From contig CP034120.1 of assembly GCA_003856375.1 (NCBI GenBank), forward strand, positions 2,790,001 to 2,854,000: DNA of 64,000 nt, in the 5' to 3' direction. The stretch is from Glaciecola amylolytica (GTDB taxonomy: Bacteria > Bacteroidota > Bacteroidia > Flavobacteriales_D > Crocinitomicaceae). Shown here one piece after another: positions 1-64,000 of the stretch. The translations under genes and the position numbers were made by a program. Positions within the stretch are counted from its first letter, which is position 1. The number at the start of each line of letters is the position of its first letter. Under the pieces are notes generated by a model. The model had not been told where the DNA came from, ran no database searches, and was given only the letters and a program-made list of their open reading frames with translations.

Positions 1-2438
1 TGGTATCCGGAAATGGAAACCGAATAGAAATTCCGTACTTGTTTTTCAATGAAATATTGCTGTACGTCTCCCATCAAACGAAGCGCAAATTCCGTAGAGA
101 AGATACACGTATTCTGTGCCTGATCTTCTTTCAGGATATCTGCCTGAACGGTTCCGCGAACCTGTTTCAGCGTTTCTGTTTTGATTTCAGCATAAATATC
201 AGCAGGAAGTACCTGATCTCCGGTTACTCCTAAAAGGAATAAGCCCAAACCATCGTTTCCTTCCGGAAGTTCGCCCTGGTATTGCGGACGGTCAATTCCT
301 TTTGATTTGTAAATCGCTTTGATTTTTGCTTCGACTTCTTTCTCCAAGTCATTTGCTTTGATGTATTTCTCACAATTCTGATCAATCGCAGCATTCATGA
401 AGAAACCAAGAAGCATTGGTGCCGGTCCGTTAATCGTCATGGAAACGGAAGTAGCAGGATGCGACAGGTCAAAACCGGAATACAATTTTTTCGCATCGTC
501 CAAACAGCAGATAGAAACTCCTGAGTTTCCTACTTTTCCATAAATATCCGGTCTTAAATCCGGGTCATTTCCATAAAGTGTTACCGAGTCGAACGCTGTA
601 GACAAACGTTTTGCCGGCATTCCCAAACTTACGTAGTGGAAACGGCGGTTGGTTCTTTCCGGGCCTCCTTCTCCTGCAAACATTCGTGTAGGGTCTTCTC
701 CTTCGCGTTTGAAAGGGAATAATCCGGAAGTATACGGGAATTCTCCGGGAACATTTTCCTGCAAAGACCAACGCAAAATATCTCCCCACGATCTGAATTT
801 CGGAAGTGCAACTTTCGGAACCTGTGTATGAGAAAGTGATTCGGTGTGCGTTGCCATGCGCAATTCTTTATCGCGCACTTTGAAAATAAATTCAGGTGCT
901 GCATAAGAAGCTTTTTTCGTTTCCCACGACTCCAGAATCTGCCAATTGTGCGGATCCAAGTCGCGTTTAACGGCTTCAAAGGCTTCCTGAACTCCTTTTA
1001 CCAGACGATCCTTATCGTCCATCGAACTTTCCTGAAGTGTAACGATGGATTTTTGCAAACCATATAATTTGTCGGCAACTTCTACTTGTTTGTTAACCCA
1101 TTTGTCAAAGTTCCGGTTGTTTTCCGAAATTTCAGACAAGTAACGGGTTCTGTCCGGTGGAATGACGAAAATCTTTTCAGACATTTCTCTCGTGATCTCA
1201 AATTTGGATTCCAAAGGAGCGTTTGTCTTTTCTTTCACCTTATCCATGATTACTTTATACAAAGTATTCATTCCCGGGTCGTTGAACTGTGAAGCGATGG
1301 TTCCGAAAACCGGCATCTCATCCACATTTTTATCCCACAAATTGTGGTTTCGCTGGTATTGCTTGCGCACATCTCTCAAAGCATCCAAAGCTCCACGCTT
1401 ATCGAACTTATTCAATGCGATCACGTCTGCAAAATCCAACATATCGATTTTCTCCAACTGTGTTGCTGCTCCGTATTCAGGAGTCATTACATATAGAGAA
1501 GTATCTGAGTGATCCAATATTTCGGTATCTGACTGACCAATTCCGGAAGTTTCCAGAATGATCAGATCGTAATTCGCTGCTTTCAGAATCTGAATTGCTT
1601 CAGAAACGTGTTTTGACAAAGCCAGATTTGACTGACGTGTTGCCAGAGAACGCATATAAACACGCGGATTCTTAATCGCATTCATCCGGATTCTGTCTCC
1701 AAGCAAAGCTCCCCCTGTTTTTCGTTTTGACGGATCCACAGAAACAACCGCAATTTGCTTGTCCGTAAAATCCATTAAGAAACGTCGAACCAACTCATCT
1801 ACCAAAGAAGATTTTCCTGCACCACCGGTACCCGTGATTCCCAAAACGGGAACATCGTTCTTGGCAGCAATCTGGTGAACCTGATCCATAATCGGAGCAG
1901 CCATTTCAGGATAGTTTTCCGCCGCAGAGATCAATCGTGCAATGGAAGGAACATGTTTTTCAGCCAAATGATTGATTTCTCCGTTCAATACATCTCCTAC
2001 AGGATAATCCGAACGTTCAACCAAATCATTAATCATTCCCTGCAAACCAAGTGCTCTTCCGTCATCCGGATGGTACAAACGCGTGATTCCGTAATTCTGT
2101 AATTCTTCGATTTCAGAAAGAAGAATGGTTCCTCCTCCTCCTCCAAAGATCTTGATATGCGGCGCACCTTTTTCCTTCAACAAATCATGCATGTATTTGA
2201 AGTATTCCGTGTGCCCACCCTGATAAGATGTCATGGCAATTGCCTGAGCATCTTCCTGGATTGCAGTATCGACTACTTCTTCTACCGAACGGTCGTGGCC
2301 AAGGTGAATCACCTCGCAACCGGTAGATTGAATAATACGGCGCATGATGTTAATTGCAGCGTCATGTCCGTCAAACAACGAAGCTGCTGTTACAATCCGG
2401 ATATTATTTTTTGACTTATAGGGTGCTTGTTGCTCCAT
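1..2438 (-). CDS. icmF: Fused B12-dependent acyl-CoA mutase with G-protein chaperone domain (IcmF type), C-terminus cut by window edge
   Basis: The frame reads from ATG at 2438 down through base 1 without a stop, giving about 812 codons; the mutase C-terminus lies outside. Domain order is that of IcmF. First comes an N-terminal cobalamin-binding domain with the DGHD start of the DxHxxG motif and an [11 protein letters not shown] stretch. Next is a MeaB-like GTPase domain with the P-loop [11 protein letters not shown] near residue 215. Last is the start of the mutase barrel, with [20 protein letters not shown] and [13 protein letters not shown]. IcmF enzymes interconvert isobutyryl-CoA and n-butyryl-CoA (or related substrates) by a radical mechanism, and the G domain gates cofactor loading. 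The FPFKRE block resembles isobutyryl-CoA mutases more than methylmalonyl-CoA mutase, but exact substrate choice is inference. It is monocistronic as far as visible. Confidence 0.92.
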
Positions 2439-2753
2439 ATCAAGAGTTATTTTCTTTGATTTTTAGGTCTCAAAGATAATTCAATTTGCAGATACTTTTC
2501 CGTTCTCCGGAGTGAAATTCATCCACCTGAGATCAATCATGGTCGAAATCTCCATTCTTTGGCCGTATTAAAAACAAAATTTGCTTTCTCTTTGGTAAAC
2601 GAGAATGAATGCCACCTGTAAAAGCCACATGATATCATTCGCAAGGCAGATTGATCAGATCAGCCGAAGTGACCTTTACCTGATAAATATCCAAACAAGG
2701 AATGGATTAGTCGCACATAAGTAAATGAAAGATCAAAGACCTATCAGGTTTAG

Positions 2754-2788
2754 AAACCGCTTCAGAATTCGATTTTGAGGCGGTTTTT
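2754..2788 (+). terminator. Orphan intrinsic terminator
   Basis: An 11-bp stem (AAACCGCTTCA with TGAGGCGGTTT, one G-T pair) is followed at once by TTTTTATTTT. The opposite strand lacks a U-tract, so it acts on plus-strand RNA. No plus-strand gene ends upstream. Confidence 0.75.
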
Positions 2789-2946
2789 ATTTTCAGCAGG
2801 TACTTAAAAAATTTCATAACGGTCAATTCTTCCATTTTTTGGTCAATGCATCTCAGCAAAATAGACTCTATTTGTACTACCCTTTGAAATCAAGTAAAAT
2901 ATTTAAATAAATCTTCATTCACTTTCGACCATTATTGGCTAAATCT

Positions 2947-2979
2947 AAAAGAGACGAGAATAAAACATCGTCTCTTTTT
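2947..2979 (+). terminator. Intrinsic terminator or attenuator just before the kinase start
   Basis: A perfect 11-bp stem AAAAGAGACGA / TCGTCTCTTTT with a 10-nt loop and T-run ends 16 bases before the GTG at 2995. It would lie inside the coding sequence if the longer TTG start at 2935 were used, which argues against that start. It may end a short upstream RNA or attenuate the kinase transcript. Confidence 0.75.
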
Positions 2980-2994
2980 CGTTATTCTTGTATT

Positions 2995-5820
2995 GTGAAA
3001 ATTATCGGATTCATCTTATTCGTTTTTTGTTTTTGCCAACCTGTAGTTGGTCAGGAATTGTATGGGAAATTTTTGAACCACGAACAGGGATTGCTTTCAA
3101 AGGAATGTTACGATATCAATATTGATGAAACCGGTTATCTGATTGTCGGTACACAATACGGCCCGATGAAATACGACGGGGAGAAATTTGTTCCGATCTG
3201 TTTGAATCTTCCCATCGAACGAAGAGTTATTTATGACTTTGAGAAAGATCCGAAAGGAGTCGTTTACCTCTTGAATTCAAAAAACGAGATTTTCCGTTTG
3301 AAAGGAGACAAGGCTATTCCAATCGGTCAAAAACATTCACCTGCTCTTAGTGACTCCCATTTTAAAAAATTACATTGGCACAGTAAAGGCTTTGCTATTT
3401 TCTCCAGTAATCTTTATTACAATTATTCGTTTCAGTCGCATGAAATATCTACGGATTCGAGTTACCTCACGGATAGTTTGCACCATTTTGTTTTCGATTC
3501 GAAAAAAGAGTTTCCTTTCGCCCGTTATAAACCAAGTGTCAAGAAGATTACCAACTATTCCCTGGAATTCAAGTCTCAGAACAAGACGCTTTTCCTGAAT
3601 GAAATTTCCAGTTCCGATTCCCGTGAAGATATTCTCCGGCATAAAAACCTGACTTTTGCCCTGATCAATCATACTCTTTACGAAGTAGGCTCCAAAAAGA
3701 TCAAGGTATTTCCATACAAACACATTTTTTTCGCTGAAATTTTTCACAACAGAATCTGGTTGGCAACCGCCAAAGGTCTGATTGAACTGGATACTCAGGG
3801 AAACCATATCCAAACTCACTTTCCGGGTTTACTGATTGGCGGAACAGCTCCTCTTCCCAACGGAGGAATTGCCGTTTCATTGAATCAGAAGGGGGTTTTT
3901 ATTTCTTCCAATATCAATGAGCGGAAGTACAAAATTTCTCCGACAGAAATAGCAGGAAATCGGCAGCACATTATTATCGGGTCTTTATCCGGACAGTTGT
4001 TTGAACTCAAAAATGATCAGCTGATCAAACTTCATGACCCCATCAAAATGCAAACCAATACACAGAACTTCACCAGTGATTTCATTCGCAGCATTGAATT
4101 TATTGATGGTAAATGGCATGTCTGTTCCATGAAAAGCATCTACACTCTTTCCCCGGATTTAAAGAAAAAGGAAATCATTTATGCCAACGCACACAATAGC
4201 TTCAACAACTTTTTTTATTTAAAAAAGATCTTATACGGAATAAGTTGGAGTAATATTTTTCTTTTTTACCCAAAGGCGAATGTTTCTTTAGCCAATATCC
4301 CTTTTATACGCTGCAAGCACCTTGTGAACGATTCGGTAATTCTTCTCGGAAGTGAAGATGGTCTTTTTGAGTATCATGGAAATTCAAATAAACTGACCAA
4401 AAGCAAGCTCATTCCTGAAAATTATTACATCAGCCACATTCAGGCTCTGTCGCCAAACGAATTGTTGATCTCAACCCGATACAAAGGCATTTTTCATTTC
4501 CGAAACGGGCGTCTGATTAAAAAAATACCTTCTCCTTGTATTTCGTTGAAAAAGGCAATCCTTTCGGATGGCCAGCTGATTGCAGCCGGGAATGAAGGAA
4601 TCTTTGTGAAGATGTGGAATGGCAAGGGTAAAGTTCCCTGGACCAAGGTTTTTGACGGAGAAATTCAAAACCTGTTTCTGGTCAATAAAAAACTGCTCAT
4701 CTGCATCGACAACGACCTGATTACAAAAAAAATAAATGACGATCTCTCCGAAGAAAAGGCACAAATTATCCTGAATAAAATTTTGCTCGGAAATCAAAAA
4801 AGGTCAAAACTTCCGTCAAAGATCGGCTACAATATTCCCATTTCATTTGATTTTGATATTCTTCGTTTTGATGCCAACAAACTCGGATTGTATTACAGAT
4901 TGAGCGGAGAATCAAAGTTTATTCAGTATACGGAAGGCACAAAAGTCAATTTTGAAGCACTTAAAAGCGGAAACTATCAATTGGAACTCTTTCCGGTTAT
5001 CGATGGAAAAATACAGTTTTCAAACTCCCGGAAATACCACTTCACGATCGAAGAACCTTTCTGGCAGAGTACGCTCTTTTACTTGTTGATCACCATTGTT
5101 GTTCTTTTAATCCTTTTTTCGATTCGTTTGATCGTGCACCTGCAACGTAAAAAACGCAGTGCCGAACGTGCAAAATTGGAAAGCAAGCTCAATGAATACA
5201 AACTGCTGGCCGTAAAAGCGCAGGTAAATCCTCATTTTCTGAGCAATGGTCTGGCAGCTATTCAGGCTTTGATTCTGCGTGAAGACAATGATCTTGCCGC
5301 ACAATACCTGGCAAAATTCAGTTACCTGATGCGGAAAATTTTGTATTACAGCGAGGAACAGTTTATTTCCATCCGGGAAGAATTGCAATTGGTTGATGCC
5401 TATCTGGAACTGGAATTGTTGCGTTTCAGAAACAAATTCGATATTCAGAAGTCCATCAATCTCGATGAAAATCAGCTTACAACCTATATCATTCCTTCCT
5501 TGTTGCTGCAGCCGATTCTGGAAAATGCTATTTGGCACGGGCTTAAATTCCAGGAGCATAATCCGGTCTTAAAACTCACTTTCGAGCTCAATGAACGGGA
5601 AGAACTCGTGATTAGAATACAAGACAATGGTCCCGGTTTTCAAAAGCACAATACGAGCGAAAAACACCTTTCAAAAGGAAATCAGCTTATCAGCGAACGA
5701 ATTGACACCCTGAACAAGCAATTCGAAATTCCGGTTGCTTCTCTGGAAATCCAAAGTTCGGACAAAGGAACCAGTGTTCAATTTACATTCAACCAAAAAC
5801 TTTATCGCAATCAATTATGA
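2995..5820 (+). CDS. Sensor histidine kinase, periplasmic beta-propeller plus LytS-type kinase
   Basis: The architecture is a membrane sensor with a periplasmic propeller and a cytoplasmic His_kinase/HATPase unit. I chose GTG 2995 because a signal peptide (KIIGFILFVFCFCQPVVGQ) begins there; an in-frame TTG at 2935 would translate a terminator hairpin. About 600 residues of propeller-like repeats (DETGYLIVGTQYGPMKYDG and similar) lead to a Y_Y_Y-like beta domain (near residues 620-690) and one transmembrane helix (FYLLITIVVLLILFSIRLI). The phospho-acceptor His is in VNPHFLSNG (His about 747), followed by ILENAIWHGL and the DNGPGF ATP lid. The stop overlaps the ATG of the LytTR regulator, so the two form one operon and almost certainly a cognate pair. 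The ligand is unknown. Confidence 0.93.
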   Translation: MKIIGFILFVFCFCQPVVGQELYGKFLNHEQGLLSKECYDINIDETGYLIVGTQYGPMKYDGEKFVPICLNLPIERRVIYDFEKDPKGVVYLLNSKNEIFRLKGDKAIPIGQKHSPALSDSHFKKLHWHSKGFAIFSSNLYYNYSFQSHEISTDSSYLTDSLHHFVFDSKKEFPFARYKPSVKKITNYSLEFKSQNKTLFLNEISSSDSREDILRHKNLTFALINHTLYEVGSKKIKVFPYKHIFFAEIFHNRIWLATAKGLIELDTQGNHIQTHFPGLLIGGTAPLPNGGIAVSLNQKGVFISSNINERKYKISPTEIAGNRQHIIIGSLSGQLFELKNDQLIKLHDPIKMQTNTQNFTSDFIRSIEFIDGKWHVCSMKSIYTLSPDLKKKEIIYANAHNSFNNFFYLKKILYGISWSNIFLFYPKANVSLANIPFIRCKHLVNDSVILLGSEDGLFEYHGNSNKLTKSKLIPENYYISHIQALSPNELLISTRYKGIFHFRNGRLIKKIPSPCISLKKAILSDGQLIAAGNEGIFVKMWNGKGKVPWTKVFDGEIQNLFLVNKKLLICIDNDLITKKINDDLSEEKAQIILNKILLGNQKRSKLPSKIGYNIPISFDFDILRFDANKLGLYYRLSGESKFIQYTEGTKVNFEALKSGNYQLELFPVIDGKIQFSNSRKYHFTIEEPFWQSTLFYLLITIVVLLILFSIRLIVHLQRKKRSAERAKLESKLNEYKLLAVKAQVNPHFLSNGLAAIQALILREDNDLAAQYLAKFSYLMRKILYYSEEQFISIREELQLVDAYLELELLRFRNKFDIQKSINLDENQLTTYIIPSLLLQPILENAIWHGLKFQEHNPVLKLTFELNEREELVIRIQDNGPGFQKHNTSEKHLSKGNQLISERIDTLNKQFEIPVASLEIQSSDKGTSVQFTFNQKLYRNQL

Positions 5821-6566
5821 AAGCCTATATCATTGACGATGAGCACGCCAATCGGGAAATAATCCAGATTATGCTTGGGAAATATTTCCCTGAAATCGAA
5901 ATTATCGGCGATTCGGATCATCCCGATCCTTTTTTGGATTCTGTCAGTATTCAGGAAAAAACGGATTTGTTGTTTCTGGATATCCTGATGCCGGAACGAA
6001 CAGGTTTTGATCTGCTGAAACAACTCAGCAACCGAAAATTCGAAGTGATTCTTGTGACCGGATTTGAAGAGTTTGCGGTGCAGGCATTCGAACATTCCGT
6101 GATTGATTATGTGTTAAAACCAATCGATAAAGACCGTTTTTCAGCAGCAATTGAAAAAGCAAAAAAGCGCATTCACGAAAAACAGCTTCTGAATACGGCC
6201 AAAATTCAACCGGAGCAACCCAAGATTACGGTCATTAAAAACAATAAGACGTATTATATCGAATGTACCAATATTGCCTACATGGTCGGACAATCGGGCG
6301 GTTACACCACCATCTTTTGCAAAGACGGAGAATCGTATCTTTTATCCAAATCACTGAGCAGCATCGAAAACGACTATTCTGAAGTTCCGTATCTGATCCG
6401 TGCCAATCAATCGGTGATTATCAATCTGGACGACATTGTGAGTTCAGACAAAGGAGGTCCCGGATATGTGGGACTGAAAACCAATCATTTTGAAGTATTC
6501 CTTCCGAGAAGAAAAAAGAGAGAAGTACTGCAGCAAATCGAACTTTACCGGAAGTCCAACTCGTAG
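5817..6566 (+). CDS. LytTR-family response regulator
   Basis: The ATG overlaps the kinase stop (ATGA), so the genes are translationally coupled. Residues 1-120 form a receiver domain with acidic pocket D7/D8, phospho-acceptor D55 in FLDILMP and K101 in DYVLKPID. Residues about 140-245 form a LytTR DNA-binding domain (YIECTNIAYMVGQSGGYTTI; LIRANQSVIINLDDI). LytTR regulators bind short direct repeats upstream of target promoters; targets are not evident here. It is 249 residues long, typical of the family. It ends 15 bases from a convergent thioesterase gene. Confidence 0.95.
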   Translation: MKAYIIDDEHANREIIQIMLGKYFPEIEIIGDSDHPDPFLDSVSIQEKTDLLFLDILMPERTGFDLLKQLSNRKFEVILVTGFEEFAVQAFEHSVIDYVLKPIDKDRFSAAIEKAKKRIHEKQLLNTAKIQPEQPKITVIKNNKTYYIECTNIAYMVGQSGGYTTIFCKDGESYLLSKSLSSIENDYSEVPYLIRANQSVIINLDDIVSSDKGGPGYVGLKTNHFEVFLPRRKKREVLQQIELYRKSNS

Positions 6567-6581
6567 CATCATTTGCGGGAA

Positions 6582-7034
6582 TTATTCGTGGGAGAAACCT
6601 TCTTCCGTAGGAAGCAATAGCGCCTTCCCGTATTTTTCCATTCTGCGGGCATGTCTTTTTTTGATGTATTCGGCAATCGGAAGTGATTTTCCTTCTTCAT
6701 CGATCCGAACAAAAGTCATGTTGGTATGCGTTACCAAATCCTGAATTCCGGTATACACATTGTGTTTTCTGATTTCCATGTACATTTCAATGGAGGAATT
6801 TCCAAAGCGCACTACTCTACCGTACACTTTCAGGATCGCCCCTGATTTCACCGCTTTTTTAAAAACCAGCTCGTCAACTTTAATCGTCACCATGTTCGGT
6901 GAATCGCAAACCTGGGATGCAAATGATCCCGCGGCATCATCAATTAAAGACATCAATTTTCCCCCAAACATATTGTTGTGAATTCCTATGTCAAAATCCT
7001 TACAGATGTATGTGGTGATCAATTCCATTTCCAT
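6582..7034 (-). CDS. Hotdog-fold acyl-CoA thioesterase
   Basis: The protein has the hotdog signature HNNMFGGKLMSLIDDAAG and the following KVDELVFKKAVKSG of YciA/ACOT-type acyl-CoA thioesterases, which hydrolyse acyl-CoA to free acid and CoA in the cytoplasm. The reading frame stays open to an ATG at 7085. A consensus promoter, however, lies inside that extension (TACTTTTG at 7052-7059, reverse strand), so the start at 7034 (MEMELITTYI) is preferred, giving 150 residues; M at 7028 is also possible. The substrate chain length cannot be read from sequence. It is convergent with the LytTR regulator and divergent from the PP2C gene. Confidence 0.88.
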   Translation of the reverse strand: MEMELITTYICKDFDIGIHNNMFGGKLMSLIDDAAGSFASQVCDSPNMVTIKVDELVFKKAVKSGAILKVYGRVVRFGNSSIEMYMEIRKHNVYTGIQDLVTHTNMTFVRIDEEGKSLPIAEYIKKRHARRMEKYGKALLLPTEEGFSHE

Positions 7035-7051
7035 TGTATTCAAAAGTGTTG

Positions 7052-7087
7052 CAAAAGTAACAAGACTTCCTTGATGTATCATCAAAA
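7052..7087 (-). promoter_or_regulatory. Bacteroidota-type promoter of the thioesterase gene
   Basis: On the minus strand TTTTG (7087-7083) is followed after 23 bases by TACTTTTG (7059-7052), matching the -33 TTTG and -7 TAnnTTTG consensus. The expected transcript start is near 7045, eleven bases before the chosen ATG. Confidence 0.65.
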
Positions 7088-7147
7088 CTCACGAAATGTT
7101 TTATTCTCTTTAACAAAGCTTATCAGTTTAATACGTATTATTGCGTT

Positions 7148-9112
7148 GTGAAAAACTGCTTGCTTACTATTGCTCTATTCCTGTTTCTTGTTCCTGTTCA
7201 GGCGCAAAATTCCGGCATTGATTCACTTTACAGGCTTGCTCAATCCGAAAAGAATCTCAAGCAAAAGCTTCATTTACTCAACGAATCTATCGCACACGGC
7301 TGGTATTACGGCGATTATGACAAAGCCATCCGTTACGGAAAAGAATCCGTGAAACTGGCGCGGAAATATCACTTTGACTCGATTGCAAGCCTGATGGACA
7401 ACAACATTGGGATCACTTATGATTACAAGGGGGATTATCCGAAGGCTTTGAATCATTTTTTCAGAGCATTGAGAATTGCAGAGCGCATCAAGGACAAAAA
7501 TAACGAAGCAGATATTCTCAGCAACATCGGGCTGATTTACGGGAATCAGGGATTGGACGACAAAGCATTGCAGTATCACGAAAAATCACTGCGAATCCGC
7601 CGAAATATCAACTACCAGAAAGGAATTGCCGTTTCGCTCAACAATATGGCGATCGTATTTCTGAATCAAAAAAAATTCCGGAAAGCAATCCGTTATTATC
7701 ACGAATCTCTTGCCATTGATCTGAAATTGAAAGACAGCATTGGATTAGCGGATGATTACAACAACCTGGGAGTTTGTTATCAGGAAACAAAAGAATACCA
7801 CAAATCGGAATTTTATCAGTTAAAAGCTCTTGAATTGAGGGAAAAATTGCGTCAAACGCTCGGTATTTCCATTTCCAAACTAAACCTGGGAGTGATTGCC
7901 GTAAAAACGGGGCAATTTGAAAAAGCCGCCAACTATTTATCCGAAGCGGAGAAAATAGCACAGAAACTAGGCTCTAAGGAAACCTTGAAATCCATTTATC
8001 AGGCTCAATCCGAGCTTGGAGAAAAAACCAGAGATTTCGAATTTGCTTTTGATCGGCTGAATTTGTTCAATGAGCTCAAAGACGAACTTGCCGACGAAGA
8101 AAACATCCGGAAGCAGACGCAGGAAGAAATGAATTACCAGTTCGACAAAGAACGTGAGAATCAACGCCTGAATCGGATCAAGGAAAAGCTCGAAGACCGG
8201 AAGAAACAGGAACAAGCACTCATTATTAACTGGGCAATTGCAATTGTCGGGATCATCATTCTCGGGTTTTCATTCATTCTTTACCGCCGCTGGAAAGAAG
8301 TCAAAAAACAGCAGGTGATCATTGAGCAGAAAAACCGTCAGGTTGAAGAAAAAAACCACGAGATTCTGGATTCCATCAATTACGCCAAACGCATTCAAAC
8401 AGCCATTCTTCCTTCGCTTCAATTGCGCCAGCGGGTACTTCCCTCCCATTTCGTTCTCTACGAACCCAAAGACATTGTTGCCGGAGATTTTTACTGGTTG
8501 GAAGAAACGAAAGATTCGATCATTTTTGCTGTCGCGGATTGTACCGGACACGGTGTTCCGGGGGCGATGATGAGTGTTGTTTGCCACAATGCGCTGAATC
8601 GTTCGGTGAAAGAATTCGGTTTGCGCAATCCGGGAGAAATTCTGGATAAAACCCGTGAAATCATTGTGGATGAATTATCCAAAAATCAACAGGATGTTTC
8701 CGACGGAATGGATATTTCGCTTTGTACCTGGAATAAAACATCGAATGAATTGATTTGGGCCGGAGCCAATAATCCCTTGTGGATCTGGAAAAAAACGAGC
8801 GGAGACATGGTTGAAATCAAACCCAACAAGCAGCCAATCGGAAAACATTTTGATATGCAGCCTTTCACGAGTCATCCGGTGGAACTGGAAAAAGGCGATC
8901 GTATCTACCTCATCACAGATGGTTTTGCTGATCAGTTCGGAGGTCCTGATTCGAAGAAATTCAAAGCCAAAAACCTGAAGAACCTCCTTGTTCAGATTTC
9001 ACATGAAAAAATCCAGCAGCAAATTGAGATTTTGAAAACCACTTTCTTTCAATGGAAAGGGAATTTGGAGCAGATTGACGATGTGTGTATTATGGGAATT
9101 GAGATTGAGTGA
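7148..9112 (+). CDS. Membrane TPR protein with SpoIIE-type PP2C phosphatase domain
   Basis: It starts at GTG 7148 with a signal peptide (KNCLLTIALFLFLVPVQAQ). About six TPR units follow (for example IGLIYGNQGLDDKALQYHEK and NNLGVCYQETKEYHKSEFY), then a charged coiled coil. One transmembrane helix near residue 360-380 (WAIAIVGIIILGFSFILYRRW) and a second short coiled coil lead into the phosphatase. The PP2C/SpoIIE domain shows YEPKDIVAGDFYWLEE, VADCTGHGVPGAMMSVVCHNALN and ITDGFADQFGG, carrying the metal-binding Asp residues. Such proteins dephosphorylate anti-sigma antagonists or similar partners; the partner is not nearby. A short palindrome TAATACGTATTA lies 8 bases upstream of the start. 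Confidence 0.92.
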   Translation: MKNCLLTIALFLFLVPVQAQNSGIDSLYRLAQSEKNLKQKLHLLNESIAHGWYYGDYDKAIRYGKESVKLARKYHFDSIASLMDNNIGITYDYKGDYPKALNHFFRALRIAERIKDKNNEADILSNIGLIYGNQGLDDKALQYHEKSLRIRRNINYQKGIAVSLNNMAIVFLNQKKFRKAIRYYHESLAIDLKLKDSIGLADDYNNLGVCYQETKEYHKSEFYQLKALELREKLRQTLGISISKLNLGVIAVKTGQFEKAANYLSEAEKIAQKLGSKETLKSIYQAQSELGEKTRDFEFAFDRLNLFNELKDELADEENIRKQTQEEMNYQFDKERENQRLNRIKEKLEDRKKQEQALIINWAIAIVGIIILGFSFILYRRWKEVKKQQVIIEQKNRQVEEKNHEILDSINYAKRIQTAILPSLQLRQRVLPSHFVLYEPKDIVAGDFYWLEETKDSIIFAVADCTGHGVPGAMMSVVCHNALNRSVKEFGLRNPGEILDKTREIIVDELSKNQQDVSDGMDISLCTWNKTSNELIWAGANNPLWIWKKTSGDMVEIKPNKQPIGKHFDMQPFTSHPVELEKGDRIYLITDGFADQFGGPDSKKFKAKNLKNLLVQISHEKIQQQIEILKTTFFQWKGNLEQIDDVCIMGIEIE

Positions 9113-9195
9113 GTTTTAATTGCGAATTACAAGCAATTAAAATGGATACTCGAATCAACAATATAAGCACTTCAATCAACACCCACGGATGTAAA

Positions 9196-9897
9196 ATGAG
9201 TTTTTCCTATTTTCAGTTTATGAAATCAGCTGCGTTCCTAATTGGTGTTCTAATTCTTTCAAACGGTTTTTCGCAAAAGATTATTGAATCTAAATTGCTT
9301 CCGTGTAAAGGAGAAATCGGTTCTAATATTTACAGAGATCGGATTATTTCCCAAACACGCTTCGGAGATTCTTTACTTCTTGAAATCGGGTTTATCGCTA
9401 ATTGTGCTGTGGAGTTTTCTCCTGTTCTTACTTCCAAAAGCGACACGTTATTTTTGGAACTCACCAATGTTTCCGAAGCCTATGCTATGTGCGATTGCTG
9501 CTACAATATGCTTTTCTATATTTTGGATACCACAGATTACTCTTCCCACAAACTGTTTGTTAATCAGAAAGAATTTAAACTTTCAAAATCACGGTATATT
9601 GATTTTCCGACTAATGAAAAAATCTCCCGAAAGCTATTGAAAAATGAAACCAATGCTCAAGGTTTGAAAGTTGGATATTGGGGTCACAAAACGAAACATG
9701 GTTATTACATTTATTATTACGGCGACGGTTCAGTGGTAAAAAATTACGCCGTTTGGGAAAAATTCTTCAATGATAAAAAGGAATTGGAAACCGTCTCAAT
9801 TTTGCTCATCACACCAGATATAACGGAAAGCTATTATGTCACACTTGGAAAAAAACATTACTTAGAAATAGTAGCAGAAATTGAAGCTACTCGTTGA
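9196..9897 (+). CDS. Secreted protein of unknown function with a MORN-like segment
   Basis: I do not recognise the family. The frame is open from GTG 9109, which overlaps the phosphatase stop. A signal peptide (KSAAFLIGVLILSNGFSQK) places the real start at ATG 9196 or 9220; I use 9196. The mature part has a Cys-rich patch (AMCDCCYNM) and a C-terminal GLKVGYWGHKTKHGYYIYYYG segment like one MORN/YwqK repeat. Export to the periplasm or surface is the only safe inference. The last 11 bases overlap the 3' end of the convergent desaturase gene. Confidence 0.7.
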   Translation: MSFSYFQFMKSAAFLIGVLILSNGFSQKIIESKLLPCKGEIGSNIYRDRIISQTRFGDSLLLEIGFIANCAVEFSPVLTSKSDTLFLELTNVSEAYAMCDCCYNMLFYILDTTDYSSHKLFVNQKEFKLSKSRYIDFPTNEKISRKLLKNETNAQGLKVGYWGHKTKHGYYIYYYGDGSVVKNYAVWEKFFNDKKELETVSILLITPDITESYYVTLGKKHYLEIVAEIEATR

Positions 9898-10732
9898 TCC
9901 TTACTTGTTCAGAAACAGGATAAATCTCAGGTGATTTTTTCGTTTTAGAGAATAACCTCCTGGCAAACCCCGGAACGAGCGGAACAAACAATTGCCCCAG
10001 ATAATTCTGAGGAAACTCTTCTTTGATTCCGAACTGCTCCGGTTCATGATCCGGACAAACGTAGGTTCCGAAAAGAAGATCCATCAATGGCGAAACGTTT
10101 GAGTAATTTCCACGGTCTCTTTCCAAATCATGATGCCAGTGATGCAAAGCCGGTGAACCAATGATTTTTTGAACAAACCCGAGGTTGAGTCTTACATTGC
10201 TATGGATGTAAATGGCCCAGATTCCTCTGAAAGCAACAATAATCATGATCGCATTCAAATCAAAACCTAGCAGAAAGACAGGAAGATTGATCAGCCCGAC
10301 AGTATAAATCGTATCCAGCGGATGTTCTCTGTGAGCCGCCAGCCAATCCATTGTTTCAGCAGTATGATGAACCTTGTGAAAGCGCCACAGAAAATCTACC
10401 TTATGTTGTAAACGATGCCCCCAATAGATCAGGAAATCGCTTAAAAACAAAACCTCAATTGCTTGCAGCCAGACGGGTTGAGAATGAATTTCAATCGTTA
10501 TCTGATATGGAATCAGGAATTCAACAAATGAATGCAAATAATATAAAAACCAAATGAGAAGACTATTCCACAACAAGTATTGCCCGAGGAAAAAGCTCAG
10601 ATCCAAAAACCAGCGTTTCCGAAAAAAGGCCTGACCTTTCTTTGCCGGAAAAACGCGTTCCATAGGAACAAAAAGCAGTACCAGAAACAACAAACTGATT
10701 CCAGCTCCTATGGCTAATTTCAGTATCTCCAT
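9887..10732 (-). CDS. Sterol desaturase / fatty acid hydroxylase family membrane enzyme
   Basis: This is a 281-residue integral membrane di-iron enzyme. The histidine clusters are all present: HRLQH (106-110), HKVHH (119-123), HREH (134-137), H177 and HHWHH (197-201). They are embedded among hydrophobic helices. The family hydroxylates or desaturates lipids using O2; in bacteria the substrates are fatty acyl chains, carotenoids or hopanoid/sterol-like lipids, and which applies here cannot be told. It lies three bases downstream of a small membrane-anchored unknown and is probably co-transcribed with it. Confidence 0.9.
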   Translation of the reverse strand: MEILKLAIGAGISLLFLVLLFVPMERVFPAKKGQAFFRKRWFLDLSFFLGQYLLWNSLLIWFLYYLHSFVEFLIPYQITIEIHSQPVWLQAIEVLFLSDFLIYWGHRLQHKVDFLWRFHKVHHTAETMDWLAAHREHPLDTIYTVGLINLPVFLLGFDLNAIMIIVAFRGIWAIYIHSNVRLNLGFVQKIIGSPALHHWHHDLERDRGNYSNVSPLMDLLFGTYVCPDHEPEQFGIKEEFPQNYLGQLFVPLVPGFARRLFSKTKKSPEIYPVSEQVRINE

Positions 10733-10735
10733 GAA

Positions 10736-11137
10736 TTATGGTTTTTCTTTTTTCCGCGTAAATTGCTTCTTCAGTAAAGTTTTCAGATATGTCTCGTCAT
10801 CCCGCGAAGAATAGCGAGTATGATCCCAATCGATGATGATTGTTTTGGAACTGCTCAGATGCGTTTCATTTGGTATTACATAAGAAGGAATAAACATCGC
10901 ATCGAAATTCTCGGGATCAAAAGCCCCGAGAATGTTCAACTTTTGAACAGTCGTTAATCCCCAGTTCTTCTTTTTTAATGAATCTCCCTGAAGACTTGTA
11001 TTTTTTGCGTGCAACTCAGAATAATTGACCTGTTTCGATCTGCGAACAATAAAGCCACTCTGGAACAATACGAAAAAAGTCAGTAAACTGAAGAAGAATA
11101 CTAATGTCACGATTTTAGCCAGAGATTTAGACTTCAT
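10736..11137 (-). CDS. Small membrane-anchored protein of unknown function
   Basis: From ATG 11137 it encodes about 133 residues with a short basic N-terminus and one strong transmembrane helix (IVTLVFFFSLLTFFVLFQSGF). A hydrophilic domain of about 90 residues follows, with a KTIIIDWDHTRYSSRDDETY segment. Upstream in-frame ATGs at 11143 and 11158 are possible but add only charged residues. There is no recognised domain. It is only three bases from the desaturase-like gene, so the two probably form an operon. Confidence 0.6.
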   Translation of the reverse strand: MKSKSLAKIVTLVFFFSLLTFFVLFQSGFIVRRSKQVNYSELHAKNTSLQGDSLKKKNWGLTTVQKLNILGAFDPENFDAMFIPSYVIPNETHLSSSKTIIIDWDHTRYSSRDDETYLKTLLKKQFTRKKEKP

Positions 11138-11229
11138 ATGCATTGAACGAATTTCCATGCAATTTATTACTATTTTTAATCATATCCTTGAAAAGCAACT
11201 TATTCACTCTCAAAATATTGATTCGTCGA

Positions 11230-11736
11230 ATGAACAAAACACTCCTTGAAACTGAACGGCTTTACCTCCGGGAAATGACTCCGGAAGATGCGGAATCGGC
11301 CTATTTATTGAATCTGGATCCGGAAGTGATTCGCTATACGGGAGACGATTCTTTTGAAAGTATTGAAGAAGCAAAAGCATTTTTAGAAAAGTACGACCAT
11401 TACCAAAAATACGGTTTCGGGCGCTGGGGAGTTATCCTGAAAGCAACAAACGAATATTTGGGTTGGTGCGGTTTGAAATACACGCCGGAACTCGATGAAT
11501 TCGATATCGGATACCGTTTCATGCAGAAATTCTGGGGCTTTGGTTACGCAACAGAAGCTGCAGAAGCTTGTTTGCATTATGGCTTTGAAAAGCTGAACAT
11601 TCCTGTCATTGTAGGAAGAGCAATGCCTGAAAATCTGGCTTCCGTTCGCGTATTGGAAAAAATCGGCTTAACTTACCTCGAAAATCGCTTCACAGATGAA
11701 ACGGAAGAAGTTATTTACATCAAACACAAAGCATGA
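11230..11736 (+). CDS. GNAT family N-acetyltransferase
   Basis: It is a 168-residue RimJ-like acetyltransferase (Acetyltransf_3). LLETERLYLREMTPEDAE opens the fold, ATNEYLGWCGLKY and YRFMQKFWGFGYATEAAEA form the acetyl-CoA binding region, and NLASVRVLEKIGL closes it. It transfers acetyl groups from acetyl-CoA to an unknown amine, often a protein N-terminus or small molecule. The frame stays open to 11143, but the family start matches ATG 11230. It overlaps the next gene by ATGA. Confidence 0.9.
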   Translation: MNKTLLETERLYLREMTPEDAESAYLLNLDPEVIRYTGDDSFESIEEAKAFLEKYDHYQKYGFGRWGVILKATNEYLGWCGLKYTPELDEFDIGYRFMQKFWGFGYATEAAEACLHYGFEKLNIPVIVGRAMPENLASVRVLEKIGLTYLENRFTDETEEVIYIKHKA

Positions 11737-12125
11737 AAGATCCGAAAGTCGATGAGCACGTCTCGAAATTGAATCCGGAAGAACAGGAAATCATCCACAC
11801 ACTGCGAAATCTTGTTCTAAGCAGTGATTCTGAAATCCGTGAGCATATCAAATGGAATTCTCCGGCATTCTATTACGACGGAGAAATGAACCCTTTTGAT
11901 GCCAAAGAATACAAGCGCGATCTGTTGGTGGTTAACTCACACCGCGGAAAGATCTTATTGGTGTTTCCAACGGGAGCAAAAATAAATGATACAGCCGGCC
12001 TGAAGGGAAAAAATTACCCCGACGGACGAAAGATCATTACCCTTGAAACATTGTCCGACCTGGAAAAAATCGAGGCGGAATTACATGCCGGAATTACCGA
12101 CTGGCTGAATCAAATTGAAAAATAA
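11733..12125 (+). CDS. DUF1801 domain protein
   Basis: This 130-residue cytoplasmic protein has the DUF1801 (YdhG-like) pattern: LRNLVLSSDSEIREHIKWNSPAFYY at 26-50 and a C-terminal LETLSDLEKIEAELHAGITDWL. The biochemical role of the family is unknown. The start overlaps the GNAT stop and the stop is 6 bases from the next lipoprotein, so three genes likely share a transcript. Confidence 0.85.
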   Translation: MKDPKVDEHVSKLNPEEQEIIHTLRNLVLSSDSEIREHIKWNSPAFYYDGEMNPFDAKEYKRDLLVVNSHRGKILLVFPTGAKINDTAGLKGKNYPDGRKIITLETLSDLEKIEAELHAGITDWLNQIEK

Positions 12126-12131
12126 ATCCGT

Positions 12132-12749
12132 ATGAAGAAGATACCCATTACCGGTGCATTATTACTGACGCTTGCAATCAGCGCCTGCGGAAGTAAATCA
12201 ACACCAGAAGAAACGTCCGGAGAAGCAAGTTCCGGGAAAACGGAAACTGTCGACCAAACAAAAGATCCGGAGCAAAATTCAGCAAAAAGCGAATTCCTCA
12301 TTGAAAACAAAAAGCTGCATGCCTTTTCCAATCCGGAAAAGAAAGATGCATTTTTCATTGCCATCAAAGGAAAAAACCTGCTCGACGGAAAAGTCATTTT
12401 CACCATTACTTCCGCAGAAGGCAAACAGCTTTTAAAAGAAGAATTTGATGCCAATTATTTGTTCGGCTACGATTTCACCGGAGATTTCAAATCGAAGAAG
12501 GATACCGATGCTTTTATCAAAAAACGAATCGAATCGTTCTTCGAAGAGAAGCATTTCAGCGTACCTGCTATTGAGGAAGACGTTGTTTTCGAAGATCAGG
12601 AATATTACATCGACAAAGAAACGTGGGAAGAGATCAAATCGAACAAGCAAGCAATCAGTTTTCATTACAGGCTTGGTTCTGAAGACGGAAGACACATTGC
12701 TTTTTCAGTGAAAAAACAGAAAGCGGTGATGTATTATAATTGCTGTTAA
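12132..12749 (+). CDS. Lipoprotein of unknown function
   Basis: A type II signal peptide ends in the lipobox AISAC (Cys 19). An acidic Ser/Thr/Glu-rich linker then leads to a globular domain of about 160 residues ending in a CC pair. I see no known family. It sits as the last gene of the GNAT-DUF1801 unit and is followed by a terminator. Confidence 0.8.
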   Translation: MKKIPITGALLLTLAISACGSKSTPEETSGEASSGKTETVDQTKDPEQNSAKSEFLIENKKLHAFSNPEKKDAFFIAIKGKNLLDGKVIFTITSAEGKQLLKEEFDANYLFGYDFTGDFKSKKDTDAFIKKRIESFFEEKHFSVPAIEEDVVFEDQEYYIDKETWEEIKSNKQAISFHYRLGSEDGRHIAFSVKKQKAVMYYNCC

Positions 12750-12776
12750 TTTGAATTGAAAAAGAAACAAATTGAA

Positions 12777-12808
12777 AAAGCACCGGAACAAGTGTTCCGA
12801 TGCTTTTA
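12777..12808 (+). terminator. Intrinsic terminator after the lipoprotein gene
   Basis: AAAAGCACCGGAAC and GTTCCGATGCTTTT pair with a single A-C mismatch around an AAGT loop. It is rich in A on the left and T on the right, so it can serve both strands, but the T-run is better on plus. Confidence 0.75.
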
Positions 12809-12935
12809 TCTTACCTAAAATTACGACCTCTAAATCCACGTTAAAGTCCAATGCTATTACACCCTAACCAAGACCTAGCTTCTTTTTCCCGGATATTCAG
12901 GTGAATGTATTTAAAACCTCGTTTTTTTGAGTTCG

Positions 12936-14855
12936 TTATTTACTGATGATGATGAAGTCGGATCGTCTGTTTACAGCATAATCCTCGTCCGAGCAACGCG
13001 ATCCGTTGACGCATTTATTTTTAGGGCGGGTTTCCCCGTATCCAAGTGCACTTTCAATTCTATCCGGGCTGATTCCTTTGGAAATCAGGTAATCTCTGGT
13101 GGATTTTGCCCTGTTATCCGAAAGCATCAAATTGTATTTATCCGAACCACGGGAATCCGTATGCGATTCAATCTTGATTTTCAGATCCGGGAATTTTTCC
13201 ATGGCAAGTAAAACCTTACTCAATTCCGGAAGAGCTTTCTCCGTAATATCCCATTTACCGTATTCAAAATAAATCGGATTTACCTTGATTTTCTCCTTCC
13301 CTTCTTCTATCACAATCACGTTGTTGAAACTGGTCAGACGAACGTCATTTCCATCCTTTACACCTGCATCAACCGGAGTAACAAAAGTTACCGTTTCCGT
13401 ACTATACTCAGGTTTACTGAATATGGCTTTAAACTGAGCATTACATGGCAAATTCAATTTGTATTTCCCTTTCTCATCGCTGCTTGTTTCAAGTACCAGA
13501 TCATTGAAAATGTCGTATACCTGGATTTTCGCGCCGGGAACCGTGCTGGTTCCTGTTTCGTTCAAAACCGTTCCGGAATAATCAACGACCTTAGGAAGTT
13601 CGTTCAGATCGAACCAATAGATATCGTCGTCTCCCTTTCCGCCGTCACGATTCGATGAAAAATAACCAGTTCTGCTTTCATTGTCGAAAATCAAACTGAA
13701 ATCATCTTTGTTACTGTTGATCGGAGTTCCCATGTTTTCCGGAATCGTGAAGTTGGTTTCGCCTTTCATCTGAGTGGTGAAAATATCCAGCCCTCCGAAT
13801 CCGTAATGTCCGTCAGAAGCAAAATAAAGCGTGTCTCCGGTCATGTAAGGAAACATTTCCCGGCCTCCGGTGTTTACCTTGTCACCAAGATTCACAGGAG
13901 TTCCTGTCGAACCGTCGGGATACAATCTGACAATGTAGAGATCCGTTTCCCCGAATCCTCCGGGCATATTGGATACAAAGAACATGTATTTACCATCAGA
14001 ACTCACAGCAGGATGTCCGCACGAATATTCCGGATCATTAAAATCCAATGCTTCAATATCCGACAATTTATCTCCTTCAATCGTTCCTTTCACAATTTCG
14101 ATATTGGATGTACCTTCCTTATTTGTTTGAATGTTGTTCTTTTTTGTCAGCTTGTTTCGCGTAAAATAAATCGTCTTTAAATCTTTCGAAAATGCAACCG
14201 AAGCATCGTGATACCCCGAATTCAAATTGCTCAGAAAGTCTTTCACATTACTCAGATATCCGGAATTCTTATTGCGTGTTGCGACGAACAGGTTTAAATA
14301 AGGCTGATTATTCCAGATATACAAGTCTTCTTTGGTTTCCGCAGAATTCTGAGAGGAAGAAAAGACAATATTATTTCCGTAAAAAGTAGCCCCGAAATCC
14401 GCTTTGTCTGTGTTCACTTTTAGATTCTGAATCGAGTTGACATTGGATTTCACGCTGTCCAATAAATTTTTCTGATAAGCAAGCATTTTCAGACGCAGCT
14501 TATTTTTCTTGTAGTACGACTTCAACAGTTCATCCGCACGTTCGTAGTTCTGATTCACACGATGGCATGTAATCATACGCGTAAACAGTGCTTCATCCAT
14601 GCCATCTCCCTGCATAGTGTACAATTTTTCGTACCACTTACTCGCTTTGGAATAATCTACAGTGAAGAAATAACTATTTGCCAGATTGCTGATTACTTCA
14701 GCGTCAGGTTCATTTGATTTCAGTTTTGAAACATACTTTTCGTAGCTTTCAACTGCCATGGGGTAATTCAAACTGGCATAATATTCATCTGCCTGAGATT
14801 GAGCTTGTACCGAAACCTGTTGTAAAAAACAGAGTAAAAACAGAATTTTTTTCAT
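12936..14855 (-). CDS. OmpA-family protein with TPR and PD40 repeats (PorE-like)
   Basis: From ATG 14855 (KKILFLLCFLQQVSVQAQ, signal peptide) it encodes 639 residues; longer starts would run into the PorP gene. TPR-like helices occupy about residues 20-130. WD40-like PD40 blades follow (SSDGKYMFFVSNMPGGFGETDLY, given here as 77% of one blade by its core SNMPGGFGETDLY), then a carboxypeptidase-regulatory-like domain (YSGTVLNETGTSTVPGAKI). The C-terminal OmpA peptidoglycan-binding domain has IKIESHTDSRG and NRRSDF. In T9SS organisms such proteins (PorE class) anchor the machinery to peptidoglycan. It is the third gene of an operon with a type B substrate and PorP/SprF. Confidence 0.92.
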   Translation of the reverse strand: MKKILFLLCFLQQVSVQAQSQADEYYASLNYPMAVESYEKYVSKLKSNEPDAEVISNLANSYFFTVDYSKASKWYEKLYTMQGDGMDEALFTRMITCHRVNQNYERADELLKSYYKKNKLRLKMLAYQKNLLDSVKSNVNSIQNLKVNTDKADFGATFYGNNIVFSSSQNSAETKEDLYIWNNQPYLNLFVATRNKNSGYLSNVKDFLSNLNSGYHDASVAFSKDLKTIYFTRNKLTKKNNIQTNKEGTSNIEIVKGTIEGDKLSDIEALDFNDPEYSCGHPAVSSDGKYMFFVSNMPGGFGETDLYIVRLYPDGSTGTPVNLGDKVNTGGREMFPYMTGDTLYFASDGHYGFGGLDIFTTQMKGETNFTIPENMGTPINSNKDDFSLIFDNESRTGYFSSNRDGGKGDDDIYWFDLNELPKVVDYSGTVLNETGTSTVPGAKIQVYDIFNDLVLETSSDEKGKYKLNLPCNAQFKAIFSKPEYSTETVTFVTPVDAGVKDGNDVRLTSFNNVIVIEEGKEKIKVNPIYFEYGKWDITEKALPELSKVLLAMEKFPDLKIKIESHTDSRGSDKYNLMLSDNRAKSTRDYLISKGISPDRIESALGYGETRPKNKCVNGSRCSDEDYAVNRRSDFIIISK

Positions 14856-14865
14856 AACCAATGAA

Positions 14866-15792
14866 TTAAAAGAAACGTGGAGAACGTATGTTTTGAGTTT
14901 TGTCAAACAAGGTATATCTGAATATAATGTCGTGAGAACCGTTGTTGTATTTTCGCAACCTGGTAACCGAAAAATCATAAGAGTATCCTAAGAAAAACGA
15001 TTTTTTGAAGGTAATTCCCGCCAAAATACTTCCGGCATCGTTGTAACGGTAAGCAAGACCAACCGTGTACTTCTCCTGGAACAGGAAGTTGGCAGAAACA
15101 TCCACCGACAAAGGTGCACCTTGTACCAGTTTAGCAAGAACAGCAGGTTTGAATTTCAATCGATCCGTCAGATTAAAGACATATCCCCCGATGACGTACC
15201 AGTGAATAACCGAATTGATGGCAACAGTGCTTCCGGAATTGTAACGATCTGCCTTAATAAAACTCGGTGATGAAACACCGGCATACCACTTGTCTCCATA
15301 GACATAAAGCCCCGCTCCCACCAAAGGCCGTACCCGGTTTTGAATATTGTTTAAAAGACCCGGATCATTTTCATTCAATACTTGTCCTGATGACCAGTTC
15401 ACCGAAAGAACATCAATTCCCCCGTTGATTCCGATCGACAATTTTGTTCTCGGAGACAAATTCAAACGTACCGCAGCTGACGCATTCAAAAAAACTTGAT
15501 TTGAAGGTCCCAAACGGTCTTTGATTGCGTTGAATCCGATACCTATTTTATCTGAAACAGCTCCCTGAATCCCGATATTCTGGGAATTCGGTGCTCCGGA
15601 TAAACCGACCCATTGGGACCGGTGAATCAGGTAAGCTTCCAGTCTGTTGCTTGTACCAGTATATCCCGGATTTACCGACATCGTGTTATACATATACTGG
15701 GTGTATTGAACTTGCTGTTGAGCATGCAATGATAAAACGAGTACCAATGCAAGACCAGTAAGTAATATCTGTGTATTCTTAAGTGCTTTCAT
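14866..15792 (-). CDS. PorP/SprF family type IX secretion outer membrane protein
   Basis: It is a beta-rich outer membrane protein of 308 residues with the family start QYTQYMYNTMSVNPGYTGT right after the signal peptide (MKALKNTQILLTGLALVLVLSLHAQ from ATG 15792). GLAYRYNDAGSILAGITF is typical of the C-terminal barrel strands. Upstream in-frame ATGs at 15810 and 15816 are possible. PorP/SprF proteins are needed for secretion or attachment of the type B (CHU_C domain) substrate encoded next to them, here the 1261-residue protein immediately upstream. Gaps to both neighbours are short (about 10-25 bases), showing one operon. Confidence 0.94.
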   Translation of the reverse strand: MKALKNTQILLTGLALVLVLSLHAQQQVQYTQYMYNTMSVNPGYTGTSNRLEAYLIHRSQWVGLSGAPNSQNIGIQGAVSDKIGIGFNAIKDRLGPSNQVFLNASAAVRLNLSPRTKLSIGINGGIDVLSVNWSSGQVLNENDPGLLNNIQNRVRPLVGAGLYVYGDKWYAGVSSPSFIKADRYNSGSTVAINSVIHWYVIGGYVFNLTDRLKFKPAVLAKLVQGAPLSVDVSANFLFQEKYTVGLAYRYNDAGSILAGITFKKSFFLGYSYDFSVTRLRKYNNGSHDIIFRYTLFDKTQNIRSPRFF

Positions 15793-15816
15793 GAGATCTG
15801 ATTTTTGCATTATCAA

Positions 15817-18800
15817 TTAACGTTGTACATAAACCCATCCGACGTTCTCGAATTCGGGATTATTAATTTTCAAAACATAATAGTAAGTTCCTGCAGGAAT
15901 TGCATCCCCCGAACCGATTATGCCTGAGACATTCGCTATTCCGTTCCAGTCGTTCTTATAGCCTGAAACTTCGTAGATTTTATTTCCGTAGCGATTGAAA
16001 ATGGTCAATGTATTGTCCGGATAATTTTCAATACACGAAATCGTCAGAAATTCATTCATTCCGTCTCCGTTAGGAGTGATCTCGTTGTAAACAGTGAGAC
16101 ATTTCGGACGGGCTTCAATCGTAGATGTATTGTTAATCGGATTGATATCATCCGGGTTTCCGGAAATGATTGTGGCAACATTCACATAATTGCCCTGAGG
16201 ATTTACCGTTACCTCAATGGTCAACACTGCTGTTGCCCCTGCGTTCAGAACCGGAATAGTCCACAAACCACTCGTCTGGTTATAAGAACCCACAGTTTGT
16301 GTGTGGCTGTTATAAGTAAATCCGCTTGGCATCACTTCACTGACTTCCACATTGGAAGCAGGTAATGTTCCATGGTTTACAACAGTGATCGTGAAAGTAA
16401 TGTGCTCACCAACGAAAGGCTCCGTATTATTTACAGTCTTGGTGATCGAAAGATCTTCTCCACCACAAACAATCACGGTAACCGGAATATTATTTTGTCC
16501 TGTTGAGACATTACATCCGCTCAAAGTCTGGTAAGCAACACCGATTGAGTATGATCCCGTATTCGGCCACACCACGGTAATCGTTGAATCGGATGGTGTT
16601 CCACCGGCAATAATCACAGCTCCACTAGTACTCCAATTGTAGTTGGTCATCCCGGGTTGTGTCGAATACGTAACCGTATCTGCGCGGCAAACGCCGGAAG
16701 TTTGTCCGTTAATGGTTGCTCCTTGTTCCCCTGTAACAATCACGGCTATTGCCAATTGTTGCGAGCTTTCACAATTCGCTCCTACATTTGCGGCATAATA
16801 AGTCGTTCCATTGACCAAAACTGTTGAGTTGCTTAATGGGTTTCCGGAAGCATCATACCAGTTGATATTCGGTTCATTTACATCCAGATCAGCTACCGTT
16901 GCATTATCGGATGAACAGAACGTTTGAATCGCATTAGCCGTTGTCGGAGCAGGAATATCTTCGATAACCGCATAGATCATCAGTCTCACGGTGCTTTCAC
17001 AATAAGTTCCCACATTCGCTGCATAATAAGACGTTCCATTCGTCAGAAGTGTTCCGGATGGAATCAGAGTTCCGTTCGTCGGCTGGTTATACCAGGCAAC
17101 ATTCGGATTATTCACAACCAGATCAGCTACCGTTGCGCTGTCCGCCGCACAAAATGTTTGAATTACATCGGATGAGGTTGGTGCAGGCACCGTTTCAAAC
17201 GACACTGCTATTGCCAATCTGGAAACGCTCTCACAGTTCGTTCCTGCCTGAGCTCCATAATAAGTCATTCCGTCTACCAAAGGTGTTCCTGCCGGAATCA
17301 TTGTACCTCCGGATGATCCTGTATACCAGACAACATTGGTCGGATTCACCTGTAAATCTTCTATTGTCGGGTTATTTGCAGTACAAAATACCTGAGAACT
17401 GTCTAGTGTTGTCGGCGGCTGAAGTTCATCAACAGTGATGCTTATTGCAAGCAAAGCCGAACTTTCGCATGTTGCGCCAACATTTGCAGCGTAATACACC
17501 GAACCATCTGTTAATAATGTAGACGGAGGTACCAAATTCCCGTTGGACGGAGCATCATACCAATTTACCACAGGCTCATTGATCTGGATATCGCCAACTG
17601 TTGAAGAATCTCCGATACAGAATAACTGATGTAAATCAGCACTTGTTGGTGCCGGCACATCATTCAAGGTAACGGTAACCATTAAACTGTCATAGCTTTC
17701 GCAGAATGCGCCAACAGTGGTTGCGTAATAACTGGTTCCATTTGTCAATGCTGTTGTTGGAGGTAATAAAGTTCCTCCTCCCGGTGTATCATACCAATGA
17801 ATTGAAGGCTCATTCACCTGAATATCTGCAAGTGTAGCTGAGTCAGCCACACAAAATGTCTGATTAGGATTCGCTGTTGTTGGAGCCGGTTCATTGTTAA
17901 TCACAATGGTTGCAACTCCCAGATTCCCTGCATAGTTGGAACACTGAGTTGCGGAATCGGTTACCGATAAGTAAACAGTCAACGGAGAAGATGCAGGTAC
18001 AAGTCCTGTTATCGTTAATTCACCGTTGGCGTTGATCGAATAAACAGCTCCGTTGGCCGTCATTCCGTTTGTAATCGGTTGTGTCGCGGAATTATCCTGA
18101 TACCAGGAAAACTGATTTCCCAAAGGACTATCCGGAGTGATTACCACTGGTTGTCCCGGGCAATATCCGTTTGGATTCAGATTCGGATCCACATCTGAGG
18201 GTTGCGGAGCAGGTGTCACGCTGATCGCTACCGGAGTGCGGAGTGACGGATTTGCACATCCCGGACGTACAGCTGCGCAATACAAAACCGTATCGTTGTA
18301 GAATACCGGTGTTGTAAAAACAGCACCCGAAGCCGAAATTCCGATCTCAGAGCTGGTTGAATCTGCATACCAGTGAATTTCCAGTCCAGGTTCTAAGGCC
18401 GTTGCAACTAATTGAGCAGGCGTGCCGGCACAAATCGTATCATCGGAAACGGCAACATCATAGACAGGTGCTGCTCCGACCTTAAATACCTCCTGGAAAT
18501 TTATAAACTGACTAACATTGAGTCCGATGATGGAATTATAACTTAATACAATCCGATCCACCGGGACACCGGGCTGCAGATAAATCGTTACGATATCGCC
18601 ATTGACCAGAGAATCGGTCATTGCACTGTTGAGCAAATTGCCAAGGGTTTCCGAATATTCAGTTATTGCACCGTTTTGAGCCCGAAACGCAATGCTTCCT
18701 CCGATATTCAGTAATGCCAACTGAGGATTGATCTGAAAACGGACTCCAAAAACATCCGTCGGATGCGATAATCCTTCGAAATAGACTTTCTGTTCAATAG

Positions 18801-19602
18801 AAGCAGGAAGGGATAAAACCCCCAAACTCAGCTGTGAACACGAATTCATGTTCTGGTCAACCGTTAAATGGATGTTGCTTGCTCCTGCTCCTGCCAACTG
18901 GATCAAATCCAGGTTTAAACCAACTGCGTCGTAAGAGGTATAACTTGGAACACCGCAATCAACGCCCCCATTGACATAATAGGCTCCGAAAACGCGGAAT
19001 TTCTTTTCCGTTGACAAACCGATCAATGCTCCTACCTGATTCGTAATCCGGATAGAATTGTATGGCTGATCGGGAGTGACGGCTATAAATGTTTCTGCAT
19101 ACCGATTGACCACAATCTTCAGTCTTTCTCCCGAAAATTCAATCGGCATCCAGGAACTTCCGGAAAGGACCGTTGATCCGTTGTTTTTTACCTGAACCAC
19201 GAATTCCTGGTTCCCATTTAATGCAACTCCGACCGTTGTAGCCAATAAATTTCCGATTGATCCGCCTAAAAGGGAATGAAGAATATCGTCATCCATTTCA
19301 ACCTTCACATAGGAAGTTTTGTTTGCGGGAATCATACCCGGAAAACGTACTTCAATAAATCCGGAGTAGGCGCCAATACCTAGAAGCAGACCAGAATTTG
19401 CCCGAATCTCTGCAAAAGAGTTCAAATTCTGGTCAACAGCAAATGCTGGATTGTCCACTTCGGAGTTAAATAATACGCTGTCTGCAAAAACGGTCGTTTG
19501 TGCATAAGAACTCGCCGGTAACATGTGTCCTGCGAATAAGACTCCCGTGTAAAACAATAGTTTTGCGCAAGAGCGTTTCAGTGATAGTGTTTTTGCCTTC
19601 AT
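15817..19602 (-). CDS. Giant secreted repeat protein with type B T9SS sorting domain
   Basis: The 1261-residue protein has a signal peptide ending in SSYAQT. It has an N-terminal beta region of about 400 residues, then Ig-like repeats. Five to six copies of an about 80-residue unit run roughly from residue 560 to 1000 (core pattern: QTFC..DSATVADL.VN.P.I.WY, then LTNGTSYYAANVG..CES). A DUF11 domain follows (DLSITKTVNNTEPFVGEHI). The C-terminus is the gliding-motility-associated CHU_C/type B sorting domain (NEITPNGDGMNEFL, FNRYGNKIYEVSGYKNDWNG, PAGTYYYVLKI). It is presumably a surface adhesin exported through T9SS with its own PorP/SprF partner. The six-gene SprB system itself is not seen here. 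Confidence 0.93.
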   Translation of the reverse strand: MKAKTLSLKRSCAKLLFYTGVLFAGHMLPASSYAQTTVFADSVLFNSEVDNPAFAVDQNLNSFAEIRANSGLLLGIGAYSGFIEVRFPGMIPANKTSYVKVEMDDDILHSLLGGSIGNLLATTVGVALNGNQEFVVQVKNNGSTVLSGSSWMPIEFSGERLKIVVNRYAETFIAVTPDQPYNSIRITNQVGALIGLSTEKKFRVFGAYYVNGGVDCGVPSYTSYDAVGLNLDLIQLAGAGASNIHLTVDQNMNSCSQLSLGVLSLPASIEQKVYFEGLSHPTDVFGVRFQINPQLALLNIGGSIAFRAQNGAITEYSETLGNLLNSAMTDSLVNGDIVTIYLQPGVPVDRIVLSYNSIIGLNVSQFINFQEVFKVGAAPVYDVAVSDDTICAGTPAQLVATALEPGLEIHWYADSTSSEIGISASGAVFTTPVFYNDTVLYCAAVRPGCANPSLRTPVAISVTPAPQPSDVDPNLNPNGYCPGQPVVITPDSPLGNQFSWYQDNSATQPITNGMTANGAVYSINANGELTITGLVPASSPLTVYLSVTDSATQCSNYAGNLGVATIVINNEPAPTTANPNQTFCVADSATLADIQVNEPSIHWYDTPGGGTLLPPTTALTNGTSYYATTVGAFCESYDSLMVTVTLNDVPAPTSADLHQLFCIGDSSTVGDIQINEPVVNWYDAPSNGNLVPPSTLLTDGSVYYAANVGATCESSALLAISITVDELQPPTTLDSSQVFCTANNPTIEDLQVNPTNVVWYTGSSGGTMIPAGTPLVDGMTYYGAQAGTNCESVSRLAIAVSFETVPAPTSSDVIQTFCAADSATVADLVVNNPNVAWYNQPTNGTLIPSGTLLTNGTSYYAANVGTYCESTVRLMIYAVIEDIPAPTTANAIQTFCSSDNATVADLDVNEPNINWYDASGNPLSNSTVLVNGTTYYAANVGANCESSQQLAIAVIVTGEQGATINGQTSGVCRADTVTYSTQPGMTNYNWSTSGAVIIAGGTPSDSTITVVWPNTGSYSIGVAYQTLSGCNVSTGQNNIPVTVIVCGGEDLSITKTVNNTEPFVGEHITFTITVVNHGTLPASNVEVSEVMPSGFTYNSHTQTVGSYNQTSGLWTIPVLNAGATAVLTIEVTVNPQGNYVNVATIISGNPDDINPINNTSTIEARPKCLTVYNEITPNGDGMNEFLTISCIENYPDNTLTIFNRYGNKIYEVSGYKNDWNGIANVSGIIGSGDAIPAGTYYYVLKINNPEFENVGWVYVQR

Positions 19603-19659
19603 AATGAGTAGTCATTAACGGATGAAGATTTTGCTCTACATCAGTTATACAAAGTATTT

Positions 19660-19667
19660 CAAATGTA
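19660..19667 (-). promoter_or_regulatory. Likely -7 element for the adhesin-PorP-OmpA operon
   Basis: The minus strand reads TACATTTG here, a perfect TAnnTTTG. A transcript start near 19653 would leave a leader of about 50 bases before the ATG at 19602. No clear -33 TTTG at standard spacing. Confidence 0.45.
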
Positions 19668-19691
19668 ACAGAGAGGACATTAGCAATGTGA

Positions 19692-19715
19692 GTTCAAAAT
19701 GTTCAAGTTGTTCAA
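19692..19715. repeat. Three GTTCAA repeats at 9-bp spacing in a divergent promoter region
   Basis: GTTCAA occurs at 19692, 19701 and 19710, each exactly 9 bases apart. An inverted repeat TCCCC-n6-GGGGA (19722-19737) follows. It lies between the divergent adhesin operon and STAND gene, where an operator would be expected. Confidence 0.4.
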
Positions 19716-19783
19716 AGTTTTTCCCCGGACATGGGGATTCATATGAACATATTGTTATTTTTATACTACTAAGACCATTATTT

Positions 19784-22132
19784 ATGAATTTCATCAAGAC
19801 CGACCTGGACTCTCTCCGGAAGGACGTCTCGAACGTTTTTGGAAAAGAGATCCGCTACACCTCTGATACTGAAGAGTTATCAGAAGAAATCTACAAAGTA
19901 ACCTCCAGAAAAATTTCTTCAACCACCATCAAACGATTTTGGGGATTGGCAAATTACGAGGGCGACTTTGGCACTTATACACTGGACACTTTCAAGCTGT
20001 ATATTGAAAACAAAGAGAGCTCTAACAAAAAACAAGACCTGATAAATATTTTGTCTTATGTCAGCGATTCCTGTATTTCAGCAACCTTATCCGGCTCCAA
20101 TAAATCCGGAAAACTCTTAAAAAGATCTTTTTTCGGAAACTACATGGAATCCTTTTTTCAAAGTGGAAAACCTTTGGGTGGTTTAATTGCTCCCGGAGGA
20201 TATGGCAAGTCCTGTGTTTTTGTTGATTACGTTACCACATCGGTCAATACTGACTGGGAGAATTACTACGTGAGTGCTTTGATGGCAAAGGAATTTGAGT
20301 TACTCTCAGAAATCCACAACGCCTTAGCCCGTGGCGAGCTTCAGAAAAGAAGAATCCTTCTGTTTATTGATGATCTTACCGGCTCCACCTTATCAGCTGA
20401 AGATGTCAATCGGATGGTTCATTTACTGACTTCTCCGATTATTCTTAATCCGAATCAAAACAATCTCAGGATCCTGTTCAGTACGCGCTCTGCCAGCTGG
20501 AAATTTCTATTGGCTCCCGTGTTCACTCCCAACGTTATTTCCAATTCGGTATTCGGAATCGGTGAAAGCACATTGATAGATAACTTTTCGAATGTTCCGT
20601 CGCTCAGCCCTGCTGAGATCAGCCAATTCGCCAATATTTTCTTTGAATATCAAAATACGGAACCCGCTATAAAAAGTGAAATCCTGAATCAAATTGAGCT
20701 TTCTGAAGAAGGGCTCACAGATGTGCTCGCTATTCCGCTTTATTTGAGACTGTTTTTGGCGCAATCTTTAAACGGCCAGGTACACGACGAATTTTCGTTA
20801 ATAGTCGAGTTTTTTAAGCTCAATATTTTTGATTTACCCCAAGCTGAATGGTATCAACTCATTCTGGATACTTTTCTGCAGCATTGTGATTTCGGGAAAA
20901 ACGGAAGAAGGATCAACAAAAATACCCTGATGCCCCTGCTCAATCAAAACAAAGAGGCTTATCTGGATCTTTTGAGAAGTGGTGTACTGATCGAATCAAC
21001 AGGCAGAACAAAGTATTCCTTCAATCAGGTGTTTGTTCAGTTTGCTCATGGTAATTACCTGGAAGTGTATGTTCTGCTCCATTATTTGTCACGTCATGCA
21101 GATCCCGGAAAAGAACTGCTGGAAGAAATCATGCGGGACTTCAACGATTCGGATATGAAGCTTTATCTCATTAAGTGGCTGCTTTATGTTCTCTTTGATC
21201 TGAAACAGGAAAAAGTCATTACTGAAATCTTTAATTATAAACTGAACACCGAAAAAACCGATGTTCTGGAACAGGGTTTAATGGTATTCAACCACGTGAT
21301 GAGTATGCAAATGCGCAAAAATCCTGAGTTTGCCTATTCCCTGCTGAAGGAAATGTCGAAAAACAAAAATTGTCATCTTTACTATTTTGAGAAATGTGTC
21401 GACCTCGATTATCTGACGAAATACTACAAGACCGGACTCACTTATTACCTGAAAGAAGCACGTGAACTCAAAGTTCAAATCCGGGGGAATCACCTGTTGT
21501 TCCTTGAAGGTTTTCTGACGAATAATCCGGTACAGTGCAAAGAAACCGTTTCTTACATCCGGAGTCAAAAAGAACACTGGAAGAATCTGAAAAGCGCTCC
21601 TTACGCATGGGCCATCAAAAGCGACCTGCTGTATTCCACTTATTTTGAAAAGAAAACCAATTATCCGATTACCGACCTTCTGGCTATTTCCGGGGAAATT
21701 CTCCGGTCCAAAGAACCAATCATGAGTGACTTCCTGACATTTCAATGGATGATTATGGAAGCGCTGATCTGGGTGAACAGAAATGAAGAAGTTCTCTTAT
21801 TGGCGGAATACACGGAACAGCATTACCGGGCTCTTCACAATTACAAAAACACGGATCCCTATTTCAATTTCATGCTCTATAAAGCATTTGCGCTGCTCAG
21901 AACAGGAAAGGCCCGTGAAGCCGAACTGATTCTTCAGAGGCTGGACCCCTCAATGACCTACATTGTCTATACGAACAAGAAATTGTATTCATCGCTTCAA
22001 TATCAGTTATTGAAACTCGAGATGATCAAACATGGTTCTCAAGGGAATTTTGAAGATCAAAAAGCGCAATGCCTGAAAATTGCCGGTAATCTGGGATACA
22101 CGTTTTTCACTGACCGGATAAGTGACATGTAA
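19784..22132 (+). CDS. STAND-type P-loop NTPase with N-terminal HTH-like domain and C-terminal helical repeats
   Basis: The frame is open from 19622, but those first 54 codons cover the divergent promoter region. The start at ATG 19784 (NFIKTDLDSLRKDVSNVFG) fits the domain, giving 782 residues. Residues 1-80 resemble the small Bacteroidota domain with KISSTTIKRFWGLANYEGDF and TLDTFKLYIENK, which looks like a helix-turn-helix. A P-loop follows (LIAPGGYGKSC), then Walker B (RRILLFIDDLTGS), a sensor strand (RILFSTRSASW) and a PLYLRLFLAQ motif like the GxP region of STAND proteins. The last 330 residues are helical, TPR-like. STAND proteins are signal-driven switches used in regulation or phage defence. 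Its place opposite the adhesin operon suggests regulation of that operon; this is inference. Confidence 0.8.
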   Translation: MNFIKTDLDSLRKDVSNVFGKEIRYTSDTEELSEEIYKVTSRKISSTTIKRFWGLANYEGDFGTYTLDTFKLYIENKESSNKKQDLINILSYVSDSCISATLSGSNKSGKLLKRSFFGNYMESFFQSGKPLGGLIAPGGYGKSCVFVDYVTTSVNTDWENYYVSALMAKEFELLSEIHNALARGELQKRRILLFIDDLTGSTLSAEDVNRMVHLLTSPIILNPNQNNLRILFSTRSASWKFLLAPVFTPNVISNSVFGIGESTLIDNFSNVPSLSPAEISQFANIFFEYQNTEPAIKSEILNQIELSEEGLTDVLAIPLYLRLFLAQSLNGQVHDEFSLIVEFFKLNIFDLPQAEWYQLILDTFLQHCDFGKNGRRINKNTLMPLLNQNKEAYLDLLRSGVLIESTGRTKYSFNQVFVQFAHGNYLEVYVLLHYLSRHADPGKELLEEIMRDFNDSDMKLYLIKWLLYVLFDLKQEKVITEIFNYKLNTEKTDVLEQGLMVFNHVMSMQMRKNPEFAYSLLKEMSKNKNCHLYYFEKCVDLDYLTKYYKTGLTYYLKEARELKVQIRGNHLLFLEGFLTNNPVQCKETVSYIRSQKEHWKNLKSAPYAWAIKSDLLYSTYFEKKTNYPITDLLAISGEILRSKEPIMSDFLTFQWMIMEALIWVNRNEEVLLLAEYTEQHYRALHNYKNTDPYFNFMLYKAFALLRTGKAREAELILQRLDPSMTYIVYTNKKLYSSLQYQLLKLEMIKHGSQGNFEDQKAQCLKIAGNLGYTFFTDRISDM

Positions 22133-22259
22133 AACACCGTTTTAGGATAAATCACTTATACAGGTAATCGTAAAAGGTTCTGCTTTCGTTAAGATTTCTT
22201 AAACCCTTCTACGAACAAAAATTAGTGGTATATTCGCTTAACATTATAAACTAAAAAAA

Positions 22260-22823
22260 ATGATCGCTGGACTTATTATTGGGGGTGTTATATTGATTTT
22301 AATCCTTTGGTTAGTTTCTATCAACAACCGCCTTGTTTCACTGAAAAACAACCGCGAAAGCGCTTTTGCCGACATCGACGTGCAATTAAAACAACGCTAT
22401 GATTTGATTCCTCAATTGCTTGGAGCCGTTAAAGGATATATGAATCACGAAAGTGAGGTATTGACCCGCGTAACTGAAGCGCGTTCCAGATGTTTGCAGG
22501 CAGGAACTATTTCTGAAAAAATCAACGCTGAGAACAATCTTGGTGCTGCTTTGAGCGGGTTGAACATTCAAATCGAAGCTTATCCTGATTTGAAAGCAAA
22601 CACGAATTTCATGAACCTGCAAAACGAAATCAGTGATATTGAAAATAAACTGGCTGCGGTTCGTCGTTTCTTCAACTCTTCTACCAAAGAGTACAATAAC
22701 GGCATCGAACAATTCCCAAGTAACATCATCGCGAACTTTAAGAAGTACAAAACAGAACCGATGTTTGATCTGGGAGTTGAACAACGTCAAACGCTTGACA
22801 AAGCACCGGAAGTTAAATTCTAA
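22260..22823 (+). CDS. lemA: LemA family protein
   Basis: It is 187 residues with an N-terminal transmembrane helix (IAGLIIGGVILILILWLVS) and the LemA core NNRESAFADIDVQLKQRYDLIPQLL, followed by three long helices ending in FNSSTKEYNN. LemA proteins are membrane-anchored helical bundles of uncertain role, often paired with HtpX proteases, as here (9 bases to the next ATG). A near-consensus -7 box (TATATTCG) lies about 27 bases upstream of the start. Confidence 0.93.
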   Translation: MIAGLIIGGVILILILWLVSINNRLVSLKNNRESAFADIDVQLKQRYDLIPQLLGAVKGYMNHESEVLTRVTEARSRCLQAGTISEKINAENNLGAALSGLNIQIEAYPDLKANTNFMNLQNEISDIENKLAAVRRFFNSSTKEYNNGIEQFPSNIIANFKKYKTEPMFDLGVEQRQTLDKAPEVKF

Positions 22824-22832
22824 TCGATTTTA

Positions 22833-23753
22833 ATGGCAGCTTATATTGGTCTTCACGAACAAATTCGTAGCAACAATTTAAAATCATCCTTGATATTGGC
22901 TGGATTCCCGTTCTTAATTTTGGCGGGAGTCTATGCCTTTTTCTTTTTCATGATGGGTGGAAAAGAACACATGGATCAGGTCAACCAACGTTTTATCACA
23001 ACGATTCCCTTCGTGATCGGAGGAGTGGTGATCTGGTTTCTCATCGCATATTTTGCCAACTCATCGTTGATTCAAATGGCTTCCAATTCGCGGCCTTTGG
23101 AACGGAAAGAGAATATGCGCGTTTACAACCTGACAGAAAATCTATGCATGTCTGTGGGAATGAAAATGCCGCAATTGTTTGTAATCGATTCTCCTGCATT
23201 AAATGCTTTTGCAAGCGGAATCAATGAAAAAAGTTATGCCGTAACGCTCACAACCGGAATCATCGATCATTTAAACGATGAAGAGTTGGAAGGAGTTATT
23301 GCACATGAATTGACGCACATTCGCAACAAAGACGTGCGTTTGTTGATCGTTTCAATCATCTTCGTCGGAATTCTTTCTTTCGCCGTAGATGTCTTATTGC
23401 GAAACCTGCTTTGGGGAGGTGGAAGAAGAGACAAAGAAGACAACAAAGGAGTTTTGATCGCCTTGGTCATTTCAGCTGTGGCCTTATTATTATCAATTCT
23501 CTTCAAGTTCGCTTTATCCCGCAAAAGAGAATACCTGGCAGATGCAGGTGCTGTTCAATTAACCCGGAATTCGCGCGCTTTGGCTTCCGCCTTGCGTAAA
23601 ATTTCCGGTCACTCGGAAGTAGATTCCGTAAGAAGTGAAGACGTAAAGCAAATGTTCATCGAACACAAAGCATTGGACGGAGCAGGATTTGCAGGCTTAT
23701 TTGCTACGCATCCTCCTATCGAAAAGCGCATTGCTGTTTTGGAACAGATGTGA
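22833..23753 (+). CDS. htpX: HtpX-like M48 family membrane metallopeptidase
   Basis: It is a 306-residue zinc protease with two N-terminal transmembrane helices (about 18-42 and 55-78) and the catalytic motif HELTH at 158-162. A second pair of membrane helices follows (about 170-185, 207-225), and the third zinc ligand is E233 in SRKREYLADAGAV. M48B proteases degrade misfolded membrane proteins with the active site facing the cytoplasm. It is co-transcribed with lemA, a conserved pairing. The symbol is by family; true orthology to E. coli HtpX was not tested. Confidence 0.92.
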   Translation: MAAYIGLHEQIRSNNLKSSLILAGFPFLILAGVYAFFFFMMGGKEHMDQVNQRFITTIPFVIGGVVIWFLIAYFANSSLIQMASNSRPLERKENMRVYNLTENLCMSVGMKMPQLFVIDSPALNAFASGINEKSYAVTLTTGIIDHLNDEELEGVIAHELTHIRNKDVRLLIVSIIFVGILSFAVDVLLRNLLWGGGRRDKEDNKGVLIALVISAVALLLSILFKFALSRKREYLADAGAVQLTRNSRALASALRKISGHSEVDSVRSEDVKQMFIEHKALDGAGFAGLFATHPPIEKRIAVLEQM

Positions 23754-23755
23754 TC

Positions 23756-24208
23756 ATGAAGTTACAAGGAAAGATTCTTAGGCATTCAATTGCCATAATC
23801 GGTGGTTCGCTTATATTGGGTTCTGCCTTCCTGCCATTCGAATCTAACGATGATTTTATTGGCATTTCGGAAGAAATTAAAACCACTTATACCTATGGAT
23901 TAACAAATCCGCTCTGGTATCTGATATTGATGTGTACTACCGTTATCTTTTCAATAGGGTACTTTACACAGGGACTCGCTTTCCGGATACTTGTTTACAT
24001 CTTCAGTTTTCTGTGTAGTATTTTCATTTATTTTGTCACTCTATTAACAGGAGTCGGCTGGGGAGCTACTCCATTTATACCTCAAAAAGAAATCGGTTTT
24101 GCTCTTTCTGTTTTTGGTTATATCCTCATTATTATCGCGACTATTATTTCTATGCATACGAAAAAGAAAAAACCTTCCGATGCGTTTGATTTGTTAGATG
24201 ATGTTTAA
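23756..24208 (+). CDS. Small four-helix membrane protein, unknown
   Basis: It starts at ATG 23756, two bases after the protease stop (a GTG at 23750 would overlap it), and has 150 residues. About four hydrophobic helices are visible: IAIIGGSLILGSAFLPF, PLWYLILMCTTVIFSIGYF, ILVYIFSFLCSIFIYFVTL and FALSVFGYILIIIATIIS. A short Lys-rich then acidic tail (MHTKKKKPSDAFDLLDDV) ends it. There is no recognised family. Its position suggests an accessory to the LemA/HtpX unit. Confidence 0.75.
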   Translation: MKLQGKILRHSIAIIGGSLILGSAFLPFESNDDFIGISEEIKTTYTYGLTNPLWYLILMCTTVIFSIGYFTQGLAFRILVYIFSFLCSIFIYFVTLLTGVGWGATPFIPQKEIGFALSVFGYILIIIATIISMHTKKKKPSDAFDLLDDV

Positions 24209-24295
24209 CGTCTCTGACCTCCGTTTATAATATGCGGCAGAAAAAAGAATAGAAATAATGAATGCTTTTTTGCTTTGGAAAAAGGAAGAGAAAAA

Positions 24296-26932
24296 CTAAA
24301 TCCTCACGATCAGCTTCACATTAAACCTCCGCTGGGTCAAGTAATTCGGAATCGAATAATACTTTCCTGAAACATCCTGAATCCATTGTTTTGAAAGCAC
24401 ATTGTTCACTCCCAAAAGGTTGAACACTTCGAACGAAATGATCGCACTTTCCATTTTCTTCAGGAAGTTGCGTGTTTTCCCCGGTTTGCGGTACAAAATG
24501 TCATAAGACATTCCCATATCCACACGGAAATACGCTTTCATCGTCAAGGTATCTTTGTAGCGCGAATGATCCGGCGGACCATAAGGCAATCTCGAACCAT
24601 AGGTAATTCCAACCTGACAAGTCAACTGCTGTAAGCCAGGCATGTGATCCTGAAACAAAACTCCAACCGTTACACGCTGATCAGTCGGTCTGCGGATATA
24701 TCCCGGATTAACACGGGCAGAATCCACTACTTTCTGATCGTCACTGAATCCGAAAATGATCTTCTCACCTTCCTTGTTGTAATAATCATAATAATAATCG
24801 TCCTTGATATCCTCTTTCGTAGACAAAAATCCCAATTTGAAGAAAGACATCAATCCCGGAACAAATTCTCCGTTCAAATTCAAATCAAGCCCCGTTGCAT
24901 AACCAACAGCATTGTTTTCTGCAAAATAGCGGGTTCTCACATTATCAACCTCGTAAGGGTTTACGTCCCACAAATACTTGTAATAAGCTTCTGCCGAAAA
25001 TTTGAAAGGAGATTCCCGTTTCCACATGAAGAAGCTGTAATCCATTCCCAAAACGAAATGAGCCGATTTCTGAGATTTCACTTCCGGATTGATCTGCCCG
25101 TCGAAAGTTCTGAATTCACGGTAAAAAGGCGGCTGATAATACAATCCGGTCGACAAACGGTAACGAACTCCTCTTCTCACAAACTTCCCGCCCTGATATA
25201 CATACTTAACGGGAAAGTAAGACAAAGTCATTCGGGGTGTGACGAAACCTTCGGCATTAAACGTGGTGTAAGTTCCTCTCAAACCATAATCCAATGTCAG
25301 TGAAGAACGTCCCACAGCAATGGTATCACGAATGACCCGCTGACGTATATTTCCTGAGGAGTCTTTTTCTTCAAAGGTCTTCGAAACCGGAATATTTTTG
25401 CGTTCTTTTCTCCATTCCCAATGATCCTGGATATAAACACTGTATCGCTGATTGTCGAGCTGCAATTTACTTTTGATCGTTTCATACAGATCAACTTCGC
25501 TTGTAGGATTATCGACCTGAGAATAACCTGCAGAATCCACCATTTTCCATTCGCTCAATACATCCGTAAAATGATCGATCTGAATTCCGGCACCCAGTTT
25601 CAGCTGATGTCTTGCATTTTTATTCTTCGGAGTAAAATTGAATGTTCCGTCGTGGTAAACACTGATGATATCGGCATTCAACTTGTTTCGGGCATGATTC
25701 AGAAAACCTCCTACACCCAAAACCGCAATCGAATCGCCGAATTCTTCCTTTGAAGGATCGGTTTCCAGCTCATTGATGTAGTATTCTCCCAGAATGTCAA
25801 AATTCTCGCGCTCGTCACTTCGGAAATACGTGAAGAAAGTTCGTCCTTCATACTTTTTAGAAGCGTAATTCAAAGAAGTTCCGACTGTTGAAGTTAAGAA
25901 ACGGGTTCGCTCCTGACCTTCGAAATAAATATTGAATGCATAGGCCTGATTCGCAGTTCCGAAATCGGTTTTACTGGTTTGCGGCGCAAATTGATAGGTA
26001 TTCGATGAAATGTGTCCGAGCATTGTCCACGACCAATGTTCGTTGATCGTATAATTCGTGACAGCCTGCGCATCCCAAAACACCGGGTTGTAATTTCCTT
26101 TCGTGGGAAGTGAATTCAGCAAGTAACCATTCGCTCTGTAGCGCGCTCCGAACAAGTACTGAAAACGCTTGTGCTTTCCGATCCGGTCTTCGACATGTGC
26201 TTCAACTCCCAATAAAGAAGCCATCGCAGAAATGCGCAAAGAATCCGGTTTCTTGTAACGGATATCGAGCACGGAACTCAATTTGTCTCCATACATGGAT
26301 TGAAAACCACCCGAAGAAAAGTAAATATCCTGAACCAATGCCGAATTGATAAAACTCAATCCTTCCTGCTGACCTGAACGTGTTAAAAACGGGCGATTGA
26401 TCAAAAAACCATCTACATAAACGAGGTTTTCGTCATAATTCCCGCCGCGAACGTTGTAATTGGAAGTCAATTCGTTATTGGAGTTCACTCCGGCTTGTGT
26501 AAGCACCAAAATCCCCTCTACTCCTCTTGTGGAAGGCATTTTTTGTAAATCAATCGGAGGAATGCGGTCCAGACCGTTCAGGTTTTCCTTGGTGGTTTTG
26601 ATCACAACTCCATCAATGATTTCCAGATCAAAAACGATCGGTTCGATGGTAAATGAAGCTGCATCCGGAATCTGAATATTCTTTCGAAATTCATTGTCTG
26701 CATCAAATTGTGCAATCATCCCGTATTTTTGCGGACTTAACACAATCGAAAACTGACCTTTTTTCCCCGTTTCGGCAACGAGTGTATCGCTTTCCAACAA
26801 GAAAAAAACCTTGATGTTTTCCAGTCCAATTTTACGTTTATCGACCACACTTCCCGTTACCTGAACTTGTGACCAAAGAGCGGTCAAAGGCACAAAAAGA
26901 AGAAAAAGACATACAAGAATTTGGTTTCGCAT
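24296..26932 (-). CDS. TonB-dependent outer membrane receptor with CarboxypepD-like N-terminal domain
   Basis: The 878-residue protein has a signal peptide (RNQILVCLFLLFVPLTALWSQ). A carboxypeptidase-regulatory-like beta domain follows (VQVTGSVVDKRKIGLENIKVFFLLES cut here to its start VQVTGSVVDKRKIGLENI), then a plug domain (GVNSNNELTSNYNVRGGNYD, VYVDGFLINRP, SSGGFQSMYGDKLSSVLDI). A long beta-barrel ends in RRFNVKLIVRI with the usual terminal aromatic/hydrophobic pattern. Such receptors import large ligands using TonB energy; this two-domain form is typical of Bacteroidota. No SusD partner is adjacent, so it is not a classic SusCD pair. The ligand is unknown. Confidence 0.93.
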   Translation of the reverse strand: MRNQILVCLFLLFVPLTALWSQVQVTGSVVDKRKIGLENIKVFFLLESDTLVAETGKKGQFSIVLSPQKYGMIAQFDADNEFRKNIQIPDAASFTIEPIVFDLEIIDGVVIKTTKENLNGLDRIPPIDLQKMPSTRGVEGILVLTQAGVNSNNELTSNYNVRGGNYDENLVYVDGFLINRPFLTRSGQQEGLSFINSALVQDIYFSSGGFQSMYGDKLSSVLDIRYKKPDSLRISAMASLLGVEAHVEDRIGKHKRFQYLFGARYRANGYLLNSLPTKGNYNPVFWDAQAVTNYTINEHWSWTMLGHISSNTYQFAPQTSKTDFGTANQAYAFNIYFEGQERTRFLTSTVGTSLNYASKKYEGRTFFTYFRSDERENFDILGEYYINELETDPSKEEFGDSIAVLGVGGFLNHARNKLNADIISVYHDGTFNFTPKNKNARHQLKLGAGIQIDHFTDVLSEWKMVDSAGYSQVDNPTSEVDLYETIKSKLQLDNQRYSVYIQDHWEWRKERKNIPVSKTFEEKDSSGNIRQRVIRDTIAVGRSSLTLDYGLRGTYTTFNAEGFVTPRMTLSYFPVKYVYQGGKFVRRGVRYRLSTGLYYQPPFYREFRTFDGQINPEVKSQKSAHFVLGMDYSFFMWKRESPFKFSAEAYYKYLWDVNPYEVDNVRTRYFAENNAVGYATGLDLNLNGEFVPGLMSFFKLGFLSTKEDIKDDYYYDYYNKEGEKIIFGFSDDQKVVDSARVNPGYIRRPTDQRVTVGVLFQDHMPGLQQLTCQVGITYGSRLPYGPPDHSRYKDTLTMKAYFRVDMGMSYDILYRKPGKTRNFLKKMESAIISFEVFNLLGVNNVLSKQWIQDVSGKYYSIPNYLTQRRFNVKLIVRI

Positions 26933-27241
26933 CTTCGCTTAAACGTTGAGTTCCCGAAATTAGTATAAACTTTTTACTTCCTTGCTTCGTAACGAAGTTT
27001 TATGGCTTCGCAATACCCATTAAAAAAACGCAGGCTTGTTTACGAAAATAGAGCGAGCTATTAACAAGACTTTGTGCTTTAGACAAAGAGAGATGAATCG
27101 GCTTTTTTTAACGCAAAGAGTTGGAGAGTTCAAAAGTGCCGTTCCTGAAAACGATTTCCGCATCCTATTCGTTTGAAAAGAATACAGCAAATAATTAAAT
27201 CCTCTTATTAAGTCATCTTGAAAAACAAAGGTTTTGTAAGA

Positions 27242-27306
27242 GAATTGTGGCGATTTTTTTCCCCTGATGTGCAGATATTGGCGGTGCTTACCAGTCGCCA
27301 CAATTC
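27242..27306. repeat. Perfect 12-bp inverted repeat with 41-base spacer
   Basis: GAATTGTGGCGA (27242-27253) and TCGCCACAATTC (27295-27306) are exact reverse complements. The spacer is T- and C-rich and has no gene. It could be the foot of an RNA structure or the ends of an eroded small mobile element. Confidence 0.6.
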
Positions 27307-27430
27307 AACCAGCGAGTGCGGTATCCGAGCATTTATCTGTGCATCTGTGGGGTTTTACATCCTATCCGATTAGTGTCTAAACTCCATTATCATGAAAAAT
27401 CATCAGCTAAATTCTCCAGACAAGTCAAAA

Positions 27431-27456
27431 ACAAAAAAGGTGCCGTACAAGCACCT
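27431..27456 (-). terminator. Terminator downstream of bshC
   Basis: On the minus strand AGGTGC-n7-GCACCT is followed by TTTTTTGTTTTTG, about 30 bases after the bshC stop. Confidence 0.7.
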
Positions 27457-27485
27457 CATTTTATGTTCTTTTATTGGTAAAGATC

Positions 27486-29069
27486 CTATTTCGTCAAATC
27501 AATCACCACCAGTTCCTTTTCGAAAGGATCAAGTTCCCGGTGAATGGATTGAAGCAGCTGCCTGAATTCTCCGCTTGGCGCAAACTGCAGCCAGTGGAAA
27601 TAACGTTCCTGCAAGGAATTTTCAGGGATAACCCGCTCCGAAATGAAATCAATGGACTGCAAAGTTTGTTCGTGGCGTTGTTTTAATTGCTTCACCAAAC
27701 GCTGTTCAAATCCTTCCAATTGCTTTCTCATACGCACTGCTTCAGCTTCCGCAAACGACTCTAAAGTAGCTTCGATGGATTTTGCTTTTTCGATCATCTC
27801 CGAACGCAAAGCATTGAAGGAATCAAATAATGCGGATAAATTCAAATCGTCTCCTTCATTTTCAGCCAGAAACAATTTTTTCAATTCATCTTTCGGTTGG
27901 AAATAACGTTCATTCGGCCAATTCAATTTGTCCATTCGTTTCTTCAAAGCACCATCAATCAATTGAATGGAAACACGCTGCTGAATCAGTGGAAACAAGG
28001 TGTGATGCACGTGAAAAACTCCTTTCAGCTGAATCCAATAGGCCATTTCGCCGCCACCGCCAACATAAACCAGATTGGGCAAGATCGTTTCCTGGTAAAC
28101 CGGACGCAGAATCACATTGGGAGAAAAATTCTCCGGTTCCGATTCTACCAGCTCAGTCAGTTCTTCTTTAGTGAAAACTTTTCCGTCAATTGCCAGGCCG
28201 TTTTCAACCGGTTCAATCCGCAAGCGCTCACCTGCCTTCAAATAAAACAAGTTGCAATCTCTGGCGTGAGCCTGCGGTTTGTATCCTTCCGCTTCGATCA
28301 GTTTATTCGTATTCTGAACTGCATGATTAGCCAGATCACTGGAAATCTCTCTCAAAACAACCGGAACAAATTCGCGTTTCAACTCGCGGGAATCCGGTTG
28401 AAGAACCAAAACACCGAAATCTGCAAACAGTTTGCTTAAAAACTCCTGAAGATAGGATGCATAATCTTCTTTTGCGGAAACAGAAAGCAGATCTGAAATT
28501 TCATTTTCCTTTCCGTCGAAAAAAGCCTTAAACGTTTCGTGAACTTCGCTGAAATCGTTCATATTAAACCGGCCTACCGGTCCTGTTTGATTCGAATCCC
28601 AACTCAATTTCTGGCTAAACAAATGTGTGGATTTAACTTCCTCAAAATCGTGATCTTCGGAAGCCATCCAAAAAACGGGAACGGCTTTGAATTCTTTCTG
28701 ACCGGCATTAAATTCTTCTGCCAGACGAACCACATGCAGCACTTTGTAGACCAAATAAAGCGGCCCTCCGAAAAGTGTCAGCTGATGCCCGGTTGTTACC
28801 GTGAACGTCCTTTCATTTTCCAGCAGCTTCAGATTTTCCAGCTGACTTGCCGATGCGTAAGAACCAATCTGCCGGTTCCAGACATTCAGTAAGTTTTTGC
28901 GGGTTTCGGAAGAATAAACCTCCTTCTTCAATGCTGCTTGTGTGTATAAATCCGAAATGGAATTTAAAGGTGTTGTAAGAAATTGCCCGAATGTTGATTG
29001 ATTCCCGAAAGCATGGGAAAATGATGAAAATTGTTTGATTTTATCTCGAGCGATAGTTGTTTGACTCAT
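27486..29069 (-). CDS. bshC: Bacillithiol biosynthesis cysteine-adding enzyme BshC
   Basis: The 527 residues match the BshC family. Family blocks are TVTTGHQLTLFGGPLYLVYK near residue 95-115, PVFWMASEDHDFEEVKS near 150, NVILRPVYQETILPNLVYVG near 315, and a long coiled-coil arm (about 385-470). The enzyme adds cysteine to glucosaminyl malate, the last step of bacillithiol synthesis, in the cytoplasm. This marks bacillithiol as the low-molecular-weight thiol of the organism. The other bsh genes are not in the window. It is monocistronic, with its terminator at 27431. Confidence 0.95.
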   Translation of the reverse strand: MSQTTIARDKIKQFSSFSHAFGNQSTFGQFLTTPLNSISDLYTQAALKKEVYSSETRKNLLNVWNRQIGSYASASQLENLKLLENERTFTVTTGHQLTLFGGPLYLVYKVLHVVRLAEEFNAGQKEFKAVPVFWMASEDHDFEEVKSTHLFSQKLSWDSNQTGPVGRFNMNDFSEVHETFKAFFDGKENEISDLLSVSAKEDYASYLQEFLSKLFADFGVLVLQPDSRELKREFVPVVLREISSDLANHAVQNTNKLIEAEGYKPQAHARDCNLFYLKAGERLRIEPVENGLAIDGKVFTKEELTELVESEPENFSPNVILRPVYQETILPNLVYVGGGGEMAYWIQLKGVFHVHHTLFPLIQQRVSIQLIDGALKKRMDKLNWPNERYFQPKDELKKLFLAENEGDDLNLSALFDSFNALRSEMIEKAKSIEATLESFAEAEAVRMRKQLEGFEQRLVKQLKQRHEQTLQSIDFISERVIPENSLQERYFHWLQFAPSGEFRQLLQSIHRELDPFEKELVVIDLTK

Positions 29070-29144
29070 GGGGCAAATTTACACATCATTTTCACTTGCA
29101 GCAGTTACCATGGAAGGCAATCTGTTAAAAACATTAAAAGAATT

Positions 29145-29300
29145 CCTGATTACGAATTGCTGATTGTGAATTGAGATTCCAAGAATCATCCATTTCAATT
29201 CTTCCTCCCTCTCTGTCTCCCTCCAAAGGGAGAGGTTCAATCTTCTTCCATCATCAGAAACTCCTTACTTTATGTTTTCATTCCGATAGCTATTGGAACT
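29145..29300. repeat. Dispersed intergenic repeat remnants upstream of the isomerase gene
   Basis: The spacer contains TTACGAATTGCTGATTGTGAATTG, seen in its core parts elsewhere (46104-46126). It also has a 7-bp hairpin TCTCCCT-CCAA-AGGGAGA (29216-29233) and the near-palindrome TTCCGATAGCTATTGGAA (29281-29298), whose core CCGATAGCTAT recurs at 46909-46919. Confidence 0.5.
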
Positions 29301-29310
29301 CACTTTTCAA

Positions 29311-29346
29311 TTTTGCCTTTTACCTTTTCAATTTAAAGTACATTTG
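29311..29346 (+). promoter_or_regulatory. Bacteroidota-type promoter of the isomerase gene
   Basis: TTTTG at 29311-29315 and TACATTTG at 29339-29346 are separated by 23 bases and match the -33/-7 consensus. The ATG at 29366 follows 19 bases after the -7 box. Confidence 0.75.
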
Positions 29347-29365
29347 TAAAAAATTTATTAAAAAA

Positions 29366-29818
29366 ATGGAAGCAATCATTCGCACTGAAAAAGGAGATAT
29401 GCGTGTAAACTTGTACCAGGAGGATGCACCGAACACTGTAGCTAACTTTGCTAAGCTGGCAAAAGAAGGATTTTATGATGGTTTGACATTTCACCGTGTA
29501 TTACCAGATTTCGTGATTCAGGGAGGATGTCCTAATTCTCGTGAGGGAGCAAGCGGAACACCGGGAACTGGTGGACCTGGTTACAAAATTGATTGTGAAT
29601 TAACGGGAGACAATCAATTCCACGACCGCGGAGTTCTTTCAATGGCTCATGCAGGAAGAAATACAGGAGGTTCTCAGTTCTTTGTTTGTCACAGCAGAAA
29701 CAACACAGCACATTTGGATCGCAACCACACTTGTTTTGGAAAAGTAGTTGATGGTTTAGATGTAATCGATGATATCAGACAAGGAGACAGAATCCTTACA
29801 ATTGAAATTCAGGACTAA
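29366..29818 (+). CDS. Cyclophilin-type peptidylprolyl isomerase
   Basis: It is a 150-residue cyclophilin without signal peptide: [52 protein letters not shown] and [16 protein letters not shown] are all conserved. These contain the catalytic Arg of FHRV and the Gln/Phe of the active site. It catalyses cis-trans isomerisation of prolyl bonds in the cytoplasm. The open frame upstream to 29171 crosses the promoter and repeats, so ATG 29366 is the start. It ends at a strong bidirectional terminator. Confidence 0.95.
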
Positions 29819-29831
29819 GAAAAAAGTCAAT

Positions 29832-29865
29832 AAAAAAAGGGCGGAAAATTTTCCGCCCTTTTTTT
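29832..29865. terminator. Bidirectional terminator between convergent genes
   Basis: Seventeen bases (AAAAAAAGGGCGGAAAA) form a perfect self-complementary stem with the next seventeen, with A/T tracts on both flanks. It serves the isomerase (plus) and the DUF1573 gene (minus). Confidence 0.9.
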
Positions 29866-29882
29866 ATATCGTTTCGCAAATC

Positions 29883-30323
29883 TTAGTTTGCAGTTCCTGT
29901 TCCTTCCTGAGGCAATACTTTACCTGAAATTGTCAAAATGATCGGCTCAGTAGATGCGTTTGTTGTAACAGTAATTGTTTTTGTAAACTGTCCTACACGC
30001 TTCGTATCGTAATTCACAACAATTTTAGAAGACTTTCCTTTTGCAATCGGCTCAGTTGGTTTCTCTGCTGCAGTACAACCACAAGATGTCTGAACGTTTG
30101 TAATGATCAAAGGTGTTTTTCCGTTGTTTTTAAATTCAAAAACAAATGGTTCCTTTGAATCGTAAGGAATTTCCGCTCTTTCGATTTTCAACGTTTTAAA
30201 AGCAACCGGTGCTTTTACTTCCGTCTTAACTTCTTTTTTCGGACTTTCTTTTTTCTTCTCTGCTGTTTGCGCAAATGTTCCAAGTGAGATGAATGAAACT
30301 GCGAGTATTGCTATTGCTTTCAT
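29883..30323 (-). CDS. Secreted DUF1573 domain protein
   Basis: The start is ATG 30323 with signal peptide KAIAILAVSFISLGTFAQ; a longer frame reaches 30365. A Lys/Glu-rich linker (KKKESPKKEVKTEVKAPVA) follows. The DUF1573 Ig-like domain has FKNNGKTPLIITNVQTSCGC, where SCGC is the family's hallmark, and YDTKRVGQFTKTITVTTNA. DUF1573 proteins are small periplasmic or surface beta-sandwich proteins very common in Bacteroidota, of unknown role. Length 146. Confidence 0.9.
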   Translation of the reverse strand: MKAIAILAVSFISLGTFAQTAEKKKESPKKEVKTEVKAPVAFKTLKIERAEIPYDSKEPFVFEFKNNGKTPLIITNVQTSCGCTAAEKPTEPIAKGKSSKIVVNYDTKRVGQFTKTITVTTNASTEPIILTISGKVLPQEGTGTAN

Positions 30324-30488
30324 GTGTTTTAGTTTTAACTCTACAAGAATACGAACTCTTTTCATAATGGTTGTTTAATTAACAAAAAATTAGCCAAAAA
30401 ATGAAACAGACCAAAAATGAACGAGGGAAAAATGGATAATTGGAAAGTGAAAAATCCCCTTTAATGACCAACATTCGTAATTCAACAA

Positions 30489-31097
30489 TTAAAAATCCTT
30501 TGCCAGTTCCAATACCTCCAAAATAGAATCATAGGTATTGCTCCGGATCAGGTCCCATTCCGATTTTTCAATCCAAATCGCTTGTGTAATCGATTCTTCT
30601 TCCTGAGGCGTCACCTCCAGAGATCCTGAATAGTTCAAAGCATACCACCAATTCTTCTTGATGGTCAATTTTCCCATATACGAATAGGTATGGAAGGTGA
30701 TTCCGATTAAATGATCAATCGTTGGTCCCTGAATTCCGCATTCTTCCTCAATTTCGCGAATAGCAGCTTCCCAGGGTTGTTCATGTGCGTCGAGTTTTCC
30801 CTTTGGGATATCCCACATTCCATGTCGTTCAATAAATAAATACCGCAATTTGCTCTTTACTATGCCTCCCGCAGCATCCATAAACTCGTAGTTTTGGAAC
30901 ACCTGATTCAAAGCCATTTCAAAATCTTCATAAACCACTAGTAAACAGTAGTTTGAAGCCGAAAAATCAAATTGATCCAACAGCTTGGTCAAATCATTTT
31001 CGAGTGAATTATATACGAAATCATACTGCCTTAAAGGAAGCTCCTCGGAAGAATCCAAAAACTCTATAATCGAATTATCAATAAAAACTTTGTACAT
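30489..31097 (-). CDS. Nudix hydrolase
   Basis: The Nudix box G-x5-E-x7-REUxEExGU is complete in GKLDAHEQPWEAA followed by IREIEEECGI. It is preceded by YLFIERHGMWDIPKGK and an N-terminal domain of about 90 residues. Nudix enzymes hydrolyse nucleoside diphosphates linked to another group; the substrate is not predictable here. I take ATG 31097 (YKVFIDNSII, 202 residues); ATG 31106 is also possible and would overlap the divergent pyrE start. The open frame to 31325 lies antisense to pyrE and is not translated, I infer. Confidence 0.88.
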   Translation of the reverse strand: MYKVFIDNSIIEFLDSSEELPLRQYDFVYNSLENDLTKLLDQFDFSASNYCLLVVYEDFEMALNQVFQNYEFMDAAGGIVKSKLRYLFIERHGMWDIPKGKLDAHEQPWEAAIREIEEECGIQGPTIDHLIGITFHTYSYMGKLTIKKNWWYALNYSGSLEVTPQEEESITQAIWIEKSEWDLIRSNTYDSILEVLELAKDF

Positions 31098-31100
31098 TTG
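31093..31100 (+). promoter_or_regulatory. Possible -7 box very close to the pyrE start
   Basis: TACATTTG matches TAnnTTTG but ends only 4 bases before the pyrE ATG, and no -33 TTTG is placed correctly. If used, pyrE mRNA would be leaderless. Confidence 0.35.
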
Positions 31101-31104
31101 CACC

Positions 31105-31746
31105 ATGATTTTAAATAAAGATCGAGCACTAAAAGTAGCGGAATTTTTGCTACAAATTAAAGCAGTAAAGTTACAACCAAATTCTCCATTTACATGGGCT
31201 TCCGGTTGGAAATCGCCAATATATTGTGATAATAGAATCACACTTTCATTTCCGGCAATCAGAACGTATATCCGACAAGGATATGCAGATGCTATTCTGG
31301 AGCATTTCGGAAAACCGGATATCATCGCCGGTGTGGCTACAGGCGGAATCGCACAAGGAGCTTTGGTAGCTCAGGAACTTGGAATCCCTTTTGTTTATGT
31401 TCGCAGCTCAGCGAAAGGTCACGGTTTAGGAAATATGATCGAAGGACATTTCGAAAAAGGTCAGCGCGTAGTTGTGATCGAAGATTTAATTTCAACAGGA
31501 GGAAGCAGCTTACAGGCAGTTCAGGCTTTGAGAGAAGCAGGATTGGAAGTAAGAGGACTGGTGGCTATTTTCACATACGGATTTGATGTTTCCATCAAGA
31601 ATTTCGCAAACGCGGAATGTCCGTTTGTAACACTTACTGATTACGATCATTTGATTGATCAGGCTTTGAAATCGGATTATGTAACAATGGCCGATGTGAA
31701 CTCTCTGAGAGAATGGAAAATCAATCCTGATAACTGGAAAAACTAA
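31105..31746 (+). CDS. pyrE: Orotate phosphoribosyltransferase
   Basis: This 213-residue enzyme converts orotate and PRPP to OMP in pyrimidine synthesis. KSPIYCDNR (36-44), the GVATGGIAQGALVA substrate loop (76-89), RSSAKGHGLGNMIEG flexible loop (100-114) and PRPP motif VVVIEDLISTGGSS (122-135) are all present. ATG 31105 matches the family start; the frame extends further upstream but overlaps the Nudix gene head-on. It is followed after 3 bases by an SRPBCC-fold gene, likely co-transcribed. Confidence 0.96.
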   Translation: MILNKDRALKVAEFLLQIKAVKLQPNSPFTWASGWKSPIYCDNRITLSFPAIRTYIRQGYADAILEHFGKPDIIAGVATGGIAQGALVAQELGIPFVYVRSSAKGHGLGNMIEGHFEKGQRVVVIEDLISTGGSSLQAVQALREAGLEVRGLVAIFTYGFDVSIKNFANAECPFVTLTDYDHLIDQALKSDYVTMADVNSLREWKINPDNWKN

Positions 31747-31749
31747 GAC

Positions 31750-32151
31750 ATGCTATTAAAGACCGATTCTTCAGCTGTAAATGCTTCGGCACAGAAAGTG
31801 TTTGAATTTCTTTCAGATGCCAAAAATATCGAGCACTTGCTTCCAGCCGATAAAATCTCTGATTTTCAATCGGATGAAAAAGGCTGCTCGTTCAAAGCTC
31901 AGGGAGGAATCGTGATTCCTTTGATGTATGTTTCGAAAGAACCAAACACGAAAATCCACATGGAATCCGGTGATAAAGCTCCGTTTAGCTACACTTTATC
32001 CATCATTCTGAAAGAAACCGGAGAAAATACCTGCGAAGGGCACATTGAATTTGAAGCCAACATCAACATGTTCATGAAAATGATGGTGGAAAAACCTTTG
32101 ACCAGCCTGTTCGTTGTGATGACGAAAAATCTGCAGAAACAATTCGATTAA
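31750..32151 (+). CDS. SRPBCC-fold small protein
   Basis: It is a 133-residue protein with START/polyketide-cyclase-like features: SSAVNASAQKVFEFLSDAKN at the N-terminus (helix after first strand), alternating strands in the middle (TGENTCEGHIEFEANINMF) and a long C-terminal helix. It probably binds a hydrophobic ligand. The gene directly follows pyrE in many Bacteroidota-like layouts, but no functional link is known to me. Confidence 0.75.
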   Translation: MLLKTDSSAVNASAQKVFEFLSDAKNIEHLLPADKISDFQSDEKGCSFKAQGGIVIPLMYVSKEPNTKIHMESGDKAPFSYTLSIILKETGENTCEGHIEFEANINMFMKMMVEKPLTSLFVVMTKNLQKQFD

Positions 32152-32157
32152 AACAAA

Positions 32158-32187
32158 AAGACCGTTTCGACTTCGCTCAACGGTCTT
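32158..32187 (+). terminator. Hairpin after the pyrE unit
   Basis: AAGACCGTT pairs with AACGGTCTT across a 12-base loop TCGACTTCGCTC. The following run is AAGAAATACC rather than T-rich, so termination on plus may rely on the next hairpin. Confidence 0.5.
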
Positions 32188-32200
32188 AAGAAATACCATT

Positions 32201-32236
32201 AAAAAGCTGACCGAGCAGAGCTGAAGTCAGCTTTTT
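32201..32236 (+). terminator. Second hairpin terminator after the pyrE unit
   Basis: AAAAAGCTGAC pairs perfectly with GTCAGCTTTTT (11 bp, 14-base loop), followed by AATTTT. This is a good bidirectional terminator. Confidence 0.7.
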
Positions 32237-32274
32237 AATTTTATGAGTCCGGGAATTTAATTGATACATTATTG

Positions 32275-32394
32275 TTTCCTGCAGATCTCGCGAATTACGC
32301 AGATATTAAATAAGACCATAATCTGTGCTCACCTATGGTGAATCTGCGTGTTCAGCGGGCCATTAAAAAATCACCTGTATTTTCGTACAATACC
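32275..32394. repeat. Eroded dispersed intergenic repeat
   Basis: The spacer has CGCGAATTACGCAGAT and ATCTGTGCTCACCTATGGTG plus AATCTGCGTG, a wording of repeated CTGTG/CTGCG blocks that also shows as fragments near 27338. It has no coding potential. Confidence 0.4.
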
Positions 32395-33156
32395 TTATTT
32401 TAACAATTTCTCAGTAGCGTAATTCGCTTCGAAATTCAATTCCTGATTGTGATAAACAGTCACCACACCTTCTTTTTCCACTAAAATATTCCCGATTTGG
32501 TCCACCCCACGGATAATTCCCTGAAAAGGAACCGGATCCTGTCGTTCTTCCAGCGTAATGACTTCATCTTTCTTCCAAAGGAAAGACTCGTATTGTTTTT
32601 TCAGAAGCTCAAAGTCGGATTGCAGTAAAGTGGTATAAAATCCGTTCATGCTGTTCGATAACAGATCCAGAATGGTCCATACTTCGGGCGATTTTCCTGC
32701 AATTTCACTCAAAGAAGTTGCGTACGCCACACTTTGGATCGGTGAAACATTCACCCCGATTCCGACAATTGCCCCTTCTACTCTTCCGTTTTTCCAGTTG
32801 GTTTCAATCAATATCCCTCCGATCTTTTGACTATCGATGAAAATATCGTTCGGCCATTTGATCGAAACACTCCGTTTTGTGAACGATTGAATCATCTCTC
32901 TCACAGCAAGCGCAACGGCCATATTGAGATAACACAAGTGGTCGACTGACAAAAAATCAGTTTTTAGAAAATAGGTCCCCGTAAACTGTTTTGAGCCTAC
33001 TGAGTGCCAATTGCGCCCTCTTTGACCTCTTCCTGCGGTTTGATGCTCTGCCAAAATTACAGTCCCATGTGCCAATTTCCCCTCTGAAAGCAGCTTGGCA
33101 GCATAATTGTTGGTAGAGTCAACCTCATGCAATTGGATAATTTGTTGACCAATCAT
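32395..33156 (-). CDS. birA: Biotin-[acetyl-CoA-carboxylase] ligase
   Basis: It is a 253-residue biotin protein ligase without N-terminal DNA-binding domain. HEVDSTNNYA, the biotin loop GRGQRGRNWHS (about 50-60), the KWPNDIFIDSQKIGGILIE block (about 107-125) and GIGVNV are conserved. It activates biotin with ATP and attaches it to the carboxylase carrier protein. Lacking the HTH it cannot be a repressor like E. coli BirA. It is divergent from rsfS. Confidence 0.95.
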   Translation of the reverse strand: MIGQQIIQLHEVDSTNNYAAKLLSEGKLAHGTVILAEHQTAGRGQRGRNWHSVGSKQFTGTYFLKTDFLSVDHLCYLNMAVALAVREMIQSFTKRSVSIKWPNDIFIDSQKIGGILIETNWKNGRVEGAIVGIGVNVSPIQSVAYATSLSEIAGKSPEVWTILDLLSNSMNGFYTTLLQSDFELLKKQYESFLWKKDEVITLEERQDPVPFQGIIRGVDQIGNILVEKEGVVTVYHNQELNFEANYATEKLLK

Positions 33157-33212
33157 GTTTTATTAACAAGTATTTGCATTTAACAATCACACAAATCAAG
33201 CTAATAAATGCT

Positions 33213-33220
33213 TAGATTTG
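33213..33220 (+). promoter_or_regulatory. -7 element of the rsfS operon
   Basis: TAGATTTG is a perfect TAnnTTTG. It lies inside the open frame extending to ATG 33208, so translation must start later, at ATG 33238, 17 bases after the box. Confidence 0.55.
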
Positions 33221-33237
33221 TACTTACAAATTTACGA

Positions 33238-33615
33238 ATGTATAAATTAAAAAAAGACATAGATTCTAAAGTACTCTGCGACGCGATCGTCGAAGGTATG
33301 CAAGAAAACAAAGCGAGAGACATCGTTGTACTTGACCTACGAAACATTTCAAATGCAGTTACAGACTTTTTTGTAATCTGTTCGGGAGAATCGAATGTTC
33401 AGGTAGATGGTATCGCATCAACAGTTACACGTCACACACGAAAAGAATTGCAGGAAAAACCATGGCATCAGGAGGGAAAAAACTCTTCTGAATGGGTTTT
33501 ATTGGATTACGTAAGTGTTGTAGCGCACATTTTTTACAAAGATGCACGACATTTTTATGAATTAGAAGATTTATGGTCTGACGCGCTTCGGACCGATGTT
33601 CCTAATTTGCAATAA
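33238..33615 (+). CDS. rsfS: Ribosomal silencing factor RsfS
   Basis: The 125 residues match the RsfS/Iojap family: IVVLDLRNISNAVTDFFVICSGES, VDGIASTVTRHTRKEL, and EWVLLDYVSVVAHIF with FYELEDLWSD at the end. RsfS binds ribosomal protein uL14 and blocks subunit joining during starvation. Start at ATG 33238 is set by the promoter position. It is nine bases upstream of ftsH, so rsfS-ftsH are co-transcribed, a common Bacteroidota arrangement. Confidence 0.95.
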   Translation: MYKLKKDIDSKVLCDAIVEGMQENKARDIVVLDLRNISNAVTDFFVICSGESNVQVDGIASTVTRHTRKELQEKPWHQEGKNSSEWVLLDYVSVVAHIFYKDARHFYELEDLWSDALRTDVPNLQ

Positions 33616-33624
33616 CTCTATTTT

Positions 33625-35730
33625 ATGGCTGAAAATAACAACTCAAACAAACCGAAAAGGAATCCTTATGCGATTTACTGGATTTATGCCGTAATCGTAC
33701 TTGGGATTATTGTTGCCGCATATTACAACGGTTCTTCAGACACACCTTTACGTAACATCAACACTTTCTATACACTGGCAGATTCAAGTATGATCGCCGA
33801 TGCACGGATTGTAAACTACAAACGCGTAGATTTCAAACTGAACGAAGAAGGAGTAAAATTTGTAAAAGCAAATCCGAAAGGGGAATTCAAGTACATCAAA
33901 GCAGCTTTGGAGAAAAAACGCAACGCGATTTCTCAAAGAGGTTCTCCCGCATTCTCCATTGATATTGTGGATGCAGGTAATTTCGAAACAAAACTGGATC
34001 AAATCAACGAACGCTTAACTGCGAAAGGAAAAGCTGCACTTTCTGCACCTCCTGTTGAAGAAGTAAATTACTTCAGTTCTATCATCGGATTCTTGTTGCC
34101 GATCTTAATCATTGTCCTGATCTGGGTATTCGTTATGAGACGAATGTCAGGCGGCGGCGGTGGAGGCGGCGGACAAATTTTCAACATCGGAAAATCCCGC
34201 GCTCAGGTGTATGAAAAAGGAAAATCTACCAATGTTACCTTCAAGGATGTAGCAGGATTGGAAGGTGCGAAAGAAGAAATTCAGGAAATCGTTGAGTTTT
34301 TGAAACAACCGCAGCGCTATACCGAACTTGGAGCAAAAATCCCGAAAGGAGCTTTATTGGTAGGACCTCCAGGAACCGGTAAAACCTTACTTGCGAAAGC
34401 AGTGGCAGGTGAAGCAAAAGTTCCGTTCTTCTCACTTTCCGGATCGGATTTCGTGGAAATGTTTGTAGGAGTAGGAGCATCACGTGTACGTGACTTATTC
34501 CGTCAGGCAAAAGAAAAAGCACCTGCAATCATCTTCATTGATGAAATTGATGCAATCGGTCGTGCAAGAGGTAAAAACAATGGTTTCAACTCTAACGACG
34601 AGCGCGAAAACACCCTGAACCAGTTATTAACTGAAATGGATGGTTTCGGAACAAACTCCGGTGTAATCATTCTGGCGGCTACAAACCGTGCAGATGTACT
34701 GGATTCAGCTTTGATGCGTGCAGGTCGTTTTGACCGTCAGATTTATGTTGACATGCCGGATTTGAATGAGCGTAAGGAAATCTTCCAGGTTCACTTGAAG
34801 CCTTTGAAGCTTGACAAGAACATGGATGTTGACTTCTTAAGTAAACAAACTCCGGGATTCTCCGGTGCTGATATCGCAAACTTATGTAACGAAGCAGCCT
34901 TGATTGCTGCACGTAAAAACAAAAAGTTTGTCGAAAAACAAGATTTCCTGGATGCCGTTGACCGAATCATCGGTGGTTTGGAAAAGAAAAACAAGATCAT
35001 TACAAAAGACGAGAAACGCGCTATCGCATTCCACGAAGCAGGCCATGCTACGGCATCCTGGTTGTTGGAACATGCACATCCGCTGGTAAAAGTGACGATC
35101 GTTCCTCGCGGACGTTCTTTGGGAGCTGCATGGTATCTTCCGGAAGAACGCCAGATCACAACTACAGAACAAATCCTGGATGATATGTGTTCTGCTTTGG
35201 GTGGACGTGCTGCGGAGCAATTGATGTTCGGAAAAATCTCTACAGGCGCTCTAAGTGATTTGGAGAAAGTAACCAAGCAAGCTTACGCAATGGTTTCCAT
35301 TTACGGTTTGAACGAACGTGTCGGAAATATTTCTTACTACGATTCTCAGGGAAGAGATGCCTTTACAAAACCTTATTCCGAAGATACAGCTCGTATCATT
35401 GACGAAGAAGCTAGTAAACTGATCGAAACACAATATCAGCGTGCATTGCAGATTCTTGGTGAAAACAAGGATAAACTGACCGCTCTGGCAAACAAATTGT
35501 TGGAAAAAGAAGTCATTTTCAAAGAAGATTTGGAAGAGATTTTCGGAAAACGTTTGTGGAATTCGGAAGAAGAAGTAAATGTAGCGATCAACACTCCTCC
35601 AAGCGAAGATTCAACAACAAGCTTTGTTGCAGAGGACGAAATTAAAAATGACGACGCTACTGATTCGACTATGATCAATCCGACAATCGAACCGTTGGAC
35701 AACAATAGCACGAAGAATTCAGAAGAGTAA
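33625..35730 (+). CDS. ftsH: ATP-dependent zinc metalloprotease FtsH
   Basis: It is a 701-residue membrane AAA+ protease. Transmembrane helices at about 15-32 and 153-172 flank a periplasmic domain. A Gly run (GGGGGGGG at 176-183) links to the AAA module with Walker A GPPGTGKT (247-254), Walker [10 protein letters not shown] (302-310) and the second region of homology [18 protein letters not shown]. The zinc site is HEAGH at 470-474. The tail beyond 640 is acidic and Ser/Thr/Asn-rich. FtsH degrades unneeded membrane and cytosolic proteins as a hexamer. A terminator lies just after. Confidence 0.97.
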
Positions 35731-35744
35731 ATAACCTTTTAATA

Positions 35745-35784
35745 ACCCCGAAGTAGAATACATTTACTTCGGGGTATTTTTTTT
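35745..35784 (+). terminator. Terminator after ftsH, abutting the cdsA start
   Basis: ACCCCGAAGTA (35745-35755) pairs with TACTTCGGGGT (35765-35775), followed by ATTTTTTTT. Its T-run ends one base before the G preceding the cdsA ATG at 35786. Confidence 0.88.
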
Positions 35785-35785
35785 G

Positions 35786-36667
35786 ATGAAAGATGTATTG
35801 ATACGCTCCGTTTTCGGGGCTTTGTTTTTGATGGTGGTTTTTACGCCATTTGTATATGATGTCAGAAACGATGCCAATCTGATGAATTTGGTTTTCTACA
35901 CATTTACCATGTTGGGAACCCACGAATTGTTTGAAATGAGTAAAAAAAGTTCGTTTCAGAACAATCTGAAATTACCGGCTTTGCTGATGATAACAACCTT
36001 GTTTCTTCCTCTCTTGCTGCAAACCCTTTCACACTTTTATCCTGCTATCAATAACACCTTCTGGCATTTAATTATCGAATCGCCGCTTTTGTTAATCCTG
36101 TGGGGAATTCTGATCATTACCATTCTCGTATTCTGTTACTGGATCTTTAAAAAGGAGAAAATTGACTTCGTTTTCAAAAACACCTTTATTTTCAACTTCT
36201 TCTACCCTGTTTTGCCCATGTGGATTCTGGCAATGGCCTACACGTTGACGAATAACTTCGATAAGCAGATGCTACTAATCGTGCTCCTGCCGATTTATCT
36301 GAATGACACATTGGCTTATGTTTCAGGTCGTATTTTCGGGAAGAATCCGCTTTTGCCAAGTGTTTCACCAAAAAAAACATGGGAAGGCTTCTTCGGAGGT
36401 TTAATCGGAGCAGCAGCGGTGATGCTTGCAATCTTGTATTTCGTTGGTTCTTTCAACACGTTAAATGCCATTGCGATTGCCGGAGTTTCTGTTTTGGCAA
36501 GTATTTTGGCCACGTTGGGTGACCTGTTTGAAAGCAAATTGAAACGTTCTATTGATATCAAAGATTCGGGAAATATTCTTCCCGGCCATGGAGGAATTCT
36601 AGACAGAATTGACGCGATGCTTTTCGTAGCTCCCGTTTTATATGTACTTTTGGCGCTCATTAGTTAA
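35786..36667 (+). CDS. cdsA: Phosphatidate cytidylyltransferase
   Basis: The 293-residue integral membrane enzyme makes CDP-diacylglycerol from phosphatidate and CTP. The signature is at the C-terminus: VSPKKTWEGFFGGLIGA and LGDLFESKLKRSIDIKDSG, then LPGHGGILDRIDAM. About seven to eight hydrophobic helices precede it. ATG 35786 follows the ftsH terminator by almost nothing, so its transcript starts within or near that hairpin or arises by readthrough. It is 9 bases upstream of psd, with which it forms a phospholipid unit. Confidence 0.95.
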   Translation: MKDVLIRSVFGALFLMVVFTPFVYDVRNDANLMNLVFYTFTMLGTHELFEMSKKSSFQNNLKLPALLMITTLFLPLLLQTLSHFYPAINNTFWHLIIESPLLLILWGILIITILVFCYWIFKKEKIDFVFKNTFIFNFFYPVLPMWILAMAYTLTNNFDKQMLLIVLLPIYLNDTLAYVSGRIFGKNPLLPSVSPKKTWEGFFGGLIGAAAVMLAILYFVGSFNTLNAIAIAGVSVLASILATLGDLFESKLKRSIDIKDSGNILPGHGGILDRIDAMLFVAPVLYVLLALIS

Positions 36668-36676
36668 CGAAAAAAC

Positions 36677-37339
36677 ATGACACTTCACAGAGAAGGAACA
36701 ACTACCATTATTATTGCAGTCATTATTCTTGGATTGATTCAATGGGGAAATTACTGGCTGTATACAAAAACAGATTGGCTTTGGTTATTTTTGTTATTGT
36801 CTGCCGGAGCATTGGTAATGCTTTATTTGGTCGTTCAATTTTTCAGAATTCCGAAACGTACTTTTTCTTTCACAGACTCCGATATTTTATGTCCTGCTGA
36901 CGGAAAAGTTGTTGTCATCGAAGAAGTAGAAGAAACAGAATATTTCAAAGACAGACGCATTCAGGTTTCGATCTTCATGTCTCCTTTAAACGTTCACGCA
37001 AATTACTTTCCGATCAGCGGAATCGTGAAATACGTAAAATACCACAAAGGTTTGTTTTTGGTTGCATGGCATCCAAAAAGTTCAACAGATAATGAAAGAA
37101 GTACGGTGGTGGTTCAACACTCTTCCGGTCAGGAAGTATTGTTTCGCCAGATTGCCGGAGCTGTGGCAAGACGTATTTGTTATTATGCAAAAGAAGGGCA
37201 GACTGCAGAAACCGGTAAGGAATTCGGATTCATCAAATTTGGTTCGCGTGTAGACGTGTTTTTACCGCTTGGCACGAAATTAGATGTTAAAATTGATCAA
37301 GATGTGAAGGCTAAGCTGACGAAGCTTGGTTCATTCTAA
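36677..37339 (+). CDS. psd: Phosphatidylserine decarboxylase, short PSD-A type
   Basis: The 220-residue proenzyme has two N-terminal hydrophobic helices (about 8-28 and 34-54), PADGKVV (73-79), MSPLNVHANYFPISG (101-115) with the conserved His, and the self-cleavage site FGSRVDVFLP with G189-S190. Cleavage makes the pyruvoyl group from S190. It converts phosphatidylserine to phosphatidylethanolamine. It follows cdsA in an operon; pssA is not here. Confidence 0.94.
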   Translation: MTLHREGTTTIIIAVIILGLIQWGNYWLYTKTDWLWLFLLLSAGALVMLYLVVQFFRIPKRTFSFTDSDILCPADGKVVVIEEVEETEYFKDRRIQVSIFMSPLNVHANYFPISGIVKYVKYHKGLFLVAWHPKSSTDNERSTVVVQHSSGQEVLFRQIAGAVARRICYYAKEGQTAETGKEFGFIKFGSRVDVFLPLGTKLDVKIDQDVKAKLTKLGSF

Positions 37340-37378
37340 ATATTAATTGTATTTTTATTGAAATTAAAACATTGAATC

Positions 37379-37579
37379 ATGAAAAAAGCATTTGTTGCAT
37401 TAACTTTATTGATGTTCGTAGGTTCCGTAAGCGCTGCTTACGCTGCTTCAAATAATAGCACTGCAGTTTCTATCGTTAAACATGACGATAAAAAAGGTAA
37501 GAAAAAGAAAAGCAAAAAAGGTTCTTCTTGCGCTGGTGAGAAATCCGGAGGTTCTTGCTGCCAAAAGAAAGCTGCATAA
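37379..37579 (+). CDS. Small exported Lys- and Cys-rich peptide, unknown
   Basis: The 66-residue protein has a clear signal peptide (KKAFVALTLLMFVGSVSAAYA). A 20-residue spacer, a basic run (DDKKGKKKKSKKGSS) and a C-terminal CAGEKSGGSCCQKKAA with three cysteines follow. The mature part is under 45 residues. It has its own strong terminator and good Bacteroidota-like upstream AT-rich sequence, so it looks like a real gene. Metal binding or membrane/nucleic acid contact is possible, but this is only composition-based inference. Confidence 0.75.
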   Translation: MKKAFVALTLLMFVGSVSAAYAASNNSTAVSIVKHDDKKGKKKKSKKGSSCAGEKSGGSCCQKKAA

Positions 37580-37589
37580 GATATTAAAC

Positions 37590-37632
37590 AAAAAAGAAGG
37601 GGGCGAAAAATTTTTCGCCCCTTCTTTTTTTA
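37590..37632. terminator. Strong bidirectional terminator
   Basis: A 19-20 bp stem (AAAAGAAGGGGGCG and CGCCCCTTCTTTT with one bulged G, plus AAAAA/TTTTT) sits between the small peptide gene and the convergent DUF2147 gene. Confidence 0.9.
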
Positions 37633-37645
37633 TATCCATTCGATT

Positions 37646-38077
37646 CTAATCTGTACTCTTCACCCAGGTTTGCGTTCTGTAAAACGGTCCTACATATCCG
37701 CGAACATGCAGCTTATTGAAATCATCACGATCGATCCAAATTGAACAATTGTAAACTTTGCCGTTTTCAGGATCAAGGATTGTTCCGTCTTCCCATTCTC
37801 CGCCATCCCATTTCAATCCGCGAACGATTTGCAAACCAACCAAAGGCTGATCTTTTCTGTCGTCCGTGCATTTTTTACATTTCGGATTATCTTCTCTTCC
37901 CTCTCGCGGATACAAAAAAATGACTTTACCATACAGCTTGTCATCCTTCTTATAAAGTTCAACTTTAGATTTCTTCTTTCCTGTTTTATCATCAATTGTC
38001 ACCCAGGTTCCGATACAAGTTTGGGCTTTCGCAGCAATAAAAAACAAGAGAAATAACGATGTGGTTATCCATTTCAT
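37646..38077 (-). CDS. Secreted DUF2147 protein
   Basis: The start is ATG 38077 with signal peptide KWITTSLFLLFFIAAKAQ; 143 residues. The DUF2147 beta-barrel pattern shows in IGTWVTIDDKTGKKKSKVELY, GLKWDGGEWEDGTILDPENG and LHVRGYVGPFYRTQTW. Members are small secreted lipocalin-like proteins that may bind ligands; function is not established. There is a CxxC (KCKKC) in the middle. An in-frame ATG at 38104 is less likely. Confidence 0.9.
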   Translation of the reverse strand: MKWITTSLFLLFFIAAKAQTCIGTWVTIDDKTGKKKSKVELYKKDDKLYGKVIFLYPREGREDNPKCKKCTDDRKDQPLVGLQIVRGLKWDGGEWEDGTILDPENGKVYNCSIWIDRDDFNKLHVRGYVGPFYRTQTWVKSTD

Positions 38078-38295
38078 ACTTTCAAATTTTACCCCAATAT
38101 ACATTTTTTTTCTAGGAATGCATAAGATTCAACTCTCAATTGTGCAATTCTAATCTCATTTTAATCTTAGACGGAAAAATCAGTTTGTGATCAAATGCCT
38201 TTTCTCAACACGCTCTGTTTCATTTCGCTACTCGAACTGACGGTGCAACTGAAATAATCCTGTCCTCTCGAGTGTGAAGTATATCGAGACAAGAA

Positions 38296-38877
38296 TTAAT
38301 CTCCGCTTTTCACAATCTCCACAAAATTCCGGATCATCAGCAATCCGTTTGGAGTCAGGATACTTTCCGGATGAAACTGAACGGCATAGATTTTCTTTTC
38401 AGGAATTTCCATCGACATCAAGACTTCACTTTCCGAATAAGCTGTTGCGCTGAAAGGAGAATCCGGATTTAATCGAACTGCCCAGGAATGATACAAGCCC
38501 ACTTCAAATGAATCGGGAATTCCGTTATAAAAGCTTGAAGGTACAGCGGTTCTTTTTGCCCATTCGGCAACTCCGTGTTTCACATACTGCTGATTGTACA
38601 ATTCATCGCCGCTGTGGATTGCCAATGCCTGCATTCCGAGGCAAACTCCCAAAACAGGAATCCGGTTTTTCACAGATTGCTCAACGACCTCCATTAACTT
38701 TCCTGCCTGACGGGGCAAACCCGGGCCGGGAGAAAGAACAAGTGCATCGTATTCAGCAAGTGTACTGCAATCGACAGATAAATTGGTCACAACTTCCACT
38801 TCCACATCGCACTGTTCCAAATAATGAACAATGTTGTAAGTGAAGGAATCGAAGTTATCTACTAATAAAAACCGCAT
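38296..38877 (-). CDS. pabA: Glutamine amidotransferase of anthranilate/aminodeoxychorismate synthase
   Basis: It is a 193-residue class I glutaminase: FLLVDNFDSFTYNIVHYLEQ start, LSPGPGLP oxyanion loop, GVCLGMQAL with the catalytic Cys, and AVQFHPESI with the catalytic His and Glu. It supplies ammonia to a chorismate-using partner (PabB or TrpE). No partner is adjacent, so pabA versus trpG cannot be decided; lack of a trp cluster favours pabA. The frame to 39165 is antisense to ridA and is rejected; ATG 38877 is the family start. Confidence 0.9.
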   Translation of the reverse strand: MRFLLVDNFDSFTYNIVHYLEQCDVEVEVVTNLSVDCSTLAEYDALVLSPGPGLPRQAGKLMEVVEQSVKNRIPVLGVCLGMQALAIHSGDELYNQQYVKHGVAEWAKRTAVPSSFYNGIPDSFEVGLYHSWAVRLNPDSPFSATAYSESEVLMSMEIPEKKIYAVQFHPESILTPNGLLMIRNFVEIVKSGD

Positions 38878-38883
38878 GTGCAC

Positions 38884-38891
38884 CAAAATTA
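38884..38891 (-). promoter_or_regulatory. -7 element of the amidotransferase gene
   Basis: The minus strand reads TAATTTTG, a perfect TAnnTTTG, seven bases before the ATG, implying a very short or absent leader. On plus, a near match TAAACTTG (38893-38900) would serve ridA. Confidence 0.45.
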
Positions 38892-38913
38892 CTAAACTTG
38901 CAAAAAAGAATCG

Positions 38914-39291
38914 ATGAAAAAGGCAATTCAAATTCCGGGAGCTCCTGCTCCGATCGGACCATACAGTCAGGCAATCGTTAGTGGAAACACCGTTTATGTC
39001 AGCGGACAGATTCCATTGAACCCATTTAACGGCGAATTGGAAATCGGATCGATTGAAGAAGCTACACACCGTATTCTTAAAAACATTGAAGCACTCCTTA
39101 AAGAAGCTGATATGACGCTTGATCACATTGTGAAGTGCAGCATTTTTATGACGGACCTCGGGCAATTTTCCGAGATGAATGCCGTTTATGGTTCATATTT
39201 TCAGAATATTCCTCCGGCAAGAGAAACCGTTCAGGTATCTAAATTACCGATGAATGTGCCGATTGAAATATCTTGTATTGCCATAAAATAA
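38914..39291 (+). CDS. ridA: RidA family reactive intermediate deaminase
   Basis: The 125-residue YjgF/YER057c/UK114 protein has PAPIGPYSQAIVSGNTVYVSGQ, TLDHIVKCSIFMTDLGQF and the conserved Arg in PPARETVQVSKLP. RidA hydrolyses reactive enamines/imines such as 2-aminoacrylate released by PLP enzymes, as a trimer in the cytoplasm. Divergent from pabA with a 36-base gap, and 21 bases upstream of the glycosyltransferase fusion. Confidence 0.95.
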   Translation: MKKAIQIPGAPAPIGPYSQAIVSGNTVYVSGQIPLNPFNGELEIGSIEEATHRILKNIEALLKEADMTLDHIVKCSIFMTDLGQFSEMNAVYGSYFQNIPPARETVQVSKLPMNVPIEISCIAIK

Positions 39292-39312
39292 ATTAATTCG
39301 TACACCAGTATT

Positions 39313-41265
39313 GTGACCCATTCGACTCCAAAAATTGCCGTAATTATTGTCAACTACAATGTTGTCTTTTTTTTGGAGCAATGTCTGAACTCTGTGGCAG
39401 AAGCCATGAAGCAGGAAGCTGCTGAAGTTTGGGTGGTCGATAATAATTCGGTAGACGGTTCGGTGGAAATGGTTCGTGAGAAATTTCCATGGGTACACGT
39501 CATTGCCAATAAAGACAATAAAGGATTCTCCAAGGCAAACAATCAGGCCATGGAGCAATCATCCTGCAAGTATCAGCTTTTGTTGAATCCGGATACGGTA
39601 ATCGAAGAAGATACTCTTTTCAAAGTCGTGAAATACATGGACGAACATCCGGATGTCGGCGGACTCGGTGTTCGAATGGTCGACGGAAAAGGAATTTTCC
39701 TTCCGGAATCCAAAAGAGGCCTGCCTACTCCGGCGGTTGCTTTCTACAAGATCTTCGGTATTTCGCGCATTTTCCCGAAATCGAAAATTTTCGGAAAATA
39801 TCATTTGGGTTATTTATCCGAATTCGAAACCAACGAGATTGAAATTCTCTCCGGAGCATTCATGCTGATGCGAAAAGAAGCTCTCGACAAGGTCGGATTG
39901 CTGGACGAAGCTTTTTTCATGTACGGTGAAGACATCGATTTGTCTTATCGGATCATCAAAGGCGGCTACAAGAACGTGTATTTTCCGGAAACGCGGATTA
40001 TTCATTACAAAGGAGAAAGCACCAAGAAAAGTTCGGTCAATTACGTTTTCGTATTCTACCGCGCCATGGTCATTTTTGCCCGGAAACACTTTTCGCAGAA
40101 AAATGCCCGTTTGTTTTCGTTTCTGATCAATTCCGCGATCTATTTCAGAGCCGGACTGGCAATTGCCATGCGTTTTATCCGTAAGATAACGCTTCCGGTT
40201 TTTGATACACTTTATATTCTTCTCGGATTATTTGCTTTAACCAATTACTGGCATCAGGCACAAATCGATTTTCCGAAACAAGTGACTTCTATCCTCATTT
40301 TGGTTTACACCTTTATCTGGATGACTTCCATGGCGCTTCAGGGTGCGTATGATCAACCGGTAACCTTTAAGAAATTCTTTTCCGGAGGAGCAATCGGAAC
40401 GGCATTTATTTTGATTCTGTATGCCCTTTTCCCGAAAGAATGGCAGTTTTCCAGACTTTTCATTCTGCTTGGAGCCGGGTGGATTGTTGCCTATTTTGTG
40501 CTTTCCAGATGCATTCTTCACCTCGCGATCGGGAAACGTTTCACTATCAACGGAAGAAAACACGCCAATTTTGCGATCGTAGGTTCTCAGGAAGAATTTG
40601 AACGCGTTTCGCTTCTTTTGCATCAGACACAACCAAAAATTGCCAAAATTGTTTCGGTTTCCCTTGATGAAGATCACGGAACAAATTCCCTTGGTTCGAT
40701 GAGTCAATTGGAACAAATTGTCCGGGTTCACAACATTGACGAAATTATTTTCTGTGCAAAAGATACCAGCGCAAGAGATATTATTCACTGGATGATTGCC
40801 ATTCCGGACTTAACGGTCGATTACAAAATCGCACAGCCGGACAGCCAGTATCTCATCGGATCGAATTCCATTGAAACTGCCGGAGATCTGTATATCCTGG
40901 AGATCAATGCGATCAGTCAGCCTGCAAAACAACGTCAAAAAAGATTGTTTGACTTCATTGCCGGGTTGGTTCTGCTGCTTTGTTCCCCCTTGCTTGTTTG
41001 GTTCTACAAAAACAAATTGCGTTTCCTCGGAAATCTGTTGAAACTCGTCAGCGGAAGGAAAACCCTTGTTTCCTACAGCCGGGAAAGTAATTTATCCAAC
41101 AAGCAATTGCCGAAAATTAAAAAAGGAATTTTGGCACCAACCGATCATTTATCCGGTTTGGATGAAAGTCTGAAATCCAAGTTGGATTTGCTTTACGCAC
41201 GCGAATATTCCGTTTTCGGAGACATCCGGATTTTGTGGAAAGCGTGGAAAAAATTGGATCAATAG
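39313..41265 (+). CDS. Glycosyltransferase family 2 fused to a reduced sugar-phosphate-transferase-like module
   Basis: GTG 39313 starts right at the GT2 domain. Residues 1-270 show IAVIIVNYNV, VWVVDNNSVDGS, NKGFSKANNQAM, LLNPDT and the acceptor region FFMYGEDIDLSYRI. Four membrane helices follow (about 285-400). Then comes a Rossmann-like domain (HANFAIVGSQEEFERV, IDEIIFCAKDTSARDII) like the N-terminal part of WcaJ-type polyprenyl-phosphate sugar transferases. The last 110 residues begin like that enzyme (KRLFDFIAGLVLLLCSPLLV) and end like it (LDLLYAREYSVFGDIRILWKAW), but the catalytic middle is missing. The GT2 part probably transfers a sugar to a surface polysaccharide at the membrane. Confidence 0.82.
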   Translation: MTHSTPKIAVIIVNYNVVFFLEQCLNSVAEAMKQEAAEVWVVDNNSVDGSVEMVREKFPWVHVIANKDNKGFSKANNQAMEQSSCKYQLLLNPDTVIEEDTLFKVVKYMDEHPDVGGLGVRMVDGKGIFLPESKRGLPTPAVAFYKIFGISRIFPKSKIFGKYHLGYLSEFETNEIEILSGAFMLMRKEALDKVGLLDEAFFMYGEDIDLSYRIIKGGYKNVYFPETRIIHYKGESTKKSSVNYVFVFYRAMVIFARKHFSQKNARLFSFLINSAIYFRAGLAIAMRFIRKITLPVFDTLYILLGLFALTNYWHQAQIDFPKQVTSILILVYTFIWMTSMALQGAYDQPVTFKKFFSGGAIGTAFILILYALFPKEWQFSRLFILLGAGWIVAYFVLSRCILHLAIGKRFTINGRKHANFAIVGSQEEFERVSLLLHQTQPKIAKIVSVSLDEDHGTNSLGSMSQLEQIVRVHNIDEIIFCAKDTSARDIIHWMIAIPDLTVDYKIAQPDSQYLIGSNSIETAGDLYILEINAISQPAKQRQKRLFDFIAGLVLLLCSPLLVWFYKNKLRFLGNLLKLVSGRKTLVSYSRESNLSNKQLPKIKKGILAPTDHLSGLDESLKSKLDLLYAREYSVFGDIRILWKAWKKLDQ

Positions 41266-41296
41266 AATCCATTAGTGAAATTCATATTTTTTCCGT

Positions 41297-41304
41297 TATT
41301 TTTG
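41297..41304 (+). promoter_or_regulatory. -7 element of the E2 gene
   Basis: TATTTTTG matches TAnnTTTG and lies 28 bases before the ATG at 41333. No clear -33 TTTG. Confidence 0.5.
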
Positions 41305-41332
41305 TACGAAAATTAGAATTCTTAGTCGTTAT

Positions 41333-42694
41333 ATGGCACAAATTGAAATTCGTCTTCCAAAAATGGGAGAAAGCGTTACAGAAGCTACCATTACCAATTG
41401 GTTAAAAGAAGTTGGTGATACCGTAGCAATGGATGAACCTTTGGTAGAAGTTGCAACTGATAAAGTTGACAATGAATTACCTTCAGAAGCAGCAGGAGTT
41501 TTGGTTCAAAAATTATTTGAAAAAGACCAGGTTGCTCAAGTTGGAGATGTGATTGCAATTATCTCGACAGACGGAGATTCTGCACCTGTAGCGCCAAAAG
41601 CCGAGCCGGCAGCGGTTGCAGCAGTAGCTGATACCGTATCTGTAGCACAGGCAGTAGTTTCAAGTGGCGGAGCTGCTCTTGATAAAAACAGTGGAAATGG
41701 TAAATTCATTTCTCCTCTTGTTAGAAGTATCGCTCAGAAAGAGAATATTTCCATGACGGAAATTGACGCTATCAGCGGAACAGGAATGGGAGGAAGAGTT
41801 ACAAAAAAAGACATTCTTTCATATATTGATACACGCGGAGCCGGAGGTTCTGTTGCACCGGCTGCACAAGTGGCTGCTGCGGCTGTACAAAGCGCTCCAG
41901 CTGCATCAAACGGAGCTGCACCGGTAGTTTCAGGAGGTTCTTCGTTCTTAAGTAACATCAAAGAACCGGTTGTTACCGTGAATCCGGGAGACGAAATCAT
42001 GGAGATGGATCGTATGCGTAAGCTGATTGCTGAGCACATGGTGATGTCTAAGCATGTTTCTCCTCACGTTACTTCTTTTGTAGAGGCTGACGTAACGAAT
42101 ATCGTGAACTGGAGAAATAAAATGAAGAAGGAATTCGAAAAACGTGAAGGAGAAAATTTAACCTTCACTCCTATCTTCATGGAAGCAATTGTGAAAGCAA
42201 TCAAAGATTTCCCGATGATCAACGTTTCTTTATCCGGGAATCAAATCATCAAGCGCAAGGACATCAATATCGGAATGGCAACTGCACTTCCTTCAGGAAA
42301 CCTGATTGTTCCTGTTATCAAGAATGCAGACCGCATGAACCTGACAGGAATTGCAAAATCAGTTAATCAATTGGCAAGAGCTGCTCGCGATAATAAATTG
42401 AAGCCGGAAGATATTCAGGGTGGAACTTACACGGTTACGAATGTTGGTACATTCGGAAACGTTATGGGAACTCCGATCATCAACCAGCCTCAGGTAGCAA
42501 TCCTTGCTTTGGGTGCAATTCGTAAAATGCCGGCGGTTATTGAAACTCCTGATGGAGATTTCATTGGAATCCGCCATAAAATGTTCCTTTCTCATTCTTA
42601 CGATCATCGTGTTGTTGATGGTTCATTAGGAGGTCAATTCGTAAGAAGAGTTGCTGATTATTTAGAGCAATTTGATATCAATCGAGAATTATAG
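41333..42694 (+). CDS. Dihydrolipoamide acyltransferase (E2) of a 2-oxo acid dehydrogenase complex
   Basis: The 453 residues contain one lipoyl domain (1-76, lipoyl-lysine K44 in VEVATDKVDNELPS), an Ala/Pro/Val linker, and a peripheral subunit-binding domain (PLVRSIAQKENISM, GTGMGGRVTKKDIL). A second Ala-rich linker leads to the catalytic domain ending in LSHSYDHRVVDGSLGG with the catalytic His and Asp. It transfers acyl groups to CoA in a branched-chain, pyruvate or 2-oxoglutarate complex. The lipoyl start (KMGESVTEATITNWLK) is like branched-chain/2-oxoglutarate E2. E1 and E3 genes are not here. Confidence 0.94.
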   Translation: MAQIEIRLPKMGESVTEATITNWLKEVGDTVAMDEPLVEVATDKVDNELPSEAAGVLVQKLFEKDQVAQVGDVIAIISTDGDSAPVAPKAEPAAVAAVADTVSVAQAVVSSGGAALDKNSGNGKFISPLVRSIAQKENISMTEIDAISGTGMGGRVTKKDILSYIDTRGAGGSVAPAAQVAAAAVQSAPAASNGAAPVVSGGSSFLSNIKEPVVTVNPGDEIMEMDRMRKLIAEHMVMSKHVSPHVTSFVEADVTNIVNWRNKMKKEFEKREGENLTFTPIFMEAIVKAIKDFPMINVSLSGNQIIKRKDINIGMATALPSGNLIVPVIKNADRMNLTGIAKSVNQLARAARDNKLKPEDIQGGTYTVTNVGTFGNVMGTPIINQPQVAILALGAIRKMPAVIETPDGDFIGIRHKMFLSHSYDHRVVDGSLGGQFVRRVADYLEQFDINREL

Positions 42695-42729
42695 TTATTT
42701 TCGTTGTAACTAAAAAATAAAATGACCGT

Positions 42730-42768
42730 AAGACCCACATACTTAAACTAAAAGATGTGGGTCTTTCT
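42730..42768 (+). terminator. Terminator after the E2 gene
   Basis: AAGACCCACAT pairs perfectly with ATGTGGGTCTT over a 14-base loop and is followed by TCTTAATTT. It lies 15 bases before the next ATG. Confidence 0.75.
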
Positions 42769-42782
42769 TAATTTATAGCGTG

Positions 42783-45122
42783 ATGAGTTTTCTGAAATCT
42801 ACTATTTTACTAACACTCCTTTTCCCTTTTGTGTCTTCTGCCCAGTATGACGATAAACGCGTGGCAGAATTAATTCGTAATGGTTCCGAATCGGAACTCG
42901 TTATGGAAAGTTCTATTATGATCCAGGAGGGATATTTTTACCAGGCAGGTACCATTGTCGACAAATTGCTGGAATTTCAACCAGCCAGCTCAAATTACAA
43001 TTACAGAAGAGGTTTTATTTACCTCGAAATGTCGAGCGATTTTGTAAAAGCTCAACCCTATTTGGAGAAAGCGGTGTTGAAAACGGATAAAAAATACGAT
43101 CCGTTCAACGCAAAAGAAACAGCAGCTCCGGTAGATGCTTATTACGAGTTGGCAAGATGCTACCACATGGCCGCAAACATTACCAAGGCGGAAGAGTTTT
43201 ACAACAAGTTTCTTGAAAATTCTATCGCGAAGTCGAACAATGTGTTCTTCGCCAAGTTGTTTTTGGAGCAATGTAAAGTAGCAAAAGCAGAAATGTCAAA
43301 TCCGAAAAATGTTTACCTGAAAAACATGGGTAGTTCGGTGAACACCAAAAATCCGGAATATTCTCCTGTTATTTCACTGGATGGTTCTGCTTTGTACTAT
43401 ACTTCCAGAAGAAAATGGTCAAACGGAGCTTCCGACAAAGGATTGGATCCGAGAAACAATCAATATCCGGAAGATATTTATGTTTCCTATCGCGATTTCG
43501 ATTCAACATGGATGGATCCGATCAAACTGGAATTCTGTGATTCCTTGCAAAATGAAGCTACTTTGGCTGTAAGCCCGGATGAAAGACGTGTTTACGCTTA
43601 TATGGATACGAAAGGAAACGGAGATATTTTCTACTCTGATTTCTCAACGAATAAGTTTCAGGTGGTTACTCATCTGGACAACAAAAAGATCAATACCAAC
43701 GATTGGGAAACGCACGCAACGGTTACTCCGGATGGAAAAACAATGTATTTTGTTTCCAACCGCAAAGGAGGTTTCGGAGGACGTGATATTTATTCTTGCG
43801 TGAAGCAAAAAGACGGAACCTGGGGAGATCCTGTGAACCTTGGAGCAAATATCAATGGCCCGATGGATGAAGAATCTCCGTTTGTTTCTATCGACAACAG
43901 TACCCTTTATTTCTCTACTAACGGAAACAGAAGTATGGGTGGTTTCGACATTTTCATGTCTTCCATCGACAGTAAAGGACAATGGGGACCTTCTAAAAAT
44001 CTGGGCTACCCGATCAACTCTACTTGTGACGATGTTTTCTATACAACAACTGTTGACGGATTAACCGGATACATGACTTCACTTCGTGCTGACGGAAAAG
44101 GAGAAAAAGATATCTACGAAATCAAGAACAACTACTTAGGAGTTAAAAACGTAGCTGTATTGAACGGAAAAATCAACGTGATTGGCGGAAAACCACTTCC
44201 TGAAGATGTTTCCATTACGTTGAAGTGTCTGGATTGCGAAAATCCATACGATCTGAAAATTTTCCCTCGTATGCGTGACGGTGTTTTCATGAATGCATTG
44301 GAGCCATGTAAACAATACGACATTACCTTCTCTTACGAGAAAAACGGGAAGAAAAATTTCTACACTGAAAAATTCAAGACCGAGTGTAACAAAGAATACT
44401 CAGAAGTTTACCGTGAGTTCTGGTTGGATACAGACAAGCAGATGATGGTGAAACCTTACTATATTGCAGGAACGATCACAGACAGCAAAACAAGCGCAAA
44501 ACTGGATGGTGTTGCAGTGAGTTTGATCAATAAGAAAACCGGAGAGAAATTATACGACCTTCCTACCGGGAAAAACGGATCATACAAAACAGATACGCTT
44601 GGTGGTATGAAACAGGGCGACAATATGGAATTCGCATTGAAACTGGAGAAAGCAGGTTATGTGACGATGACGTATGATGTTCCTGTAACATTGGCTGAAA
44701 GTTCTGAAATCCGCATCGATCGTTCATTGGCTAAAAATGAAGCAGGAACGGATATCGGTCTGAATGTAAATCCAATCTATTTCGACTACAACAAATGGGA
44801 TATTCGCCCGGATGCTGCACAGGAATTGGATAAGATTGTGAAAATCATGAAGGAAAATCCGGGAATCAAGATCGAACTGGGTTCTCATACGGATAGCCGT
44901 GGTACTTCTGAATACAACATCAAATTATCCGATCAGCGTGCGAAAGCTTCTGCCCGTTACATCGTTTCCAAAGGAATTTCGGCAAACAGAATTACAGGAA
45001 AAGGATACGGAGAAACGAAGTTGAAAGTATCTGATGCTCAAATCGAAAGCATGCCGACCTGGGAAGAAAAAGAAAAAGGTCATCAATTGAACCGTAGAAC
45101 AGAGTTCATTATTGTAAGATAA
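42783..45122 (+). CDS. Second OmpA/PD40 protein (PorE-like paralog)
   Basis: It has 779 residues from ATG 42783 (a GTG directly before is in frame) and a signal peptide (SFLKSTILLTLLFPFVSSAQ). TPR-like helices run from about 20-160 and PD40 blades from about 190-440 (TPDGKTMYFVSNRKGGFGGR; LYFSTNGNRSMGGFDIF). A regulatory-like beta domain comes around 560-640, and the C-terminal OmpA domain has IKIELGSHTDSRGTSEYN and LNRRTEFIIVR. Order and motifs match the 12936-14855 protein, so they are paralogs. This copy stands alone without PorP/SprF or type B substrate. It probably links an outer membrane complex to peptidoglycan. Confidence 0.92.
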   Translation: MSFLKSTILLTLLFPFVSSAQYDDKRVAELIRNGSESELVMESSIMIQEGYFYQAGTIVDKLLEFQPASSNYNYRRGFIYLEMSSDFVKAQPYLEKAVLKTDKKYDPFNAKETAAPVDAYYELARCYHMAANITKAEEFYNKFLENSIAKSNNVFFAKLFLEQCKVAKAEMSNPKNVYLKNMGSSVNTKNPEYSPVISLDGSALYYTSRRKWSNGASDKGLDPRNNQYPEDIYVSYRDFDSTWMDPIKLEFCDSLQNEATLAVSPDERRVYAYMDTKGNGDIFYSDFSTNKFQVVTHLDNKKINTNDWETHATVTPDGKTMYFVSNRKGGFGGRDIYSCVKQKDGTWGDPVNLGANINGPMDEESPFVSIDNSTLYFSTNGNRSMGGFDIFMSSIDSKGQWGPSKNLGYPINSTCDDVFYTTTVDGLTGYMTSLRADGKGEKDIYEIKNNYLGVKNVAVLNGKINVIGGKPLPEDVSITLKCLDCENPYDLKIFPRMRDGVFMNALEPCKQYDITFSYEKNGKKNFYTEKFKTECNKEYSEVYREFWLDTDKQMMVKPYYIAGTITDSKTSAKLDGVAVSLINKKTGEKLYDLPTGKNGSYKTDTLGGMKQGDNMEFALKLEKAGYVTMTYDVPVTLAESSEIRIDRSLAKNEAGTDIGLNVNPIYFDYNKWDIRPDAAQELDKIVKIMKENPGIKIELGSHTDSRGTSEYNIKLSDQRAKASARYIVSKGISANRITGKGYGETKLKVSDAQIESMPTWEEKEKGHQLNRRTEFIIVR

Positions 45123-45140
45123 GAAACAACGAAAGTTGAG

Positions 45141-45177
45141 AAAGTCGGGGTGAAATATTTTTCGCCCCGACTTTTTT
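45141..45177 (+). terminator. Terminator after the second OmpA/PD40 gene
   Basis: AAAGTCGGGGTGAAA pairs with TTTCGCCCCGACTTT (one G-T) around a short TATT loop, followed by a T-run. Confidence 0.88.
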
Positions 45178-45249
45178 ATTTGGACTTTTATTTGGTTTCA
45201 AATCTTTCTTTTCTACATTTTCGCCATCTTTGAACATAACTTTAGCTGT

Positions 45250-46104
45250 ATGAATTTATCTCTCACCCGAAATTTTGTCATGTTAGACCTTGAAACCACC
45301 GGATTGGATGTGGCAAAAGATCGAATTATTGAAATTGCTTTGATCAAAACTGCTCCAAACGGAGAACAGAGTGAATTCTACAGACGGGTTAATCCGACCA
45401 TTCCAATCACCAAAGAGTCTTCGGAAATCACCGGAATTACGGATGAAATGGTTGCTAACGAACCTGCATTTTCGCAACTTGCAGATGAAATTGCTGCATT
45501 TATCGGCGATTCGGATCTGGGTGGATACAATTCCAATAAGTTTGACATTCCGATTCTGGCGGAAGAATTTCTCAGAATCAACCATCCATTCAAAATCAGT
45601 GAACGCAGATTCGTGGATGTTCAGAATATTTTCCACAAGATGGAACAACGTACTCTGGCTGCAGCTTATCAGTTCTATTGCAACGAACCGATGGAGAATG
45701 CCCACAATGCCATGTACGATACAAAAGTAACGCTGGATGTCTTCAAAGCGCAATTGGAGCGTTATCCCGACCTGGCAAAAACCATCCCGGAACTTTCCGA
45801 TTTTTCGCGTCAGGGAAATCAGGAATGGCACGACTTTGCAGGAAGACTGGCAAAAACAAAAGATGGTCAGGTGACTTACAACTTCGGGAAACACAAAGGG
45901 AAAACGGTGGAAGAAGTTTCGGAATCCGAGCCGGGATACTTCGGTTGGATGATGGATGCAGACTTCCCTCTTTTCACCAAGCAATTACTGCGCGAAGAAA
46001 TGGAACGCATCAAGCAGAAACGACGTGAAAAACGCGATAGTGAAAACCCGAATGTGAGTATCGAAGATAAATTGGCAGCACTGCAGAACAAGTTTAAAAA
46101 GTAA
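45250..46104 (+). CDS. DEDDh 3'-5' exonuclease (DnaQ/ExoX-like)
   Basis: Residues 1-170 are a DnaQ-fold exonuclease with ExoI motif MLDLETTGLD (D13, E15), ExoII GGYNSNKFDIPIL and ExoIII AHNAMYDTKVT (His and Asp). The C-terminus carries FGKHKGKTVEEVSESEPGYF, the DUF3820/ExoX-tail pattern, and then a basic tail. At 284 residues it is too short for a polymerase and is likely a stand-alone repair or DNA-degrading nuclease. It is monocistronic. Confidence 0.9.
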   Translation: MNLSLTRNFVMLDLETTGLDVAKDRIIEIALIKTAPNGEQSEFYRRVNPTIPITKESSEITGITDEMVANEPAFSQLADEIAAFIGDSDLGGYNSNKFDIPILAEEFLRINHPFKISERRFVDVQNIFHKMEQRTLAAAYQFYCNEPMENAHNAMYDTKVTLDVFKAQLERYPDLAKTIPELSDFSRQGNQEWHDFAGRLAKTKDGQVTYNFGKHKGKTVEEVSESEPGYFGWMMDADFPLFTKQLLREEMERIKQKRREKRDSENPNVSIEDKLAALQNKFKK

Positions 46105-46170
46105 TTGCGAATTGTGAATTACGAATTAACTTTGAACTTTTGATCATTTGAACTTTTTTGAACTTCATCC
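46104..46170. repeat. AT-rich dispersed intergenic repeat remnant
   Basis: The short spacer reads as overlapping blocks ATTGCGAATTGTGAATTACGAATT and TTTGAACTTTTGATCATTTGAAC in part. Similar GAATTACGAATTG wording appears at 9118-9130, 29150-29175 and 30476-30485. Confidence 0.4.
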
Positions 46171-46173
46171 AAA

Positions 46174-46785
46174 ATGAAAATCATCTGTATTGGGCGTAAT
46201 TACGCCGACCATGCAAAAGAATTGAACAATCCGCTTCCGAGTGAACCTGTTTTTTTCATGAAGCCGGATACGGCCTATTTGCCGGCAGGAAGCGATTTCT
46301 ATATTCCCGACTTCACCAAAGACCTGCATTACGAATGTGAGGTAGTGGTGAAAATCAAAAAAGTGGGGAAAAATATTCAGGAGAAATTCGCTCCCTCCTA
46401 TTACGATGAAATCTCCTTGGGAATTGACTTCACAGCCCGTGATTTACAGGAACAATGCAAAGCCAAAAGTCTTCCGTGGGAAAAAGCAAAGGCTTTTGAC
46501 AACAGCGCCCCGATGGGAACACATTTCATCCCGGTGAGTTCTTTAAACCTGAATGACTTTCATTTCACCCTGAAGAAAAACGGAACAACTGTCCAGAACG
46601 GTCACACAACTGACATGATTTTCTCCATCGACAAAATCATTGCATTTGTTTCTCAATATGTTACTCTCAAAACCGGCGATCTGATCTTCACGGGAACACC
46701 CGCAGGAGTTGGTCCGGTTGCGATCGGAGATCATTTGGAAGGTTTTATCGGGGAAGAGAAAATTTTGGATTTGAGGATTAAGTAG
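46174..46785 (+). CDS. Fumarylacetoacetate hydrolase family protein
   Basis: The 203-residue FAH-fold protein has CIGRNYADHAKELNN at the start, the metal-binding HYECEVVVKI (E-x-E), LGIDFTARDLQ and GDLIFTGTPAGVGPV. The family cleaves or decarboxylates 2-oxo acids such as acylpyruvates and oxaloacetate using Mg. It is the length of single-domain YcgM/FAHD1-like members, so acylpyruvase or oxaloacetate decarboxylase is the likeliest role. Confidence 0.92.
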   Translation: MKIICIGRNYADHAKELNNPLPSEPVFFMKPDTAYLPAGSDFYIPDFTKDLHYECEVVVKIKKVGKNIQEKFAPSYYDEISLGIDFTARDLQEQCKAKSLPWEKAKAFDNSAPMGTHFIPVSSLNLNDFHFTLKKNGTTVQNGHTTDMIFSIDKIIAFVSQYVTLKTGDLIFTGTPAGVGPVAIGDHLEGFIGEEKILDLRIK

Positions 46786-46850
46786 CCGCTCAACAAAGCA
46801 GAAAAAATCTTATATTCGCAAGCGTTTAAAGCATAACCTCAAATGTTTTG

Positions 46851-46869
46851 ATCCTGAAATCATCAGGAT
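46851..46869. repeat. Hairpin upstream of tRNA-Leu
   Basis: ATCCTGA and TCAGGAT pair over a 5-base loop. It is one of two adjacent hairpins between the FAH gene and the tRNA. Confidence 0.45.
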
Positions 46870-46906
46870 AGCGAAAACGTAAAAGATAAGTACCAAGGAT
46901 GTGGTG

Positions 46907-46926
46907 ATCCCGATAGCTATCGGGAT
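46907..46926. repeat. Perfect 20-bp palindrome upstream of tRNA-Leu
   Basis: ATCCCGATAGCTATCGGGAT is fully self-complementary. A related near-palindrome at 29281-29298 shares CCGATAGCTAT, suggesting a dispersed palindromic repeat family. Confidence 0.7.
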
Positions 46927-46960
46927 GGCAGACACTTGCAAAGTTAAAATAAGCATAACC

Positions 46961-47043
46961 GCGCATGTGGTGAAATTGGTAGACACGCCATCTTGAGGGG
47001 GTGGTTTCCTATGGATGTGCTGGTTCGAGTCCAGTCATGCGCA
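46961..47043 (+). tRNA. tRNA-Leu (anticodon GAG)
   Basis: The acceptor stem GCGCATG pairs with CATGCGC (47036-47042) and A47043 is the discriminator; CCA is not encoded. The D-arm region GTGAAATTGGTAGACAC is typical of tRNA-Leu. The anticodon stem CCATC/GGTGG encloses loop TTGAGGG with anticodon GAG. A long variable arm and T-arm GCTGG-TTCGAGT-CCAGT follow. It is a class II tRNA, decoding CUC/CUU. A terminator follows at once, and fragments of its 3' end recur downstream. Confidence 0.95.
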
Positions 47044-47050
47044 CAAAAAG

Positions 47051-47081
47051 AAAAGCGAATTGCGAGAGTGATTCGCTTTTT
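47051..47081 (+). terminator. Terminator of tRNA-Leu
   Basis: AAAAGCGAAT pairs with ATTCGCTTTT over a 10-base loop, followed by TAACTTT. A diverged copy of 47055-47081 occurs at 55045-55071 (23 of 27 bases match). Confidence 0.88.
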
Positions 47082-47113
47082 AACTTTAGCCTAAATTAAT
47101 TGTAATTACTCTT

Positions 47114-47644
47114 ATGAACTGGAAAAAACTCAAACAAAGATCAGAGAAGAAATTTAGGAATAAACCACTTTATTCCAATTGTTATGGTTTTCAAATTCAG
47201 CCAGAAACAAAATGGAATCCCGGATTAAATGAATTTGAAATCGAATCGATGGAAGAATTATTCGGATTTGAATTTCCTGATGACTATAAATCCATGCTAT
47301 TAATGATGAATGGTTTTGATCGGGATGAAATTTCTATTGACCCTGACGAAGAGTGTGAAGATGAATTTGGTCGAGTGTTATATAAGTATCCTGAAGATTA
47401 TGAAAGAACAAAATGGAGAGTTGAAGAACTCTTTGAATACATAAAGTACACAAAAGAACCATTGGAGAAAGCAGGCTTTGATACCGAACAAATAATCGGT
47501 TTTATTCCTTTATATAGTAATCGCTATCTTACTGTTTTTCGGGACAAGTCATTAAGCCCGGTAATTTCGGCTCATCAGGGAACAGATGTAATTCTTTATG
47601 GAAATTCGCTTCTGGAATATTGGGAAAGAGAATTTGAGTTATAA
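47114..47644 (+). CDS. SMI1/KNR4 (SUKH) family protein, probable immunity protein
   Basis: The 176-residue acidic cytoplasmic protein has SUKH features: IESMEELFGFEFPDDYKSMLL, then MMNGFD, and the late IIGFIPLYSNRYLTVF with a Trp-rich helix LLEYWEREF. Most bacterial SUKH proteins neutralise polymorphic toxins delivered by secretion systems. No toxin gene is adjacent, so it looks like an orphan immunity gene. It sits directly behind the tRNA-Leu terminator, a typical insertion place, and ends four bases before a 28-nt repeat and terminator. Confidence 0.82.
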   Translation: MNWKKLKQRSEKKFRNKPLYSNCYGFQIQPETKWNPGLNEFEIESMEELFGFEFPDDYKSMLLMMNGFDRDEISIDPDEECEDEFGRVLYKYPEDYERTKWRVEELFEYIKYTKEPLEKAGFDTEQIIGFIPLYSNRYLTVFRDKSLSPVISAHQGTDVILYGNSLLEYWEREFEL

Positions 47645-47648
47645 AGTT

Positions 47649-47676
47649 GGTTCTACTTTCAGACCGAATTGCGCAC
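47649..47676 (+). repeat. 28-nt repeat, copy 1
   Basis: It begins GGTTCTACTTTCAG and ends ACCGAATTGCGCAC. Copies 2 (50092-50119) and 3 (51585-51612) differ at only a few positions. It lies right behind the SUKH gene and is followed by a terminator. Confidence 0.8.
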
Positions 47677-47684
47677 TCAATAAG

Positions 47685-47712
47685 GGAGATAACAGAAGTT
47701 ATCTCCTTTTTT
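47685..47712 (+). terminator. Terminator after the SUKH gene
   Basis: GGAGATAAC-AGAA-GTTATCTCC is a perfect 9-bp stem followed by TTTTTT. Confidence 0.9.
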
Positions 47713-47778
47713 CATTTTATAGGACTCGACGAGAAGCAAGGTACCGATAAGTTGAGCTGTAGCTCAGCTTCGTCGGTA

Positions 47779-47797
47779 AGTCCAGTCGTGCGTACAA
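47779..47797 (+). repeat. Diverged duplicate of the tRNA-Leu 3' end
   Basis: AGTCCAGTCGTGCGTACAA matches tRNA bases 47028-47046 at 17 of 19 positions; both changes are transitions. No rest of a tRNA is present, so it is a fragment, as left by integration at a tRNA 3' end. Confidence 0.75.
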
Positions 47798-47801
47798 GTA
47801 A

Positions 47802-47836
47802 GGTCACGTGAGATTTATATTCCACGTGACCTTTTT
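47802..47836 (+). terminator. Terminator behind the tRNA 3'-end fragment
   Basis: GGTCACGTG and CACGTGACC pair over 12 bases and are followed by TTTTT. It reproduces the tRNA-end-plus-terminator layout of 46961-47081. Confidence 0.85.
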
Positions 47837-47942
47837 GCTTTGGGTTGAAACGTCCGGTACAAGAATCAGAAAGAAGCTGTATATGACCATTCGTAAAATA
47901 CAATCCGAACCTACCCGAAAATTTCTTTTCCAGTACGCGTTT

Positions 47943-49754
47943 CTATTTCTGTATAACTATTTTTTGCTGACCCATTGTTTCATTTTCCCCAGAATAATCA
48001 ACAATATAAGTACCATTCGCTGATCCCGACAAATCGATCACCGAAGAAGCATCTGCATCTACCTGCAATTCGTAAATCACTCTTCCATCAAGTGATAACA
48101 CACGGATGTTTTGGGTAAATGGGCTATTATTTTGAATACTGAAAGCTCCAGTACTAGGGTTTGGGAATACTTCTACACCTTCGTTTTCAGTAATTTCAAA
48201 AGAACGATATCTACCTGGTTCAATTGGCGGCGTTACAATCTCACATTTCTGATAAGTCTTATGAATGGCTGATGTAGATCCATCATTAAAATGGAACGTC
48301 GCATAAACCGTTCCGGCAAAAGGTGTTCCTGCACCCGGATAATATACATACGTGTATTCGTCATCCGTATACGTTGTGTTCATGATCTGGAAAACTACTT
48401 CATCGATACTTTCCGACGGACAATTGCAGGCTGCTTCGAAATGGTCAATACACTCGTGGTTAATATCATACAATGTATGGAGTTGCAGACTCGCTGCACA
48501 ACAAGAGCTACCTGTTCCTATGGTGACATACTGCATGGGAGTTTCATCCCACGGAGTGCAAAAACCACCCGCAGGATTAATACTTTGAACCGCTAATTTG
48601 ATTCGGTAACGCTTGCCGTAAATGAAATTGTAGCCTGTGTATTGTCCCAGATCTGCTACCTGATTGATTTCTCCGGCAAACCAGGAAGAATAATAGGTGC
48701 CCGAAATCATATTGTTTGCAGCATCTACTTCAACGATTTCAAGGAAGTGATTGTCTTCATTATCAGAGGCCGTTCCGTCTAACCGAACCGGTAAACATTG
48801 ATTTGGACTCAAATACAGGTTTGCCTGTGCTGCATCGCAATTAGAGCATTGTTGTACATAATTCGTTCCTGTTGTTCCGTTCAAATAATCTCTGACACGC
48901 TGTATTTGCTGTGGCGAAAGCGCATAATTATCATATCCGTTATAGTCCATTAAATTGTTGGTGATGTTTTCCCAGCAACCACACGAATCACAAGGTAGAG
49001 TCGCTTCAGTCGCAAACTGCCAGCAGTTCGGATTTAGCTTCGTATCATTGCAAAAATCATTTTGATTCCATGTGTGTCGCAGTCCTAATAAATGACCCAA
49101 TTCATGCGTAAATGTTCGTTCTTCAAATCGATGAATCTGGGCAGGTGTTTGTCCCCAGGCTCCGTATTTATACGAATACCAATTGTTAAATTGTTTGGCT
49201 TGAAGCGCACCTGGTGACGAATTTGCTATTCCTTTCAACTGCATCGTTGGTTGCGATGGTACTGAAAAAATAAAGTAATTAATCTCTGTTGCCGGATTTA
49301 CCAGCCAATTATTATACGTCCAATTGTTTATACTACCTGAGAGTGCTCCATTATTATAGTTCGCATCGTAGTAGTTATAAATGGCATCACTGCGGTGAAA
49401 ATAAACACCCGACAGTACAAAACGGAAACCAAAATCGGTAACCGTATAATCATATCCGGGTATCCGCATCCCTCCAGCAATTCCTGGGTTTACAGCTAAT
49501 TCTGCGTTGCTGGAATCTACCAAATCTTCGGCATAATCAAACCCTGTGTAATTCGAGTTCCCCCATCCATCACTTGTTTCGGCAAAATTTCCGCTTCCAT
49601 CCGTCTTGAGGACGTAATGAATATTGACCTTTACCTGTTTGATAACAGATGAATTGGAACAAGGAGTCTGCGAAAGAGCCTTTTGAGTCATTAGGAACGG
49701 AATACCAGTTAAAAAAAGAAGTCGCAGACCATTTAAGAGGATTAATTGTTTCAT
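47943..49754 (-). CDS. Secreted zinc metalloprotease with T9SS sorting domain
   Basis: The 603-residue protein has a signal peptide ending in KALSQT. The metzincin site FTHELGHLLGLRH (HExxHxxGxxH at 217-227) fits pappalysin (M43) or reprolysin-like M12B enzymes; a Met-turn NLMDYNGYDN follows. A beta-rich middle region and a type A C-terminal sorting domain (VEVFPNPSTGAFSI, LDGRVIYELQV, GTYIVDYSG) end it. It is presumably exported through T9SS and acts on extracellular proteins. It stands alone with its own promoter, among repeats linked to the tRNA-Leu hotspot. Confidence 0.9.
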   Translation of the reverse strand: MKQLILLNGLRLLFLTGIPFLMTQKALSQTPCSNSSVIKQVKVNIHYVLKTDGSGNFAETSDGWGNSNYTGFDYAEDLVDSSNAELAVNPGIAGGMRIPGYDYTVTDFGFRFVLSGVYFHRSDAIYNYYDANYNNGALSGSINNWTYNNWLVNPATEINYFIFSVPSQPTMQLKGIANSSPGALQAKQFNNWYSYKYGAWGQTPAQIHRFEERTFTHELGHLLGLRHTWNQNDFCNDTKLNPNCWQFATEATLPCDSCGCWENITNNLMDYNGYDNYALSPQQIQRVRDYLNGTTGTNYVQQCSNCDAAQANLYLSPNQCLPVRLDGTASDNEDNHFLEIVEVDAANNMISGTYYSSWFAGEINQVADLGQYTGYNFIYGKRYRIKLAVQSINPAGGFCTPWDETPMQYVTIGTGSSCCAASLQLHTLYDINHECIDHFEAACNCPSESIDEVVFQIMNTTYTDDEYTYVYYPGAGTPFAGTVYATFHFNDGSTSAIHKTYQKCEIVTPPIEPGRYRSFEITENEGVEVFPNPSTGAFSIQNNSPFTQNIRVLSLDGRVIYELQVDADASSVIDLSGSANGTYIVDYSGENETMGQQKIVIQK

Positions 49755-49779
49755 CGTGAATAATTTATAAGTTTCGAAT

Positions 49780-49808
49780 CAAACATAGAAAAACACGTTT
49801 AGTTCAAA
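49780..49808 (-). promoter_or_regulatory. Promoter of the metalloprotease gene
   Basis: On the minus strand TTTG (49808-49805), 17 bases, then TATGTTTG (49787-49780) match the -33/-7 consensus, 25 bases before the ATG. Confidence 0.7.
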
Positions 49809-50091
49809 CTGAAAAATTCATTAACAGCTGGTTTTCATTCATGAATGGCTCTTTTCCAATTAAAAAAAATGGAAAACAACTGTCTTCCATTTCTTGCTTT
49901 TGCTATCGAATCACTAAACTTATAACAGAAAGTAGTGCTATTAAGGAATAGCATACTTTAAACCATCTAATTCGATGCGAAGGCCATTAGGAAACCAGCA
50001 AGATTATCTTTTTTGAGATATGAACCGGAACAAGTAAAAGGGAAGTTTACATAGCTTCAGTTATTGAGAGTATATTAAGATAACCTAGTGT

Positions 50092-50119
50092 GGTTCTATT
50101 TCCGGACCGAATTGCGCAC
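50092..50119 (+). repeat. 28-nt repeat, copy 2
   Basis: It begins GGTTCTATTTCCGG and ends ACCGAATTGCGCAC. Compared with copy 1, three positions differ, all in the first half. GGTTC can pair with GGACC, giving a T-arm-like hairpin. Confidence 0.8.
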
Positions 50120-50125
50120 AAAAAA

Positions 50126-50166
50126 GAATCGGGATTTTACGAAAGTGGTAATCCCAATTCTTTTTT
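50126..50166 (+). terminator. Terminator behind repeat copy 2
   Basis: GAATCGGGATT pairs with AATCCCAATTC (one mismatch) and an inner TTAC-GAAA-GTGG extends it; TTTTTT follows. AAAAGAATCGGGATTTTA here recurs with one change at 57709-57726. Confidence 0.85.
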
Positions 50167-50301
50167 CAGTCCTCTCTCTCACCATCCCGATTCTTTTCAG
50201 AGCGGGAATGAGAATTGAGAGCGGAATCTTCTGCAAAAGCTAGCTTTTCGTAATCAGGTGGTTTTCCTGTTTGTAAGTTCCCGGTTAGTTTTTTTACCGT
50301 T

Positions 50302-51375
50302 TCAATTTTTCACTATTTTGACGGTATGTTCGTTATCGGATTTAATGATATACAAACCACTGGAAAATTCATCGAAATCGATAGTTCCTGTTTCTTCGAG
50401 CTCCATTTCTTTCATTAAAACACCCAGTGTATTGTATATGTACAATTTATTCTTTGCATTGTTTCCGGAAAATTTAACATACAAAACATCCGTCACAGGA
50501 TTTGGAAAAACGGTCCAATACTCATTAGTGATATTTTCGTCGACTCCTAAAACCGAACAACTAGTGTCAAGCAGATAATCGTATGGTCCAACATTCCAAT
50601 CTGATAAATGATCATAAACAGTTTGTTTTACAGCATATTTAATATTTGCTGCATCAGTAACAGAGAGCCCGGAATTGAACGTAATAAATGTAGGATCGCT
50701 TCTGAATAGTGTAGCATAAAAACAACAAGCGGCTGCGTAACTTCCGGCCAATGACGGATGGCTCTCATCGGCTTGAAATAATTCTATCGAAGGATAGTTT
50801 TGCCTAATGTATCTCCATGCTGCACCTACCGGTGTCATAGATGCTTTTACGGAATCTGCAAATACTTTATAATGCGATGTTATTGTACTGTCCATTTCAT
50901 AGTAAGTGCGGGTAATCACTGTGTCGACAGCGCATTCAGGTGGAGTGCAAACATAAGCATCACCGGATTTTCTCCCCCATGTACTGTAAAACATAGTCTG
51001 GGCACATAGATTATATACTTTAATTACACTGTCAAGTTTAACACTGTATGAAATACCATTCATATAGGTAGAAGGATATGCAAGTGCCATGCTTTGGTCT
51101 TGTAAAATGACATTATCCCAGTTCCCACTTGCTATTTTTGCCAATGATGTCGGGTTTGTTAAATGCTGTGCTAAATAATATCCACCAGGAGCATTGATAT
51201 CAAAAAACACCGTTTTACCTGTTGAATTGGCTATATCTGCCAGTAGCTGGGGCAAGTTGTTTGCATATGTGTAGCTATTTCCTAAAAATAGTACTCTTTT
51301 TGTCTGTTGTCCGAATAAAGTAATTGAACCCAAAATGAAGATACCTAAAACGGATATTTTGTTGATATTTCTCAT
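50302..51375 (-). CDS. Secreted SGNH-type hydrolase with T9SS sorting domain
   Basis: From ATG 51375 (signal peptide ISVLGIFILGSITLFGQ) it is 357 residues; the open frame to 51474 has no signal-like start. RVLFLGNSYTYANNLPQLL contains the block I GNS with nucleophile Ser about 34, and ADESHPSLAGSYAAA carries the Asp and His of the catalytic set, as in DUF4886-like SGNH esterases. The last 75 residues form a type A T9SS sorting domain (TVFPNPVTDVLYVKF, LGVLMKEMEL, SGLYIIKS). It likely removes acyl groups from extracellular polymers. Substrate unknown. Confidence 0.87.
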   Translation of the reverse strand: MRNINKISVLGIFILGSITLFGQQTKRVLFLGNSYTYANNLPQLLADIANSTGKTVFFDINAPGGYYLAQHLTNPTSLAKIASGNWDNVILQDQSMALAYPSTYMNGISYSVKLDSVIKVYNLCAQTMFYSTWGRKSGDAYVCTPPECAVDTVITRTYYEMDSTITSHYKVFADSVKASMTPVGAAWRYIRQNYPSIELFQADESHPSLAGSYAAACCFYATLFRSDPTFITFNSGLSVTDAANIKYAVKQTVYDHLSDWNVGPYDYLLDTSCSVLGVDENITNEYWTVFPNPVTDVLYVKFSGNNAKNKLYIYNTLGVLMKEMELEETGTIDFDEFSSGLYIIKSDNEHTVKIVKN

Positions 51376-51715
51376 TGTTTTGGTTTTAAGAATCAATTTG
51401 TTAGCTGACAAAGAAGGTAGGTTTCTATATACTACGTATCCATGACGAGCATATATTGAATATAGTTGTTTCATCTATCCTGTTTAATCTATTCCACTGA
51501 ATTCGAAAACGATTTTCAGCCAGCTATTATCATTGAAGATGATGATAATTTAAAAAAGCGATTAATCGAATAGAATGATTATCCGGTTCTGGTTTCAGAC
51601 CGAATTGTGCACAAAAAGAAAAGCGAGTGTGAGAACTAAAGGCGGAACCCTTATCGATATACGATTGTGAAATTCCAACAGGTAATTTTTATTGGAATTT
51701 TGCGTTTGAGTAATT
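51376..51715. other. Spacer with repeat copy 3, a tRNA-tail relic and a leader hairpin
   Basis: Besides the 28-nt repeat, bases 51607-51626 match the end of tRNA-Leu and its downstream sequence (47039-47058) at 19 of 20 positions. A perfect 9-bp hairpin (AAATTCCAA 51670-51678 with TTGGAATTT 51692-51700) ends 15 bases before the next ATG. Confidence 0.6.
51585..51612 (+). repeat. 28-nt repeat, copy 3, continuous with a tRNA-tail relic
   Basis: It begins GGTTCTGGTTTCAG and ends ACCGAATTGTGCAC. It runs directly into AAAAAGAAAAGCGA, identical to the sequence behind tRNA-Leu, joining the two repeat families. Confidence 0.8.
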
Positions 51716-52126
51716 ATGAGAAAACCAATCTATATCATTCTGATCTTTTTTCTTCATACCAGTTGTGGACCAAGAAGTATCGATGGGAAAACGGAATGGA
51801 AAAAGCACCATTTTCAACTCGAAAAGCTTAAAACCGACATTTTGAAAAATGGAGACAGGAAATATCAATCAGGCAACAACGATTTTCCGGAAGAGTTTGA
51901 ATATCCTTTTGATGACGGGTTTTCAATAAACAGTTACAATGGACATAGTGGAATTGACACAAAAAAAACAACGATTACCTTCTATATGGATCGTGGCCTG
52001 TTGGATCATTATTCTGCAATTGTCTTCTCGAATGATTCAACTGTCATAGCAGAGATGGATGAAAATGTAAAAAACGAAGGAAATGATTTCAAAATAAAAG
52101 AAAACTGGTACGTAATAAACGATTGA
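51716..52126 (+). CDS. Small lipoprotein of unknown function
   Basis: The 136 residues start with a short type II signal peptide ending in lipobox HTSC (Cys 17). The mature part is mostly charged strands (TTITFYMDRGLLDHYSAIVF) without a recognised domain. It is bounded on both sides by hotspot repeats: copy 3 upstream and a degenerate copy plus terminator at 52140-52214 downstream. Confidence 0.7.
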   Translation: MRKPIYIILIFFLHTSCGPRSIDGKTEWKKHHFQLEKLKTDILKNGDRKYQSGNNDFPEEFEYPFDDGFSINSYNGHSGIDTKKTTITFYMDRGLLDHYSAIVFSNDSTVIAEMDENVKNEGNDFKIKENWYVIND

Positions 52127-52139
52127 CGAAAATCAAGGT

Positions 52140-52167
52140 GATTCCGCTCCTGCACCGAATTACGTGC
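52140..52167 (+). repeat. Degenerate 28-nt repeat copy
   Basis: ACCGAATT is intact and 17 of 28 positions match copy 1; most differences are transitions. GGTG at 52137 can pair with CACC at 52153, keeping a hairpin. It lies 14 bases after a gene and before a terminator, like copy 1. Confidence 0.45.
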
Positions 52168-52182
52168 TCCCTAAAATTTATC

Positions 52183-52214
52183 AAAATCCCGTCCGAAATT
52201 CTGACGGGATTTTT
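52183..52214 (+). terminator. Terminator after the small lipoprotein gene
   Basis: AAAATCCCGTC pairs perfectly with GACGGGATTTT across a 9-base loop, followed by T. Confidence 0.9.
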
Positions 52215-52401
52215 GTTTGTATTTGCATGAAAGATTAAAATTCAATCGATAGTTCAACCTAATAATTTAGTTAAAAATAATTGCCAAAAGTTAAAATTGT
52301 TATATTTAATGTTAAAATATAATTAATTGTGAATATTTCAGCTTTAGTTGTCACCATGTCTCCATCTGGTTAATTTACAGCGAATTAAATAACCATTATT
52401 C

Positions 52402-53412
52402 ATGAAATTAACACAGCTAGCAGTGGCTACATTGTTCGTCGGGATGACGTTCGTAGCCTGCGAGAAGGACTCAAAACTTCCCGCAACAATCAAAAAACCG
52501 GCACCCGCTGCCGCAACCGAAAAAGCGGATGATCCGATCAGTAACCTTTTCAGGAGTTACGTAGCCCAAAACACGGTATCCACCCAGTTCAATGCGTTGA
52601 ACGGCGGGGAACTCGTCAATTCTGACGGTAATGTGAGTGTCACTATCGCCGGGTCGTCACTGACGCGTATGGATGGAAGTCTTGAGACAGGACAGGTGAC
52701 TATCAGTATGTTTGTTGCAGATCAACTTGCGGACAATGCGCTTGGTGGTATGCCCACACAAAGTGCTTTTGGCACTCAGCAAGGCAATGGTGGCGGAATC
52801 GTGACAGCCGGTTCGATGCGTATCGAGATGTTCAACGCACAGGGACAACCACTACAAGCCCTGAACGGTGGTGTTGTGGTGAGTGTTGCCACGGAGGAGT
52901 TCAATCCGCAAATGACACTCTGGATGGGTACAGCTTCAGTCAACCAGCCACGTGATAACGTCTGGGTGAGAGTGCCAAATCCTGTTACACCAGGGGCAAA
53001 CGGACAATCCTATAACTTCAACTGGGACCGGAATGCCACTTACAACATCGACATGGCAAACCTGTGTCCGGGATTACAGTTAACCGATCACAAGGTTACT
53101 ATTTCGGCGTCTGCAGCTTTCAATCGCACGAATACGCAGATCTATGTTGTACTGGAACCTTGTACTCAGCAAGGGCAGAAAATCATTTTCAGCCTTGATA
53201 TGTACAATGCTACTCCAAGATGGTGGTTTGCCAATCCAAATGCAAAACTTCCAATTGGATACCAGGTGACTTACGTAGCTATTACGAGCTATAACAACCA
53301 GCTTTATTACGGAAATGCTACGACCATTGTTACTCCAAGCATGACAACAAACATACCTGTCATGATGCCGACTACTTTGGCTGCACTGACAGCGTATCTG
53401 AATAGTCTGTAA
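52402..53412 (+). CDS. Lipoprotein, unknown, Gln/Asn-rich beta domain
   Basis: The 336 residues begin with a type II signal peptide (TQLAVATLFVGMTFVAC, Cys about 20) and a linker DSKLPATIKKPAPAAATEK. The body is predicted beta-rich and resembles no family I know (GNVSVTIAGSSLTRMDGSLE; LNGGVVVSVATEEFNPQMTL). A motif PGLQLTDHKVTISASAAF precedes a C-terminal domain rich in Tyr and Thr. The linker resembles that of the next lipoprotein (53648). By eye the gene is more GC-rich than its surroundings. Confidence 0.78.
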   Translation: MKLTQLAVATLFVGMTFVACEKDSKLPATIKKPAPAAATEKADDPISNLFRSYVAQNTVSTQFNALNGGELVNSDGNVSVTIAGSSLTRMDGSLETGQVTISMFVADQLADNALGGMPTQSAFGTQQGNGGGIVTAGSMRIEMFNAQGQPLQALNGGVVVSVATEEFNPQMTLWMGTASVNQPRDNVWVRVPNPVTPGANGQSYNFNWDRNATYNIDMANLCPGLQLTDHKVTISASAAFNRTNTQIYVVLEPCTQQGQKIIFSLDMYNATPRWWFANPNAKLPIGYQVTYVAITSYNNQLYYGNATTIVTPSMTTNIPVMMPTTLAALTAYLNSL

Positions 53413-53431
53413 CAGCCCTGAAGAAAAAACG

Positions 53432-53462
53432 AAAGCAACATCGAAAGGTGTTGCTTTTTTTA
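53432..53462 (+). terminator. Terminator after the 52402 lipoprotein gene
   Basis: AAAGCAACA pairs with TGTTGCTTT over an 8-base loop, followed by a T-run. Confidence 0.85.
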
Positions 53463-53647
53463 TGTAATAAGTTACCATTCTTCTAACCTTTATCACTTAC
53501 ACATCTGACTAACTATTTGATAGTTATGCTCATTTTAACCACTTATTTTTTCCTAATAACGGAAATATACATGCGGAGCCCTGAATTGCACAAATGTCTG
53601 CGTTAAGGAATTTCGAATAAGGTATTTTAACATGAAAATTTTTCATT

Positions 53648-54121
53648 ATGAAAACCACATTCACTTCCTGGGCACTCGCCATTGCGGCATTCGCCCTTAT
53701 CCTTGGCTCCTGTCAGAAAGAGTCAAAACCTATTCCAGCGACTGAAAAAACGATGCATTGTGACCCGTGGCAGAATGTCACAGGCTGGATTGCACTATTT
53801 GATGAGTTGAACACATTAAGTTTCTGTGATGACCTGATGTGTAACGGGAATTCTGTCACACAGACAAAAAGCCTTTCAAAGCTGAAAAATTCAGCTGGAG
53901 TTGACTACACCTTCAATTCCTCCGTCGTGATCTCACCTGCAATACAGGCTGCGGTTATGAGTGATGCCCTCGCATGGGCTGTTGCAAATGCGCCTGCAGG
54001 ATACTATGTCAGCAGCATTCGCTATGCACCAAACATCATCGTTGGCAGCGGAAGTACCTCATTCGTTTGGCTCAACGTTGTTTATCGCAAGTGTACGGGT
54101 GGTGGTGGCCCACAGGGCTAA
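53648..54121 (+). CDS. Small lipoprotein, unknown
   Basis: The 157 residues have a type II signal peptide (AIAAFALILGSC, Cys about 24) followed by QKESKPIPATEK, close to the linker of the upstream lipoprotein (EKDSKLPATIKK). The mature part has four Cys (MHCDPW, FCDDLMCNG, RKCTGG) that could form disulfides. No known domain. Expressed alone or with 52402, though a terminator separates them. Confidence 0.75.
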   Translation: MKTTFTSWALAIAAFALILGSCQKESKPIPATEKTMHCDPWQNVTGWIALFDELNTLSFCDDLMCNGNSVTQTKSLSKLKNSAGVDYTFNSSVVISPAIQAAVMSDALAWAVANAPAGYYVSSIRYAPNIIVGSGSTSFVWLNVVYRKCTGGGGPQG

Positions 54122-54160
54122 CAAACAGGTTGCAAACAAAAAGAAATTTGGATTTCTAAG

Positions 54161-54190
54161 AAGAGAGATGACTTTTGTTATCTCTCTTTT
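54161..54190 (+). terminator. Terminator after the 53648 lipoprotein gene
   Basis: AAGAGAGATGAC pairs with GTTATCTCTCTT (one G-T) around TTTT, followed by TT. Confidence 0.85.
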
Positions 54191-54301
54191 CAATTGGAAA
54201 AGGCAAAAAGAGGCAACGCGGTAACCGGAATATTTCTTGATACGTCCGGTTACATACGTGAAAAAATTAAATAACTTTAAATCAACACAAACACTATTCA
54301 C

Positions 54302-55021
54302 ATGAAAAAAATTCCACTATTTAGCTTGCTGCTATTTGCAAGCTTCCTGTTTACGAGTATCGTAAACGCTCAAGACCTCCGGACGCTCTACCGCGATGCA
54401 ATGCGCACTGCTGTTTATCCTGATTCGTCGAAAATAGACAAGAATCTGGTAGCGATCACGCGCAAGAATCCCGACCTTATCTGGAAGACCTTTAACGGTG
54501 AACCTTATCTGCTTGTTGTAACCTGGAAAAGTGCCTCCTACTACCCGAACGGAGGAGATTCTCTCTACAACACCGGTCCCTATTCGATTTGGGTGACTAC
54601 AGCGCCACAACTGAAAAACTGGTTTCACAAACAGAATGTGGCAGATACCAATCTGCGCCTCAAACAATTACTGGGATTACCACCTGTGGGCACGAATTAC
54701 AAATATTTCGTAGAGTTCTGGGTACGGCCCGCAGATCTTTACCGCCCGTGTCCCGATAATGAAATTGATGATAAATCCTGCTCCACCTGTTTTCCAGCCA
54801 ATGTATCTCAAGACTACGTCACCTGGTTCAATGAAAGCCGGATCAGCCGCTATTATGCGTGTCAGCTCTATGATCAGTATCCATGGACACAGCTCGGGTA
54901 TACCTATGATTGGAATCCGAGTAATCCGACACACGTGGGTATGAGTGAATTCGTGATCAAGCTGAATGCAAAAGTCTATGTAAAACGCGTTTCAACAACA
55001 AGAGAATATCTGACTAAATAA
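54302..55021 (+). CDS. Secreted protein of unknown function
   Basis: The 239 residues have a signal peptide (KKIPLFSLLLFASFLFTSIVNAQ). The mature protein is rich in aromatic residues (YKYFVEFWVRPADLYRP; YYACQLYDQYPWTQLGYTYDW) and has a Cys cluster CPDNEIDDKSCSTC. I recognise no family; there is no sorting domain, so it may stay periplasmic. It is the last gene before the diverged copy of the tRNA-Leu terminator. Confidence 0.75.
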   Translation: MKKIPLFSLLLFASFLFTSIVNAQDLRTLYRDAMRTAVYPDSSKIDKNLVAITRKNPDLIWKTFNGEPYLLVVTWKSASYYPNGGDSLYNTGPYSIWVTTAPQLKNWFHKQNVADTNLRLKQLLGLPPVGTNYKYFVEFWVRPADLYRPCPDNEIDDKSCSTCFPANVSQDYVTWFNESRISRYYACQLYDQYPWTQLGYTYDWNPSNPTHVGMSEFVIKLNAKVYVKRVSTTREYLTK

Positions 55022-55044
55022 AACAGAATTTCAAGCAAGAAAAA

Positions 55045-55071
55045 GTGAATTGCGGTAGTGGTTCGCTTTTT
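55045..55071 (+). terminator. Terminator, diverged copy of the tRNA-Leu terminator
   Basis: 23 of 27 bases match 47055-47081 in the same orientation. The stem AAAGTGAATTGCGG / GTGGTTCGCTTT is weakened by mismatches and G-T pairs but keeps the T-run. It may mark the right edge of the accessory region. Confidence 0.7.
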
Positions 55072-55143
55072 CTTTTTCTCCATACTCGCACTCAAACTCA
55101 CACTTTTACAATTTTTTAGATATTCATCCTGAAAAAAAGAACG

Positions 55144-55151
55144 TATTTTTG
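55144..55151 (+). promoter_or_regulatory. -7 element of the asnA leader transcript
   Basis: TATTTTTG matches TAnnTTTG. The transcript start would be near 55158, 14 bases before the leader peptide ATG. No good -33 TTTG is seen. Confidence 0.6.
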
Positions 55152-55171
55152 TTGCAAACATTGAACAAGTC

Positions 55172-55243
55172 ATGATCCAACAATTAAATAATATCATTCT
55201 TAATAATTGCAGTTTTCACTGCAACAGGATGAATAGTATTTAA
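55172..55243 (+). CDS. Putative asparagine leader peptide of asnA
   Basis: The frame encodes 23 residues plus TAA, beginning MIQQLNNIILNN. Six codons are for Asn (positions 6, 7, 11, 12, 18, 21), over a quarter of the peptide, in two adjacent AAT-AAT pairs. It sits between a consensus promoter and an intrinsic terminator upstream of asparagine synthetase. Codons 13-18 form a hairpin TGCAG/CTGCA (55208-55223). Amino acid-biosynthesis leaders with codon runs for the product are the classic sign of ribosome-controlled attenuation; that it works here is inference. Confidence 0.75.
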   Translation: MIQQLNNIILNNCSFHCNRMNSI

Positions 55244-55267
55244 GATATATCAAACTATTTTTAAGCG

Positions 55268-55298
55268 AAAGCCTTCCTGTTTCAGGAGGGCTTTTTTT
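55268..55298 (+). terminator. Attenuator terminator upstream of asnA
   Basis: AAAGCCTTCCTG pairs with CAGGAGGGCTTT (one G-T) over a TTT loop, followed by seven T. Bases 55275-55281 (TCCTGTT) can instead pair with AACAGGA at 55223-55229 in the leader frame, a possible antiterminator. Confidence 0.85.
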
Positions 55299-55337
55299 AT
55301 TTCCATATGTTATGACAACAACACTTTTACATCGTAC

Positions 55338-55410
55338 GAATAATCCCCAAAGGGGGATTTAAACAAAAGCACAGACTCAATCAGCGAGTCCTTAAAAAGA
55401 CGAATTATTC
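55338..55410 (+). promoter_or_regulatory. Structured asnA leader, possible three-helix element
   Basis: GAATAAT (55338-55344) can pair with ATTATTC (55404-55410). It encloses hairpins ATCCCC/GGGGAT (55343-55358) and GACTC/GAGTC (55374-55390). The outer helix competes for two bases with the first hairpin. It lies between the attenuator terminator and the asnA ATG. Confidence 0.35.
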
Positions 55411-55432
55411 ATTTTTAGTAAAGTAAAAAACA

Positions 55433-56395
55433 ATGTTATCATATACCATTAACTCATTAGAGACAGAACAACAAATACAATTTGTTAAAGACACTTTCAC
55501 CTCCTTATTGAAGGAAAAATTAGGTTTACATCCGGTGTTCGCACCTTTATTTGTTCAAAACACCAGCGGATTAAATGATGATCTGAACGGTACAGAAACC
55601 TCGGTTTCCTTTCAATTGAAAAGTACAGGAGCAGCATACGCCATTGTCCATTCTTTGGCTAAGTGGAAACGCAAACGCTTGCAGGAGCTTTCTATTCCGT
55701 TGCACGAAGGAATCCTTACCAATATGCTTGCTATCCGGGCGGACGAAACGCTGACACCACTGCATTCTGCCCTTGTTGATCAGTGGGATTGGGAAATTCA
55801 TATTGCAAAGGAAGACAGAAACCTCTCTTTCCTGAAGGAAACCGTCAGATTGCTTTACGCACAAATGCACACTGCTGAATCAGTGACCTGCAAAGAGTTT
55901 GATCATACGGAACCGGTATTGCCTCCTGAAATAACCTTCATTCATGCGGAAGATCTTTTAGAACAATACCCGGATTTATCTCCCAAAGAAAGAGAACGGA
56001 AGATCACGCAACAATTTGGAGCAGTATTTCTGATCGGGATTGGAAATGCTTTGAGCAACGGTGAACCGCATGATGGTCGTGCACCCGATTACGATGATTG
56101 GACTACACCGACTTCTGCCGCTCATACCGGATTGAATGGCGATCTTCTTGTTTGGAACCCTGTATTGGAAGATGCTCTGGAATTGTCTTCCATGGGGATT
56201 CGGGTAGATCATTCCGCTTTGGTGAAACAATTGGAGATAAGAGGAGTATCTTCACGTCAACACTTACCGTTTCACCGATCCGTTTTGGAAGAAACGATTC
56301 CGTTTTCTATCGGTGGAGGTATCGGCCAATCAAGATTAGCGATGTTTCTGCTACGGAAAAGTTCCATTGCCGAAGTGCAGCAGTGTGAGTATTGA
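55433..56395 (+). CDS. asnA: Aspartate-ammonia ligase (asparagine synthetase A)
   Basis: The 320 residues match AsnA, a class II tRNA-synthetase-like enzyme that makes asparagine from aspartate, ammonia and ATP. Family blocks are LHPVFAPLFVQNTSGLNDDL, IVHSLAKWKRKRL, NMLAIRADETLTPLHSALVD with QWDWE, and SMGIRVDHSALVKQL with IGGGIGQSRLAMFLL at the active site. It uses ammonia rather than glutamine. It is preceded by the leader peptide and attenuator and ends at its own terminator, so it is monocistronic. Confidence 0.96.
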   Translation: MLSYTINSLETEQQIQFVKDTFTSLLKEKLGLHPVFAPLFVQNTSGLNDDLNGTETSVSFQLKSTGAAYAIVHSLAKWKRKRLQELSIPLHEGILTNMLAIRADETLTPLHSALVDQWDWEIHIAKEDRNLSFLKETVRLLYAQMHTAESVTCKEFDHTEPVLPPEITFIHAEDLLEQYPDLSPKERERKITQQFGAVFLIGIGNALSNGEPHDGRAPDYDDWTTPTSAAHTGLNGDLLVWNPVLEDALELSSMGIRVDHSALVKQLEIRGVSSRQHLPFHRSVLEETIPFSIGGGIGQSRLAMFLLRKSSIAEVQQCEY

Positions 56396-56472
56396 TCTTC
56401 AAATTGGTCGATCGCTTGAATGGTTCATCCGGTTTCGTTTTGAAACTGAATGACATACTTCAAAAAAGTATT

Positions 56473-56506
56473 AAAAATCCTTCCGGAATTCCGGGAGGAT
56501 TTTTTA
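56473..56506 (+). terminator. Terminator after asnA
   Basis: AAAAATCCTTCCGG pairs with CCGGGAGGATTTTT over AATT (one G-T), followed by TATTTTT. It lies about 30 bases before the next ATG. Confidence 0.9.
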
Positions 56507-56534
56507 TTTTTAGTCACCTTTAAAACAACTTAAA

Positions 56535-57611
56535 ATGATCCTCACTATTCTCAAATTCGCTGGTCTTTTCGTAGCTGCTACATCTTCTATTTGGGGATTG
56601 ACTCAGGAACTAACATTTAAGACAAAAGATGATCGCAAACGTCTTACAAAAGCCGGTAAAGTTTCAATTTGCTTTATACTCTTCGGATTAGTCTCCAGCA
56701 TCGTATCCGATCACATCGGTCGTGAGTACGCGGCAGAAGATCAGAAAAAAAAGATTGAAGCTGAGGCCAAGCGCACCAATGAAATTATCATTGCTACGCA
56801 GCCTCTTACAAGTTTAAATTTTGTGCTTGAATTCGAAAGTTCTGATTCGGATTTTCGGAAACAGATGGAAGACGGAAATGAAAAGATTCAAGAGAATGAC
56901 GTTAGTGTTCAGGGAGGTGTTCCCGGAGCTCCGTATGAAGCAATCGAAGAAATATACAGTTTAATTCCAATGTTGAAATTCCTGGGGCAATTGGGACATT
57001 ACAAACAATCCGGTTCAACTACTTTTGATGAAGAGGATTCCGAATCAAATGGAACAGTCATGCTGATGCCTTTAGACGAATCACACAATACAATTCTATC
57101 TTTCGCAAGGATTTACGGCAAGGTGGAATGGTACACGAATAATCCCGGAGATTCATCTTTAAATGCCAAACCAATCGCAGATCTTAAAACTCCTTATACG
57201 ACAAAAAAGATTTCGGCGAATGGCAATTCCAGGTATTCAATTCATTGGGATCTTGATCCTGTGACGCTCGAACATTCAGCTGATCGTTCCAACTCCGAAA
57301 TTCGCTCAAACGCAAAATTGCCTGAAACATTGAAGTTAGCTATTCTTGATATTTCTACTATTTTACCGTTTAATGAAAACAATTTTGCGTTGACTGGTGC
57401 GACCAATCTATGGCATAAAGAAAAATCGGCTCATTCCAAAAGTGACCTGGGAAATATTTCAAACATCACATTAAGGGTTGTCGTAAACGGATTTTCGGAG
57501 TTCGAATACCGCTACAAGTTATTGAAAGCTTATTATAAACCATTATACTACAGCTTTGGCGATGAGATTGAAGTAGCATGTACCATGTTCGAATTCAGCT
57601 TAGAGAAATAG
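56535..57611 (+). CDS. Membrane protein with two N-terminal helices, unknown
   Basis: The 358 residues start with two hydrophobic helices (LTILKFAGLFVAATSSIWGL; VSICFILFGLVSSIVSD). A short coiled coil rich in Lys/Glu/Ala (EDQKKKIEAEAKR) and a large soluble domain of about 270 residues follow. The soluble part has strands such as LNFVLEFESSD and NITLRVVVNGFSEFEYRY near the end. No family recognised. A near-consensus -7 box TATTTTTA lies at 56505. Confidence 0.7.
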   Translation: MILTILKFAGLFVAATSSIWGLTQELTFKTKDDRKRLTKAGKVSICFILFGLVSSIVSDHIGREYAAEDQKKKIEAEAKRTNEIIIATQPLTSLNFVLEFESSDSDFRKQMEDGNEKIQENDVSVQGGVPGAPYEAIEEIYSLIPMLKFLGQLGHYKQSGSTTFDEEDSESNGTVMLMPLDESHNTILSFARIYGKVEWYTNNPGDSSLNAKPIADLKTPYTTKKISANGNSRYSIHWDLDPVTLEHSADRSNSEIRSNAKLPETLKLAILDISTILPFNENNFALTGATNLWHKEKSAHSKSDLGNISNITLRVVVNGFSEFEYRYKLLKAYYKPLYYSFGDEIEVACTMFEFSLEK

Positions 57612-57710
57612 AATCAGGCAGGTATTCATATCCCGGCTCAACGTCTTCCGATGAAGATAATTCCGAATCAAGCCGATGCTTTTGCGGTAACGATTAGCTA
57701 AAAACATTAA

Positions 57711-57749
57711 AAGAATCGGGATCTTATTACCACAACAATCCCGACTCTT
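57711..57749. terminator. Bidirectional terminator between convergent genes
   Basis: AAGAATCGGGAT pairs with ATCCCGACTCTT (one mismatch) over 15 bases. Its left half AAAAGAATCGGGATCTTA matches the terminator at 50122-50139 at 17 of 18 bases. Confidence 0.75.
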
Positions 57750-57764
57750 TTCCACTTCCCCACT

Positions 57765-58577
57765 CTATTCCCCTTTAACGAACAACTGCGTGGAAGTTTT
57801 CTGCCCGGAGCTTACAGTGATGAGGTAAACTCCGGTTGGGAGAGCAGCAATAAAGATCGTACTTTGATTTTCTGTTGCCAATACTTCATGTCCTTGCAAA
57901 TCAACGATTCGAATCATTGCCGTTTCGTTTTCAGGAAGTTTCACCTGAATTTCATTATTGGCAGGATTCGGAAATACAGAAAACAGCATTTCCGGGTCGT
58001 TTTCCTTTATTCCGGCGGTGTTTGGATACTCAATGATGTAATACAATGCGTCAGACGCAAACACATCGTTCCACTGACCGGCAATTCCCAATGGCCAGTC
58101 TGTGAAAGCAAAACCCAATCCGTCTTGCCCATTCCAGTTGTCGGGTTCATTTCCCCAGTTTGAATACAATCCACCAACCGGAGAACCGGAAGCTGTGCCG
58201 GTCCAGAAAGGAATGGATGTTCCATTATTGTCGCCGTTCCACACCCAATTTCCTTCCGAAGCGAGGTCATTGCCGCCAATCCAGAGATAAGATGCGCCGC
58301 CACCATCCAAAGCCACTGTATTGGACGCTGTGATACCGGCAAGATTCACATGATAGAAAAGAGAATCCTGTTCCTGTTGGGAATTAATTTCCGCCAGTTT
58401 TCCTCCCCGTGAGACTGCACAAGCAGCAGCCGAAGTCCAGTTCCGGTTTTCCCTGACAATTTCGTATGGCACATTATTCGTATGAAAAGCATAGATATTT
58501 GCCATACTTAGCGGGCATTGAGCAAAAAGTATGCTTTTGAAAGCAAAAAAAGCAAGTGTAAGAATCAACGTTTTCAT
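57765..58577 (-). CDS. C-type lectin-like secreted protein with T9SS sorting domain
   Basis: From ATG 58577 (signal peptide KTLILTLAFFAFKSILFAQ) it has 270 residues. A C-type lectin-like domain runs from about 30 to 185: NWTSAAACAVSRGGKLAEINS, LWIGGNDLASEGNWVW, and NWGNEPDNWNGQDGLGF with the EPDN pattern that in true lectins binds calcium and sugar. A type A sorting domain (FSVFPNPANNEIQVKL, LPTGVYLITVSSG) follows. It is likely displayed on the surface and may bind glycans. Confidence 0.9.
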   Translation of the reverse strand: MKTLILTLAFFAFKSILFAQCPLSMANIYAFHTNNVPYEIVRENRNWTSAAACAVSRGGKLAEINSQQEQDSLFYHVNLAGITASNTVALDGGGASYLWIGGNDLASEGNWVWNGDNNGTSIPFWTGTASGSPVGGLYSNWGNEPDNWNGQDGLGFAFTDWPLGIAGQWNDVFASDALYYIIEYPNTAGIKENDPEMLFSVFPNPANNEIQVKLPENETAMIRIVDLQGHEVLATENQSTIFIAALPTGVYLITVSSGQKTSTQLFVKGE

Positions 58578-58944
58578 AAGTGAAGATTTAAGATGAATGT
58601 CATGCAACAAGCAGACAAACCGAAATTACAGCCACGAAAACGATATCTGATTATGAAAAAGGCGGTTTCACTTATGGATTTGCGAGAGTTATCTGCTGTG
58701 GCCGCACTCTTTCCCTTTCGCGCTCGCTATCAAGCCACTAACTTATGCTGGCTTTTTCAGAACAATCAATGAATCTTACAAATCACATTGAAAATATCAC
58801 AAAAAACTAGTTTTAAGTTTGTAATCTAACCAAAGACTGCTCTTCCGTGTTATATCCTAACAAAAACGCGAAAATCGTTGATTGTCAGTTGACTCTTGAT
58901 ACAGAATGACTTAACTTCCTCTCCTTAACTATTATTCACTTTTT
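58578..58944. other. Upstream region of the first tandem repeat gene
   Basis: The 367-base spacer has a weak terminator-like hairpin (AAGCCA 58732-58737 with TGGCTT 58749-58754, then TTT). From about 58772 the sequence is strongly similar to the upstream region of the second copy (from about 60772), so the promoter was duplicated with the gene. No TAnnTTTG box is evident. Confidence 0.55.
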
Positions 58945-60651
58945 ATGAAAACATCACTATTTACAGTGGCACTGTTACTCGTGTCCCAATTGTGCAATTC
59001 GCAGCGTTTTCTGGAGTTAACCAACGGAAGCTGGAATTATCCGAATCTATCTGTTGAAACTTTTGAAGATTTTGTCATTAGCGGTTTTACGGAATCAAAT
59101 CCGGTAACAGGATTATTAGCTCCTGCTTTCAAGGTTTGCGACCCGCTTGGAAATCCACTTGCCAGCTATTATGTCAATTGTCCGGATGATGCCATTTTAA
59201 TGGATTTCACCATCAAAGAAGCTACACACACCATCATTCTGACAGGTATGCTTGATGTACCTCCCGGTGCAATGCCTTACAAAATGTTTGTTACCGAAGT
59301 CGACTTTATGACCGGAGCAATCGTGCAAAGTTCACTGGAATATACATTCAGCGGAACTTCTATGATTCCTCATCAGGTAATCCTTTCGACTGTCAGTAAC
59401 CAGGTTATGATCGTGGGTACCGAACTTGCAGGCCCTATCGACCCGAGCAATTTTGCTTTCGTTCCGAAATTCGGTTTTGTACTCGCTCTGGATGTCAACA
59501 ATTTCAACAACATTTCATATATGCCTATTGAAATGGATATGCCTTCAGTAAGTAACTGGGATTACGATATGTTGGAAAACATTACAGAGATTCCCGGCTC
59601 ACACTATTTTATTTCCGGATCGTGCAACGGCCCGTCGGGAGAACAAAATCTCTTCACAATGGGAGTTGATTATGGCGGTGCCATCCTGTTTTCAAATGTT
59701 ATTGACAAAACAAATTCACGTCATGCAGGATCTTCTGTAGCATACAATCCGGCGTTGAATGTTGTTTACCTGATGGCGAACAACAGCGTCATGCACCAGT
59801 TTCAGATCGCACAATGCACTCCGATGGGAGCTTTTATTACTCCATGGTTTCGTCACCAGATTACGACATTTCCAATTGGAGGTGGTGTAGATCAAAATGG
59901 TTTCCGTTTACAGGTAACCCCAAACAAACAGGTGATTGTTGGTGGATATCTGAGCGCTCCGTTCGGGGCATTACCGGAACAGCTTACCCCATTCCAGATG
60001 ACTCTGAGAGACAATTTAACGTTCCTAATGGCAAAAGTCTTTCAGTCGGGCAACAACTCACCGCTTTCACCGAGCTATTTTGAAGAAAGCGGGAACTCCG
60101 TTTTCATCAATACACCGGACATGATTGCTTACAACAGGAAACATAAGCGAACCTATCTGGTCAGCCAAAACACTATTAATAATGGTTTTGACCTGAATGT
60201 ATCTTCTCCGTTACAGTCATCCAAATGCGAAAAAGTAGTTCAGGTAAGTACCGTAAATACTCCTCATAACATTATTGGCCCCGGAAACTTCAATCCGCTT
60301 CCGATGTATACCAATTCATATAATCCACATGATAAATCGCGGCCAAAGACAAATATTGTTCTTTGTCAGTATGTTACTCCGGCAATGGCTCTTAATAACT
60401 CAAGTGCTCCGGGTTCATTGCTCGCTCCGAACCCTGCTTCTGAACAACTGACTGTTACATTGGAAGACGAGACGATTCAGAGTGCAGTGGTTTATGATAT
60501 GAAAGGAAATCATGTCCTTTCACAACAAGCAACAGAACGCACATCGAATGAAATGACTCTTGGTGTCGGGAAACTGAATCAAGGAGCTTATATCATTGAA
60601 ATTACGACCAAAGAAGGGACTATTCTTCGCGAAAGATTCGTGAAGGAATAA
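58945..60651 (+). CDS. Secreted T9SS protein, first tandem copy
   Basis: The 568 residues have a signal peptide (KTSLFTVALLLVSQLCNS). An about 470-residue beta-rich body follows, suggestive of a propeller by its repeated strands (VISGFTES, IILTGMLDVPPG, VMIVGTELAGP, VIVGGYLSAPFG). A type A C-terminal sorting domain (LAPNPASEQLTVTLE, VYDMKGNHVLSQQ, GAYIIEITTKEG) ends it. It is exported via T9SS and perhaps anchored on the surface. The function is unknown. The second copy at 60944 has the same length and layout. Confidence 0.88.
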   Translation: MKTSLFTVALLLVSQLCNSQRFLELTNGSWNYPNLSVETFEDFVISGFTESNPVTGLLAPAFKVCDPLGNPLASYYVNCPDDAILMDFTIKEATHTIILTGMLDVPPGAMPYKMFVTEVDFMTGAIVQSSLEYTFSGTSMIPHQVILSTVSNQVMIVGTELAGPIDPSNFAFVPKFGFVLALDVNNFNNISYMPIEMDMPSVSNWDYDMLENITEIPGSHYFISGSCNGPSGEQNLFTMGVDYGGAILFSNVIDKTNSRHAGSSVAYNPALNVVYLMANNSVMHQFQIAQCTPMGAFITPWFRHQITTFPIGGGVDQNGFRLQVTPNKQVIVGGYLSAPFGALPEQLTPFQMTLRDNLTFLMAKVFQSGNNSPLSPSYFEESGNSVFINTPDMIAYNRKHKRTYLVSQNTINNGFDLNVSSPLQSSKCEKVVQVSTVNTPHNIIGPGNFNPLPMYTNSYNPHDKSRPKTNIVLCQYVTPAMALNNSSAPGSLLAPNPASEQLTVTLEDETIQSAVVYDMKGNHVLSQQATERTSNEMTLGVGKLNQGAYIIEITTKEGTILRERFVKE

Positions 60652-60684
60652 ACCCTTTCTGTTTTATTCTTTCATTTACTTTTG

Positions 60685-60717
60685 AAACCTCGTTTGTATT
60701 CGCAAGCGAGGTTTTTT
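60685..60717 (+). terminator. Terminator after first tandem gene
   Basis: AAACCTCGTTTG pairs with CAAGCGAGGTTT over TATTCG (one G-T), followed by TTT. Confidence 0.88.
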
Positions 60718-60943
60718 CATGCTCAGTATTAAGCTTGTAATTCGAAAGGATATCCGCTGAATAATAGCCGGATCTTACAAATCACATTGAAATTCTCACA
60801 AAAAACAAATTTTAAGTTCGTAATCTAACCAACAGTATTTCTTATGTGTTATATCCTTACAAAATTGCAAAAATCGCTGATTGTCAGTTGATTTGTGATA
60901 CAGAATGGCTTAACTTCCTATCCTTAACTATTATTCACTTTTT

Positions 60944-62650
60944 ATGAAAACATCACTATTTACGGTGGCACTGTTACTCGTGTCGCATGTGTGCAACGCA
61001 CAACGCTTTCTGGAACTAACCAACGGAAGCTGGGATCATCCGAATCTATCGGTTGAGACTTTTGAAGATTTTGTCATCAGCGGTTTTACAGAAGCAAACT
61101 CGTCAGGAGTGCTAACTCCCACTTTTAAAGTTTCTAATGCTGGCGGAGGTTTGGTAAACTGCTATCATGTCAATTACCCCGATCATGCCATTTTAATGGA
61201 TTTTACCATCAAAGAATCCACACACACCATCATTCTGACAGGAATGCTCGATGTGCCTCCCGGTACAATGCCTTACAAAATGTTTGTTACTGAAGTGGAT
61301 TTTATGACCGGAGCGCTCGTTCAAAGTTCATTGGAATATACGTTCAGCGGAAACTCAATGATTCCCCATCAGGTAATTCATTCAGACATCAGCAACCAGG
61401 TAATGATCGTAGGTACCGAAATTGCAGGCCCTCTTGATCCGAGTAATTTTGCTTCCGTTCCGAAATCCGGTTTTGTACTCGCTTTGGATCTTAACAATTT
61501 CAACAACATTCTGTATATGCCTATTGAAATGGATATCCCTTTGGGTCTTAATGTAGATTACGATATGTTGGAAAACATTACAGAAGTTACCGGCTCACAC
61601 TACTTTATTTCCGGGTCTTGTACCAGCCCGTCCGGAGAACAAAATCTCATTACAATGGGAGTCGATTATGGTGGAACCGTTATGTTCTCAAATATTATGG
61701 ACAAAACAAATTCCCGCCATGCAGGATCGTCCGTGATGTACAGTCCATCGTTGAACGAAGTCTATCTGTTGACCAACAACAGCGTCATGCACCAGTTTCA
61801 GATCGCAAAATGCGATCCGATGGGAAATTTCTTAACGTCATGGGTTCGACACCAAATTACAGCATTTCCAATTGGCGGTGGTGTGGATCAAAATGGTTTC
61901 CGCTTGCAGCAAACACCGAACAAGCTGGTTGTTATCGGCGGCTACCTGAGCGCTCCATTCGGGGCAATGCCGGAGCAGCTTACTCCATTCCAAATGGTTC
62001 TGAGAGACGATTTAGCCTTCATTGCTGCAAAGGTTTATCAGTCGGGAAACAATTCACCGATGTCACCGGGTTATTTTGAAGAAAGCGGGAATTCTGTTTT
62101 TATCAATACACCGGATATGATTGCTTATAATCCAATTCATAACAGAACCTATCTGGTCAACCAGAACATCAACAACGGTGGTTTTGACTTAAATGTATCT
62201 TCCCTGTTTCAGCCGTCGAAATGCGAAAAAGTAGTTCAGGTGGTAACGTATAACGACCCGCATAATATCATTGGAATCGGAAATTTCAATCCACTTCCGA
62301 TGTACGCCAATACTTATGACTCGCGCGATAAAAACCGCCCATGTTCAAATATTATACTTTGTCAAAGTGTTTCACCTACTTCCATAGCTGTCAATAATTC
62401 ACGTGCTCCGGGTTCATTACTGGCTCCGAACCCTGCTGCTGAGAAGTTGACAATTACATTGGAAGAGGAAACTATTCAGAGTGTATTGGTTTATGATATG
62501 AAAGGAAATCGCGTGCTTTCGCAACAAGCGACAGAGCACACATTAAATGAAATGACTCTTGGTGTCGGGAAACTGAATCAAGGTGCTTATATCATTGAAA
62601 TTACGACCAAAGAAGGGATTATTCACCGCGAAAAATTCGTGAAGGAATAA
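60944..62650 (+). CDS. Secreted T9SS protein, second tandem copy
   Basis: It also has 568 residues and is strongly similar to the gene at 58945 over its whole length, from KTSLFTVALLLVSHVCNA to the KFVKE end. Differences cluster near residues 50-75 (EANSSGVLTPTFKVSNAGGG versus ESNPVTGLLAPAFKVCDP) and in the loop before the sorting domain. The sorting domain LAPNPAAEKLTITLE and VYDMKGNRVLSQQ is nearly the same. The pattern fits gene duplication with some divergence and both copies intact. Confidence 0.88.
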   Translation: MKTSLFTVALLLVSHVCNAQRFLELTNGSWDHPNLSVETFEDFVISGFTEANSSGVLTPTFKVSNAGGGLVNCYHVNYPDHAILMDFTIKESTHTIILTGMLDVPPGTMPYKMFVTEVDFMTGALVQSSLEYTFSGNSMIPHQVIHSDISNQVMIVGTEIAGPLDPSNFASVPKSGFVLALDLNNFNNILYMPIEMDIPLGLNVDYDMLENITEVTGSHYFISGSCTSPSGEQNLITMGVDYGGTVMFSNIMDKTNSRHAGSSVMYSPSLNEVYLLTNNSVMHQFQIAKCDPMGNFLTSWVRHQITAFPIGGGVDQNGFRLQQTPNKLVVIGGYLSAPFGAMPEQLTPFQMVLRDDLAFIAAKVYQSGNNSPMSPGYFEESGNSVFINTPDMIAYNPIHNRTYLVNQNINNGGFDLNVSSLFQPSKCEKVVQVVTYNDPHNIIGIGNFNPLPMYANTYDSRDKNRPCSNIILCQSVSPTSIAVNNSRAPGSLLAPNPAAEKLTITLEEETIQSVLVYDMKGNRVLSQQATEHTLNEMTLGVGKLNQGAYIIEITTKEGIIHREKFVKE

Positions 62651-62675
62651 CCTTCTATTCTTTCATTTACTCAGG

Positions 62676-62706
62676 AACCTCGTTTGTATTCGCAAACGAG
62701 GTTTTT
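62676..62706 (+). terminator. Terminator after second tandem gene
   Basis: AACCTCGTTTG pairs perfectly with CAAACGAGGTT over TATTCG, then TTT. Compared with the first copy, AAG became AAA, restoring an A-T pair in place of the G-T. Confidence 0.9.
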
Positions 62707-62725
62707 ACAATCCGGGAATAACAAA

Positions 62726-62753
62726 AAAACGCCCCGGAATTCCGGAGCGTTTT
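62726..62753 (-). terminator. Terminator of the last minus-strand gene
   Basis: AAAACGCTCCGGAA on minus pairs with TTCCGGGGCGTTTT (one mismatch) and is followed by TTTG. It sits 24 bases after the stop at 62777. Confidence 0.85.
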
Positions 62754-62776
62754 CATGAATATGATTTGTAATATGC

Positions 62777-64000
62777 TTATTCAATGATCACCGTGATCGG
62801 AGGAATTGTTCCTTCATCGCTGGTTAATTGCACGAAGTAAACACCTGTTGCCAATCCTGTTGCATTGATTGCCGCTTCAGACTGCGCACCCGACAATTCC
62901 GTTGCAAAGCAAGTTACACCTTGAGCATTCACCAATGTGATCACTGCATTGGACAAGTTTTTACTGAATGCAAGTTTGAATGTTCCATTGTTAGGAACCG
63001 GATAAGCTGTCAGTGTCGTTGTTTGCAACTCATCCAATCCTAAAGAACAATCTACCGATATCACACTTACGTTGATCGTATCAACAAGCGTACATCCGAT
63101 TGAATCAACAACCTGCAGAATGTATTGACCACTGTTTTGAGCCGGGTAAACATTCCAGTTGTTGTTGTCATTATTCCATGTGTAAGACTGGTAACCAAGT
63201 CCTGCTTCAAGCATAAACAGCTGACCGTTATCTGCACAAACTGTTGTATCGTTACCAAGGTTTACGGAATTGAATGTGTATGTAATACTGGAAGGACAAC
63301 CAACCATATCACTACCTGGCAGCACAGACAAAGAATCAGTCATGTCGATATATCCTAATGCTTCTTCGTCTCCACCAAATTGACCATCACTTTCATAATG
63401 GAAATACAAACGCTGATTCATCGGGTGAGTCACGAACGAAGCAAGGTCGCTCACATCCGAAAACTGTGTTACCGGAGTAACCATATCCGTTGTCAGGTTA
63501 TGAGCAACGATCTCATTGACATCATTACTCATGTAAAATACCGTGTAATCGATACCATCGTAACCTGCAACTCCCCAATCAGCCCAGTTTTCTGATCCGT
63601 TCAACTCTAATGTAAAGATTCCAAGATCTTCTACATCACCGAAACTAATATCGATCGCATAGACATGATTGTCATTTCCGTTGTAGATTACCAATTTACC
63701 GGAACCTGCAAACATACCACAATTGGTATTGTCAGTTCCCAACTGAAGGGTTTCCGACAATGGAATAATCTCAGTTGTAGGATTCAGATCTGCATCCAGT
63801 GCAACCAAGGCATTACACGTAAAGTCGCTGCTATTGTCGTTATCCGGCATAGTTTCGTCGTCCATGTTATAGAGCGAGTAAATTTTGCGCTCACGAAGAT
63901 CTGTGAAAAGACCGTCGCGAATTGGTAACGATACTCCCGGAGTAAGCAAGTCAAGGTCAAAACGAACCGTTGCGTCGTCACCTATCATATAAACCGTTGA
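62777..64000 (-). CDS. Secreted T9SS protein, 3' part only
   Basis: The frame is open to the window edge, so the N-terminus and signal peptide lie outside; about 408 codons are seen. The visible part reads as beta strands like a propeller (YSLYNMDDETMPDNDNSSDF; AGSGKLVIYNGNDNHVYAID), then an Ig-like region (LGNDTTVCADNGQLFMLEAG, SYTWNNDNNN, DSIGCTLVDTINVSV) that often precedes T9SS sorting domains. A type A sorting domain ends it (LTAYPVPNNGTFKLAF, GLATGVYFVQLTSDEG). It resembles large surface proteins; function unknown. Confidence 0.88.
   Translation of the reverse strand, partial: STVYMIGDDATVRFDLDLLTPGVSLPIRDGLFTDLRERKIYSLYNMDDETMPDNDNSSDFTCNALVALDADLNPTTEIIPLSETLQLGTDNTNCGMFAGSGKLVIYNGNDNHVYAIDISFGDVEDLGIFTLELNGSENWADWGVAGYDGIDYTVFYMSNDVNEIVAHNLTTDMVTPVTQFSDVSDLASFVTHPMNQRLYFHYESDGQFGGDEEALGYIDMTDSLSVLPGSDMVGCPSSITYTFNSVNLGNDTTVCADNGQLFMLEAGLGYQSYTWNNDNNNWNVYPAQNSGQYILQVVDSIGCTLVDTINVSVISVDCSLGLDELQTTTLTAYPVPNNGTFKLAFSKNLSNAVITLVNAQGVTCFATELSGAQSEAAINATGLATGVYFVQLTSDEGTIPPITVIIE

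Follow-up and report, generated by a model that had tools for sequence, protein, structure and literature searches.

A putative asparagine leader-peptide attenuator upstream of asnA in Bacteroidota

The asnA locus

The window is the whole stretch of 64,000 nucleotides that was analysed. Positions 55144-56395 of it hold, in this order, a -7-like promoter box, a short open reading frame (ORF) of 23 codons rich in asparagine (Asn), an intrinsic terminator, a second short ORF and asnA (Table 1). The initial annotation had described the promoter box, a 23-codon frame with six Asn codons in two AAT-AAT pairs plus two singles, a strong terminator and asnA as the gene behind it, and all of these were located as described. 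We take TAnnTTTG to be the -7 promoter motif of Bacteroidota, which is the basis for naming the box; the same motif is found at most 70 nt upstream of 13 out of 51 leader ORFs, second leaders counted, where 3.2 are expected.

The Asn codons of the leader are two AAT at 55187-55192, two AAT at 55202-55207, AAC at 55223-55225 and AAT at 55232-55234. The terminator is composed of a stem at 55267-55295 and a T-run ending at 55298, with 13 pairs of which 6 are G-C. The complementarity of AACAGGA to TCCTGTT, also part of the initial annotation, is present in the sequence, and TCCTGTT (55275-55281) falls within the terminator's 5' arm and loop. The annotated hairpin TGCAG/CTGCA is real as well, but it caps a longer, putative masking helix, 55185-55201/55226-55241. 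This leader helix, the inner helix 55231-55237/55254-55260 and the second ORF with its AAT-AAT are additions to what had been annotated.

Table 1. Features of the asnA locus in window coordinates
Feature	Position	Strand	Basis or remark
Promoter -7-like box, TATTTTTG	55144-55151	+	matches TAnnTTTG
Leader peptide 1, MIQQLNNIILNNCSFHCNRMNSI	55172-55243	+	23 codons, six Asn
Strand 1, TAAATAATATCATTCTT	55185-55201	+	pairing with 55226-55241 could mask the antiterminator
Second AAT-AAT pair, proposed stall site	55202-55207	+	antiterminator starts 15 nt downstream
Small hairpin TTGCAGT/ACTGCAA, caps the leader hairpin	55207-55224	+	folding
Antiterminator strand AACAGGA	55223-55229	+	complement of TCCTGTT, 55275-55281
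Inner antiterminator helix, GAATAGT (55231-55237)/ACTATTT (55254-55260)	55231-55260	+	minimum-energy fold of the un-terminated leader
Intrinsic terminator, GAAAGCCTTCCTG-TTT-CAGGAGGGCTTTT and T-run	55267-55298	+	terminator scan; covariation in 27 leaders
Second short ORF (ORF 2), candidate second leader, MTTTLLHRTNNPQRGI	55312-55362	+	position as in the second leaders of tandem loci
Hairpin AATCCCC/GGGGGATT at the Asn codons of ORF 2	55342-55359	+	folding
Hairpin GACTC/GAGTC, without T-run	55374-55390	+	folding
asnA, aspartate-ammonia ligase	55433-56395	+	PF03590, E 1.2e-91

All 200 dinucleotide shuffles of the leader RNA at 55150-55310 fold less well than the RNA itself (z -3.24). The stretch of the leader ORF alone is slightly better than its shuffles (z -1.73), 11 of 200 being as good. 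Folding of the un-terminated leader gives two helices, AACAGGA/TCCTGTT and GAATAGT/ACTATTT. On the 3' side of asnA another terminator is located at 56473-56504, with a CCTTCC/GGGAGG stem resembling that of the leader terminator.

Data sets

The asnA loci were pooled from six overlapping whole-genome samples and one named-contig search. An asnA match was present in 5 of 40, 23 of 395, 21 of 395, 22 of 200, 20 of 61 and 20 of 399 genomes of the respective samples, and the named-contig set, being the best 80 of 591 candidate stretches, leans towards near relatives. From a total of 156 loci, 149 were usable. Two loci with no frame (L122, L136), two incomplete loci (L134, L135) and three with less than 200 nt upstream (L049, L073, L111) were left out. 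The loci cannot be counted as independent, given that at least 21 of the 149 belong to one genus, that some records may be the same genome, and that L025 and L050 are identical.

Spacing was evaluated on 51 leader-terminator pairs from 45 loci, including L032, a 57-aa ORF that is probably spurious. Two alignments were used: A2 with 36 of the 51 pairs, chosen by the analyst, and A3 with the 27 leaders having the antiterminator inside the ORF. The other nine sequences of A2 have the antiterminator past the stop codon and were excluded from A3.

Recurrence upstream of asnA

Of the 149 usable asnA loci, 40 have a short Asn-rich ORF with a terminator behind it on the sense strand, and none has this combination on the antisense strand. 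Disregarding the terminator, the numbers for an Asn ORF are 52 sense versus 5 antisense. The runner-up residue is Phe, for which ORF and terminator occur at 11 sense and 0 antisense loci of the 149. The script scored 109 loci as lacking the element, of which at least five (L110, L123, L137, L142, L147) carry a leader on closer look.

The initial annotation had proposed a comparison of the regions upstream of asnA in related bacteria, and Asn-rich frames with terminators do recur there. Many loci of the window's family carry both, and the sole other asnA-bearing genome of the same genus in the samples searched (L002) has the leader MISSRNNNSFFNYNSM. One genus has the leader at all 20 asnA loci fetched (17 by script together with L137, L142 and L147). 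Furthermore, it is found in named Hymenobacter, Solirubrum, Mesonia and Vaginella and in a Bacteroidales MAG.

Mapped on a tree built from 148 asnA proteins, leader presence takes 7 changes, compared with a mean of 38 after shuffling; for this tree the labels of L110, L123, L137 and L147 were set by hand, and L142 was scored leaderless though its leader is present. One branch splits the tree into a side of 57 rows, 42 of them with leader, and a side of 91 rows including the Prevotella-like asnA, where 89 were scored as leaderless and L017 and L018 as having a leader. Judged from these sequences, a single origin of the Asn leader followed by losses is likely. We state this no more firmly because the six rows nearest to the window (L005 and L129-L133, all of the same family) were scored without leader and because long branches lead to the window and L002. 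The gene itself is patchy in the window's genus, with asnA in only G000 and G009 of 14 genomes, its own included, and an asnB-type model matched in 25 of 25 relatives, 24 of them above the cut-off.

Upstream of the asnB genes of relatives, Asn ORF and terminator were found together in 0 of 27 loci (30 were fetched, three had no readable MCGI start, and L158 among the 27 has just 56 nt upstream), and the same search at their asnS genes gave 0 of 25. Asn ORFs standing alone, with the terminator absent, are seen in these two sets at L168, L175 and L203.

A DNA pattern search covered 61 genomes of one genus, asnA being present in 20 of them. It returned three matches, each located upstream of asnA, and was insensitive because the pattern was too tight. 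A covariance model (R1) run over 295 genomes matched 221 of them at E <= 0.05, and therefore mostly detects generic terminators. Its top three matches are asnA leaders with the window as the third, each of them a member of the training set. A terminator is seen in 25 of the 30 loci returned by R1: three asnA leaders, L232, and 21 loci without a clear leader by eye save L223. The remaining five (L221, L234, L235, L239, L243) are incomplete; among them, L235 corresponds to the asnA element of L017.

Two of these loci are described in their own right. L232 has, at 1428-1625, a short ORF with a run of Met and Cys (CMMMMCCM) and the motif AAGAGGC, complementary to an arm of the next terminator; its downstream gene is a PAPS reductase (PF01507), i.e. 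the same platform with codons for sulfur amino acids. At L223 a Lys-rich short ORF and a terminator are positioned about 100 nt before position 1500, on the reverse strand of the locus. The start of the gene downstream of this ORF resembles that of, presumably, an aspartate semialdehyde dehydrogenase, and the element is possibly a lysine leader.

Position and covariation of the antiterminator

In 46 of the 51 pairs the best complement of the terminator 5' arm and loop starts 9-16 nt past the last paired Asn codon. Start positions in shuffled controls are nearly flat, with about one fifth at 9-16 nt as estimated from printed bins. This distance is close to that from the A-site of a ribosome to its front edge, and thus a ribosome stalled on Asn would leave the strand free, while an advancing ribosome would cover it. 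The placement therefore agrees with the stalling on Asn codons that the initial annotation had assumed.

At p<0.05 the complement is better than shuffles for 32 of the 51 pairs. The window belongs to the 19 that miss: its spacing is 15 nt and its complement, taken alone, is borderline with p about 0.04-0.05. For L002 of the same genus the p-value is 0.93. When the ribosome-covered part was removed and the RNA was ended before the 3' arm, the minimum-energy fold contained the antiterminator in 49 of 51, a result that is partly circular because the segment was cut at the end of the target.

The terminator covaries strongly and the antiterminator moderately, in an alignment with many rows from a single genus. 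Over the 27 leaders of A3, pairing in the terminator columns reaches 93.3%, 6 of 11 pairs show changes in both partners, and 0 of 500 shuffles reach any of the five measures. In the antiterminator columns pairing stands at 90.1% and two-sided changes affect 4 of 9 pairs; covariation is 0.197 vs 0.138, and 1 of 500 shuffles scores as high. The grading as moderate was chosen because 19 of 500 shuffles reach the number of two-sided pairs and 104 of 500 the number of pair types. Compensating changes in both helices, as the initial annotation had called for, are hence found, with two of the five measures for the antiterminator being weak against shuffles. Sliding the antiterminator partner lowers the pairing to 62% or less, and in L038 the antiterminator pairs, by eye, one base out of the alignment register.

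A leader strand able to pair with the antiterminator beats shuffles (p<0.05) in 13 of 51 leaders. The masking helix has a mean z of -1.43 over 50 rows related by descent (L032 dropped; Wilcoxon 1e-9). In the window this helix, with its cap, does not outperform shuffles (z 0.1). In L001, L119, L120 and L124 the masking strand includes Phe codons situated between Asn runs, and pairing of this strand may explain the excess of Phe in the leaders. With the Phe codons lying in the antiterminator-pairing strand, a leader enriched in Phe is not necessarily a sensor of Phe.

Proposed mechanism

The window element is very probably a ribosome-mediated (leader-peptide) transcription attenuator sensing charged tRNA-Asn. 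The features that identify such an attenuator are an Asn-rich ORF, a terminator before the gene, Asn codons at which a stalled ribosome would leave the antiterminator free and a downstream gene making the sensed amino acid, and the locus has each of them. An antiterminator that is exclusive with the terminator and covaries is found for the set of leaders, the window alone being borderline. A gene for AsnRS is found in the genome of the window, which makes charging of tRNA-Asn with free asparagine possible.

The transcript would begin a few bases past 55151, and a ribosome would translate the leader, in line with the excess of synonymous in-frame codon differences among sister leaders given below. 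If no ribosome is present, the leader hairpin would mask AACAGGA-GAATAGT, the terminator would form and transcription would end there. With ample Asn-tRNA, the ribosome would reach the stop codon at 55241 and cover AACAGGA-GAATAGT, again allowing the terminator to form. When Asn-tRNA is scarce, the ribosome would be expected to stall on the second AAT-AAT pair and block strand 1, whereupon AACAGGA and GAATAGT could pair with TCCTGTT and ACTATTT. This pairing would preclude the terminator, and asnA would be transcribed.

Tandem leaders and ORF 2

A succession of leader, terminator, leader and terminator is seen at 7 of the 149 asnA loci (L018, L023, L038, L053, L118, L125, L128), L128 having the weakest of the second leaders. 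L121, with a first leader starting with GTG, is an eighth candidate by eye. Both leaders of the tandem loci carry Asn codons, and no part of the system is more unusual than this serial arrangement.

ORF 2 of the window starts 13 nt past the first T-run, and its AATAAT runs into a stable CCCC-AAA-GGGG hairpin. Folding of 55330-55412 gives a z of -3.22, with 1 of 200 shuffles as good. We infer that ORF 2 is a second sensor, either decayed or acting on translation. An additional control of asnA by ORF 2 through translation or Rho, which would add to the attenuator described above and not exclude it, is conceivable though doubtful. Its location, which is that of the second leader in tandem loci, and its overlap with a strong hairpin speak for it; against it, neither the terminator scan nor the sequence gave a hairpin with T-run after ORF 2, and no similar second element was seen among the loci read. 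As a tentative generalisation, asnA of Bacteroidota might be controlled by two serial Asn attenuators using the same codons, giving a steeper, two-gate response than one leader would, and the second gate of the window would be one whose terminator was lost and which acts via translation or Rho.

In L024, L039, L040, L139, L153 and their sisters, inspection by eye shows a recurring block, AAAAAACTCCC-loop-GGGAG, that lies downstream of the first terminator and ahead of asnA. In several loci it is followed by TTATTGCC, and it has no Rfam family at cut-off.

Alternative explanations

An ordinary terminator ending the upstream transcript, next to an AT-rich ORF present by chance, is improbable. 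The region is indeed AT-rich and ORFs with Asn pairs arise by chance, as the 5 antisense cases show, but the upstream gene stops at 55021 and is followed by a hairpin and T-run of its own before 55080, so the terminator at 55267-55298 is unneeded for that gene. The recurrence, spacing and covariation among relatives likewise argue against chance.

Slightly less probable still is a short ORF encoding a functional small protein with regulation being secondary. Such a protein would account for substitutions that are biased in frame. Pairwise codon differences between 13 sister leaders are synonymous in 183 of 490 cases in frame, and the two shifted frames give 88 of 493 and 56 of 482; the variable columns of the same leaders, 6, 9 and 9 at codon positions 1, 2 and 3, show a weak bias. 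However, leader sequences beyond the Asn run differ widely between groups, and in many leaders an RxWKA-like stretch at the C-terminus falls on the antiterminator.

A T-box riboswitch reading uncharged tRNA-Asn directly is the least probable of all, for although the target gene, the signal and a terminator with an alternative helix would be the same, the Asn codons stand in frame within a short ORF, and no T-box match was obtained from Rfam in the window (gathering cut-offs) or in L003 (E up to 5).

Relation to known systems

The leader-peptide attenuator that we favour resembles the classical ones of the trp, his, phe, thr, leu and ilv operons of Proteobacteria. They have in common an ORF with codons for the product, a masking helix, an antiterminator, a terminator and a biosynthetic gene; the asnA leader differs in its Asn codons, in its gene and in its Bacteroidota host. 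To our knowledge, few attenuators have been described in this phylum. An Asn T-box is known before asnA and asnS in Firmicutes. It shares with the asnA leader the gene and the attenuation in response to asparagine, but there the tRNA is sensed through RNA contact, without a leader ORF. In the mgtCBR leader of Salmonella two ORFs respond to different signals, whereas Asn codons are found in both leaders of the asnA tandem loci.

A scan of the window with Rfam at cut-off gave no family besides a tRNA at 46961-47043. Over the leader, Phe_leader scored 26.9 bits in L003 (cut-off 55) and PyrR 29.3 bits (cut-off 54), both far too low for membership.

The available parts of the following papers bear on the comparison. 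The mgtCBR case is one of tandem attenuators with two short ORFs in one leader that are expected to attenuate transcription (PMC3641672). Clues to leader-peptide attenuation have been presented for amino acid operons of Flavobacterium psychrophilum, with pheA and hisG elements named (PMC9723704); phylum and general proposed mechanism are the same as for the asnA leader, and the main text, as far as available, does not contain 'asn'. The same paper describes Bacteroidota as being without Shine-Dalgarno sites. Leader-like short ORFs were noted in Bacteroides (PMC7366714). According to PMC2965389, leader-peptide systems had, to its authors' knowledge, been shown only in Proteobacteria and Actinobacteria in addition to their own case from Firmicutes. 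The word stem 'asparagin' does not occur in the available parts of PMC1262725 and PMC4833913. Literature searches covering titles and the starts of abstracts gave no asparagine leader peptide. Within the literature searched, the mechanism is classical, and asparagine and asnA appear to be new for leader-peptide attenuation.

If the proposed mechanism is true, asparagine joins the amino acids that are sensed through leader peptides. Tight coupling of ribosome and polymerase is not a given in Bacteroidota, and leaders that are recurrent and serial constitute a natural test of it. Similarly, the tandem leaders offer a natural test of how two gates sharpen the response to one signal.
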